Below are positions 1-40,634 of a stretch of DNA of 40,634 nucleotides, one piece after another. Each line of letters starts with the position of its first letter. The stretch's first letter is position 1. Made by a program: the position numbers and the translations under genes. The DNA lies in the IMG/VR virus record IMGVR_UViG_3300045885_000100, positions 1 to 40,634 of that record. One strand, 5' to 3'. The stretch is from a virus. A model generated the notes under the pieces. That model saw only the letters and a list, made by a program, of their open reading frames with translations, was not told where the DNA came from and did not search any database.

Positions 1-45
1 GTATACGTTCGCCCATCGTCCCAGACTTTCGAACCCCCTCCCCCC
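1..45. other. Non-coding left end; half of the putative HNH-terS packaging region
   Basis: No gene is seen between the HNH stop and the left end. Positions 34-50 are a run of C and T. If the ends join, this piece plus 40528-40634 makes a gap of about 150 bases between HNH and terS, where HK97-like phages usually carry the cos site. The first nine bases, GTATACGTT, recur at 407-415. No cos overhang or terminal repeat can be recognised by eye. Confidence 0.4.
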
Positions 46-345
46 TCACCACCTCGCGCCTCGGCGGTTGTTGCAGCGTCCGTGCGCCGCCCGCAGGTTG
101 TCCTCGCCGTCGCCGCCACCTCGAGCTCGAGGTACGACGTGGTCGACCGTGTCGGCGCCAGGTCGATGGCAGTGCCAGCAGATGCCGCCATCACGGGTCA
201 GCACGCGGCGACGTTTCGACACCGTGATGCTCCTGGAGCCGCGCTCCTGCTCGTAGAGCTGCGTGCATCTGGGGCAGTACCGCACAGCTCCGGCGATGAG
301 GTTCCTGCGACAGCGCGGACATGGCCGCTTCGGCGCGCTGGGCAT
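46..345 (-). CDS. HNH endonuclease
   Basis: This 99-residue protein has an N-terminal zinc ribbon (C9-x2-C12 and C24-x2-C27) followed by an HNH domain: C56-x2-C59, the D68-H69 pair in TVDHVVPRARGG, N83 in EDNLRAAH, and H88 near C91-N-N. Phage HNH proteins of this size sit next to the small terminase gene and assist cleavage of DNA by TerL in HK97-like packaging. Here the small terminase gene is at the far right end, so the job is inferred if the ends are joined. The ATG at 345 has no clear ribosome site. The gene is separated from the primase by the repeat-rich region 346-515. A homing nuclease is a less likely alternative. Confidence 0.85.
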   Translation of the reverse strand: MPSAPKRPCPRCRRNLIAGAVRYCPRCTQLYEQERGSRSITVSKRRRVLTRDGGICWHCHRPGADTVDHVVPRARGGGDGEDNLRAAHGRCNNRRGARW

Positions 346-515
346 CAGGGGACGCTCGGGTGGCGCAGGTATGAAACATGACGTACGTACCCCCGTAGGG
401 GGATACGTATACGTTTCATACCTTCACCCCTCACCCGGTCGGCGTACTTCATAGCATTCAGCGCCAAACCCTCCCTTCTCAGTCTTTCCGCACAGTTGGA
501 CGTATGAAACGCGTC
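346..515. promoter_or_regulatory. Repeat and palindrome region between primase and HNH genes
   Basis: This is one of the few long non-coding stretches. The 10-mer GGTATGAAAC at 368-377 is repeated as its exact reverse complement at 413-422. Inside lies a second hairpin, CCCCC(390-394)-GTA-GGGGG(398-402), flanked by TACGTA at 384-389 and 404-409. A third copy of GTATGAAAC is at 502-510. Neither strand shows a T-run after the hairpin, so a simple terminator is unlikely. Location after the replication gene and before the packaging genes fits either an origin with iterons or an operator controlling late genes; both are inferences. Confidence 0.6.
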
Positions 516-2315
516 TCATTTCACACCATCGTCAGACTTCACACCTTCGGCGCCGAGGGAAGCGAGCCAGACCTTGCGACCACGCGTCCCAGGATCCGTC
601 ACGGACTCGGCTAGACCTTCCGACTCGAGGGTACGGAGGTGCGCCTTGACAGTGCGTGAGGTGATCTTGAGGGTGTCGGCGATCTGCTCGGCCGTCTGCG
701 GCGAAGCTGTCAGAAGCTCGATGATGCGCTGACGGGTTTCGTTGCCCCGGTCGACGCGGGCCTGGACCGTGCCGTCGTAGATCCACCGACGGGCATCCGG
801 GCCGACGTCTTCCAGGTGAGCCTTGAAGGGCTCGACGATGGCGTCCTTGCTCTCGGGCTCGACCACGATGTTGCCCTTGCCCTTGAGCGGGGACAGGTAG
901 AGCGAGTTCTCGGCCCAGCCCCAGAACTCCGAGGGGCCGCGCAGCCGCTGCCCACCGGAGGCCAGGTCTGGTCCGGTGGGACCGGCCTTGCGTGAATGAT
1001 GCGCGAGCAGGTTGGCGCAGCCGATCTCGTTGCGGAGCTGATCGAGGCGCCAGAGGACGGGCATGATCTGGTCCGGCTTGCGCTCGTCCTTGAGGTGCAG
1101 CCGGTTGAAGACGTCCCACACGATGAGGTCCGGCCGATAGTCCTGAAACCACGCCATCAGGGGCGCCAGCGCCTCTTCATCGTCGAGGCGGTAGCCAGCC
1201 CGGATCGTCACGTGGAAGGAGTCCGGCAGGGGGACGCCGCGCCCGGCACAGAGCTTGGTCACGCGGTCATAGATGCGCCATTCGTCATCCTCCTCTTCGA
1301 TGAGCACCACGGTGAGCGGGCGAGCGATCGCGAAGTGCTCGAGCCAGGGGCGCCCAAGCGCGCACGCGATGAGTAGATCGAGCGCGGAGTAGCTCTTGCC
1401 GACCTTCGCGCCGGCGCCGATCCAGCCGTTGGCGCGCTCTCGGATCAGGTTCTCGACGAGCCAGGTGGGCTTGCGTGGGGGCACGGTGAACAGCACCGAG
1501 AGCGGGCGTGGCAGCTTGGAGAGACCGAGACGGAGCGCCTCGTCGACGACCGTCATGAGCTCCTGGCGGCTGTGGCCCGCATCGAGCCAGTCGCTGATGT
1601 CGGCGCCGTGCTTGGCCTGGACGGGCGGCAGCCCGGGAAGCCGCACGAGCGTGACGCGCAGGCCGCGGCGCGTGAGGCTGTCGGTGGCCGCGCGCGCGAA
1701 CTTCATCCCCGGCTCGTCGTTGTCCGGGATGAGGAGCACGTCGCGTGCCCCGGCGCGAGCGATCTGCTCGGCGTAGTCGTCACGCCAGCTCTCGGCACCG
1801 GCGGCCGCGGTCGTCGCGGGCAGGCCGAGCGACCACAGCCGGTCGGCGTCCTTCTCGCCCTCGACCAGGTAGACGACGGCCTGCTCGGCGAGCTCGTGCA
1901 GGCGGTACACGACGCGGCGCACCTCGCCGAGGCTCCAGAGCCAGCCCCCGTTGCCGTCGGGACGACGGACGCGAAAGGTCTTCGGCTCGTACCGGACGTT
2001 CTGGTAGAGCAGCCGGCCGTCGACGTCGGTGTAGTCGTAGGTCTGGACGATGCGGCGCGCGGGCTCGGCGTGCGTGTGCGCGCCGTTCTGGCGGCCGTGT
2101 AGGAAGAGATCGGCCATCGTGAGCTGCAGGCCCGCGACGACGTCGCGCGTGCGGCAGCCCTTGAAGCAGCGGAGCAGGATCTTGCCGTCGCGCTCGGTGA
2201 CGGAGAGGGACTGCTCGCGATCCTCGTGCGCCGGGCACAGGGCGACCCAGCCATCGCCGGCGCGACGGCGATCTCGCAGGCGTCCGAGGAAGTCGTCGAA
2301 GGTGATCGGATCAAT
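516..2315 (-). CDS. TOPRIM primase / RepA-like helicase
   Basis: About 599 residues. Counted from the codon at 2315, there is a zinc-binding primase motif (C27-x2-H30, C50-x3-C54), a TOPRIM fold (VEGEKDA at 151-157 and DND at 198-200), a RecA-like ATPase with Walker A GAGAKVGKS (300-308) and Walker B PDLIVWD (395-401), and a C-terminal winged helix (about 525-575). This is the primase plus ring-helicase type that primes and unwinds phage DNA. The start is uncertain: no ATG, GTG or TTG lies in frame between 2471 and the zinc motif. The codon ATT at 2315 directly follows GGAGG and overlaps the stop of the preceding gene; ATC at 2306 is another option. The frame upstream of 2315 encodes arginine-rich text that overlaps another gene and is probably not translated. 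Confidence 0.85.
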   Translation of the reverse strand: MDPITFDDFLGRLRDRRRAGDGWVALCPAHEDREQSLSVTERDGKILLRCFKGCRTRDVVAGLQLTMADLFLHGRQNGAHTHAEPARRIVQTYDYTDVDGRLLYQNVRYEPKTFRVRRPDGNGGWLWSLGEVRRVVYRLHELAEQAVVYLVEGEKDADRLWSLGLPATTAAAGAESWRDDYAEQIARAGARDVLLIPDNDEPGMKFARAATDSLTRRGLRVTLVRLPGLPPVQAKHGADISDWLDAGHSRQELMTVVDEALRLGLSKLPRPLSVLFTVPPRKPTWLVENLIRERANGWIGAGAKVGKSYSALDLLIACALGRPWLEHFAIARPLTVVLIEEEDDEWRIYDRVTKLCAGRGVPLPDSFHVTIRAGYRLDDEEALAPLMAWFQDYRPDLIVWDVFNRLHLKDERKPDQIMPVLWRLDQLRNEIGCANLLAHHSRKAGPTGPDLASGGQRLRGPSEFWGWAENSLYLSPLKGKGNIVVEPESKDAIVEPFKAHLEDVGPDARRWIYDGTVQARVDRGNETRQRIIELLTASPQTAEQIADTLKITSRTVKAHLRTLESEGLAESVTDPGTRGRKVWLASLGAEGVKSDDGVK

Positions 2316-2517
2316 CCTCCGGGACCGCGACCGGCACGCCGACCGAGGAGCAGCAGGCCACGCAGCGCATCCACACCACCGCCGGCACCTCGCGATCGTC
2401 GACGTGGAAGCGCACGGAGGTCGCCACGGGCAGCGGCGTGAGGACGTGGCGCATCTCGAGCGGGATCGCATAGCGCGAGAGCGTCGCCGTCGCGTATGGG
2501 CAGGCGATGGTGCTCAC
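2311..2517 (-). CDS. Small hypothetical protein before primase
   Basis: 68 residues, starting with a GTG that overlaps the preceding stop as GTGA. It contains VVWMRCVACCSS near residues 47-57, so it has a few cysteines but no complete zinc site. It ends VAVPED with the stop at 2311-2313, and its last codons carry the GGAGG that probably serves the primase. I do not recognise a family. Its tight coupling suggests it is translated together with the primase. Confidence 0.6.
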   Translation of the reverse strand: MSTIACPYATATLSRYAIPLEMRHVLTPLPVATSVRFHVDDREVPAVVWMRCVACCSSVGVPVAVPED

Positions 2518-2873
2518 GCCGTCCCTCCCGGCGCGCGAGACGCGGCAAGGGCTTGGAGCCGCGCCTTCCGCGCAACGTCCACGCGGTCAGTCCACTCTGG
2601 CGACGGTCGCCACCCGTGGACGTGGGCGAGCACGAACACCGCCTTCGTCTCCTCATCGTCCAAGAGGTCATGCGTCAGCGCGAGCGCCTCCCTCACCGCG
2701 TCCGGCGCGGGCGGGGTGGGCGGGGTGGCGGCTCTGGCGACGCATTCCCAGCAGCCGTCATCCGCCCCGCATCCGACACCGTGCTCACGGACCGCTGCCG
2801 CCAGCGCCGACTCCAAAGCCGCGACACGCCCGATAAGGCCAGACACCACACGAGCCTCGTCCATGTCCATCAC
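2514..2873 (-). CDS. Hypothetical early protein
   Basis: 119 residues. Starts are GTG 2873 (GTGA overlap with the previous stop) or ATG 2870 (TGATG). The N-terminus is a helix with heptad-like leucines (VVSGLIGRVAALESAL), then a CGADDGCWEC segment and a Pro-rich linker, then a helical C-terminal half. No family recognised. The Cys group could bind metal. It belongs to the coupled early operon. Confidence 0.6.
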   Translation of the reverse strand: MMDMDEARVVSGLIGRVAALESALAAAVREHGVGCGADDGCWECVARAATPPTPPAPDAVREALALTHDLLDDEETKAVFVLAHVHGWRPSPEWTDRVDVARKARLQALAASRAPGGTA

Positions 2874-3388
2874 GCCCCCTCGCGTCCCGAGCGCGCGTCG
2901 GGCGCGGGCGAAGCCTCATCCCATCGGCGCATCAGCTTGAAGTATTCGTGATCCTCGGCGCGCTTTGGGTACGGCTTGAACGTCGCGCACGACCACTCGC
3001 CGGGGATGCACACCCTCGTCCCATCGACATGCTCGATCCAGTGCGCGATGCCGAACCATCCGCCGTATGTGATGCGGCTCGCACGAAGCCGGACCCTTTG
3101 CCCGCAGTGACAGACGCGGAGATCCACTGCCGGAGTAGGAACGGCGTCGGATGGTGATGGATCATGTGCTGGACCCAGTGCATCGCCCGTCGGTGGCAAC
3201 GCGGGCACACCCACCTGGGCAGCGGGCGCAGACGGCGCAGGCCATTTCGTACACGGGCGCTTCTCGCAGCATGAGGTCCACGGACCGCCGATGAACAGCA
3301 CGTAGCAACGGTGTGTCCGACTGGCAGGCTTGTCGACTCCCGGCTGACACCAGCAATCTCGCGAGAGCACATGCTTCCTATCTCCCAT
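2870..3388 (-). CDS. Cys-rich hypothetical early protein
   Basis: 172 residues. The ATG at 3388 directly follows the TAG of the upstream gene and a GGAGG site, so the start is well supported. The N-terminal part is Cys and Trp rich (CWC, CCEKRPC), the middle 55-90 is Pro/Ala rich, and the second half has CHCGQRV and a WIEHVDGTRVCIPGEWSC segment, which looks like one or two small metal-binding folds joined by a linker. Function unknown. Confidence 0.65.
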   Translation of the reverse strand: MGDRKHVLSRDCWCQPGVDKPASRTHRCYVLFIGGPWTSCCEKRPCTKWPAPSAPAAQVGVPALPPTGDALGPAHDPSPSDAVPTPAVDLRVCHCGQRVRLRASRITYGGWFGIAHWIEHVDGTRVCIPGEWSCATFKPYPKRAEDHEYFKLMRRWDEASPAPDARSGREGA

Positions 3389-3838
3389 CTACCCCTCCTC
3401 CCGCCGCGTCGCCGGGGGCGCAGAGAGAAGGCGCTGGCGCAGACGGTTGATCTGAGCCCACACGGGCGAGGTCGAATAGCCGTCCCACGCCGCGACCACG
3501 TCCGTCGCCGCCTCCCGCAGCGCCCCGTCCCGCTCCTGAGTCGCCGGGGGCGCGGGATTGCAGTGCGGGCAGTTGATGGCCGCGCCGTCGGCCCAGATCG
3601 TTCCCGAGCCGGCGCACGCCCAACACGGCGGCTGGGGAAGAGCGTTCATCAGCGCGGCCCGTTGAGACTCGACCTGTTGGCTGAGGAACACGATCAGCCG
3701 GTCGCGATACTCCATGGCTGCATCCCGCTCCCCCCGGACGCGCGTGAGCGCGTCGGCGATGCAGTCACGGCAGGCGTACCAGCGTTCGCGATGCTCACAG
3801 TCCACGATCTCCCGCGCCAGCGCCTCGTCCGGGGTCAT
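3389..3838 (-). CDS. Zinc-finger early protein with DnaJ-type motif
   Basis: 149 residues, ATGA overlap with the upstream gene. C23-x2-C26 lies near the N-terminus, a helix with RVRGERDAAMEYRDRL follows, then CWACAGSGT (C72-x2-C75-x-G-x-G) pairs with C90-x2-C93. The CxxCxGxG form is known from DnaJ zinc centres and many small phage proteins. The C-terminus is helical. Probably a zinc protein that binds nucleic acid or protein; the target is unknown. Confidence 0.65.
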   Translation of the reverse strand: MTPDEALAREIVDCEHRERWYACRDCIADALTRVRGERDAAMEYRDRLIVFLSQQVESQRAALMNALPQPPCWACAGSGTIWADGAAINCPHCNPAPPATQERDGALREAATDVVAAWDGYSTSPVWAQINRLRQRLLSAPPATRREEG

Positions 3839-4059
3839 CGCGTCGCCTTCTTCTTGCGCGGCTTGGCGGTGTTCGCGCTGATGCGTCGCAGCGTGCTCGG
3901 AATCGCGAGGAAGTCCCGGCAGTAGATCGCCGCGTTCAGCCTCTTCAGCTCGTCGCGAATGTCCATCAGCACAGCCAGGTTGACGCGCTCCCACGTCGGG
4001 ACCGTCCCGCCCTCGTCAGCGACCAGCCAGTCGACGTCCTTCTTGCGCCGATCCGCCAT
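3835..4059 (-). CDS. Small hypothetical early protein
   Basis: 74 residues, ATG at 4059 in a TGATG overlap with the rusA-like stop. It starts MADRRKKDVDWLV and ends with a basic tail (TAKPRKKKATR). Mostly helical by composition. No family recognised; the basic ends suggest contact with nucleic acid, which is an inference. Confidence 0.6.
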   Translation of the reverse strand: MADRRKKDVDWLVADEGGTVPTWERVNLAVLMDIRDELKRLNAAIYCRDFLAIPSTLRRISANTAKPRKKKATR

Positions 4060-4520
4060 CAGATCCGCCCCTCCTCGTCGCGTACGAGCTGGCCCTGCTG
4101 CGGCCGCGGCGCGTCGACCACGTGGTCGATGACGATCTCCACGCCCGGCGATGGGCCGTACACCTTGTCGGCGGTGAACTTCACGATCAGCGAGTCGTCG
4201 CGGTAGATCACGCCCTTCAGCGCGTCCTTGATCGCCTTGCCGAGGTTGTCGAGGTCGGGCCGCTTCGTCGGCCACTTCTCGCGCTTCGGGAGCGACTGTG
4301 GCCGCGGCAGGTGGAACACCAGGCGCATCGCGAGCGGGCCGTCGACGGGCGTCGCGGGCTTCTGCGTGAGCACCTGGGCCTGCACGGTGCGCTTCCAGTC
4401 CTTCGCCTGGGGCGGGTCGTACATCTGCACGCGCGTGTGGCCGCCGACCGCGAAGGCACGGGCGCGCGCGCGAGGCTGCGCGACGGGCATGCCGAAGATC
4501 CGCGCGGTGAGGACGTTCAC
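4059..4520 (-). CDS. rusA: RusA-family Holliday junction resolvase
   Basis: 153 residues from GTG 4520, three bases after the upstream stop. The N-terminal strand GMPVAQPRARARA and the segment RPDLDNLGKAIKDALKG are typical of RusA. D89, D91 and the D108-D109 pair correspond by pattern to the acidic metal-binding residues of the family. RusA enzymes cut four-way DNA junctions as dimers, resolving recombination or replication intermediates before packaging. The gene sits in the early operon with the ERF and exonuclease genes, which supports a recombination role. Confidence 0.9.
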   Translation of the reverse strand: MNVLTARIFGMPVAQPRARARAFAVGGHTRVQMYDPPQAKDWKRTVQAQVLTQKPATPVDGPLAMRLVFHLPRPQSLPKREKWPTKRPDLDNLGKAIKDALKGVIYRDDSLIVKFTADKVYGPSPGVEIVIDHVVDAPRPQQGQLVRDEEGRI

Positions 4521-4523
4521 GGG

Positions 4524-4769
4524 CTACCGTCCCTGCTGGCGCACCGTGCGCGCGATCGCGGAGATCGCTTCCTTCAGCGTCTTGCGCTCGGCGCGCTGCT
4601 CCTCGCGGAGCTCCTTGTGCTCGAGCTCCAGGTCCTCGAGCTCGCGGACCTTCGCGGCGAGCTTGCGTCCCGCGTCCTTGACCTCGGCCGCGGACATCGG
4701 CACGAGCGCGGGCTGCTGCTCGTCGACGTCGACGGCGCCGTTGTCCTCGCCCCTCTTCTTCTTCGCCAT
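4524..4769 (-). CDS. Small coiled-coil protein
   Basis: 81 residues from ATG 4769 (TGATG overlap; a GTG one codon upstream is also possible). After a charged start (MAKKKRGEDN), residues about 30-75 are a charged helix rich in Lys, Glu, Leu and Arg (KVRELEDLELEHKELREEQ), a clear coiled coil. No family recognised. It directly precedes rusA. Confidence 0.65.
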   Translation of the reverse strand: MAKKKRGEDNGAVDVDEQQPALVPMSAAEVKDAGRKLAAKVRELEDLELEHKELREEQRAERKTLKEAISAIARTVRQQGR

Positions 4770-4945
4770 CACCGCGTCCTTTCCGCTGGCATGAGCTGCA
4801 CGTCGATGGGCCCAACCGAGAAGCCTTCGCTCTCCAGCGCCAGGCGCACGGCGTGCTCGACGTCCGTGACGGTGTCGTCGAGCGGCACGGTGCCGGCCTC
4901 GTCCACCTCGGCCCGGATGAGAAGTGCGCGCCGCTCGTAGCTCAC
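4769..4945 (-). CDS. Small hypothetical early protein
   Basis: 58 residues. GTG 4945 overlaps the upstream stop as GTGA and the stop overlaps the next ATG as TGATG, which supports it as a real gene. It starts MSYERRALLIRAEVDEAG and reads as an alternating strand-helix-strand protein (VEHAVRLALESEGF). No family recognised. Confidence 0.65.
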   Translation of the reverse strand: MSYERRALLIRAEVDEAGTVPLDDTVTDVEHAVRLALESEGFSVGPIDVQLMPAERTR

Positions 4946-5484
4946 GCCATGGCTCGCGAGCGCAGCCGCTCCAGCGCGCGCAGCGTCGCCGTGGTGTCGG
5001 CGATCTCCTCGTCGATCTTGGTCAGGAGCCAGCGCGTAGCCTCCTCGGAGACCTGTCCGTTCGGAAAGTGACCATTGGTCGCGACCTTTGCCGTGACCAC
5101 GGTCGGATGGTCATCGGGCCTCAGGTTCGTCGTGGAACGCCGCGTGCCGTTGCCACCGAACGACGTGGAGTGCGACCCGCCGCCGTGGCGCTTGCACTTC
5201 TCCGGGTTCACGCGCGAGCAGAGCTTGCAGGACGCAGGATCGGGCTTGTGGGGCTTCGTGGGCATCGGGATCTCCTGAGTGGGTGGTGCGATGGCGGGCG
5301 CAGTGGTGGCCGGAGCGGGCGCGTGGCCGTTGGCGGTCGCCGACGCCGCGTCAGCGATCTTCCTGGCGCGCGGGATCGCCACGGACGGCGCGAGCAGGTG
5401 ATCGGTGATGAGATGGTTCGACAGCGCGCGGAAGTCCGCGCACGGCGTCGCGCAGCCCGGTTCCTGGCACGCCAGCGCGGTCAT
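4942..5484 (-). CDS. Two-part zinc-finger protein with internal start
   Basis: 180 residues from ATG 5484 (ATGA overlap). The N-terminal part has a C2H2-like pattern (CATPCADFRALSNHLITDH), followed by an Ala/Pro linker (residues about 40-73). The second part begins MPTKPHKPDPASCKLC, has CKLC...CKRH, a Gly/Ser/Thr stretch and a helical C-terminus (ATLRALERLRSRAMA). The second part has its own ATG at 5265 with AGGAG at ideal spacing, so a 107-residue product (4942-5265) is likely made as well. The C-terminal part could pair with the full-length form. Function unknown. Confidence 0.65.
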   Translation of the reverse strand: MTALACQEPGCATPCADFRALSNHLITDHLLAPSVAIPRARKIADAASATANGHAPAPATTAPAIAPPTQEIPMPTKPHKPDPASCKLCSRVNPEKCKRHGGGSHSTSFGGNGTRRSTTNLRPDDHPTVVTAKVATNGHFPNGQVSEEATRWLLTKIDEEIADTTATLRALERLRSRAMA

Positions 5485-6176
5485 GTGCGCCGCCGCTTGC
5501 CGAGCTCGCTGGCCGCGAACCGCTGTCGCATCGTGAGCTTCTGTTTCGAAGACGGTGTCGGCTTAGGTGCCGCCGCCTGGCGCACTCCGTTGAGCGCGCC
5601 GTGCTCCCAGCGCGGGTGATCGGGATTCCACTCCTTGTTGAGCTCGGGCCGGAACTTCCGGATCAGCCGCCGTTCCAGGCGCTGGGCCTGCTCCACCGTG
5701 GCGCACGGGTAGATCCGCAGCACGTCCTTCGGTCCGATGTCCGCGAAGTGCTCGTGCATCCCAAAGAGACGACGGAGGCCGCGCCGGCTGAGGCCGACAT
5801 ACCGGCAGGTGCCATCGCGCCACCAGGAGTAGACGAGCAGCCCGGTGAGCTTGGCGATCTGGTCACCACGGAGCTCGATGTGCTCGCGCTCCCAGGTGTA
5901 GAAGTGGCGGCAGCGCTTCAGGCGGCAGCGCGAGAGCGTCGTGATCGGACAGTGACCGGGACGGATGTGGCCTCGCGAAGACCGGAAGGGCTCAGAACTA
6001 AAGGCACTGGATTTCGGAGAATCGGTGGGGCTCAGAACCGGCGGGGCTCCGGTGGATCGGAACCCCGCGCCGATACTGGCGGGGTCGTCATCCCCGTCAG
6101 CGAGGATCAGTTCCCGGCTTACGAGCTTCTCTGGCGCAGTTTCTTTTTCGGCAAGGAAGTCGCGCAGTTCTGTCAC
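5481..6176 (-). CDS. GIY-YIG nuclease-domain protein
   Basis: 231 residues from GTG 6176, which overlaps the integrase stop as GTGA. Residues 1-75 look disordered (Ser/Pro/Gly rich); a Cys/His cluster follows (C76, C84, C89, H91). Residues 113-180 resemble a GIY-YIG domain: LLVYSW for GIY, RYVGLSRRGLRRL for YIG and the catalytic arginine region, H141/H143, E168 and the ending FRPELN, where family members have P-x-x-N. These enzymes cut one DNA strand with metal. The C-terminus is basic. Placement directly after integrase is unusual. It could be a homing-type or a DNA-processing nuclease. Confidence 0.7.
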   Translation of the reverse strand: MTELRDFLAEKETAPEKLVSRELILADGDDDPASIGAGFRSTGAPPVLSPTDSPKSSAFSSEPFRSSRGHIRPGHCPITTLSRCRLKRCRHFYTWEREHIELRGDQIAKLTGLLVYSWWRDGTCRYVGLSRRGLRRLFGMHEHFADIGPKDVLRIYPCATVEQAQRLERRLIRKFRPELNKEWNPDHPRWEHGALNGVRQAAAPKPTPSSKQKLTMRQRFAASELGKRRRT

Positions 6177-7225
6177 GGTGAAGTTCCCTGCTCCCCTGAA
6201 ATGGCCTTGGGACCAGAACCAGGGTCCAGAACCTTTTCTGAACGAGACCGCTTCGAGAGCACGTTCGCGGCGCTGCGCAGCCGCTCCGGGGTGACCTCGG
6301 TGTAGATCGCCGTGGTGGAGATGTCGCGGTGCCCGAGGAACTCCTGCACCTGGCGCAGGTCGGCCTTCTCCCCGTCCTCGTTGCCCTCCAGCATCCGGCT
6401 CGCGCTCGTATGGCGGAACCGATGGGGCGTGACCTTCTCGCCCTTCAGGTTCGCCTCGAGGCCCCAGAGCCGCGCGCGTCGGCGCACCATCTTCGGCGTC
6501 CACCGCGTGCCGCGCCTCCGGGCCAGCAGCGGTGCCACGAGCTCGGCACCGTCCGCGCCTCGGAGGTCCGCGCTCGACAGCATGTAGTCCCGGCAGAGGT
6601 GCCAGAGCTCAGGCGTGAGGGGCAGCACGCGCTCCTTGTTGCCCTTGCCCCGGACGCGCATGACGCCGCTCTGCTCGTTGGCGCCGAGGTCGACGTCGCC
6701 CACGCGGAGATCGCACACTTCGGACACGCGGAGGGCGGCGTGGAAGAGCAGCCCCCGGATCAGGGCGTCGGCGCCCCGGAGCTCGACAGCCTCGATCGCA
6801 TCCTGCGAGGTCCGGGTGAACGGTCGCGGCAGCTTGCGGGGCCGCTTGATCGGCGGCACCTCGGCCATCGGGTGCGCGCCCACGAGCCGCTTGAGCATGC
6901 ACCACTGGGAGAACTCGCTCACCGACGCGCGGCGCCGGTGGAGCGTCGCGGCGGACAGGCCCTTGCCGGCGAGCTTCAAGAAGTAGGACCGCACCAGCTC
7001 CGGGGTGAACGAGATCACGTTGTCGGCAGCCTCGACGTTCGCGAGCCCGCACAGCAGGTTGAGGTCCGTGGTGTACGAGTAGATCGTGCTTGCCGCGAGA
7101 CCGCGCAGTCGGCAGTCCGCCAGGAATTGATCGCGCGCCGTCGAGAGCTTCATGTGTCTCGCCCCCTGCTTCAGGGATGCCTGCTGGTGGGCGGGATCAT
7201 ACGGCGAGCGGCGGGTCGCGAGCAT
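6173..7225 (-). CDS. int: Tyrosine recombinase (phage integrase)
   Basis: 350 residues from ATG 7225 (TGATG overlap); ATG 7153, giving 326 residues, is an equally good start because the SAM-like core-binding domain begins just after it (KLSTARDQFL). Catalytic set in order: R166 (ALRVSEV), beta-hairpin lysines K194/K197 (RGKGNKER), H268-x-x-R271 (TPHRFRH), H299 (FLGHRD) and Y308 (AIYTEV). All active-site residues are present. It resembles the XerC/D branch more than lambda Int in its short N-terminus. It would insert phage DNA into the host chromosome. It lies inside the early operon, not beside the switch region; no attP core or excisionase is evident. Confidence 0.93.
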   Translation of the reverse strand: MLATRRSPYDPAHQQASLKQGARHMKLSTARDQFLADCRLRGLAASTIYSYTTDLNLLCGLANVEAADNVISFTPELVRSYFLKLAGKGLSAATLHRRRASVSEFSQWCMLKRLVGAHPMAEVPPIKRPRKLPRPFTRTSQDAIEAVELRGADALIRGLLFHAALRVSEVCDLRVGDVDLGANEQSGVMRVRGKGNKERVLPLTPELWHLCRDYMLSSADLRGADGAELVAPLLARRRGTRWTPKMVRRRARLWGLEANLKGEKVTPHRFRHTSASRMLEGNEDGEKADLRQVQEFLGHRDISTTAIYTEVTPERLRSAANVLSKRSRSEKVLDPGSGPKAISGEQGTSP

Positions 7226-7425
7226 CAGAGCCAGCCCTCGTTGTGCGGATGCGGCGCGCGGTCGCCCGGGAAGCTGAACGGCTTCTCGCCGGGCGTTCGC
7301 GTATCGCAGTCGACGCAGACGACGCGCCCGCAGCCGCAGCAGCGGTCACAGGTCCTGCAGGCCACGCCCTCGCACCGCTGGCACCGCGCGTCCGGCGTCA
7401 GACCGCAGCACGGGCAGACGCTCAT
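7225..7425 (-). CDS. Very Cys-rich zinc protein
   Basis: 66 residues from ATG 7425 (ATGA). Twelve cysteines fall within residues 4-40, as CPCCG, CQRC, CRTC, CCGCG and CVDC, followed by a Pro/Gly tail. The spacing allows two interleaved zinc sites of the kind seen in double zinc ribbons or RING/B-box-like folds. No named family can be assigned. It lies directly upstream of, and overlaps, the integrase gene. Confidence 0.7.
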   Translation of the reverse strand: MSVCPCCGLTPDARCQRCEGVACRTCDRCCGCGRVVCVDCDTRTPGEKPFSFPGDRAPHPHNEGWL

Positions 7426-7607
7426 GCGGTCGCCGCCTTCGGCTTCCGCACGCGCTTGACCTCCTGGATCGCCTCGACCTGTTCGTGCGCGTACGCCGCG
7501 GTCGCCGCCAGCGTGTGGAACTCCAGCCCATCGATCGGGCGTCGGTCCCGGAAGCGCGCGAGGAGCTTGGCGATCGCGTCGAGGGCTTCGGCCTTGGGGG
7601 TCGGCAT
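7422..7607 (-). CDS. Small helical early protein
   Basis: 61 residues, ATG 7607 in a TGATG overlap. It is predicted to be helical (ALDAIAKLLARFRDRR and AYAHEQVEAIQEVKR) with a basic end (VRKPKAATA). No family recognised. Confidence 0.65.
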   Translation of the reverse strand: MPTPKAEALDAIAKLLARFRDRRPIDGLEFHTLAATAAYAHEQVEAIQEVKRVRKPKAATA

Positions 7608-8368
7608 CAGATCCTCTGCGCCGCGATCCGATCGCTCGTCGCGCGCACGCCCGGCACGTTCATCGAATCCTTCAGCGAGCGCGCGAGGCCGTTGAGCGTG
7701 ACCATGTTCGCCGTCACCATCGTGATGGGCTGCTCGCCCTTCGCGACGGCGCGAACGAGCGCCATGAGGTCGACGACCTCGGCCTTCCACTGGTCGCGGA
7801 AGCTCACGCCGGCGGCCGCGGGCTTCGGCGCTGGTGGCGGCGCCGGCACGAAGACAGGGCGCGGCGCGACGGTCGGCACCTCGACGGGCGCTTCGATGAG
7901 GCGCGTCGCGGTCTCCGTATCGCCGCGCTGCTCGGCAGCCGCGGCCTCGGCGAGCCGACGGTCCTCAGCCTCCTTCTTCAGGCGCGCCTGCTCGGCCTCG
8001 GCGCGCTCCCGCTCCTCGCGCTCCAGGCGCTCGCGCTCACGACGGGCGCGCTCCTCTTCCTCGCGACGGATGCGCTGCTGTTCCTGCTCGTACGCGCCCA
8101 TCGCGCGCGAATACGTACGGTCGGCCTCGAGGAAGGGCTTGCGGAGCTCCTCGCGCTTGCCGGTCGCCGTCTTCCAGGTGCGGTAGGCGTCGGAGCAGAT
8201 CGGCTCCATCACCTCGTCGATCTTCACGAGCCGGCGCTTGATCTCCGCGCGGTCGGCGGCGGCCGCCTCGAAGCTCGCCTGATCGGTGATCGCGATGAGC
8301 GGGATCTTCTGTGCGATCGCCGCGGCCTGAGTCTCCAGCTCCTGGGTGGCGACGGTGGTGTCGGTCAC
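7607..8368 (-). CDS. Coiled-coil protein of the recombination cluster
   Basis: 253 residues from GTG 8368 (GTGA overlap, GGAG upstream). Residues 30-90 form helices (IKRRLVKIDEVMEPI), 92-150 are a highly charged Arg/Glu coiled coil, 158-188 are Pro/Ala/Val rich, and 190-253 are a compact C-terminal domain (FRDQWKAEVVDLMALV). The layout resembles DUF1351-like phage proteins that travel with annealing proteins, but I cannot confirm the family. It likely assists the ERF/exonuclease pair or binds DNA ends. Confidence 0.65.
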   Translation of the reverse strand: MTDTTVATQELETQAAAIAQKIPLIAITDQASFEAAAADRAEIKRRLVKIDEVMEPICSDAYRTWKTATGKREELRKPFLEADRTYSRAMGAYEQEQQRIRREEEERARRERERLEREERERAEAEQARLKKEAEDRRLAEAAAAEQRGDTETATRLIEAPVEVPTVAPRPVFVPAPPPAPKPAAAGVSFRDQWKAEVVDLMALVRAVAKGEQPITMVTANMVTLNGLARSLKDSMNVPGVRATSDRIAAQRI

Positions 8369-8541
8369 AGCAGCTCCGTTCCTTTCCGGTGCTCGAGGTT
8401 CTCCAGATCACCGGACACGGCCGTCTCGATCGTGTCGGCGAGCCGCCTCGTCTCCTCGGCGCGCTCGGCGGTGCTCAGCCGGTAGTCGCGTAGGAGGCGG
8501 ACGGCGAGGTCATGGCAGGCGCGGCGTTCATGCGGCGACAC
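8365..8541 (-). CDS. Small hypothetical protein
   Basis: 58 residues from GTG 8541, with a near-perfect AAGGAGG six bases upstream, inside the end of the exonuclease gene (14-base overlap). It ends GTELL with the stop overlapping the next GTG. It is helical and charged (RLSTAERAEETRRLADTIE). No family recognised; the strong ribosome site argues that it is real. Confidence 0.65.
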   Translation of the reverse strand: MSPHERRACHDLAVRLLRDYRLSTAERAEETRRLADTIETAVSGDLENLEHRKGTELL

Positions 8542-9091
8542 GGCGGGCCTCCTTCGCGTGGTAGACCATCGCGGCCGCGAACCACAGCGGCTCGGCCTCG
8601 GCGACGTTGACCTCGTGCACGCGGTACGTGCCGTCGCTCTTCAGCTGCACGACGGCGAGCGCGTCGACGGGCTCGGTCGGGTGCTGCGCATTCCAGGCAG
8701 CCCGGTACGCCGCGAGCTGCAGGCTCGCCGCCTCGAGCTGTACGACGTCGGTGTTCTTCCAGTCGAGGATCGAGCGCCGGCGCACGAGCCAGCCGACCGT
8801 GTCCGGATGCCCGCGGTACCGCCACGCGACGTTCACGACCTCGACCTCGGTGCGCACGGTCTCGTAGCCCGAGTCCTTGACGAAGTTGCGGTAGGCGTCG
8901 ATGCGCGGCAGCACGTCCTCGCTCAGCGTCGACTCGTCGAGGAACCCGTAGACGATGGCCTCGATGGCCGAGTGCACGGCCTGGCCGCGGATCCGCGCGT
9001 ACTCCAGCGTCGCGAGAGGCACGCCAGTGAAGTCGGGCCCGAGGCCGACGTCCTCGAGGATCGCGGTCACGCGCGGGAACGGTGCCGTCAT
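8528..9091 (-). CDS. PD-(D/E)XK exonuclease (RecB/Cas4-like)
   Basis: 187 residues from ATG 9091 (ATGA overlap with the ERF gene). The motifs match the RecB-like nuclease fold: RGQAVHSAIEA with H40, E82/E84, YRGHPDTVGWL with D97, ILDWKNT with D110 and K112, and LQLAAYRAAW with Q125/Y129. Such enzymes resect double-stranded ends to give 3' single strands for the annealing protein encoded just upstream. Together they form a Red-like recombination pair used in replication, repair and exchange with prophages. Confidence 0.85.
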   Translation of the reverse strand: MTAPFPRVTAILEDVGLGPDFTGVPLATLEYARIRGQAVHSAIEAIVYGFLDESTLSEDVLPRIDAYRNFVKDSGYETVRTEVEVVNVAWRYRGHPDTVGWLVRRRSILDWKNTDVVQLEAASLQLAAYRAAWNAQHPTEPVDALAVVQLKSDGTYRVHEVNVAEAEPLWFAAAMVYHAKEARRVAA

Positions 9092-9951
9092 GCCGTGGCC
9101 TGCTTCTCCGCGGCCTGCTTCTTGGCCTTCCACTCGTCGTAGCTGCCCTTGACGTGCTCGACGATGTCCTCGTAGCGGCCGGCCTTGATCTCCTTGGAGG
9201 ACTTGAGGCCGAAGCTCGTCAGGAGTTCGTGGAGCTGCTCGTCGTTCCACGACGGCGCACCTCGTGCGATCGCGTGGAAGCGGTTGAGCTGCTTCTCGGT
9301 GATGATCCGCTCGCCGTCCGCGCCGGCCGGTGGGGCGCCATGCATGTCCTGCTGCTGTGCCTCGCGGCGCTCCCCCACCCCGTGGCCATCCTCGTCCTCC
9401 TCGGGCGCGAGGCCGGTGATGGCGAGCAGGCTGTAGCGCTTGGCGTAGGTCAGCGAGATTCCGACGCGCTGCATGGCGTTCGCGCCGCCGTCGCCGCTGC
9501 CGTCGTTCCGCTGGACCGCGCCCATGATCGGCATCTCGAGGTCACCGGAGGACTCCGAGTGCCCGAGCCGGTGCGAGACGATGCAGGCGACCGTGACCTT
9601 GTCGGCCTGGATCTTCGGCGTCGTCCAGCGATAGGTCAGCCCGCAGGCGGCCATGACGGGATCGATCACCGGACAGATCTCTTCCAGCGGCGCGAACTTG
9701 TAGGAGTACTGCTTCATCTTCGCCGTCTTCGACTTGTAGATCGGCGGGCACTTCGCCTTGAACTCGGCCATCGCGTCGAACCAGGCCTCTTTCGCCTGGA
9801 TCTCGCGCACCTGGGTCGCGAGCGCGACGAGGCGCTCCATCGTCTCGATCCCAGATCCGGTCTCGATCGCCTTCGAGATCAGGGCCTGGGGGTCGAGCAG
9901 CGCGAGGCTGGTGCTCTCGCGGCGGTCGATCACCTGGGGTTCGGTTGCCAT
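9088..9951 (-). CDS. erf: ERF-family single-strand annealing protein
   Basis: 287 residues from ATG 9951, with AGGAG nine bases upstream. The core at about residues 35-190 has the ERF pattern: YKFAPLEEICPVI, GLTYRW, a central HRLGHSES segment, and NAMQRVGISLTYAKRYSLL. ERF proteins form Rad52-like rings that anneal complementary single strands. The C-terminal 90 residues are charged and contain a small helical domain (IITEKQLNRFHAI) of the kind that often contacts partner proteins. The gene is followed by its exonuclease partner. Confidence 0.9.
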   Translation of the reverse strand: MATEPQVIDRRESTSLALLDPQALISKAIETGSGIETMERLVALATQVREIQAKEAWFDAMAEFKAKCPPIYKSKTAKMKQYSYKFAPLEEICPVIDPVMAACGLTYRWTTPKIQADKVTVACIVSHRLGHSESSGDLEMPIMGAVQRNDGSGDGGANAMQRVGISLTYAKRYSLLAITGLAPEEDEDGHGVGERREAQQQDMHGAPPAGADGERIITEKQLNRFHAIARGAPSWNDEQLHELLTSFGLKSSKEIKAGRYEDIVEHVKGSYDEWKAKKQAAEKQATA

Positions 9952-9957
9952 CTGGAA

Positions 9958-10119
9958 TTACTCCTTGCGGCGCAGGCCGACGTCCTCGGCCGCGCGGTCA
10001 TCGTCGAGCTGGTAATTGAGCGGGGTGTCGAGGCGCTCCGTCCGCGCCATCCCGAGCGGCGCCGCGTTGGTCGCTGCGAGCGTGGCGAGAGGAAACGGCC
10101 GGGCGTTCGGGCGCGTCAT
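9958..10119 (-). CDS. Small hypothetical protein before erf
   Basis: 53 residues, ATG 10119 in an ATGA overlap. It starts MTRPNARPFPLATLA and ends GLRRKE. The last codons carry the AGGAG of the erf gene, so translation through it may help expose or couple erf. No family recognised. Confidence 0.6.
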   Translation of the reverse strand: MTRPNARPFPLATLAATNAAPLGMARTERLDTPLNYQLDDDRAAEDVGLRRKE

Positions 10120-10319
10120 CGGTAGCGCTCGTAGCCGTCCTGCTCGGCGTCGTAGCGCGCGTTGTCCTCGATCGCCCGGTTCTCATCGCGGAGCTCGCGG
10201 TGGCACCGCTGGGCGCCGCACACCCAGACCTTGCGGTAGCCGATCTCGTCCCAGTCCTCGGTCTCGGCGCCGCAGTTGAAGCACTGCGCGGGCCCGCTCG
10301 GCGGATCGTTGTACGCCAT
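10116..10319 (-). CDS. Zinc-ribbon microprotein
   Basis: 67 residues, ATG 10319 in a TGATG overlap. C13-x2-C16 and C34-x4-C39-H40 (CFNCG and CGAQRCH) form one likely zinc site; the C-terminus is charged and Tyr rich (EQDGYERYR). It is the first of five consecutive small zinc proteins read upstream from erf. Function unknown. Confidence 0.65.
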   Translation of the reverse strand: MAYNDPPSGPAQCFNCGAETEDWDEIGYRKVWVCGAQRCHRELRDENRAIEDNARYDAEQDGYERYR

Positions 10320-10534
10320 CAGAACGGGATCTCGTCGACGAGCGGCTCGGGGCACGCGAGCTCCGGTCCGTGCTCGCCCTTCGGCAAGCCACAGCCGTTG
10401 CAGCGCGTCGCGTCGATGGTGATGCGGCGCGTGCCGCCCGAGGCGTTCCACGCGAAGAACCTGGCGCGCTCGGACCAGGTGTATCCGGTCGGAGGCTCGA
10501 CGTGCGCTTGGTTGACCGCCGTCCGGCAGCTCAC
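10319..10534 (-). CDS. Zinc-binding microprotein
   Basis: 71 residues from GTG 10534 (GTGA). A strand-rich first half (GYTWSERARFFAW) is followed by CNGCG (C45-x2-C48), H55 and C61, a plausible single zinc site. It ends LVDEIPF, an acidic tail like those of some single-strand binding proteins, though no OB fold can be seen. Function unknown. Confidence 0.6.
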   Translation of the reverse strand: MSCRTAVNQAHVEPPTGYTWSERARFFAWNASGGTRRITIDATRCNGCGLPKGEHGPELACPEPLVDEIPF

Positions 10535-10680
10535 GCGCGCCCCTTCACCGGCCGCTCGGCGAGCCGGGGCAGGACCACGTAGGGGACGCGCGCCTTGCAG
10601 TACGGACACTCCGCGACCTTCCGCTCGGCGTCGTAGGGATACAGCGTTCCGCACGCGGCGCAGTGGAGCCAGTCCTCCAT
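10531..10680 (-). CDS. Zinc-ribbon microprotein
   Basis: 49 residues. ATG 10680 follows GGGGAGG by eight bases, the best ribosome site in this stretch. C7-x2-C10 and C25-x2-C28 (CAACG and CPYCK) make a classical zinc ribbon, followed by a short strand and basic tail (ERPVKGRA). Function unknown; likely nucleic-acid or protein binding. Confidence 0.7.
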   Translation of the reverse strand: MEDWLHCAACGTLYPYDAERKVAECPYCKARVPYVVLPRLAERPVKGRA

Positions 10681-10685
10681 GGCAT

Positions 10686-10763
10686 TTACCTCCCCAGGGG
10701 CCGCGCGAACGCCTTGAGCGCGTCCCGATAGCGTCGTTCGTAGACGGCGGCGGTCAGGGTCAC
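10686..10763 (-). CDS. 25-residue putative microprotein
   Basis: GTG 10763 overlaps the upstream stop as GTGA and encodes 25 residues (MTLTAAVYERRYRDALKAF, then ARPLGR). Its last codons contain the GGGGAGG that serves the next gene. It may be a short coupling ORF with no protein function. Weakly supported. Confidence 0.4.
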   Translation of the reverse strand: MTLTAAVYERRYRDALKAFARPLGR

Positions 10764-10876
10764 GAGCCCCTCTTCGGGAAGTGGATCGCCCGGCAGCGCC
10801 CGCAGATGCCGTGGGACGTGGGTTCGTCGCCCTCACGGAGGACCTGCGAGCACCAGGCGCAGACCAGGCGGATCAC
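10760..10876 (-). CDS. Zinc-ribbon microprotein
   Basis: 38 residues from GTG 10876 (GTGA). It consists almost only of a zinc ribbon, C6-x2-C9 (CAWCS) and C25-x2-C28 (CGRC), with a short basic tail. Overlapping stops and starts on both sides support it. Function unknown. Confidence 0.6.
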   Translation of the reverse strand: MIRLVCAWCSQVLREGDEPTSHGICGRCRAIHFPKRGS

Positions 10877-11016
10877 GCCGCCCTCCCGATCCACCGCGCG
10901 AGCAGGTGCCACGACCGCGACGAGCACGAGGGGCAGCGGCCAGCGCTCAGGTCGAACACGCAGTCGCAGTCCAGACAGAGCGCGAGACGGCCGAGCGGGA
11001 GCGCGGCGGCGGTCAC
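10873..11016 (-). CDS. Zinc-ribbon microprotein
   Basis: 47 residues from GTG 11016 (GTGA). C14-x2-C17 (CLDCDCVF) and C28-x2-C31 (CPSC) form a zinc ribbon, followed by an amphipathic helix (SWHLLARWIGRAA). Function unknown. Confidence 0.6.
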   Translation of the reverse strand: MTAAALPLGRLALCLDCDCVFDLSAGRCPSCSSRSWHLLARWIGRAA

Positions 11017-11186
11017 TCGCCGTTCTCCGGGTGATGGCGGCCGAGCACGAGGTCGGTCATCTTGAGCCGGATCTCGTCGAGCATCGCGTGACGGACCTCT
11101 GGCCCGGCAAGCCGGAGCTTGATCGCGTCGAGCCACGAGAGCCGGACGGCGATGGCGACGCGGATCTCAACGTCTTCGCGCGCCAT
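11013..11186 (-). CDS. Small hypothetical early protein
   Basis: 57 residues, ATG 11186 in a TGATG overlap with the membrane microprotein. It starts MAREDVEIRVAIAVRLSWLD; strand followed by helices. No family recognised. Confidence 0.6.
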   Translation of the reverse strand: MAREDVEIRVAIAVRLSWLDAIKLRLAGPEVRHAMLDEIRLKMTDLVLGRHHPENGE

Positions 11187-11323
11187 CACGCGCCCACCAG
11201 CGCCGCGACCAGGCACACCACCGCGAGGAACACCGCGCCGCCGAGCAGGTCGAGGAGGTGGCTCGTCACCGTCTCGTGTCCGACGGTGTCTGACGCGGCG
11301 GCGGACATTGTCTGACGCGTCAT
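11186..11323 (-). CDS. 45-residue single-span membrane microprotein
   Basis: ATG 11323 overlaps the RHH gene stop as ATGA. The first 22 residues are polar (MTRQTMSAAASDTVGHETV) and residues about 23-44 are hydrophobic (LLDLLGGAVFLAVVCLVAAL), one membrane helix ending at the C-terminus. Being third in the early operon, it would be made early after infection. Early membrane peptides of phages often affect host membrane functions or exclude other phages; here that is only inference. Confidence 0.6.
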   Translation of the reverse strand: MTRQTMSAAASDTVGHETVTSHLLDLLGGAVFLAVVCLVAALVGA

Positions 11324-11529
11324 GCGCCTGTCGCCTCGTCGAGCACGCGCGCTTCCCGTACCTTGCGACCGATGAGAGCGCAGCGACGAAAGAACCGCGA
11401 CTCCTCCTCACCGGCCCGGCGCGCGGCGTCCTGCCAGTCGCGACGCTCGGTGCTCGTGAGGCGCACGGTGAGGCGCTCGTCGCGGGACTCCATCGGGCCG
11501 AGCGGCTTGCGGGCTGGCTCGGGTGGCAT
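11320..11529 (-). CDS. Ribbon-helix-helix-like regulator
   Basis: 69 residues, ATG 11529 in a TGATG overlap with the HTH gene. The segment DERLTVRLTSTERRDW followed by AARRAGEEESRFFRRCAL has the strand-helix-helix form of Arc/CopG or MobC-like DNA-binding proteins. Its position directly after the Cro-like gene suggests a second early regulator. The family assignment is by pattern only. Confidence 0.6.
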   Translation of the reverse strand: MPPEPARKPLGPMESRDERLTVRLTSTERRDWQDAARRAGEEESRFFRRCALIGRKVREARVLDEATGA

Positions 11530-11753
11530 CAGGCGCTCTTTCTTCCTTCGGATCGCGCGACGAGACGTTCCGCGCGGGCGAGCAGCTTTGCGGAGTCACG
11601 GTCGCCACGCACGACGCGCGAGAGGTGGCCCTGGTTCGTACGCAGTCGGCGCGCGAGCTCGTTCTGCGACCAGCCCAGGGCCCGAGCGCGGGCCACCACG
11701 GCCAGCCATCGGGTTTGCGTGATCGCCGCGGGGGCGGTTACTGTTGCGTGCAT
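11529..11753 (-). CDS. Cro-like helix-turn-helix regulator
   Basis: 74 residues from ATG 11753. Residues about 16-62 form an HTH_3 domain: WLAVVARARALGWSQNELA, then RRLRTNQGHLSRVVRGDRD with the recognition helix in NQGHLSRVV. It is the first gene of the leftward early operon and is divergent from the plus-strand island, the classical place of cro. It probably binds the repeats in 11742-11792 and controls the lytic or lysogenic choice. Confidence 0.8.
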   Translation of the reverse strand: MHATVTAPAAITQTRWLAVVARARALGWSQNELARRLRTNQGHLSRVVRGDRDSAKLLARAERLVARSEGRKSA

Positions 11754-11792
11754 TGTTGCGTCAGGCTACGTCACTGACTGCAACGGACGCAA
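11742..11792. promoter_or_regulatory. Divergent switch region with operator-like repeats
   Basis: TGTTGCGT occurs at 11742-11749 and again at 11754-11761, twelve bases apart. GACGCAA at 11786-11792 is the inverse of TTGCGTC at 11756-11762. GTTGCGTCA (11755-11763) and TGACTGCAAC (11775-11784) form an inverted repeat with one extra base. These lie between two divergent genes and are likely binding sites for the Cro-like protein or the repressor. Clear -35/-10 boxes are not visible. Confidence 0.6.
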
Positions 11793-11805
11793 GCGAAAAC
11801 TTGCT

Positions 11806-12357
11806 GTGAGTGCAAAGGGTCGGAAGATCAGCCGAAAAGCTTACCGGGTCCCCTGGGAGGACGCGGCGAGACTACTTGGCGGCGAGGCAAAGTTGCTGGA
11901 ACGGCTGTCGTCGGCGTCCGATCGAACGCGCTATCGCCAGCAGGGCGTGCCCATCCAGGAGATCGGCGCGGAGATCCACGCGGCGTGGGCCGGGCGGGCT
12001 GCCGACGCGCCGTTGCAGTCAGCGCAAGCAACGCCCCGCGAGCCGTGGCTCAACAAGGAGTGGCAGGAGACGCACTCATTCACGGCGCTGATCGAAGCGC
12101 TCAGGGAGCTGGATCGGCTCGCGCTGAACAGTCCACGCGCATGGCAGGCGCGCGCCGCGTGGGAAGCCGTGGTGGGGGTGTCAGAGCTTGTCCGTCGGAT
12201 CTCCGGCTGGACGGATCATCGATGGGAAGCGATCTATCACGCGGGCCTCGACCACTGGCTACGCCCGAAGTATGGGAAACGAACCGAGGCGAAGATGCTG
12301 CGCGCTCGGTTCAGTCGGCAGCTCCGGCTGCTCGACCAGCCGGAGGACGATCCGTGA
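11806..12357 (+). CDS. Putative regulator heading the lysogeny-side operon
   Basis: 183 residues if GTG 11806 is the start; other starts upstream would enter the operator repeats. The N-terminal part is basic (SAKGRKISRKAYRVPWEDA) and then AARLLGG and SDRTRYRQQGVPIQEIGAEI resemble a YdaS/Cro-like helix-turn-helix, in which a G-V-P-I turn precedes the last helix. The rest is helical and Trp rich. By position, opposite the Cro-like gene, it would be the repressor, but no known CI domain or peptidase domain is visible. Confidence 0.55.
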   Translation: MSAKGRKISRKAYRVPWEDAARLLGGEAKLLERLSSASDRTRYRQQGVPIQEIGAEIHAAWAGRAADAPLQSAQATPREPWLNKEWQETHSFTALIEALRELDRLALNSPRAWQARAAWEAVVGVSELVRRISGWTDHRWEAIYHAGLDHWLRPKYGKRTEAKMLRARFSRQLRLLDQPEDDP

Positions 12358-12437
12358 CGCGTATCCTCCTCGGCATGCTGATCGGGGCTATCGTTTCCGG
12401 GATCGCCGCCTGGCTCATCTGGCGCGTGTGCGCATAG
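12354..12437 (+). CDS. 27-residue membrane peptide
   Basis: GTG 12354 overlaps the upstream stop as GTGA and is preceded by GGAGG at good spacing. The product is nearly one membrane helix (ILLGMLIGAIVSGIAAWLIW) with a small basic end. It is the second gene of the plus-strand island. Similar short single-span peptides are often overlooked in annotation. Function unknown. Confidence 0.6.
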   Translation: MTRILLGMLIGAIVSGIAAWLIWRVCA

Positions 12438-12447
12438 GGAGGACTCG

Positions 12448-12675
12448 ATGCTGGGACGCTACGTCATGATTGTCTGCGCGCTCCTCGCGTGGATCAGCGC
12501 GGTCTCCGTCTTCGGGATTTCGAAGAGCGTGATGCACGAGCTCGCGGCGCTGGTCCTGGTGCTGATCGGCGCCGTGTTCGCGGTCGGCGCGGACATCGTG
12601 GCCGCGATCGAGCGGCTCGCCTCGCAGCCCACGCCGCAGGACAGGAGGCCCGTCGATGATCTCCGCTACGGCTAG
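12448..12675 (+). CDS. Two-helix membrane protein
   Basis: 75 residues; ATG 12448 follows GGGAGG closely. Two hydrophobic segments (about 4-24 and 32-55: MIVCALLAWISAVSVFG and LAALVLVLIGAVFAVGADIV) are followed by a polar tail. Size and topology fit a holin, but it is on the lysogeny-side strand away from the late genes, so an exclusion or conversion protein is as likely. Confidence 0.65.
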   Translation: MLGRYVMIVCALLAWISAVSVFGISKSVMHELAALVLVLIGAVFAVGADIVAAIERLASQPTPQDRRPVDDLRYG

Positions 12676-13096
12676 GATCGCGTCGCTCGTCGCGCTGGTC
12701 CTGCTCGCCGGCTGCGCGACCGGCTCCCTGCCCGCCCCGCTCCCTCCCGTCGGCACGAACGCGGCCACCGTCATCGTGATCCGTCCGACCGGGTTCGTCG
12801 GCGGCGGCGGATCGTGGGATCTCACGCTCGACGGTCAGGTCGTCGCGGAGATCGGCAACGGGGAGCACGTGACCTTTGGCGTCGCGCCCGGCGAGCACAT
12901 CCTCGGGATGAACCCCGTCGGCTGCATCCTGTCCTACTGCGACGTGACGACCGCCACGGTGCGCGCCGAGGCCGGCCGCACGTACTACTTCCGGCTCTCG
13001 ATGACCGCCGGGTTCTTCGATAGCCAGAACGCGGTGACGCGCGTGGACGACGGCCAGGGGCGCGCCCTCGTGGAGAAGACGACGCGCCTCCGGTGA
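12656..13096 (+). CDS. DUF2846-like lipoprotein
   Basis: 146 residues; ATG 12656 overlaps the previous gene by 20 bases. A lipoprotein signal is clear: a hydrophobic stretch ending LLAGCATG with the lipobox Cys at residue 20. The mature part (ATVIVIRPTGFVGGGG, then LTLDGQVVAEI and VAPGEHILG) has the strand pattern of the DUF2846 domain, common in bacterial lipoproteins. It probably sits in the cell envelope and may alter a surface receptor or block DNA entry in lysogens. The stop directly abuts the stop of the convergent gene. Confidence 0.75.
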   Translation: MISATARIASLVALVLLAGCATGSLPAPLPPVGTNAATVIVIRPTGFVGGGGSWDLTLDGQVVAEIGNGEHVTFGVAPGEHILGMNPVGCILSYCDVTTATVRAEAGRTYYFRLSMTAGFFDSQNAVTRVDDGQGRALVEKTTRLR

Positions 13097-13285
13097 CTAC
13101 CTGACCCGGACCTGCCCGAGCGACCCTAGGACGCCGAAGACCTGCAGGAGCCACAGCACCACCACGATCACCACCACCACGTTCAGGATGTTCTTGATCT
13201 TCGGGTCCATTGGGATGTAGGTGTTCACGAGCCAGAGCAGCACACCGACCACGATCAGCACGATGACCAGCGAGATCAGCGGCAT
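13097..13285 (-). CDS. Two-span membrane protein (Thivi_2564-like), possible holin
   Basis: 62 residues; ATG 13285 follows a strong AAGGAGG. Two membrane helices (about 2-21 and 33-53) flank the loop NTYIPMDPKIKNILN, which matches the small membrane family often labelled Thivi_2564. It is the last gene of the late operon. Two spans and this location make it a reasonable holin candidate, although the family also occurs outside phages. Confidence 0.65.
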   Translation of the reverse strand: MPLISLVIVLIVVGVLLWLVNTYIPMDPKIKNILNVVVVIVVVLWLLQVFGVLGSLGQVRVR

Positions 13286-13297
13286 GGCGTCCTCCTT

Positions 13298-13594
13298 CTA
13301 GGCAGCGACGACCTGGATGGGGTGCGAGAAGCTGAGACTCGTGCGGCCGTCGCGCACGGCGGTCACGGCGGCGGCCCACGATCCGACCGGATCGTCGTCC
13401 TCGGTCTGGTGCAGGTACTGATAGCGGCCCTTGGTGATCTTCGTCATGGCCTGGGCGTCCACGGCGAGCGTGGCGTCCGAGCGGGTGATGGTGACGGTGA
13501 TCGTGTCGGGGTCGAGGCGGCTGCCGCCCGCGAGCTCGTCGCGCACGTCAGCGAAGACGACCAGCTCGGAGCCGCGGCGGATCGTGTCGTGCAT
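13298..13594 (-). CDS. Small beta-sandwich structural protein
   Basis: 98 residues; ATG 13594 lies one base after the upstream stop with GGAGG seven bases away. Alternating strands (SELVVFADVRD, ITVTITRSD, GRYQYLHQ and GSWAAAVTAV) suggest an Ig-like fold of the kind found on phage virions. It is likely a surface or fibre accessory protein; no specific function is visible. Confidence 0.6.
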   Translation of the reverse strand: MHDTIRRGSELVVFADVRDELAGGSRLDPDTITVTITRSDATLAVDAQAMTKITKGRYQYLHQTEDDDPVGSWAAAVTAVRDGRTSLSFSHPIQVVAA

Positions 13595-13595
13595 C

Positions 13596-14261
13596 TCAAG
13601 CCTCCGTGGCGGCGAGCTCGGCCGAGACGGTCGGGCCGACCGCGAGGTCCAGGGTGACGGACGGACTCACCTCGAGCAGGAACGAGAGCGACGGCGCGAT
13701 GCGCACCTCGATCGAGATGGTCAGGTCCGTGAGGGGTGGTGCGGGTTGCTCGAGCTGCGCGATCGAGGCGGTGACGACGACGACACCGGCGCCCGCCACC
13801 AGCACAAGCGATCCGGTCGTGAGCGCCGCCGGTGCCGCGGTAACGACGAGGGCCTGGTCGCCCGCCGGGAGCGTCAGCGCGCCGGCCTGGAGCGTCACCG
13901 CGGGTGCCGTGACGACGAGGCTCTGCGCGCCCGCCGCGAGGATCTGGGAGCCGTCCAGGCTCGCGTCCGGGGCCGTGATCGTCAGCGTGAGGCTTCCGGC
14001 CGCGAGCGTGAGCGTCCCGGGGCTCAGGGCGGCCGCCGGAGCCTCCAGCGTGACCATGCAGGCCGTGGCGGTGATCGTGACCGATCCCGCATCGACGGTC
14101 GGCGCCGGCGCCGTCAGCGTGAGCGCCTGATTGCCGGCGGCGAGCGTGGCCGTCCCCAGGACGAGCGTGGCCGTCGGGGCCTCGACGGTGACGGCCTGCG
14201 TGCCCGCGTCGAGGACGACCGGAGCCGCTGACAGCAGGAGCGGCTGGTAGAGCCAGGACAT
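13596..14261 (-). CDS. Repeat protein with seven 23-residue units
   Basis: 221 residues. Residues about 15-171 are seven units of 22-24 residues starting at 15, 39, 62, 85, 107, 130 and 153, with the pattern [TIV]-L-x-A-G-x-Q-x-L-x-V-T-A-P and then T-L-x-x-G. Charged residues are nearly absent; it is mostly Ala, Val, Thr, Leu and Gly. A non-repeat C-terminus follows (ISIEVRIAPSLSFLLEV). Each unit could form two strands of a beta-solenoid. It is probably a virion fibre or surface protein. No family recognised. Confidence 0.65.
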   Translation of the reverse strand: MSWLYQPLLLSAAPVVLDAGTQAVTVEAPTATLVLGTATLAAGNQALTLTAPAPTVDAGSVTITATACMVTLEAPAAALSPGTLTLAAGSLTLTITAPDASLDGSQILAAGAQSLVVTAPAVTLQAGALTLPAGDQALVVTAAPAALTTGSLVLVAGAGVVVVTASIAQLEQPAPPLTDLTISIEVRIAPSLSFLLEVSPSVTLDLAVGPTVSAELAATEA

Positions 14262-14265
14262 GGGC

Positions 14266-14281
14266 GCCTAGGTGCCTAGGT
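14266..14281. repeat. Tandem 8-mer GCCTAGGT at a gene junction
   Basis: GCCTAGGT occurs at 14266-14273 and again directly at 14274-14281. Each copy contains the palindrome CCTAGG. The second copy includes the TAG stop of the 111-residue gene. It could be a slippage duplication or a paired binding site. Confidence 0.6.
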
Positions 14282-14611
14282 CGCCTTGCGGAGCGACCAG
14301 TTGATCGTGCGGTTGGTGCCCGAGATCTTCCGGAGCGAGAACTCCCAGCCGTCGCCGAGGATGAATGCCGGGCTGATGAACGACTTGGCGTCGACCGTCA
14401 GGTAGCCGAGGACCTGGGAGAACTCGACGGCGTTGACCTTCTCGTAGAGCTTGACCTCGAACACGTCGCCGGCCGCGATGGACGTGTCGCCGCACCAGAG
14501 CTGCACCATCGCGTCATCGGTCTGCGAAGTCTTGGTGGTGCTGTCCGACGCCAGGAAGTATTCCGTGGTGGTGATCGACGCGCTATCGGTCTCCGTGAAG
14601 TCGAAGGCCAT
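14276..14611 (-). CDS. Hypothetical structural protein
   Basis: 111 residues; ATG 14611 has GGAGG upstream. Strand-rich sequence (MVQLWCGDTSIAAGDVFEV, SFISPAFILGDGWEFSL) ending NWSLRKAT. It resembles small phage tail or fibre accessory proteins in composition. No family recognised. Confidence 0.6.
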   Translation of the reverse strand: MAFDFTETDSASITTTEYFLASDSTTKTSQTDDAMVQLWCGDTSIAAGDVFEVKLYEKVNAVEFSQVLGYLTVDAKSFISPAFILGDGWEFSLRKISGTNRTINWSLRKAT

Positions 14612-14620
14612 CGGTCCTCC

Positions 14621-15472
14621 TTACCCTCCGATCCCGATCGCGACCGCGTCGTATCCGCTATCCGGCGCGTTCTCGCAGCGGCCGCGCACCCACATCTCCG
14701 TCCCGGCCGGGATCTCGTGGTAGCCCTCATGCCAGACGAGCTGCGAGTCCATCATGTCCCCGATCTGCTCCGTCGCCGTCCCGGCGTGCCCGCGCCGCAG
14801 GAGCACGCGCTGGCTGCCTGATCCCCCAGCGCCGAGTTCGATCCAGCACCGCTCGGCCGTGATCGTGCCGCCGGTGATCTGATAGGCGAGCTGCCAGTAC
14901 CAGAGGAACTTGGCTGTGGTCCCCAGGCTCACCCAGGTCCCATCGCTGACGTTCCCCGGCGTGAAGCTGACGCCGCTGGAATTGGTGATGGTCCCCAGCG
15001 TCTCCGAGACCGTGCCCACCGGGAGTGTATGGCGACGGCCGAGCTGGCCGTAGCCCTTGAGGCAGACGTTCACGGTTCCGGCCGTCGCGTTCGCGCCCTG
15101 GATGCGGACGCCGACCGTGGCCCCGGCCGGGACGAAGTACGGGAAGAAAAAGCGGTGCGCGCCGCCAGCCGTCAGCGAGCCGGACGCCCCGCAGACGATG
15201 TTACTGATTTCGGCCGTGAAGGACGTGCCACCGGCTCGGTCGATGCCGATGTCGAGCAGGTGCGGTTTGCTCGCCGTCGTCGCGCCCCCGTCAGAGACAC
15301 GCAGGTAGATCCCCGCAAGGTCCTGCGTCGGGGAGAGCAGCGCGGCCGAGTAGCTCCCCTCGGCGTTGGACGCTCCAGGCGTGACGGCCGTGCCTGGCGT
15401 AGCCGACGGGTTCGCGCCCCAGTTGTCGATCTGGTAGAGCGCCTCGGCCGAGGGGGTATAGAGCGGCGCCAC
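14621..15472 (-). CDS. Hypothetical beta-rich structural protein
   Basis: 283 residues from GTG 15472, three bases after the upstream stop. Gly, Thr, Ala and Ser rich with many predicted strands (RFFFPYFVPAGATVGVRI, KFLWYWQLAYQITGG, RCWIELGAGGSGSQ). The composition suits a beta-sandwich or jelly-roll virion protein. No catalytic motif is visible. Confidence 0.6.
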   Translation of the reverse strand: MAPLYTPSAEALYQIDNWGANPSATPGTAVTPGASNAEGSYSAALLSPTQDLAGIYLRVSDGGATTASKPHLLDIGIDRAGGTSFTAEISNIVCGASGSLTAGGAHRFFFPYFVPAGATVGVRIQGANATAGTVNVCLKGYGQLGRRHTLPVGTVSETLGTITNSSGVSFTPGNVSDGTWVSLGTTAKFLWYWQLAYQITGGTITAERCWIELGAGGSGSQRVLLRRGHAGTATEQIGDMMDSQLVWHEGYHEIPAGTEMWVRGRCENAPDSGYDAVAIGIGG

Positions 15473-15475
15473 GGT

Positions 15476-15925
15476 CTACGCGCTCGCGAGCTTCAGCACG
15501 CCGCCGTTCGCCGGCGTCGCCCACTGCACGGTGATCGGGCTGCCGTTGGTCGGCGTGTCGGCGAGGTCGTAGAACGCGATGAGCGGCGCGGTGGTGTCCG
15601 TCCCGGTGTGCCGAAAGAGGACCGCGCCGCCGATCGTCTCGCCCGTGGCAAGAGCGCCGAACGGCACGTCGTCGGCGTCCAGATACGCGACGTCGTTCGT
15701 GTCGTCGCGGGTGACGGCTTCGCTCGCGAGCGCCTGGCGCGCGTAGCCGCCGACGGTGAGCTCGTGGCTCGCGGGGTCGTTCGCCGAGCCGTCGTCGACC
15801 GTCAGGTGATCCTTGTTGAAGGTGTAGCTGCTCTTGACGAGCAGGAGGCGCAGGTCGCTCGCGTCGAGATCCGTCGTCGCCTTCGCGAGCTCCTCGAGGC
15901 CCTTGTTGTACACGCCGTTCGCCAT
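15476..15925 (-). CDS. Conserved phage structural protein
   Basis: 149 residues; ATG 15925 has a G-rich ribosome site. The start MANGVYNKGLEELAKATTDL and the segment VKSSYTFNKDHLTVDDGSA match a type of protein seen repeatedly beside phage tail fibre genes. The end (ITVQWATPANGGVLKL) is strand rich. Probably a virion or fibre-associated protein; the exact role is unknown. Confidence 0.6.
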   Translation of the reverse strand: MANGVYNKGLEELAKATTDLDASDLRLLLVKSSYTFNKDHLTVDDGSANDPASHELTVGGYARQALASEAVTRDDTNDVAYLDADDVPFGALATGETIGGAVLFRHTGTDTTAPLIAFYDLADTPTNGSPITVQWATPANGGVLKLASA

Positions 15926-15936
15926 GTCAGCCCCCC

Positions 15937-16122
15937 CTACTGCACGTTGATCTTGAGCTGGAAGTCCTTCGCGTCGCCGCAGTTCATGTTGATCGAGTAC
16001 GGCCCGACGTTGCCGGTGCCCTTGCCCTTGCAGTCGATGGTCGTGGGCTTGCCGTCGCCGATGACTCCGGACGCGGCGCAGCCGGCGAGCAGGACAGCCA
16101 GGCCGATGACGATCGCGCGCAT
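15937..16122 (-). CDS. Small lipoprotein (possible outer spanin)
   Basis: 61 residues; ATG 16122 has GGGGAG upstream. A lipoprotein signal ends LLAGCAAS with the lipid Cys at residue 15, leaving a mature chain of about 46 residues with two more cysteines. Small lipoproteins in late gene clusters can be outer spanins (Rz1), but this one is not proline rich. It lies next to several small membrane proteins, so a lysis role is possible. Confidence 0.65.
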   Translation of the reverse strand: MRAIVIGLAVLLAGCAASGVIGDGKPTTIDCKGKGTGNVGPYSINMNCGDAKDFQLKINVQ

Positions 16123-16133
16123 GTCTCCCCCTC

Positions 16134-16220
16134 TCAACACAGCGGCCCCCGGAGGCCCCAGAGCAGCAGACAGCCGATCACGATGCCCGCCAGCAGCCAG
16201 AGCTTTTCATCGGCGGTCAC
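16134..16220 (-). CDS. 28-residue membrane peptide
   Basis: GTG 16220 overlaps the upstream stop as GTGA. The peptide MTADEKLWLLAGIVIGCLLL and eight more residues form one membrane helix. It is followed by the ribosome site of the lipoprotein gene. It may be a lysis-cassette peptide or a small antiholin-like protein. Short but well placed. Confidence 0.5.
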   Translation of the reverse strand: MTADEKLWLLAGIVIGCLLLWGLRGPLC

Positions 16221-16759
16221 GGCACCACGGTGATCTCGACGCTCGGGAACGCGGTCCTCACTTCCGGCTGGAGCGGGTTCTTGTAGAACAGCACCGCGAC
16301 CTCGTACCGATACTTCCCGGGCGGCAGGTCCTTCGGGATCTGCGTCGCGAAGTTCCTGCGCGCACAGCCCTCCGTCCGCGTCGGCGGGTACGTCAGCGGG
16401 AGCTGGTAGACCGTGCCCGAGTCGATCCCGATGAAGGCGCGCGTGATGGGCCCGGACGTCTTGTAGAGAAAGCAGTCGTTTCTGAGCGTCCACATCACGT
16501 CGCCGGCCTTGAACGTGGTCTGGGGCTTCGGCTGCCACGTCGCATCCACGGCGTGAGCGCGGACATCCGGCGCGATCCCCCCGGCGCCGCCGTTCGTGAC
16601 CGGCTTCTCCATCGCCACGATCTGCGGGTTGGGCTGCATGTAGACCCAGTACCCCGCGTACCCGGTGCCGGTGCCGACCGCGCCGAAGGTGGCGAGGCCG
16701 ATCCCGGCGGCGATCGGTTGGGCGCGCATCATGGCCCAGAGGGCGGCGAGCACGTTCAT
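16217..16759 (-). CDS. Membrane-anchored protein with exported beta domain
   Basis: 180 residues from ATG 16759 (ATGA overlap with the upstream gene). A hydrophobic segment at residues about 15-40 (IAAGIGLATFGAVGTGTGYA) anchors it. The remainder is strand rich with three Cys, including NDCFLYK and CARRNF, and ends PSVEITVV, like an Ig-type domain outside the cytoplasm. No lysozyme or amidase motif is seen. It could be an envelope lysis accessory or a conversion protein. Confidence 0.6.
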   Translation of the reverse strand: MNVLAALWAMMRAQPIAAGIGLATFGAVGTGTGYAGYWVYMQPNPQIVAMEKPVTNGGAGGIAPDVRAHAVDATWQPKPQTTFKAGDVMWTLRNDCFLYKTSGPITRAFIGIDSGTVYQLPLTYPPTRTEGCARRNFATQIPKDLPPGKYRYEVAVLFYKNPLQPEVRTAFPSVEITVVP

Positions 16760-17094
16760 CGGATCAGACTCCTCGGCTGGATGGTGTAGGGCTGCGGCAG
16801 CGTCGGCTTGTTCACCTGGGTGCCGATGAAGGACGCCACGACGGCCGCGAAGAAGGCGGTCAGGACGATCCCGCACGCCCCGAGCACGATCCCGCGCACG
16901 AGGGCGTACTTGCCGTCGATCTCCTTGAACCGGCCGTTCACGGTGACGGCCACGAAGTCCTTGAGCTCTCGGGTCTGGTCGGTGATCGCCAGCTCCAGGC
17001 GGGAGAGCTGCTTCTCGAACATCTCCAGGCGCTCCTCGACGCGGGCGACCCGCTCGAGCGAGGCCACGATGAAGTCGCTGTCTCTCTCCGGCAC
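16756..17094 (-). CDS. Coiled-coil plus membrane-span protein, holin-like
   Basis: 112 residues from GTG 17094. Residues 10-60 are a charged coiled coil (ERLEMFEKQLSRLELAI) and 66-92 a hydrophobic span (IVLGACGIVLTAFFAAVV). This coil-then-span layout is that of XhlA-like hemolysin/holin accessory proteins of phages. It begins a run of membrane-associated late genes, so it is a candidate for the lysis module. Confidence 0.6.
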   Translation of the reverse strand: MPERDSDFIVASLERVARVEERLEMFEKQLSRLELAITDQTRELKDFVAVTVNGRFKEIDGKYALVRGIVLGACGIVLTAFFAAVVASFIGTQVNKPTLPQPYTIQPRSLIR

Positions 17095-17124
17095 GTCATG
17101 GCACCGCCTGGACCTTCACCCGGG

Positions 17125-17490
17125 TCATTCCTCGATGCCCAGCAGGTCGGCCACGCGCGCGGCTTCCGGAGCCGAGAGCAGACGGCGCCACGACTGACGG
17201 GCGTGCTCGTCCGCGGGGCCGTCGATCAGCACCTCGCGCACGACGCGCCGGAGCAGGCCGAGGTCCTCCTCGCGCAGCTCGAGCTCGGCCCCGCCCTGAC
17301 GCAGCCGGCGGGCCGATGGCGCCCCCTCGCGCCGGATCTCCTCGGAGATGGACTCGAAGGCGTCGATGACGCGGTTGGCCGCACGGATCTGCATCATGCC
17401 GCGCAGCGCGGTCTCGCCCGCCATGAAGGCGCCCCAGATGTGCGCGAAGGTGATCGCGTCCTGATCGGTCGGTCCAAACTTGAGCGTCAC
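17125..17490 (-). CDS. Helical hypothetical late protein
   Basis: 121 residues from GTG 17490; GGAGG lies four to five bases upstream and overlaps the fibre stop region. Helical throughout: FAHIWGAFMAGETALRGMM, then ESISEEIRREGAPSARRL, then acidic helices to the end (ARVADLLGIEE). It follows the large fibre gene, where chaperones of tail fibres are often found; a chaperone role is only inferred. Confidence 0.6.
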   Translation of the reverse strand: MTLKFGPTDQDAITFAHIWGAFMAGETALRGMMQIRAANRVIDAFESISEEIRREGAPSARRLRQGGAELELREEDLGLLRRVVREVLIDGPADEHARQSWRRLLSAPEAARVADLLGIEE

Positions 17491-17498
17491 GGGGCCTC

Positions 17499-20400
17499 CT
17501 ATGACGTCGCCGGGATGCAGAGGTAGTAGTGAATGGCGATGCGGACGCGGCCTGTTGCCGCGCCCGGCGTGGTACTCGGCGTGATCCGGATGTTCGTCAC
17601 CGCGGCGAAGTACAGGGGCCCCGCCTTGGTCCCCGGCGAGCTCGTGCCGAGCGTGGTGGACAGGTCGTCGACGAACTGGTTCGGCGTGCCCGAGGTGCCC
17701 ACGTCGTAGGTCGTGGCCGTCGGGATGGCGACCTGGGTGTAGGCGCTGACCGCGAGCACGATAGCGTTCGCGGGGATCTGGATGGTGCTGTCGCTGGTCG
17801 CGGCCGCCGCGATCGTCACCAGCTCGGTGAGCGTGCGGATCTCGAGCGCCTGGCCCTGCGCCCCGTTCGTCGACAGCCGGATCGGATAGTTGCCGTCCTG
17901 CTGGATCGTGAGGCCAATGCTGTCCGTTGCCCCCGCCTTGATGGCCTTGTTCGTGAGGGTGAACGCGCCGTCGGCGGTGCGGATGGCCTGGAACGCGGGG
18001 TTCGTGCTGGCGCCGTCCCACATCTGCGCCTCGAACCCAGCGCGTGCGCTCGGCGAGGCCGCGTTGTAGGCGTTGTCGATGCGGACGAACGAGTCCGCGT
18101 TCTGGCTCTTGAGGACGTGCACGGTCGCGCTGGCGTCGCCGCTGGTGCCGAGCGCCAGGTAGCCGTTGCTGCCCATGATCCGCGCCCGCTCCGTGCGCGT
18201 GGCCGCCGTGATCGTCGACAGGACGATGTCGCCGTCCTCGGCTCCGGCGGTGTTCGTCCGGATGCGCGCGGCAATGTAAGCGTATTCCTGTTTGGCCGTG
18301 AGCCCGCCCGAGTCCGCCAGACGTAGCGAGATGCCGGCCTGGTGCCCCGCCGTGTTATCGAGCCGCGTGACGTTCAGAACGCCGAAGGTGGTGCCGCTCG
18401 TGGAGTCGGCCTCGAAGTCCGCCGCGACGGCCGTGCTGCCCACGTAGAAGCTGCTCGAGCTGAAGGTCTTGGGCGTCAGGTTGCCGCTCGACGGCCCGAT
18501 CCCCAGCCGGCCGAGCACCCACGAGGCCCCGCCACCCGAGAGCCGTGACTGCTCGACGGCCGAGGCGTCGAACACGGAGACCACGCCGACATCCGAGCCC
18601 GAGCTGCCGAGCTCGACGAGCGGCGTCTGCGCGGTGAACTGGACGACGCGCAGGCCGTGCGCGGCCGCCGACACGGCCTTGATAGTCATGGCCGCCGCCG
18701 TGCCCGCCGCGTCGTCCGTCGCCGTGTTCACGAGGAACCGGCCAGGCGCCGTGATCCTGGCGGCCTCCGTCCGGCTCCCGGCGTTGGTGACCGCGAACAC
18801 GAGGTCGCCATCCTCGCTCAGGGCCGTGGCCGTCCGCAGCCGTGCGCCGATGAACGCGAGCTCCTTGATGGCTGGCGTGCTGTTGTTCATCCGGAAGGCC
18901 ACGCCGACGTAGCGGCCGGCGGTGTTGTCGTTCCGGTCGACGCGCAGCGGATCGACGATGGAGGTGGCGGCCTCCGCGCTCGAGATGATCGCCGCGTTGA
19001 CGCCCGTGGAGTGCGCGTGCAGGGCGGCCAGCGGGGCCGTGATGCCAGCGCCGAGGAAGCCCTGCGTCCCGCCCGCGGCGGTCACGAACGACACGCGCTC
19101 GGTCAGGCCGTGATCGAGCAGCGCGAGCCGTCCAGCGGCCGGCACACCGATCGCCGCGAACCCCGAGCCGCCCGTCTCCTCGAACTTGATCTCACACGTT
19201 GCCCCGGCCGCGCCCTTGATGTGGACGGCGTGCGTGGGATCGGTCGGCGCCTGCACGCCCGTCCCGAACCCGAGGCCCAGACCAGCGTTCGTCACGCTGG
19301 CGCGGATTCGGCGCGTGGTGCTTGCGTCGGTCAGGCCGATCAGGTAGTCCCCAGCGACCGAGCCTGCCGTGGCCGTCCGCAGTCGAGCCGCCGAGTATGC
19401 GACCTCGACGCGAGCGGGCGAGCCGGCGTCATCCTGAAGAACCCACTGAATCCCGGCGCTGCGGCCTACCGTGTTCGTGAGGCGCGAGATCCGCAGGACC
19501 GCGAGCGCAGACGTAGCGGCCTCGTCCGTCTCGATGGTCATCGCGCGGCCGCTTGAGAGAACGCCCGCCGTGCTGTTCTTCACATAGAGCACGTCCAAGC
19601 CGCTGGGTGTCGGGCTGGAGCCGAGGCCGATCCCTACGACGTGGTTCCCCCCCGTGCTGCCGGCGTAGATCGCGGCCCCGCCGATGCCCGCGAAGATCCG
19701 CGTGGCGAACCAGCCCGCCGTGTCGCCCACGTCGAGGAAGTCGTTGCCGCCAGAGTTGGTGAGCTTCGCGATGTTCCGCTGCGCGACGCCGCCGAGCAGC
19801 GTCTGCGTCTTGACCTGATCGAACACGGCGGTGCCGATGGTCTGCGTCGTGGTGCCGTCGGCCTCGACGGCGAACACCACGGCCCCGTCCTCGTCGAGCA
19901 CCTCGAACACGTTGGCCGTCTGGCCCGTCGCCGCCCGGATCGACAGGCCGCGACGATCAGCGGACAGCGTCTGGATGTACTCCGTGTAGCCAGCGAAGAT
20001 CCGATGGCCCGCGAGGTAGCTGTCGAGCTGGCGCACCGCGCGCGTGTAGATGTCGCGGATGTCGACATCGCCGGGCGAGAGCTCGGGCAGGCCGAGCTCC
20101 GTGGTGAAGTCCACCGCCACGAGGTACGGGAACGGGCTGCCCAGCGCTTTCAGTCCCGTGTAGGCGCCCGAGAGCGTGAAGTGCGTGTCATCGACCACGG
20201 CCGCGATCGGGAAGAACACCGCCTCGCCCTGGAACTTAAAGACGTGACGGCCGGCCCACGCCCCGGTGATCCCGCCGTTGGTCAGCTCCACGTTCGCCGT
20301 CGGGTAACGGTTGGTGACGGGTTCCTGCTGACCCAGCCCCGTGTCCGCGACGTTGTAGCTGAAGCCATCCGTGGTGGTGTTGTCGGTGATGGTGCCCACG

Positions 20401-20693
20401 AGGAACTTCGGGCCGGTGGGGTCGCCCACCTTACTGGCGTAGATCCGGCGCCGCGTGCAGTCCGCCGGACCTAGCGGGATGTCGTCGAGGGTGATCTCCT
20501 TGGCGCTCGTCGCGACGGTGACCAGCACCTCGGCCCCGCACAGCGTCTCGCCGCCGGACGAATGGACGAACGTGACGGCGACCTCATGGTCACCCACGTC
20601 CACGTTGCCCGCGCCCGCCTCTGATGATGTGGGCGCCGTGTTCGGAGGTGCCAGCGCCGAGACCTTCGCATTGCCCTCGAAGTATTGGCTCAC
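17499..20693 (-). CDS. Large tail fibre with three homologous modules
   Basis: 1064 residues from GTG 20693 (GTGA overlap with the lyase-like gene). The N-terminus (30-130) has a fibronectin-like pattern found in phage fibres: VDVGDHEVAVTFVHSSGGET, IPLGPADCTRRRIYAS, LVGTITDNTT. Three related modules occur at about 397-471, 581-655 and 771-848, sharing [LV]-x-N-T-x-G-x-x-x-G, A-A-R-[LI]-R-T, G-D-x-x and R-x-x-A-[RS]. The C-terminal 110 residues are strand rich. It probably forms a trimeric receptor-binding fibre. No endosialidase-type chaperone cut site is obvious. Confidence 0.8.
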   Translation of the reverse strand: MSQYFEGNAKVSALAPPNTAPTSSEAGAGNVDVGDHEVAVTFVHSSGGETLCGAEVLVTVATSAKEITLDDIPLGPADCTRRRIYASKVGDPTGPKFLVGTITDNTTTDGFSYNVADTGLGQQEPVTNRYPTANVELTNGGITGAWAGRHVFKFQGEAVFFPIAAVVDDTHFTLSGAYTGLKALGSPFPYLVAVDFTTELGLPELSPGDVDIRDIYTRAVRQLDSYLAGHRIFAGYTEYIQTLSADRRGLSIRAATGQTANVFEVLDEDGAVVFAVEADGTTTQTIGTAVFDQVKTQTLLGGVAQRNIAKLTNSGGNDFLDVGDTAGWFATRIFAGIGGAAIYAGSTGGNHVVGIGLGSSPTPSGLDVLYVKNSTAGVLSSGRAMTIETDEAATSALAVLRISRLTNTVGRSAGIQWVLQDDAGSPARVEVAYSAARLRTATAGSVAGDYLIGLTDASTTRRIRASVTNAGLGLGFGTGVQAPTDPTHAVHIKGAAGATCEIKFEETGGSGFAAIGVPAAGRLALLDHGLTERVSFVTAAGGTQGFLGAGITAPLAALHAHSTGVNAAIISSAEAATSIVDPLRVDRNDNTAGRYVGVAFRMNNSTPAIKELAFIGARLRTATALSEDGDLVFAVTNAGSRTEAARITAPGRFLVNTATDDAAGTAAAMTIKAVSAAAHGLRVVQFTAQTPLVELGSSGSDVGVVSVFDASAVEQSRLSGGGASWVLGRLGIGPSSGNLTPKTFSSSSFYVGSTAVAADFEADSTSGTTFGVLNVTRLDNTAGHQAGISLRLADSGGLTAKQEYAYIAARIRTNTAGAEDGDIVLSTITAATRTERARIMGSNGYLALGTSGDASATVHVLKSQNADSFVRIDNAYNAASPSARAGFEAQMWDGASTNPAFQAIRTADGAFTLTNKAIKAGATDSIGLTIQQDGNYPIRLSTNGAQGQALEIRTLTELVTIAAAATSDSTIQIPANAIVLAVSAYTQVAIPTATTYDVGTSGTPNQFVDDLSTTLGTSSPGTKAGPLYFAAVTNIRITPSTTPGAATGRVRIAIHYYLCIPATS
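18150..19505 (-). repeat. Three divergent copies of a 75-residue fibre module
   Basis: The copies lie at about 19281-19505, 18729-18953 and 18150-18383. Key positions shared are NT-x-G-x-x-x-G-[IV], [EV]-x-A-[YF]-x-[AG]-A-R-[LI]-R-T, GD followed by hydrophobics, and [TS]-R-x-x-[AR]-[RA]. Protein similarity is clear but the DNA has diverged, so the duplications are old. Confidence 0.7.
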
Positions 20694-21751
20694 GCGGTCC
20701 TCCGAAACAATTCGCTCACGATCTCGTTGACGAGCTGCTGGTCGGTCGCGTCGAGGCCCGCTGGGTTGTTCCGGGTCGGGAACCGTGGCCCCACGAACGC
20801 GATGATGTAGCGGATGAGCTCGGCAGGGTCATCGTCCTCACTGATGGCCGGGACGCCCGTGCCCTGCGGCGATCCATCGTTCCCGCTCGCGTCCACGTCC
20901 CAGTTGGCAAGGTTGAAGTTGCCGTCAGCGTAGACGTGCGTGCGCTTGTCGGCGGGGAGCGGGAAGCCATCGTTCGGCTCTGCGATCAGCGTCTGGTAGT
21001 CATCGCCTGAGTCCGTCGCATAGCCATAGTTCTTCACGAAGTTGGCCCGTGCGCCCTTCTGGAAGTAGGTGCCAACGCCCTTCTTCCAGCCCCACACCAC
21101 GTTGTTCCTGTAGTCGAGCGTGAGCTCGCCAGCCGGGACGGCGCCGCCCGCATCGTCTTCCTTGACCTGCGGGTTGCGCGAGAGCGAGCCGTGAAACAAG
21201 TTGTGGTGCAGCGTGACGTTCCTGACGTGGTACGCAATCAGGCTGTTCTTCACGAGCTGGCCCTTGCCGAAGATCGACCAGCAGACCGTGATGTCGTGCG
21301 AGCTCGTCGCCGGCACGAGCGCGTTGCCGCTGATGTCGAGGTTGCCGTCGGCGCTGTTGAACGCCGAGCAGTTGGCGATGACGACATCGTGCACGCCGTC
21401 GAAAAGCTGGAACCCGTCGATGGTGGAATTGCGAATCCGCAGGCCCCGGATGATCCAGTCGTGGCAGGCGTGCGTGACATCGCCGCGCAGGCTGATCTCC
21501 CTGTTCCAGAGCGTGATCCCTGGCGCGGGCGCGGTGTGTCCATTGATCGTGACGTTGGCCCCGAACCCGAACAGGTGGTCCTCGAGGAAGATGTCGCCCG
21601 CCACGTCGAACACGATCTGGCGGTTGCCCGCGCTCATCGCCTCGCGCAGCGATCCGGCGCCCGAGTCGTTGAGGTTCTCGACGTGCACGACGGCCTGGCC
21701 GTCGCCGCCCGCCGTCGCCTGCCCGTAGCCCTCGAACAGGAACTGGCCCAC
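20690..21751 (-). CDS. Pectate-lyase-like (PL1-type) beta-helix depolymerase
   Basis: 353 residues from GTG 21751, one base after the upstream stop. The chain matches the right-handed beta-helix of polysaccharide lyase family 1: NLNDSGAGSLREAM, IVFDVAGDIFLED, NVTINGHTAPAPGITL, IIRGLRIRNS, DITVCWSIFG, VTLHHNLFHGSLSRNPQV and LDYRNNVVWGW. The Arg in SRNPQV corresponds by pattern to the catalytic Arg of the family, and DGNLDIS may bind calcium. PL1 enzymes cleave uronic-acid polymers by beta-elimination. Lying between tip and fibre genes, it is probably a virion depolymerase acting on host capsule or slime. There is no signal peptide, as expected for a virion protein. Confidence 0.8.
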   Translation of the reverse strand: MGQFLFEGYGQATAGGDGQAVVHVENLNDSGAGSLREAMSAGNRQIVFDVAGDIFLEDHLFGFGANVTINGHTAPAPGITLWNREISLRGDVTHACHDWIIRGLRIRNSTIDGFQLFDGVHDVVIANCSAFNSADGNLDISGNALVPATSSHDITVCWSIFGKGQLVKNSLIAYHVRNVTLHHNLFHGSLSRNPQVKEDDAGGAVPAGELTLDYRNNVVWGWKKGVGTYFQKGARANFVKNYGYATDSGDDYQTLIAEPNDGFPLPADKRTHVYADGNFNLANWDVDASGNDGSPQGTGVPAISEDDDPAELIRYIIAFVGPRFPTRNNPAGLDATDQQLVNEIVSELFRRTA

Positions 21752-21752
21752 G

Positions 21753-22103
21753 TCAGTCGTCCTCGCTCGGCACGTCGACCCAGTCGGGGAGCATGATGCC
21801 GCCGGAGCGCACCACGAGGAACGGCTCGCCGTCGAAGGTCACGCGGCTGCCCTGGATCGTGATGACCGGACGCCCTGATGTCTGGCCCGACAGCACGGCG
21901 CGGGCGCGAGCCTCAAGCCGCAGGTGCAGCCGGTCGCCCGCCGCCTTCGTGCAGATGTAGACACGGTCGTCGTTGTCATCGCGCAGCGACTCCGCGAACG
22001 GGCAATGGTCCGGCGGCATCGCCTCGGCGTTGCCCCAGACGTTGCTTCCGTGCAGGTGCCACTGGCCGTCGTCCTCGCGCTTGAACTGCAGATGTCCCCA
22101 CAT
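21753..22103 (-). CDS. Hypothetical tail-associated protein
   Basis: 116 residues from ATG 22103, seven bases after the gpJ-like stop. Strand rich (WGHLQFKREDDGQWHLHG, DRLHLRLEARARAVL, SRVTFDGEPFLVVRSGG) with an acidic end (DVPSEDD). It sits between the tip protein and the lyase and may join them or decorate the tip. No family recognised. Confidence 0.6.
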   Translation of the reverse strand: MWGHLQFKREDDGQWHLHGSNVWGNAEAMPPDHCPFAESLRDDNDDRVYICTKAAGDRLHLRLEARARAVLSGQTSGRPVITIQGSRVTFDGEPFLVVRSGGIMLPDWVDVPSEDD

Positions 22104-22109
22104 GGCCGG

Positions 22110-25100
22110 TCACCAATACTTGAACGTGAGCGTGCCAATCGGCAGCGTGCTGCCGCCGAGCGGGATCACCCGCACCACGAACGAGGTCTCGTCCGCCGCA
22201 TACAGATACGTCGTGACCTCTGGCCCGCCGGCAGGCGTCCACATCCACGTCACCAGCGGCGTGATCCCCATGCCGTGATTGAACGTGATATGCACTGAGC
22301 CCGAGACGAACACCGAGGCGACGTTGACACCCTGGCGCTTATCGGAGCTGATCGCGCCAGACGTGACCTTCTGGCCGTTCACGGAGAGGTTCTTGATCTT
22401 CGCGGTGTCCACGGAGAGATCCCTGATGTGCGCGGTGTCGATCTCCGCGAACCCGATCTTGGCGCTGGTGATCGAGGCGTCCTCGATCTGCGCCGTGCCG
22501 ATGGCGGCCGCCGCGATCTTCGCCCGCGTGATCTCCGCGTCGAGGATCTTCGCCCGCGTGATCGAGGCGTCCTGAATCTTGGCGGTGGTGATCGTCGCGT
22601 CGTTGATGTGCGCGGTAGTGATGATCCCGTTATTGATCTGCGCCGTGCCCGTAATCAGCGCCTGATTCGTGATGAGCTGGGCCGCGCCAATCGTATGGGC
22701 CAAGATGTCGGAGCCGTGCACCGTCGCCTTGCCGTTCGTCACCACCAAGTTCAACCCGCCGTTGTACACCGCGAGGATCACGCGGTTCACCACGATGCTC
22801 GTGGCGGGATCAGGGATGGCGTCGAGCGTCGTCTCACCGATCAGCCAGGAGATGAACAACGACGTGGTCGTGAAGTGCCCGCTGCCCGATGAGATGTCGC
22901 GCTCCAGCAGCTCGCCCTCGGTGTTCACGTAGAGAATCCGGCCCGCCGTCCACGACACCGTGTTCGTGGTCGGGTCCGCCGTGAACGTGATGTCCTCGAC
23001 GGTGATGTCTGTGCGGAAGAACTGGTACACCTCGGCCGCGCTCTTCGGCACCACCTCGACGATCTGCGAGCCGATGCCGTCACCGAACGCATCCACCGGC
23101 ATGATCTGCAGGAAATACGTGATCCCGTGCGTGAGGTTCGGGATGATGACGGTTTTCTGGACGGCTGACCGCTCGTCGAACTGCTCGAGCGGTGGGTTGG
23201 CCGTCGAGAGCAGCACGCGGTAGCTCTGGAAGTCGTGGTCCGTCGGGTTGAACGCCGTCCAGTCCGCGACGGCGGCGTCCACCAGCGCCGTCACCACGGG
23301 CGCGATCTCGCTCATGTCCGGCGCTTCATTCGACACGACGAGCACGGCCGGCTCGATGGACACGGCGCCGTCGTGGCTGCGCGCCCAGACGCGGATCTCG
23401 ATCTGACGCTGCGGCGCGAGCGGCTTGTGGTCCTCGACGTTCATCTCGTAGGTGTAGTTGAAGCCGGGCGTGGTGACGTAGATCGGGAACCGGCGCTTGA
23501 CGCCGCTCGTCCAGATCTCGACGACGTAGTCGCGGATGCTCGCGTCCTGCGTGAAGTCGTCCTCGGCGTCGCCGCTGCCGGGGTTCAGCGTCACCGCGTT
23601 CCAGACGAATTTGGCGTCGCGCCCCGCGAACACGGTGTCGTTCGGATTGCCGGTGACAGGGTTGGCGAGGCGCAACCCCGTGACGCGCGGCGGCCCGAGT
23701 CGCGGCACCTGCTGGCCGATGGTGGCCGCATAGCCGAACGGCGTGGCGATCAGGTTGTAGGACGTGACGAGCGGCGGGTTCGGGATCTCCATGCCCGCGA
23801 TGAACACCCAGTTGCTCGGCCGCCCCACCGCCGACACGACGCGCACGCGGAGGTCGTAGACCTTCCCCGGATCGAGCGGGGCGAACACCATCTCCTGCAC
23901 GTCGGCCGACACCTCGGGCATGACCGTCCACGGCACCGCCGCGCCGTTGAACCGGAACCCGCCCTGGACCTTCGCGCCCGCGAGCGGCACCACGCCCTGC
24001 GGGATGCGATAGTGCAGCGTCGCCTTCGCCCCAATGGTGCCGGTGGCCGTCCGGAACGCCGCCACGCCCTCGCTCACGAGGCCGTCGGGGATCGGGTCGG
24101 GCGGCTGCCGCAGCTCCGGTGGCAATGTGATATGTGGGTCGTAGGGCGGTACGGTGCCCGAGTCCGCGTCATAGACCTGGGGCGAGTAGTCAACGGCCAC
24201 GATGCGCGCGGACAGATCGCGGAGCATCTCGATCCGGATGATGAGCAGGTCCACCGTCTCGTTGCCGAGCGTCCCGAACGTGAACAGATCGCCTGCGGCC
24301 GGGACGCTGCCCGCCGCCACTGGCGCCGTGAACGTCAGCGAGCTCTGCGTGCCCACCACCGTCACGACCTGCGCGCTGGCGATCACGCCGTCCGACCGCC
24401 GCCACTTCAGCCCGTAGCTCGACGCTTCCATCGGGACGGGCTCGTCGAGCGTGACGCTGACGGCCTGGCTCGAGCCGTTCAGCGTGACCGTCTTGATGCG
24501 CCCCGCCGTGATGCCGAACAGCGGCACGTCATGGTTGAACTGGATGCGGTCGCCGCGCGTGTTCGCGAGGTGCTCGAAGTCGCACTCGAACTCGTGGATG
24601 TCCGGCCGGAGATACGCCGCCGCGAGGTGGTAGCGCGCGAGCTTCCAGACTTGGTCCGGGTCGGTGACGCCGACGAACTGCAGACTCTCAAACTTCGTCG
24701 CGTTCCCCGCGTGGTAGCCGTCCCAGTAGACGAGGCGCTCCTCCATCTGCCACGTCAGGTCGGACACGAACTGCGCCTTGAGCGCGTGCGGTAGATCGCG
24801 GAACGCCCTGGTGCCGCGATAGTTGCGGCTGTTCCTCGGGGTGTAGAGTCCAGCCGGCGACGCCTGCGGGATGTCGCGGATCACGCCAAAGGTGCCGTCA
24901 ATCGTGCCGAGGGTCGCGCGGCCGACCGCACACACCTGATCGAGCACCTGCTTGACGGTGGCGGTCTGCTCCACCACGAAGTCGAACCGCCTGATCTCGG
25001 TGACGCAGTCGCTATGCCACGCCTCCAGCGCCGCCAGATCAATCCTCGCGTCCGCGAGCGGACGCGCCATCTGCGGCCCTTGCAGGACGTGGCGATAGAG

Positions 25101-26483
25101 CGAGGCGGGGTTCCGGGTCGCTCGCGTCACCCAGGTATCGGTGCCGCTGTCGTAGTCAGGGACGATGGACGTGGCGACGCACGAGAGCTGATCGATGACC
25201 CCGTTGAGCCGGTCGGACGCCTTGACGCGGATGGCGATGCGCGCGAGGCCGACGGCCAGGATGGCCGCTGAGATGGGGTCGCTGTTCGTGATGCTCCGGA
25301 TCGCGGTCCATTGCGCGGCGTTGATGAACGGCGCGTTCGTCGGGCCGTTGACTTCGAGATGCGCGTCCGTCTGAACCACGCGCACGTCGTACTGACCGCG
25401 CGCGACGGTCCAGCGGACACCCTGCCGATAGGTGGTGGCCACGGCTGCGGAGAACGCCGTGCTGTTCGGAATCAGCGTGAATGGATCGCCGCTGCCCGTC
25501 AGGCGATAGCTCACCACGAGCGTCGCTGGCATCGGGATCTTATTGCCGTTCGGGGTGAACGCGACTAACCCCCTCGGCCAGACGAAGTCCAGGCTGATCT
25601 CATCGATGTCCGGCTGCGTCGTCCGGATATGCGCGGAGCCGTCAATCAGGTTGATGGCCCCGCTGCCGCCGCCCGGAGCTTCCTCGACCACGTTGTTCGT
25701 GAACAGCGTGAGCGGCGGGTCCGCTGGATCACCGACGCGGACCTCGACCTCGATCTCCCCGAAGTCCGCGATGGCCGTCTCACCGATCTTGATGTCTTCG
25801 ATGTCGTACTTACCGAGGCCGACGACGAAGAGGCAGCGCAGATACTGGTCGTTGCCGACGATCTCCGTGTAGGGCAGCGCCCCGAACGGCGGGAAGATCC
25901 GATGGCGACCGAGAATGAACGGCACGGGGCCGTAGGGGTTCGCCTGGTTCCGCTGGCCCGTGATGGCGTACACCGGGAGATCGAGCGGCCCGCCGTCGCC
26001 ACGGGACAGTCGCGCCTGCGGCGGTGGCATCAGGAGCGACACCACGCCGCTGATGATCATGCCGATGCCCATCGTGAGGACGTAGGGCGCGAACGCGCGC
26101 AGCACGGGCACGAAGAACATCACGATGCCGATGATCGTGATCACCACGCCGAGGAGCGTCTGCAGCCACCCCTTGCCGCCCCCGCCGCTACTGCCCGCCG
26201 GCCGCGCCCGCACCACGACGTAGTGGCCCCGTCTCGGCCGCACCCGTGGCCACCATTCACGCGGCACGACCGAGCCGTCGATGGACACGAGGGCGTCGGT
26301 CCATTCCTTGAGCTCGGCGCGCTCCACGATCTCCGCGAGCGTCGCACCCTCGGCCACGAGGAAGTCATGGCGCTCGAGCGTGAACGGGTTCCGCAGGACG
26401 CGCACGCGCACGAGGCCGACGAGCTGCTCGACCTCGTCCACGATCTCGCCCTCGAGGACGCGCACCGCCAGGTCAGTCGTCAT
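22110..26483 (-). CDS. gpJ-like tail tip / central fibre protein
   Basis: 1457 residues from ATG 26483 (ATGA overlap). Residues 1-95 form a small ubiquitin-like domain ending WWPRVRPRRGHYVVVRARP; a Gly linker and two hydrophobic segments follow (107-124 and 131-151), the layout of lambda gpI-like proteins, fused here to the J-type body. The body has the pattern DLPVYAITGQRNQANPYGPV of the tip-attachment family, then fibronectin-like domains in the second half. Residues 1294-1373 are eight 10-residue repeats (xDAxITxAKI). The last 84 residues form a beta domain (SVHITFNHGMGITPLVTW) like fibre tips. It forms the tail tip and contacts the receptor and host membrane. Confidence 0.9.
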   Translation of the reverse strand: MTTDLAVRVLEGEIVDEVEQLVGLVRVRVLRNPFTLERHDFLVAEGATLAEIVERAELKEWTDALVSIDGSVVPREWWPRVRPRRGHYVVVRARPAGSSGGGGKGWLQTLLGVVITIIGIVMFFVPVLRAFAPYVLTMGIGMIISGVVSLLMPPPQARLSRGDGGPLDLPVYAITGQRNQANPYGPVPFILGRHRIFPPFGALPYTEIVGNDQYLRCLFVVGLGKYDIEDIKIGETAIADFGEIEVEVRVGDPADPPLTLFTNNVVEEAPGGGSGAINLIDGSAHIRTTQPDIDEISLDFVWPRGLVAFTPNGNKIPMPATLVVSYRLTGSGDPFTLIPNSTAFSAAVATTYRQGVRWTVARGQYDVRVVQTDAHLEVNGPTNAPFINAAQWTAIRSITNSDPISAAILAVGLARIAIRVKASDRLNGVIDQLSCVATSIVPDYDSGTDTWVTRATRNPASLYRHVLQGPQMARPLADARIDLAALEAWHSDCVTEIRRFDFVVEQTATVKQVLDQVCAVGRATLGTIDGTFGVIRDIPQASPAGLYTPRNSRNYRGTRAFRDLPHALKAQFVSDLTWQMEERLVYWDGYHAGNATKFESLQFVGVTDPDQVWKLARYHLAAAYLRPDIHEFECDFEHLANTRGDRIQFNHDVPLFGITAGRIKTVTLNGSSQAVSVTLDEPVPMEASSYGLKWRRSDGVIASAQVVTVVGTQSSLTFTAPVAAGSVPAAGDLFTFGTLGNETVDLLIIRIEMLRDLSARIVAVDYSPQVYDADSGTVPPYDPHITLPPELRQPPDPIPDGLVSEGVAAFRTATGTIGAKATLHYRIPQGVVPLAGAKVQGGFRFNGAAVPWTVMPEVSADVQEMVFAPLDPGKVYDLRVRVVSAVGRPSNWVFIAGMEIPNPPLVTSYNLIATPFGYAATIGQQVPRLGPPRVTGLRLANPVTGNPNDTVFAGRDAKFVWNAVTLNPGSGDAEDDFTQDASIRDYVVEIWTSGVKRRFPIYVTTPGFNYTYEMNVEDHKPLAPQRQIEIRVWARSHDGAVSIEPAVLVVSNEAPDMSEIAPVVTALVDAAVADWTAFNPTDHDFQSYRVLLSTANPPLEQFDERSAVQKTVIIPNLTHGITYFLQIMPVDAFGDGIGSQIVEVVPKSAAEVYQFFRTDITVEDITFTADPTTNTVSWTAGRILYVNTEGELLERDISSGSGHFTTTSLFISWLIGETTLDAIPDPATSIVVNRVILAVYNGGLNLVVTNGKATVHGSDILAHTIGAAQLITNQALITGTAQINNGIITTAHINDATITTAKIQDASITRAKILDAEITRAKIAAAAIGTAQIEDASITSAKIGFAEIDTAHIRDLSVDTAKIKNLSVNGQKVTSGAISSDKRQGVNVASVFVSGSVHITFNHGMGITPLVTWMWTPAGGPEVTTYLYAADETSFVVRVIPLGGSTLPIGTLTFKYW
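22365..22604 (-). repeat. Eight 30-base repeats coding for decapeptides in gpJ
   Basis: Eight units of ten residues, such as NDATITTAKI, QDASITRAKI, LDAEITRAKI, AAAAIGTAQI and EDASITSAKI. Isoleucine or valine recurs every five residues. This pattern suits a left-handed beta-helix or triple-stranded stalk. Copy number could change by slippage. Confidence 0.8.
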
Positions 26484-26878
26484 GCCGTCTCCCGTTCGAG
26501 TGCGGCATGACGGAACATCCCGACGATGCGCGGCCGCCAGAGCTGGACGCGCTCGATGGACGACGTGCGGTTGTTGATGACGTGCAGGAACCGCCCGCGC
26601 TCCACGATCATCCCGACGTGCATACGGCCGAGCGGGCGCAGCAGGACCACGTCCCCGAGCTTCGCGTCTCGCTCAGACACGACCTGCGTCCACTGGGCCG
26701 TCCCGCGCTCGGCATCAGCGTCAGCCCACGTCGCATAGAGGTCAGCGGGCGGGGTCCCGGCGTGCGCGTCGAGTTCGATGCCGAACTGCTCGCGGTAGAT
26801 GCGGACGATCAGCGCCCAGCACGTCAGCGCCGTCTCGTCGTAGGGCAGGCCCACGTAGTCCGCGATCCAGGGCGGCAT
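26480..26878 (-). CDS. NlpC/P60 tail peptidase (gpK-like)
   Basis: 132 residues from ATG 26878. It has the NlpC/P60 pattern: WIADYVGLPYDETALTCWAL with nucleophile C20, GDVVLLRPLGRMHVGMIV with H87, and FLHVINN with H99. In lambda the equivalent gpK C-terminal domain is next to gpJ and gpI and acts in tail tip assembly and possibly local cell-wall cleavage. All catalytic positions are present, so it could be the only peptidoglycan hydrolase of this phage. Confidence 0.88.
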   Translation of the reverse strand: MPPWIADYVGLPYDETALTCWALIVRIYREQFGIELDAHAGTPPADLYATWADADAERGTAQWTQVVSERDAKLGDVVLLRPLGRMHVGMIVERGRFLHVINNRTSSIERVQLWRPRIVGMFRHAALERETA

Positions 26879-27360
26879 CAGGCCGCCGCCGTGAAGAGTG
26901 CGTCGAAGTGAATGGGCGAGAACTGATACTGCTGCGCGGGCTCATCGAGGAGGGGCTCATAGGTGATGTCCCCCGACACCGTCATATGGTCCCAGGAGAC
27001 GTTCCGGAGTGCGCCTGGCCCTGCCTTCGCTTCGACGGCATCCGGGGCCGCCGCGCGGATCACCTCGAAGAGGAACGTGGCCGGCGTCGTGACGGATCGG
27101 ATGGCGGCGACGATGTTCCGGTCGATGTTGTCGATGGAGATCCGGACCCGAACGACCTCGTCGTCGCGGTCATCCGGCAGGGTGACATCGAACGGATAAG
27201 GCTGGAACGTCTCGCCGCGCGACACGATGCTGACGTGATTGTTCACGAACCGCTGGGTGAGGATGTCGGGATGGCTGAGCGTCAGCAGGCCGAGGATGAC
27301 CTCGCCCGTCTCCTGCGCGTTCCCCGCCGCCCGCATCGCCGCCGAGAGCGACCGCGCCAT
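26878..27360 (-). CDS. DUF1833 minor tail protein
   Basis: 160 residues, one base after the preceding gene. ILGLLTLSHPDILTQRFVNN, VSRGETFQPYPFDVTLPDD and ISIDNIDRNIVAAI match the DUF1833 phage tail pattern. These proteins lie between tape measure and tip genes, occupying the place of lambda gpM/gpL, and probably build the distal tail cap. Confidence 0.8.
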   Translation of the reverse strand: MARSLSAAMRAAGNAQETGEVILGLLTLSHPDILTQRFVNNHVSIVSRGETFQPYPFDVTLPDDRDDEVVRVRISIDNIDRNIVAAIRSVTTPATFLFEVIRAAAPDAVEAKAGPGALRNVSWDHMTVSGDITYEPLLDEPAQQYQFSPIHFDALFTAAA

Positions 27361-27361
27361 G

Positions 27362-27724
27362 CTACGGCATCACCTCGACGGCGAGCGTCACCTCATACTG
27401 ACCAGCTCCCAGCCCGCGCCACGCTGGCGGCTTACTCGGCTTCGTGAAGCGGTGCGTGACGGTGGCGCCCGTGATCGGATGCCGGAGCCCGTCGAACGTG
27501 AGCGTCCCGCCCGCGGTGTCCGTGTAGAAGAACGTGCGGAACGCCGTGAACTGCGAGCTGGTCAGGATGAGGCTGCCGCTGTACGGCTCCGGCGCGGCGG
27601 TGTATCGGTTCCGGCGCTTCGACGGACCCGCGTCCATTGGCGAATCAATCGCGGTGCTCTTGAGCTCGCCCGTGCCGCCCTCGATGCGGAGCTGCGTGGG
27701 AAGCGACACGGGCCACGTCGCCAT
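27362..27724 (-). CDS. Minor tail protein
   Basis: 120 residues from ATG 27724 (TGATG overlap with the tape measure stop; the upstream extension is not needed). Motifs ATWPVSLPTQLRI, DSPMDAGPSKRRNRYTA, GSLILTSSQFTAF and GAGQYEVTLAVEVM are typical of a small distal tail protein of siphoviruses coded after the tape measure. It likely forms a ring at the tail end. Confidence 0.75.
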   Translation of the reverse strand: MATWPVSLPTQLRIEGGTGELKSTAIDSPMDAGPSKRRNRYTAAPEPYSGSLILTSSQFTAFRTFFYTDTAGGTLTFDGLRHPITGATVTHRFTKPSKPPAWRGLGAGQYEVTLAVEVMP

Positions 27725-30135
27725 CAGCGCCTCACGCCATGCCGCGTCATGCCCCACACCTGGCGCATGGTCGAATCCATCGACCCGTCCACCATCGCGC
27801 CCTGCATCATCCGCTTGAGCCGGATCTCGAGCGCCCGCTCACCGTCGGGCCCGGTGGTCTCGCGCGCGCTGCCCTCGGCCTCGACGCCGGTCTCGTTGCG
27901 GACGATGATCGTGAACCCGCCGCTTCCCGTGACGTCGTTCAGCTTGTCAAGCGGCATGATGACCTCGTCCTGGCCGCCCTCGCCGACCATGACCGCCACA
28001 CCGCCCGGGCGGGCCCGGATGAAGGCGCCCTCGGCGGCACCAGGCAGGCCGCGCACGGTATCGGACAGCGAGCCGGCGTTGCCAGCCGCGGATCCCGTGA
28101 AGCCGGTGTTGCCGCCGCCGAAGAACCCACCCACCGCGCTGACCACGAGGCCCACGCCCTGCTTGATGAGGCCGGTCTGCGCGAGCCACTTCAGGAAGTC
28201 CGTCAGCGCGTCCATCGCGGCCTTGATGATTCCCTTCACGCCCTGGTCCAGCAGCGAGATGGCGACCGACTGCGCGAGGTTCCTGAAGGCGTCGCTGATC
28301 TTCGAGGTGCCGAGGATGACGGCCTGCACGGAGGTGCTCATCGCGTTCTGGAAGGCGTCGCCGATCCCGCGGACGGTGTTCTCGAGGCGCTGGTCGCGCT
28401 GCAGCTCGTCGAGCCGCCCCTTCAGTTCTCTGATCTTGTCGCCGGCCGCCTCGAGTCCTTGCTCGTTGATGAGCCGAGTGATCGCCGTGCGGAGCGCCTC
28501 GATCTTCAGCGAGGTCACATCCACGCCTCCGCCGACGCCGCTGAGCGAGGTGCCGAAGAGCTTGGCCGCCTCGTCAGCCGAACGGAGTGCGGTATCGAGA
28601 TCCTTCAGCGGCGAGGCCTTCAGCTCCTCGATCTTCGCGATGGCGAGCTGCTCGGCCTCGGTCGCCGCGAGGATCGCCTCCGCGTGCGCCACCCATCCGG
28701 CGTTGTTCGCCTCGAGCGCGGCCGCCTCCTCCTCGAGGTCGGTCTTGATCTTGTCGGCGCGCATCTGCTCGGAGATGGCCTGCGCTTCCATCTGCGATCG
28801 CGCCAGGTCCTCGCCCTCCTTCGCACGGGACGCACCGATGGCGTCCTGCGCGGCGATGCTCTTCCTGACGAGGTCGTTCTGGATCTCGGCGCGCTTGACG
28901 GCCGCTTCCTGTTCGGCCTGGACGATCTTGGCCTGCACCGCGGCGGCCTTCGTCCCGAGCAGGTCGTCCTTCTCCTGCGCGGCCTTCAGCTCGGCGGCGA
29001 ACACGGACTTCTTCGCCGCGAGCTCGAGGTCGACCGTCTTGATGCGCTCGGCGGCCGCGGTCTGCTCGCTCTTGAGCCCGAGCTCGACGGCCTGCTTGCG
29101 CGCGGCCTCCTCGAGCCCGAGCACGGCGATAACGCGCGCGGCCTGCTTCTGCGCCGCGATGACCGCCAGCTCGGCACGCTGCTCCGCGAACTGCGGGCCG
29201 GGGTCCGGCGGACCGAACATCGGCATGTCCCAGGTGCCGGACGCGCCGGCAGACTTCGGGGCCGGCCCCATGAAGTGCCCGCGCTGCAGGAACCCCGTGA
29301 TCGCCTTCAGCCCCTCGGTGACCGTCGGCGTGGTGAGCTCCGCGATCCGCATCTTGAGGCCGGCCCACGCCATCGACTGCGCGTTGATGGCGCGGATGAG
29401 CTTTTCCGTCTCCTCCTGCGACTTCTGCGACCAGGGCGAGAGCTTCTCGGCCTCTTCCATGAACGCGATGAACTTCTCGCGGCTCATCGCGAAGATCGGC
29501 GCCAGCTCGCGTCCCGCGCGCCCGAAGACCGCCATCAGCGCGGCGCTGCGCTCGGCCGCCGTCCCCATGGCCGCGATGCGATCGCGCACCATCAGGAACA
29601 GCTCGCCCTCGCTCGTCGCCCGCTGGACGTCCGCGAGCGTCAGGCCGATCTTCCGCAAGCCGGCGCCGCCGCTGTCGAGCTCGGTGCCCATCTTGAACAG
29701 CGCGTTCGTGAGCGCGCCCACGTCGCTGCCGAGGAGCTGGAACGTGTTGGCGAGGTTGTCGGCCTCTTCGGCGTTGAGGCCCGACACCGCCATCAGCGAC
29801 TTGATCTCCTTGGCGTTGTCGATCGCGGCCTTCGTCACGGACACGAGCGCGGCCCCGAGCCCACCGACCGCGACGGCCGCCAGGCCGAGCGGTGTGGCGA
29901 GCGCGGCGACGGCGCGCCCGAAGATGCCGGTGTTCACGCCAGCCGTCTCGAACAGCACGTTGACCTCGGTGAGCTGCTTGCCGAGGTCGTCGATCGCCTT
30001 CTCGGCCTGCTTCGCACCGGCGGCCGTCACGTTGCCGATGCGCGCACCCGCCTGCTCGACGCTCTTGAGCACCGCCGAGGCCTGCTCGGCACCGGTCGCG
30101 ACGATCCGGATCTCGAGCGTCGAGGCGGTCGCCAT
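27724..30135 (-). CDS. Tape measure protein
   Basis: 803 residues from ATG 30135 (TGATG overlap). The N-terminus (1-60) is helical, residues 75-105 are strongly hydrophobic (LATPLGLAAVAVGGLGAALV), 320-520 are a long Ala/Glu/Lys coiled coil, and the C-terminus has the usual GEGGQDEVIMPLDKL motif. Tape measure proteins set tail length and enter the host membrane during DNA injection. At about 0.15 nm per residue, the general rule gives a tail near 120 nm. Confidence 0.93.
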   Translation of the reverse strand: MATASTLEIRIVATGAEQASAVLKSVEQAGARIGNVTAAGAKQAEKAIDDLGKQLTEVNVLFETAGVNTGIFGRAVAALATPLGLAAVAVGGLGAALVSVTKAAIDNAKEIKSLMAVSGLNAEEADNLANTFQLLGSDVGALTNALFKMGTELDSGGAGLRKIGLTLADVQRATSEGELFLMVRDRIAAMGTAAERSAALMAVFGRAGRELAPIFAMSREKFIAFMEEAEKLSPWSQKSQEETEKLIRAINAQSMAWAGLKMRIAELTTPTVTEGLKAITGFLQRGHFMGPAPKSAGASGTWDMPMFGPPDPGPQFAEQRAELAVIAAQKQAARVIAVLGLEEAARKQAVELGLKSEQTAAAERIKTVDLELAAKKSVFAAELKAAQEKDDLLGTKAAAVQAKIVQAEQEAAVKRAEIQNDLVRKSIAAQDAIGASRAKEGEDLARSQMEAQAISEQMRADKIKTDLEEEAAALEANNAGWVAHAEAILAATEAEQLAIAKIEELKASPLKDLDTALRSADEAAKLFGTSLSGVGGGVDVTSLKIEALRTAITRLINEQGLEAAGDKIRELKGRLDELQRDQRLENTVRGIGDAFQNAMSTSVQAVILGTSKISDAFRNLAQSVAISLLDQGVKGIIKAAMDALTDFLKWLAQTGLIKQGVGLVVSAVGGFFGGGNTGFTGSAAGNAGSLSDTVRGLPGAAEGAFIRARPGGVAVMVGEGGQDEVIMPLDKLNDVTGSGGFTIIVRNETGVEAEGSARETTGPDGERALEIRLKRMMQGAMVDGSMDSTMRQVWGMTRHGVRR

Positions 30136-30542
30136 CAGCGAGCCCTGGCCCCCGCCTGCGCCTCGGCGAGCTCCTCCGGCGTCAGGCGGCCCGTCTTCGC
30201 GAAGCCGGCCGCCTCGAGGGCGCGTGCCTGCGCCACGGCGGCCTCGACCAGCTCGGCATCGAGGTCGCGCTCGGCAGGCCGTTCGCGCGGGAACCGCGGG
30301 TCGCGCACGTAGCGGTCAACGGCCTCGGCGAGCGTCGACTCGGCCGAGGTGCCGGCGTTCGCGATGATGGCGAGCGCGGCCTGCGCGCGGCGCTCGTGGA
30401 GGACGGAGGCGATCATGGCCTCGACGTCGACGACCGAGCGGCGCCGCAGCAGCCGGTCCCACTGCCACGGCATGAGCCGCAGCAGGTCGAAGCCGACCGG
30501 CTCCGTCTGCTCGAGCCAGGCGTCGTAGTCGAGCGCGATCAC
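30135..30542 (-). CDS. Tail assembly chaperone, downstream frame (gpT-like)
   Basis: 135 residues if started at GTG 30542, which overlaps the upstream chaperone stop as GTGA. The sequence (MIALDYDAWLEQTEPVGFDL) is helical and charged. It is in the -1 frame relative to the upstream gene and that frame is open across it, so a -1 frameshift fusion is also possible, as in lambda gpG-GT. No canonical slippery heptamer is visible near the overlap. It binds the tape measure protein during tail assembly by analogy. Confidence 0.75.
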   Translation of the reverse strand: MIALDYDAWLEQTEPVGFDLLRLMPWQWDRLLRRRSVVDVEAMIASVLHERRAQAALAIIANAGTSAESTLAEAVDRYVRDPRFPRERPAERDLDAELVEAAVAQARALEAAGFAKTGRLTPEELAEAQAGARAR

Positions 30543-30943
30543 GTCGCGGATGTCACCGATTCCGTAGGGCGGGCCGCACCGTCCTTCGGCGCGGTCGGCC
30601 GCACGTCGTAGGTGATCTGACCGGACGCCTTCAGGGCCTCGAGGATCGGCCCCTGGATCTCCTCGAAGAACGACTCCTGACGGTGGCGCTTCACGTCGTC
30701 GAGCCAGTCGATCAGCCTGTCGACGGTGAGCCCCGGCGTGCGCTCGTGCTCGAGGCCGAACAGGAGCATGACGGCGATCGCCTCGTCGTCGCTCGCGCCG
30801 ACCAGCAGCGTCGCCTGGAGGATCCCCTCGTTCTTCTCCAGCCGGCCGAACGCGCGGAGCTGCCGCAGCGCCTTGACCACGTTCGCCGCGGAGTAGTAGA
30901 GCGAGTGCGCCTCGCCGTTGAGCGTGACCGGGATGCGGGCCAT
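30539..30943 (-). CDS. Tail assembly chaperone (gpG-like)
   Basis: 134 residues; ATG 30943 with GAGGAG upstream. A strand-rich start (MARIPVTLNGEAHSLYYS) is followed by helices (AANVVKALRQLRAFGRLEK and LTVDRLIDWLDDVKRH). Position between tail tube and tape measure genes and the following -1 frame open region are the hallmarks of tail chaperones. The last 25 residues are Pro/Thr/Ala rich. Confidence 0.82.
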   Translation of the reverse strand: MARIPVTLNGEAHSLYYSAANVVKALRQLRAFGRLEKNEGILQATLLVGASDDEAIAVMLLFGLEHERTPGLTVDRLIDWLDDVKRHRQESFFEEIQGPILEALKASGQITYDVRPTAPKDGAARPTESVTSAT

Positions 30944-31030
30944 GCTGTCTCCTCGCGCGTGCGGCCCGCCCCGGCCCCCTGGACAGCTTCAGTAGGGCCG
31001 AGGCGATGCGAACCGCACGCGGTCTGGTCG

Positions 31031-31450
31031 TTAGTCGCTGTGGACCGGCGCCGCCAGCACGCGCAGCGCGACGTCGACCGCGCGCGGCCCGTCGACCGGG
31101 AACCGGTAGTTGAACGTCTTCACCGAGCACGTGTAGGTCGCGTACTCGCCGGTCGTCTGCACGATCCGGTAGCTCCGCTGCGTGTTCGCGTACTTGTCGT
31201 TGCGGAGCTGGATCTGCAGCGCGTTCCCCGGCACCAGGTTCATCGGGAACGCGATCTCGCCCGGGTCGATGATGCCGAGCAGCGTCTCCTTGAACAGTCC
31301 CGCGGTCGAGTGCGACGTGACGTCGTGCTCGGACGAGGCCGCCGACGGGCCGGTGACGGCGCCGACCTCGGGGATCGTCGTGTAGACGCCCGAGCCTGCG
31401 CTGGTCTCGACCTGCACCAGCGTCCCCTTCGCGTGTACGGCTGAGCTCAT
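31031..31450 (-). CDS. Major tail tube protein
   Basis: 139 residues; ATG 31450 with GAGG upstream. It has the tail tube pattern: HAKGTLVQVETSAGSGVYTT, IPEVGAVTGPSA, an SEHDVTSHST loop, and FPMNLVPGNALQIQLRND. These proteins form hexameric rings stacked into the tail tube. It lies two genes before the tape measure, as expected. The 87-base gap after it is empty apart from a weak GGCCC/GGGCC hairpin near 30971-30999. Confidence 0.88.
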   Translation of the reverse strand: MSSAVHAKGTLVQVETSAGSGVYTTIPEVGAVTGPSAASSEHDVTSHSTAGLFKETLLGIIDPGEIAFPMNLVPGNALQIQLRNDKYANTQRSYRIVQTTGEYATYTCSVKTFNYRFPVDGPRAVDVALRVLAAPVHSD

Positions 31451-31477
31451 GAGTGCCTCCCCTCCGTCAGGCGATGG

Positions 31478-31972
31478 TTACGCGCTGGCGCCGAGCAGAG
31501 CGATCCGGTACGTGACCCCGGTCGTCCCCGCGGAGTTGGCGATGTTGATCAGGTCGCCGGTGCCGGCGGTGACGGTCCAGCCGGTGAGATTCGTGGCGCA
31601 GAGGACGCTGCCCGGCGTCAGGGTGACCGCGTCGCTCGCCGCGTCGAGGAACGGCACGCCGTTCGCCGCGGGCCGCGAGACGATGACGCTGTTCGTGTTC
31701 GTCGGCAGCGCGTAGACCACAACGGCCTTCAGCTTCGCGGGCGCGAAGGCGCCGAAGACGCCCGTCAGCGATCCCGAGACGTCGATGTCCTCGTTCGCGC
31801 TCGCGGCGAGCGTGCGCTCGTCCGACCAGGCCTTGTCGACCTTGCCGGACCCGGTGCCGCCGACGAGCGTCCAGCCGAACGTCTTCAGGAGCCGCGCGAC
31901 CGATGTGTCGAGGTCGCCCGCCAGGTTGTCCGTCAGGTCGATGCTCACTCCGAGCGTGCCGGTCATCGTCAT
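31478..31972 (-). CDS. Virion structural protein between neck and tail genes
   Basis: 164 residues; ATG 31972 has AAGGAG eight bases upstream. Strand rich, with VSGSLTGVFGAFAPAKLKAV and a C-terminus GTGDLINIANSAGTTGVTYRI that recurs in phage structural proteins. It could be a second tube or decoration protein. No specific function can be assigned. Confidence 0.65.
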   Translation of the reverse strand: MTMTGTLGVSIDLTDNLAGDLDTSVARLLKTFGWTLVGGTGSGKVDKAWSDERTLAASANEDIDVSGSLTGVFGAFAPAKLKAVVVYALPTNTNSVIVSRPAANGVPFLDAASDAVTLTPGSVLCATNLTGWTVTAGTGDLINIANSAGTTGVTYRIALLGASA

Positions 31973-31985
31973 CGCGTTGTCTCCT

Positions 31986-32450
31986 TCACTGGTAGGTCTC
32001 TGCGAGATGCGCCGTGAAGGGCAGCGCGAACGCCGCGCGCCCGTCGTAGAGCTCCACGTCCTCGTCGTCCCAGTCGATGTCGATCAGCGGACGCGGCGCG
32101 ATCGGCACGGGAATCACGGTCGTGAGCAGCGTGACCTTGCAGTCGCGCAGCAGGTGCTGGACGAGCTCGTCCGTGGGCGGGTCGAGCGAGTCGCCGATGT
32201 AGCCGACCACCATCGCGCGGAAGAGGTCCTCGTCGCGTTCCTGCGTGTCGTTCGGGGTACCCGTGCGCGAGCCCTGGCCGGGGATCAGGATCAGGTGCGG
32301 GAACTTGTTGACCCGGTCGATCTCGCGGAACCTGCCGCGCTCGACGGTCGGCGCGTTCGGATAGCTGCCGCCCCACGGACGCACGCCCGTCATGCCGCGC
32401 AGCGCGGTCTCCCAGAGCCGCATGGCCTCGACCCGCGGCGTCGGGCTCAC
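31986..32450 (-). CDS. Tail terminator / completion protein
   Basis: 154 residues from GTG 32450 (GTGA overlap). Motifs such as RFREIDRVNKFPHLILIPGQ and VELYDGRAAFALPFTAHLAE, plus its place after the neck protein and before the tail tube, fit the small alpha-beta tail terminator proteins that cap the tail and join it to the head. Confidence 0.7.
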   Translation of the reverse strand: MSPTPRVEAMRLWETALRGMTGVRPWGGSYPNAPTVERGRFREIDRVNKFPHLILIPGQGSRTGTPNDTQERDEDLFRAMVVGYIGDSLDPPTDELVQHLLRDCKVTLLTTVIPVPIAPRPLIDIDWDDEDVELYDGRAAFALPFTAHLAETYQ

Positions 32451-32899
32451 GCACCGAGCTCCTTGGCGATCTCGCGCTGCTGGATGAGGGTGGCCTGCGG
32501 CGCATAGGCCTGGCGCAGCCGCTCGAGGATGTGCAACCCGCGCGTGCCCGGGTGGTGCACGTAGGGCCGGAAGATCCCCGGCCCGAGCATGAGCGCGCGG
32601 CGGCCGCGCCGGCGGGCCGTGATGAAGTGGCCCGTGGTCCCGCTCTCCAGGAACCGCGCCTTGAAGGCCACGCGCGGCGCCGGGAAGATGCGCGCCGCGA
32701 CGCTGTCGCCGGCGACCGTCGTCTGCGTGCGCACGTTGTCGGCGAGGTGGCCGTAGCGTCCGGGCCCGCGGTGACTCGTGTAGGCCGAGCGCACCATGCC
32801 GCCGAGGATCCGCTCGTGCTCGTTCGACGCGCGGACGTTCGCCGCGAGCAGGTTGATCGTGCCGGCGAAGAGCGGGCCCTTGGCCGTCGTCTGGATCAC
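32447..32899 (-). CDS. HK97 gp10-like neck protein
   Basis: 150 residues from GTG 32899, overlapping the connector stop as GTGA. The sequence NLLAANVRASNEHERILGGMV, GRYGHLADNVR, KARFLESGTTGHFITARRR and HILERLRQAY is typical of the HK97 gp10 (tail-completion or neck) family. It helps join head and tail. Confidence 0.82.
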   Translation of the reverse strand: MIQTTAKGPLFAGTINLLAANVRASNEHERILGGMVRSAYTSHRGPGRYGHLADNVRTQTTVAGDSVAARIFPAPRVAFKARFLESGTTGHFITARRRGRRALMLGPGIFRPYVHHPGTRGLHILERLRQAYAPQATLIQQREIAKELGA

Positions 32900-33519
32900 A
32901 GCCACCGCCGGTAACTGTCGAGGATCTGCTTGGCCTTCAGCGGGATCAGGTCGCTTCCCAGGCGATACGTCACCGACGGGTTCACGGGCCCGGAGCCGAA
33001 CGCCGCGATCTCGGCGAGCTTCTTCTCCTGCGCGTTGTGCATGTTGCCGATCACGAGGTAGCAGGCGTCCTTGAGCTCGCCGGGGATCGGGTCGATGCCG
33101 CCCGTGTAGGTGATGAGGATCGGCTCCGGGTCGCTCGTGGTCCCGCACCAGCCGTTCTTGCGCCAGAAGATGTTCGGCCCGCTCATCTCCGGCGTGTCGG
33201 CGCGCACGAGGACGTCGAAGGTGTTCCGGTCCCCGTCGCCCTCCTGCTTCCAGACCGTTTGCACCACCGCGTCGATCGCGATGGCGATGGTCTGCGTGAC
33301 ATCGATCGGCCAGCACAGCGGCCGGAGGCTGAGGCTCCGGATCGGCGCGAACCGCTTGTTCTCGTGCAGGCGCGCCGCCAGGAGCCGGTCGCAGTACCAC
33401 TCGCAGTAATCGGTGGCGCGGCTCACGTAGTCCTCGAGCAGGTGCGTCTCGTCGTCGGACGTCCCGAGCCCGAGGTACGTGCGCGCCTCGTCCACCGTCA
33501 CCAGCGGGTAGTCGCTCAC
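32896..33519 (-). CDS. Head-tail connector (gp6-like)
   Basis: 207 residues from GTG 33519 (GTGA overlap). Start VTVDEARTYLGLGTSDDETH and the helix DYVSRATDYCEWYCDRLL are typical of the gp6-like adaptor ring that binds below the portal. The C-terminal half contains an inserted strand-rich part and the helix LKAKQILDSYRRWL, the usual adaptor ending. It stabilises packaged DNA and prepares the tail docking site. Confidence 0.87.
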   Translation of the reverse strand: MSDYPLVTVDEARTYLGLGTSDDETHLLEDYVSRATDYCEWYCDRLLAARLHENKRFAPIRSLSLRPLCWPIDVTQTIAIAIDAVVQTVWKQEGDGDRNTFDVLVRADTPEMSGPNIFWRKNGWCGTTSDPEPILITYTGGIDPIPGELKDACYLVIGNMHNAQEKKLAEIAAFGSGPVNPSVTYRLGSDLIPLKAKQILDSYRRWL

Positions 33520-33734
33520 CGCTTCTTGGGCCTCGGCATCGTGGCGGTCTCGTGGTCGCCCTCGGCCGTGGCGGTCTCGGTGCCCGTGTCGACGACCTTC
33601 GCCGCGGCGGCGGCGAGCTCGGCCATGCCCTGCGCGATGAGACGCTCGGCCTGGTCGTCGGGCAGCTCGACCAGATCGCCCGGCTTGTACGAGCGGAGGT
33701 GGTCGCAGACGTCGGTCACGATGAGGAGCTTCAT
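33516..33734 (-). CDS. Small head-associated protein
   Basis: 72 residues from ATG 33734. VTDVCDHLRSYKPGDLVELPDDQAE and LIAQGMAEL form the short beta-alpha pattern common in small proteins encoded between the capsid and connector genes; a long charged tail follows (PRPKKR). Weak ribosome site, probably coupled to the gene before it. Confidence 0.65.
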   Translation of the reverse strand: MKLLIVTDVCDHLRSYKPGDLVELPDDQAERLIAQGMAELAAAAAKVVDTGTETATAEGDHETATMPRPKKR

Positions 33735-33738
33735 GGTG

Positions 33739-34182
33739 CTACGCCGTCCCTTCCGCCGGTCCCGAGAAGGTCTCGCCCGCGACGTTCGTGCCGTGCGTGA
33801 CGGGGAACGTGCGGCCCCGGTAGAGATAGGCCATGGCCGAGCACGTGGCGTTCTGCGTGGCGCGCGACACCACCAGTCGGACGAAGTCCTCGCGCGGCCG
33901 CTTGATGTCGATGTAGAAGACCTTGTCGTCGTCGGTGTCGGCGATGGTCTGCGCCGTGCCCTCGATGTCGGCGGCCGACCCGAAGCCCGTCACCGTGTCC
34001 TGCTGGAGCTTGATCGACGTGACCGCGCCGGCCGTGATGGCGCCGAACTGGACCACGAAGCACACGCCCTCGTAGCCGCTCATATCGATCGAGGTGCCGT
34101 TGATCGCCGAGGTGCCCGCCGCACCCGCCGCGATGGTGACCGCCTGCACGATCTTGATGTCGTCCGAGAACCTGCCGACCAT
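33739..34182 (-). CDS. Capsid decoration-like protein
   Basis: 147 residues; ATG 34182 has GGAGG upstream. A beta-rich protein with SGYEGVCFVVQFGAI, AVTSIKLQQD and a VRLVVSRATQNATCSAMAYL segment. It directly follows the major capsid gene, the usual place for decoration or head stabilisation proteins. The function is inferred from position and fold type. Confidence 0.65.
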   Translation of the reverse strand: MVGRFSDDIKIVQAVTIAAGAAGTSAINGTSIDMSGYEGVCFVVQFGAITAGAVTSIKLQQDTVTGFGSAADIEGTAQTIADTDDDKVFYIDIKRPREDFVRLVVSRATQNATCSAMAYLYRGRTFPVTHGTNVAGETFSGPAEGTA

Positions 34183-34207
34183 GGACCCTCCTCGAGGCTT
34201 TCGTGTT

Positions 34208-34235
34208 GCCCCGCCGGCCGCGAGACCGACGGGGC
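34208..34235 (-). terminator. Strong GC hairpin after the capsid gene
   Basis: In the minus-strand RNA the arms GCCCCGUCGG and CCGGCGGGGC pair over ten positions (one G-U pair) around an eight-base loop, 15 bases after the capsid stop. No U-run follows, so it may be a partial terminator or an RNA stabiliser that makes capsid mRNA more abundant than the downstream message. Confidence 0.5.
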
Positions 34236-34249
34236 GCCTGTTCGGCGAC

Positions 34250-35638
34250 CTACGTGGTGTAGGCCATGTACTTGACGGGGTGCGTGCCGGCGTCGAGCAG
34301 GTTGCCGTCCGAGCGCGCGAAGGCGAGGAAGGCGACCTGGTGGTAGTCGGCGTACCGCTCGTCGAGCCGCAGGAGGGTCACGTTGACGACGTCGCGGATG
34401 ATGTACTTCTGCAGCGCGCCGAACAGCACCGCCTTCGAGCCGTTCGTCGTCGCCGTGGTCATGTCGTTGTTGACCACGACCGGGTAGCCGAGCAACGTGC
34501 CCGGCGCCCCCGCCATCCCGCCGCCGACCTGCGAGTTCATCCCCGACTCGAAGTACGGCTGCCAGATCGGGCGGCCGGTGGAGTCGACGAGCTTCTTGAA
34601 CCGCGCCACGACCGCGTCGTTCATCATCCAGCCGGCGCCCTGGCGCCGGTAGGCGATGTCGACGGAGTGCTCCATGTCGACGATGTTGGCGTAGGTGAAC
34701 CCGGCCGCGACCGAGCCCGTGGGCGCCAGGCCCGACGTCGCCTGCACCACGATCCCGAACGGCAGCGTCGTGCCCGCGCCCGTCGTGAAGTGCGTGTTCT
34801 GGATGCGGCCGATCCGCTCGCCGAGCATCTGGCCGAGCATCTGCGGCAGGTTGACCGCGCTGTCCTGCATCAGCTCGACCGGGACCAGGACCTGCTTCGA
34901 GGAGTACTTGAACGCCTTCAGCACGAGCTGGCCGAAGGTCACGTCCTGGTTCGACACCTGCGTGTTGATGTCGAGGATCGCGCCCGTCTGCGCCGTGTCG
35001 TTGGCGGTCGGGATCGGGAGATCCGCGCCCGACTCCGTGCGGATGATCGTGGAGGCCTGGCGCATCCCGCCGAACCAGAGCAGCGCCGTCTCGAGCGAGC
35101 GCATCATCTCGTCGGGGATCGTGTAGCCGCCGCCCGTGGTCGTGATCGTCTGCGCGCGGGCCTCGACCTCCCACGTGCGCGCCTCGGCCGGCGTGCGCGG
35201 TGGGGTCCGGGTCAGGTTGAAGGTCAGCATCTTGTTCCGGAGGTCGACGCCGCACCGCTGCGCAGCACCGACGTGCTCCTCGGTCAGCGGCTTGTCGGTG
35301 CCGGCGAGGAACCACGCGCGCAGGGCCATCTCGCTGTCGTGCTGGCCGCGCTGGATCGCGAGGCGGGCCGTCGCCGAGGTCCGGTGGTGCGCGTCGGCCA
35401 TCGGGTCGCCCGGCGCCGCCTTGCGGTCCTCGACCTCGGCCAGGCGCTTCTCGATTTGGTCCTGCTTGTGGAGGCGATCGATCTGGCGGGAGACGGCCTC
35501 GAGCGCGGCGTCGCGCTCCTGCCACTCCTGCTCCTCGTCCGCGTTCAGAACGTCGCGGCCGTCCTTCTTCGCCTGGTTGATGAGGGCGACGTTCTCTTCG
35601 TGCAGCCTCGCCCGCTTCTCGATCAGCTCCTTCAGCAT
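34250..35638 (-). CDS. Major capsid protein (HK97 fold)
   Basis: 462 residues from ATG 35638 (GGGGAG seven bases upstream). Residues 1-75 are a charged coiled coil (LKELIEKRARLHEENVAL), the delta scaffolding domain later removed by the protease. The shell part begins around 110-140 and has the HK97 patterns GGGYTIPDEMMRSLETALLW, FGQLVLKAFKYSSKQVLVP, NTHFTTGAGTTLPFGIV and VNVTLLRLDERYADYHQVAF. It forms the icosahedral shell. A 220-base leader precedes it. Confidence 0.95.
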   Translation of the reverse strand: MLKELIEKRARLHEENVALINQAKKDGRDVLNADEEQEWQERDAALEAVSRQIDRLHKQDQIEKRLAEVEDRKAAPGDPMADAHHRTSATARLAIQRGQHDSEMALRAWFLAGTDKPLTEEHVGAAQRCGVDLRNKMLTFNLTRTPPRTPAEARTWEVEARAQTITTTGGGYTIPDEMMRSLETALLWFGGMRQASTIIRTESGADLPIPTANDTAQTGAILDINTQVSNQDVTFGQLVLKAFKYSSKQVLVPVELMQDSAVNLPQMLGQMLGERIGRIQNTHFTTGAGTTLPFGIVVQATSGLAPTGSVAAGFTYANIVDMEHSVDIAYRRQGAGWMMNDAVVARFKKLVDSTGRPIWQPYFESGMNSQVGGGMAGAPGTLLGYPVVVNNDMTTATTNGSKAVLFGALQKYIIRDVVNVTLLRLDERYADYHQVAFLAFARSDGNLLDAGTHPVKYMAYTT

Positions 35639-35858
35639 TCCGGGCTCCCCTCTCGCCGCTGAGAGGCCCTGAAATGCCAACGGGCGCCACCCACCGACGA
35701 AATCGAAGTGTGAGATTCGACTCGCCTGGTGAGCGGCGCCCGTCCACGCGGTTGCCGCTGCACGATGTCGCCGCCGCGTAGCCCGTCCCACGGGCCAGAG
35801 GCGTCGGCGGAACTTCTGGTGGGAGAACCTACCGCCTACGGCTGTCGGCTGTCAAGAA
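35639..35858 (-). promoter_or_regulatory. Capsid gene leader with promoter and inverted repeat
   Basis: This is the largest gap in the head operon. Minus-strand TTGACA (35855-35850) and TAGGTT (35831-35826) are separated by 18 bases, a plausible sigma70-type promoter placed right after the protease stop. Downstream, ACGGGCGCC (35680-35688) is matched by GGCGCCCGT (35735-35743), a perfect nine-base inverted repeat; AATC/GATT and TCGAA/TTCGA pairs lie inside it. Together this could be a strong separate promoter and a structured leader for the capsid mRNA. Confidence 0.5.
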
Positions 35859-36458
35859 CTACCGCCACGCGGTGGCTCGCCACGCGGTGGCTCGCGCCCT
35901 CATCCGCGCCTCGAGCTGCGCCAGCGTCGGCGACGTCCTCGCCTGATGCGTCCGGAGGGCCCGCAGCGCCGCCTCCACGTGAGTTTGCTCGTAGGCCGGC
36001 ATCGAGACCACGCTGACCTCGTAGACCCGCATGTCGGTCACGTAGCGCACGATCTGGCGGCCCTCGTTCTTCCAGTCGTCGGCCAGCGCCCGGAAGCTGA
36101 ACGACATGCCGGTGATGTCCCCGCGCTCGATCGACTGCAGCAGGTTCGGCGGGTCCGTGGGGCTCGGCGGGTCGATCTCGACGACGACACCTTCGCGGCC
36201 CGTCTCCGCGCGCAGGGTGCCCGCCGACATGCGCCCCAGCACCTTCGCCGGGTCGTGGTCGAAGAACGCGCGCAGGTCGATGCCCTCGTCGAAGGTGCGC
36301 TTCATCGCCTCCGGCCTGATGACCTCGACGAACCCGCCGAGGTCCTCCGACCGTTCGTTGAAGACGATCGCGGTCCCGCGGATCAGCGGGTGGCTCCGCG
36401 TGCCGGCGACCGTCGCGCGGCGCTCCCAGCCAAACGGGCGGCGTTCCAGGTTATCCAT
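35859..36458 (-). CDS. Prohead protease (HK97 gp4-like)
   Basis: 199 residues from ATG 36458, which overlaps the portal stop and has GGAGG seven bases upstream; the longer upstream start is not needed. The core has IRGTAIVFNERSEDLGGF, AFFDHDPAKVLGR with the catalytic His, and GDITGMSFSFRA with the catalytic Ser, as in the S78/U35 herpesvirus-like protease fold. It removes the delta domains of the capsid protein in the prohead. The C-terminus carries a duplicated ATAWR made by a 15-base tandem repeat. Confidence 0.93.
   Translation of the reverse strand: MDNLERRPFGWERRATVAGTRSHPLIRGTAIVFNERSEDLGGFVEVIRPEAMKRTFDEGIDLRAFFDHDPAKVLGRMSAGTLRAETGREGVVVEIDPPSPTDPPNLLQSIERGDITGMSFSFRALADDWKNEGRQIVRYVTDMRVYEVSVVSMPAYEQTHVEAALRALRTHQARTSPTLAQLEARMRARATAWRATAWR
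35863..35892 (-). repeat. Perfect tandem 15-mer at the protease 3' end
   Basis: CGCCACGCGGTGGCT occurs twice in a row (35863-35877 and 35878-35892), giving the protein end RATAWRATAWR. Each unit can form a small hairpin (GCCAC-GCG-GTGGC). It ends directly at the stop codon and lies just above the capsid promoter. Confidence 0.85.
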
Positions 36459-38394
36459 GCGCGACCTCCACGGTGAGGGCATCGGCGAGGGCCGCCGGCC
36501 GTTCGGACTCCCATCGGGTCGTGAGCGCCTCGACCGCGGCGCGGAGATCTTCCGGCGGCGTCACCACCAGGGCCGCCAGCGATGCCCGCGATTCGGTGAT
36601 CCAGCCGGCGACGAGCTCGCGGGCCCGCGCCTCGGCGTCGTCGGGCGAGAGCCCGGCGAGCTCGGCGTAGCACCCGAGCGCGGCGCGCAGCTTCGACGCC
36701 GCGAAGTCCGCGTGCCCCGCGTAGAACTCCTCGACCCAGACGCCGAGCTTCTCGGGCTCCACCGCGGCGCGGATGGCCCGGTCGCACTCACGCCTGACAA
36801 CGTACCGGGCACCGTCCTCGAGCAGGGCCCGCATCCGGACGGTCAGCTTGCCGTGTCGGTCGGCCAGAGCCCGGCGCGCGGCCGCGTCGCTGTCGAGCCG
36901 CTCGCGGAGCTCGGCCTCGAACTGCTCGAGCCGGGTCCAGTCCTGCGGTCGCTCGCGAAGGTCGGCGACATCGGTCCGCACCGCCGCGAGCTCGTCGACG
37001 ATCGGGGCCACGTCCACACCCGCGGGGACGGGGCGGGAGAGGATCTGATCGACACCACGCCCGACGTTCTCCAGCGCCTCCTGGATCGCGCGGTCGGCGG
37101 CGTCGGCCGCATCGTCCTCGTTCGCTGCCGCCGGCGCTGGCGTGGGCTGGGGCTCCGGATCGGGCGCCGCGATCTTCTCGGCGGTCGTCAGGTTCGTCGG
37201 CGCGAGCGGCTCGTCGAGGCCGTCCAGCGCCGGCATGTTCTCCTTGCGCCGGACCTCGTTGCGCGTCATCCAGCCCGTCATGATCGCGATCTGGTAGGAC
37301 TTGTAGCGGCTGTCCTGGTCGCCGCGCTCGAGGCCGTCCACGTTGAACTCGATGAACTGGTAGTTCCGCTCGAGCGGCGAGATCAGCTTGCGGTTCAGCT
37401 CCTGCTCCCACTTCACGAGCCAGCGCCGCAGCGTGAACTGCAGGAACCCGATCGTCTGCTGCTCGATCCCCGTCCCCCACGACGTCGACCGCTCCACGTC
37501 GCCGATCATGTGCGGCGGCACGTTGAACCAGCGCGCGATCTCGGCGATCTGGAACTGGCGCTGCTGGAGGAACTGCGCGTCCCGCCCCGGGATGCCGAGC
37601 TGGGTGAACGTCATGTCGGCCGGCAGCACGATGAACTGGTGCGCGCGGTCGACGCCCTCGTGGCGCTCCTTGATCGACTGCAGGAACTCCTCGCGCTGCT
37701 CCTTGCGGATTGGCGACTTCGGCGCGAAGACGCCGCCGAACGTCGCGCCCTTGCCGAAGAACGTGGCGCCGAACTGCTCCTGCGCCATCGTCAGGCCGAA
37801 GGACTCGCGCGCGCGGCTCACGACCGAGTGCCCCCAGATGCCGTTCGCCGAGAGCCCGGCGATGTGCAGGATGCTCTCAGGCTCGAGGAGCGACATGGTG
37901 CCGTCGCGATTCGAGACCTGGTAGAACAGCGGGCCGTAGAGCCCCTGACGCCGGCGCGCCATCACGCGCCACGGCTCGATAGGCGTCAGGTCGAAGATGC
38001 GTCCGGCCCCATCGCGCCGGATCTCCGCGAACCCGTTGCCCCACAGCAGCAGATGCGTCTGGATCGCCTCGCGGAAGGACGTCGAGGTCATCTCCGCGTT
38101 CGGCTCGTCGTGCAGCAGGCGCTGCAGCCGCGAGTCCGTGGCGCGCTCGCGGTCCCCGTTCGCCTTGCGCCGGTAGTGATCGAGCGGCAGCGAGGCGAGG
38201 TTGCCCGCGATGAGCTGCACGCACGCCCACACCGCGGAGATGTTCATCGCGGTCTGCTCGTTCACCGTCATGCCGGACTTCGACGGCCCGTACCCGAACG
38301 CTGACACGATCGCCGGGTCGCTCGAGGACCACGGCCCGAGGTAGCCGCCGAGGAGACTCCGCACGGAATCCCACATGCGCGCGAAAAGGTTCAT
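36451..38394 (-). CDS. Portal protein with long C-terminal extension
   Basis: 647 residues from ATG 38394 (ATGA overlap with TerL). Residues 1-405 are an HK97-type portal: NISAVWACVQLIAGNLASLP, FREAIQTHLLLWGNGFAEI, FQIAEIARWFNVPPHMIGDV and the final ENMPALDGLDE. HK97-like portals usually stop soon after this; here a Pro/Ala linker and about 240 helical, charged residues follow (DRAIQEALENVGRG, RTDVADLRERPQDW, EKLGVWVEEFYAGH). The portal is the dodecameric DNA gate. The extension may be a fused minor head or crown domain. Confidence 0.93.
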   Translation of the reverse strand: MNLFARMWDSVRSLLGGYLGPWSSSDPAIVSAFGYGPSKSGMTVNEQTAMNISAVWACVQLIAGNLASLPLDHYRRKANGDRERATDSRLQRLLHDEPNAEMTSTSFREAIQTHLLLWGNGFAEIRRDGAGRIFDLTPIEPWRVMARRRQGLYGPLFYQVSNRDGTMSLLEPESILHIAGLSANGIWGHSVVSRARESFGLTMAQEQFGATFFGKGATFGGVFAPKSPIRKEQREEFLQSIKERHEGVDRAHQFIVLPADMTFTQLGIPGRDAQFLQQRQFQIAEIARWFNVPPHMIGDVERSTSWGTGIEQQTIGFLQFTLRRWLVKWEQELNRKLISPLERNYQFIEFNVDGLERGDQDSRYKSYQIAIMTGWMTRNEVRRKENMPALDGLDEPLAPTNLTTAEKIAAPDPEPQPTPAPAAANEDDAADAADRAIQEALENVGRGVDQILSRPVPAGVDVAPIVDELAAVRTDVADLRERPQDWTRLEQFEAELRERLDSDAAARRALADRHGKLTVRMRALLEDGARYVVRRECDRAIRAAVEPEKLGVWVEEFYAGHADFAASKLRAALGCYAELAGLSPDDAEARARELVAGWITESRASLAALVVTPPEDLRAAVEALTTRWESERPAALADALTVEVAHG

Positions 38395-40157
38395 AGCAGC
38401 ATCGCCTCGTAGGTGGTGGGCTCGCCCGCCTGCACGATCACGCGCGCGAGCGCCGTCACGAGCGCCGACAGGCCGTCGATCCGCTCGGTGCTCTTCGACT
38501 TCGAGGGCCGCATGCGTCCGCCGCCGTCCCGATCCACGACCGTGTTGCCGACGCACCACGCGAGGGCTGGGTTGCCCCCGTGCCGGAGCGCGCCGTTCGC
38601 CACCAGGCGCTCGAGCGCCATCGCCGCCGGCGTGATCGCCTGGTAGCCCTGCGTGATCGCCACGCACGTGAAGCCGGCATCCTCGAGGCGGTGCGCCGTC
38701 TCGTGCCCGCCGAACGCGGGATCGTACGCGATCTCGGCGATGTCGAAGCCGTGCACGTCGCGCAGCTCGCGGATCCGCCGGCGGATGCGCTGGTGATCGA
38801 CGGCCGCGCCCGGCGTCGGCTCGAGCAGGCCGCGATCGGCCCAGAGCTGATAGGGCGCGTGATCGCGCGCCGCACGCTGGCGCACGCCCTCCTCCGGGCA
38901 CCAGAAATAGGCCAGCACGTCGACCCCACCGCGCACCGTGACCGTCGGCGCGCCCTCGACGGACTCGCCCTCGTCGTCCGCGCCCGCCTGCGCCTCGACG
39001 AAGAAGGCCTCGTCGGGGAACACGAGCACGAGCGCGGCGAGGTCCGTCGTCGTCGCGAGGTCCAGGCCCGCGATGCAGCGGCGCCCGCGGAGCGCCTCCG
39101 CGTCGACCGGCGTGTTGCCGAGCGCCCACGTGTCCGCCGTGAACCACCGCGTCGCACTCTCCGTCCAGAGGCAGGCGTTCAGGCGCTTCACCTCGTTCTG
39201 CGCCGAGGGGATCGTGCGCCCCTCGGTGATCCGCTCGCGCAGGTAGCGCTCCGAGATCGAGACGCCGAGGTTCGGGTTGGCCTTCACCAGCGCCGTCATG
39301 TCCGTCCAGTCGTCGCACGCGGCGCAGCCGTCGACCGGCACCGTCTTGCCCTCCAGGCGGTGCGGCTCGCAGAGATCGAGCTGGCAGACGTACGCGAACC
39401 AGCTCGGGTCGCCCTCGCCCTCGAGGACGCGCAACGATTTCTCGTGGTGCTGGTAGCAGATCGACTGGCGGTCCACGCCGCTGTTCGTGATCTCGACCAT
39501 GAGCGGCTGGCTCCAGAACTTCGTGCCCGCGCGCATCATGTTCACCACGTTGCCGTCGTCCTTGTGCTCGTGGAGCTCGTCGAGCAGCCCGCAGTACGGG
39601 CGCGGGCCCGACTGGCTGTCGTCGCTCGCGATCGGGCGGAAGAACGACATGGAATCGAGGTGCGCGATGTTCCACTCGCGTCCCGGGGCCCCCGTCGTCA
39701 CCAGGCGCTTGGCCAGAGCCGGCGATTGCTTGACCATCGCGACGGCGTCGCGGAACAGCACCATCGCCTGGTCCTTCTTCGCCGCGGCCGCGTAGATCTC
39801 CGCGCGCGGCGCGTCGTCGAACAGCATCATGTACAGCCCGATCCCCGCCGCCATCGGCGACTTCCCGGCGCCCTTGCCGACCTCGATGAACGCCGTCCGA
39901 AAGCGCCGGAAGCCGTCCGGGCCCAGCCACCCGAAGAGCGAGCCGACGATGAACGCTTGCCACGGCTGCAGCTCGAACGGCTTGCCCTCGTGCTGCCCGC
40001 CCGCCAGGCGCAGGAACTGCGGGAAGAAGGCGATCGCGTACGAGGCCTTCGCGCGGTCGAACGTGTAGCCCTCGCCGGCGAGCTCGTCGAGCTCGCGGAG
40101 ATGACGCGAGCAGGCGAGACGTACCGCGCGACCCGCGACGATCCGTCCCGCGAGCAC
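38391..40157 (-). CDS. terL: Terminase large subunit
   Basis: 588 residues from GTG 40157. ATPase: EVGKGAGKS (92-100, Walker A) and YCGLLDELHEH (188-198, Walker B and Glu). Nuclease: GLDLATTTD (D366), EIAYDP (D479) and a C-terminal KSTERIDGLSALVTAL helix. This is the HK97/Terminase_1 type motor that cuts and packages DNA. The frame upstream of the GTG encodes DDPVGAYAQAV, the usual TerL start, but no ATG, GTG or TTG is found there. An insert of about 25 residues rich in Gly, Glu and Asp lies at 387-411, just after the first nuclease strand. Confidence 0.95.
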   Translation of the reverse strand: MLAGRIVAGRAVRLACSRHLRELDELAGEGYTFDRAKASYAIAFFPQFLRLAGGQHEGKPFELQPWQAFIVGSLFGWLGPDGFRRFRTAFIEVGKGAGKSPMAAGIGLYMMLFDDAPRAEIYAAAAKKDQAMVLFRDAVAMVKQSPALAKRLVTTGAPGREWNIAHLDSMSFFRPIASDDSQSGPRPYCGLLDELHEHKDDGNVVNMMRAGTKFWSQPLMVEITNSGVDRQSICYQHHEKSLRVLEGEGDPSWFAYVCQLDLCEPHRLEGKTVPVDGCAACDDWTDMTALVKANPNLGVSISERYLRERITEGRTIPSAQNEVKRLNACLWTESATRWFTADTWALGNTPVDAEALRGRRCIAGLDLATTTDLAALVLVFPDEAFFVEAQAGADDEGESVEGAPTVTVRGGVDVLAYFWCPEEGVRQRAARDHAPYQLWADRGLLEPTPGAAVDHQRIRRRIRELRDVHGFDIAEIAYDPAFGGHETAHRLEDAGFTCVAITQGYQAITPAAMALERLVANGALRHGGNPALAWCVGNTVVDRDGGGRMRPSKSKSTERIDGLSALVTALARVIVQAGEPTTYEAMLL

Positions 40158-40185
40158 CGCCTGCGCATACGCGCCGACGGGATCG

Positions 40186-40527
40186 TCAGGACGGCTTGCG
40201 CTGGCGGAACGCCTCGAAGGGATCGGCGGGCGGGCGCGGCGTGTCGTCAGGAAGGCCTCCGATTCGATAGCCCACGATCAGCGCCTCTTTCCAGCAACGA
40301 AGCGCGCACCAGAGCGCCTGAGAGGGCCGCTTGGCGCCGTCTGCCATGGTTTGCTCCGCGATGGCGCCGTAGTGATCGCCCATCGCCATCAGACGCCGGT
40401 ACACCTTCGCCGCGTCGGCGCGGACGCGCGCGCTCGGGCCTCCGCGCTTCTTCACCGGCCGCCGCCCGGGATTGCCCTGCACCACCGTGAGCGCCGCCGA
40501 TCTCGGGAGTGCGCCGCGAAGTCCCAT
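40186..40527 (-). CDS. terS: Terminase small subunit (P27-like)
   Basis: 113 residues; ATG 40527 has AAGGA seven bases upstream. The N-terminal VVQGNPGRRPVKKRGGP is the signature of P27-family small terminases; a helical middle (AAKVYRRLMAMGDHYGAIAEQ) follows. The protein recognises the cos or pac site and stimulates TerL. It is shorter than many relatives. It is immediately upstream of terL (28 bases). Confidence 0.88.
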   Translation of the reverse strand: MGLRGALPRSAALTVVQGNPGRRPVKKRGGPSARVRADAAKVYRRLMAMGDHYGAIAEQTMADGAKRPSQALWCALRCWKEALIVGYRIGGLPDDTPRPPADPFEAFRQRKPS

Positions 40528-40634
40528 CAGGAATTCCTTGACATTCGCTCACGGATCATCATCCAGAGCTTATACCACGGGTAGTGGAGAAACTCCCAGC
40601 ACCCTGCGACAAGTTGCGCCCCTGCGAGCGAGAC
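40528..40634. other. Non-coding right end upstream of terS
   Basis: No gene is seen. It holds an AGGAATTCCT palindrome (40529-40538) overlapping the terS ribosome site and an extended -10 sequence on the minus strand (see next entry). Joined to 1-45 it would form the HNH-terS gap and is the best candidate for the packaging site. A plus-strand TTGACA at 40538-40543 has no fitting -10. Confidence 0.4.
40569..40577 (-). promoter_or_regulatory. Extended -10 promoter candidate for terS
   Basis: The minus strand reads TGGTATAAG, an extended -10 element (TGn followed by a five-of-six match to TATAAT), about 42 bases upstream of the terS ATG. The -35 position has only weak GGGAGT. A start point near 40562 would give a leader of about 35 bases. 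Confidence 0.35.

Follow-up and report, generated by a model that had tools for sequence, protein, structure and literature searches.

The window, the whole stretch of DNA analysed (40.6 kb, viral), carries its genes mostly on one strand. It harbors the gene set of a temperate siphophage, comprising a large terminase, a major head protein, a TipJ/J-type protein and tail proteins, besides an integrase, an Erf annealing protein, an exonuclease and a primase. It is a soil-type bacterial virus, a temperate siphophage-like contig. A preliminary description had located a pectate-lyase-type gene between the tail tip and a large fibre. The tail operon has this order, with a TipJ-type tip, the small ORF p116, the lyase and a 1064-aa fibre (Table 1). 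The three motifs quoted for the lyase were all found, HTAPAPGITL at residues 72-81, LHHNLF at residues 181-186 and SRNPQV at residues 191-196.

Table 1. Tail genes around the lyase and codons at its active site, in window positions.
Feature	Position	Strand	Remarks
TipJ / central tail fibre J-type host-specificity protein	22110..26483	-	1457 aa; phrog_31 E=3.5e-99; NF040662 E=4e-49, above cut-off
p116, possible adaptor	21753..22103	-	116-aa ORF; upstream of and translationally coupled to the lyase
Single-domain PL1-type polysaccharide lyase	20690..21751	-	353 aa, GTG start; orthologue in L109
Large tail fibre	17499..20693	-	1064 aa; start overlaps lyase stop; 65% identical in L109
Asp112 codon, putative Ca2+/substrate-binding acidic residue	21416..21418	-	D or E in 60/66 relatives
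Ala126-Asn127 codons, at Asp-His of vWiDH motif	21371..21376	-	D in 65/66 rows, H in 59/66 rows
Asp135 codon, putative Ca2+ ligand	21347..21349	-	D in 62/66 relatives
Asp139 codon, putative Ca2+ ligand	21335..21337	-	D (one E) in nearest 12 rows; Asp in 3zsc
Lys168 codon, putative substrate-binding Lys	21248..21250	-	K in nearest 7 rows; Lys in 3zsc
Arg192 codon, PL1 catalytic-base position	21176..21178	-	R in 66/66 relatives

The GTG of the lyase is located one base past the TGA of p116; at the other end of the gene, stop codon and fibre start share the tetranucleotide GTGA. A strong codon-position bias (GC1/2/3 = 0.62/0.43/0.91), together with the orthologue and the fold, ruled out a chance ORF. 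A missed upstream start or N-terminal domain was also ruled out. A stop codon and no in-frame start occur upstream of the GTG, and the lyase of the sister phage L109 (IMG/VR 3300045941_000080) shares the start, M-G-Q-[FY]. The longer mechanical ORF in L109 (471 aa) runs, over its initial 108 residues, across the p116 and 65-aa frames. An ATG overlapping the preceding stop aligns with residue 1 of the window lyase.

The protein is a single-domain member of polysaccharide lyase family 1 (PL1). As single sequence, it matched PHROG 27797 'pectate lyase' (E=4e-20) and PDB 9buj (PfPL1; E=1e-7). A match to NCBIfam PelZ (E=1e-17) was far under the equivalog cut-off of the model. The alignment to the PHROG profile sets in only at position 227 (of 657), indicating an N-terminal extension in the other phage members. 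Pfam PF00544 gave no match to the window lyase and matched 17 of its 66 relatives. A PDB search with a profile of the 66 relatives yielded PL1 proteins only: 9buj (2.5e-86), 6fi2 (4e-30) and 3zsc (1e-14), besides 1pxz and 1vbl. The single-sequence search of viral contigs resulted in no match, and relatives were found via alignments. Plasmid searches with the lyase retrieved distant cellular homologues only.

The AlphaFold2 model is a right-handed parallel beta-helix (pLDDT 89.8, pTM 0.92), the fold that had been expected. In a Foldseek comparison with the PDB, ranks 1 to 24 were all PL1 proteins, with PfPL1 9buj (TM 0.72) first, VexL 6fi2 (TM 0.66) second and PelC also among the matches. The tailspike of HK620 was a weak fold match only (TM 0.35, E 0.019). 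The best match is thus an enzyme family and not a non-enzymatic fibre. Beta-elimination of a uronan would be the predicted activity.

PfPL1, VexL and PelC share with the window lyase the beta-helix and the invariant catalytic arginine in the RxP motif. Arg192 aligns with the arginine of this motif, SRTPR in 9buj and QRMPR in 3zsc, and Asp112 with an aspartate in both structures. Asp135, Asp139 and Lys168 likewise have aligned counterparts in 3zsc. The window and L109 have in common Arg192, Asp112, Asp135, Asp139 and Lys168, and also the SRNPQVKEDDAGGAVPAGELTLD stretch in full. By sequence alignment, and not by superposition, the corresponding residues of PelC are presumably the Ca2+ ligands D131, E166 and D170, further K190 and R218. 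On the same basis, Lys197 is taken to occupy the position of PelC R223. The vWiDH motif is altered in the window copy alone, in which AN replaces DH, while L109 keeps DH. This pair lies outside the catalytic positions, and the remaining PL1 traits are present. An arginine at position 195 is lacking in the window lyase. Arginine pairs 15 residues apart were sought in the published PfPL1 construct for the placement of the second catalytic arginine (Arg235), and none was found. PfPL1 belongs to PL1 subfamily 2, and VexL is a Vi-antigen depolymerase of PL1 subfamily 13; both have been described as needing no catalytic metal (PMC11229556). The window lyase differs from both, with Asp112, Asp135, Asp139 and a lysine at +5 from Arg192 in a PelC-like arrangement, so the phage clade looks more PelC-like.

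Residue 7 marks the beginning of the lyase core, and neither end of the protein bears an extra domain. The absence of a virion-binding (head-binding) domain, as stated in the preliminary description, was confirmed by this core and by the start conserved in L109. The lack of a signal peptide was confirmed as well: the best 11-residue Kyte-Doolittle mean was 0.45, versus 2.2-2.9 in the cellular relatives tested. A C-terminal trimerisation or chaperone domain is absent. The protein ends in a helical tail at the same place as cellular PL1 relatives, without the long C-terminal adornment of PfPL1, and is probably compact and monomeric. Tailspike depolymerases, such as the spikes of HK620 and of Klebsiella and Acinetobacter phages, are likewise beta-helix enzymes for the crossing of a polysaccharide layer. 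Unlike the window lyase, they are trimeric and carry an N-terminal anchor and a C-terminal domain (PMC5380687). The location in the tail module is a trait of tailspike-type depolymerases that the lyase gene shares.

The order tip-p116-lyase-fibre is kept in L109, with two extra small ORFs within the stretch. Identities between both phages amount to 73% for the lyase, 60% for the tip and 65% for the fibre. The p116 homologue in L109 is located upstream of the lyase, has equal length and is 38% identical. Purifying selection acts on the lyase. Among the four genes in common it is best conserved, with the lowest dN/dS (about 0.24), followed by the fibre (0.38), the tip (0.44) and p116 (0.77). Family searches including PHROG assigned p116 to no recognised family, and its structure prediction was poor (pLDDT 44). 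Neither p116 nor the fibre had a match among 50,697 phage records.

A genome from the phylum of Candidatus Methylomirabilis (G087) contains a related prophage, on a contig of which one flank bears a serine recombinase and genes of bacterial appearance. The prophage tip is 35% identical to the window tip over 218 residues, and its fibre is 44% identical over 280 residues, the N-terminal 280 aa of the window fibre. In the prophage, the tip and fibre genes overlap by 4 bp, and neither p116 nor a lyase lies between them. Across the three genomes compared, p116 and the lyase are jointly present or absent, being common to two. Since tip and fibre are directly adjacent in the prophage, lyase and p116 behave as a removable cassette. 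The prophage is also a weak hint that the hosts belong to Methylomirabilota or are close to this phylum. An Acidobacteriota relative of the tip (L126) has no lyase near the tip gene.

Anchor-less PL1 lyases occur also in other phage contigs, namely the podovirus ctVRi840 (L005; UOF81308), L021 and L026. Like the window lyase, these enzymes have a core close to the N-terminus (in their case after 9-18 residues at most) and no signal peptide, and the contigs bear clear phage genes. However, they represent other phage types, their lyases have longer C-termini, and the identity to the window lyase is 22-29%. The lyases of L021 and L026 are placed outside the clade of the window lyase, and the L021 lyase adjoins RNA polymerase and primase genes, sitting between both. 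The unfused form, set apart from most phage depolymerases in the preliminary description, is therefore a recurrent variant and not singular. Lyases of Cellulophaga phages (phi39:1 gp26, phi13:2 gp087 and phi13:1 gp024; phrog_27797) have a homologous PL1 domain and are encoded in the tail region as well. They differ by about 230-810 N-terminal residues ahead of the lyase domain and are 26-29% identical. Phi39:1 gp26 has been annotated as virion protein from MS/MS; it has about 250 extra N-terminal residues and is therefore no proof that a bare lyase attaches.

Several siphophage contigs (L015, L017, L019 and L020) present a fused counterpart of the window layout: a PL1 lyase, fused to about 260-330 N-terminal residues, follows a TipJ-type gene at a distance of a few kb. 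Three IMG/VR contigs (L010, L011 and L013) code for same-clade lyases of 943-1052 aa with an export-like N-terminus and Pro/Thr-rich linkers; by these features, they are classed as phage-encoded exported PL1 proteins. L012 was dropped as candidate for an anchor-less phage lyase, for its neighbours matched no phage family. Human-faecal 'phage' scaffolds (MT83xxxx) were also set aside. They are unannotated and unverified, several of their proteins have signal-like N-termini, and they are probably bacterial.

In a maximum-likelihood tree, the lyases of the window and L109 are part of a 12-row clade (support 100/99). This clade also holds the phage contigs L010 and L011, Candidatus Methylomirabilis, a Myxococcota MAG, a Parcubacteria MAG and Geothrix. 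Three of the cellular members (L029, L030 and L032) have an export-like N-terminus and surface-polysaccharide genes as neighbors. The lyase of L029 is accompanied by a family 2 glycosyltransferase, an APS kinase, an ATP sulfurylase and a sulfatase, that of L030 by a sulfotransferase and a group 1 glycosyltransferase. The L032 locus comprises Bac_transf, Polysacc_synt_2, a DegT aminotransferase, PGA_cap and a MurJ-type flippase. A surface-polysaccharide setting was not seen in the neighborhood of L031. VexL, the second-best fold match, depolymerizes an N-acetylgalacturonic acid capsule of bacteria (PMC11229556; PMC9597891). The exopolysaccharide (EPS) or capsule loci around the three cellular relatives examined and VexL favour host exopolysaccharide over plant pectin as substrate. 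The uronic-acid-containing host EPS suggested in the preliminary description is thus backed, independently but indirectly, by the gene neighborhoods of the nearest cellular relatives.

The lyase would cut a uronic-acid-containing surface polysaccharide of the host, exopolysaccharide or capsule, by beta-elimination. It may have descended from a secreted lyase of a bacterial exopolysaccharide locus with subsequent loss of the signal peptide. Together with p116, it may have entered the tail module as a cassette between the tip and fibre genes. Synthesis would occur late, alongside the tail proteins, and the enzyme would act extracellularly. Most likely, non-covalent contact with a partner (p116, tip or fibre) would hold it on the tail; an existence as free enzyme only is less likely. 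This account as a whole, with bacterial origin, cassette entry and a tail-borne lyase, is regarded as moderately probable. A catalytically dead PL1 fold, serving only as polysaccharide-binding receptor module, was considered, as the window copy has AN at the DH position and no arginine at position 195. However, the retention of the five active-site residues and SRNPQVKEDDAGGAVPAGELTLD in both phages and the purifying selection make it improbable. An auxiliary metabolic gene for the degradation of plant pectin on behalf of the host appears very improbable. It would fit the PL1 family, the pectate lyases reported among soil-virus carbohydrate-active genes (PMC6460857) and the activity of the closest solved enzyme, PfPL1, on pectin (PMC11229556). 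Yet the enzyme lacks the signal peptide that its use by a host cell still alive would require, the gene sits in a tail operon, and the nearest clade is found in EPS and capsule synthesis loci in the three cases examined, not in pectin-use loci.

Given an active enzyme, association with the virion is slightly favoured, while free release is held to be possible but less probable. The position in the tail operon, the coupling, the co-occurrence with p116 and, by analogy, the MS/MS annotation of phi39:1 gp26 would be in line with a virion role. Against an attachment to the tail, the lyase has no anchor, no trimerisation domain and no export signal, and p116 has no recognisable adaptor fold. The same enzyme might never enter the virion, and would then be a late, cytoplasmic, soluble EPS lyase set free by lysis, which helps the progeny through slime or biofilm. 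The missing signal peptide and anchor and the compact monomer-type fold agree with this possibility. Soluble lysis-released phage depolymerases are an accepted class (PMC5380687), an anchor-less phage PL1 can be encoded outside the structural module (L021), and other kinds of late genes can also occupy a tail operon. The tight coupling in a tip-fibre operon of two phages and the co-occurrence with p116 suggest instead a structural context, and a lyase confined to the lysate is considered a substantial but lesser prospect. A more specific version of tail carriage, in which p116 serves specifically to dock an unfused, monomeric EPS lyase of host origin on a siphophage tail tip, and lyases from bacterial EPS loci can be acquired and exchanged without domain fusion, is tentative and rather unlikely.

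The lyase probably strips the sugar coat of the host, a modest variation on a known phage weapon. If it is active on EPS, the phage took a lyase type of bacterial EPS and capsule loci and put it into the tail module without fusion to another protein. Such a lyase, small and of one domain, would then also be of use against the polysaccharides of soil bacteria that have been little cultured. With the tip-p116-lyase-fibre cassette, the targeting by an unanchored depolymerase becomes directly testable.

Further observations concern other genes of both phages. Directly after the tip gene of L109, an ORF (7988-8347) starts with MLGRRSFLAGLAGLASLVTLP, which resembles a twin-arginine (Tat) or lipoprotein export signal within a tail module; it had no PHROG match. 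The C-terminal 165 residues of the window fibre match phrog_15388 (3e-12). The C-terminus of the fibre also matches weakly (0.015) the C-terminus of phrog_11548, a 'pectate lyase' family of phages, and the two may have a fibre tip domain in common. Three small genes after the fibre (14276-15925, minus strand) are 87-89% identical in L109, far above the tail genes, and one of them (15476-15925) matches phrog_644. Two long plus-strand ORFs at 10200-12357 show a weak codon bias. The ORF at 11119-12357 has a 31% match to a Methylomirabilota prophage contig (L124).
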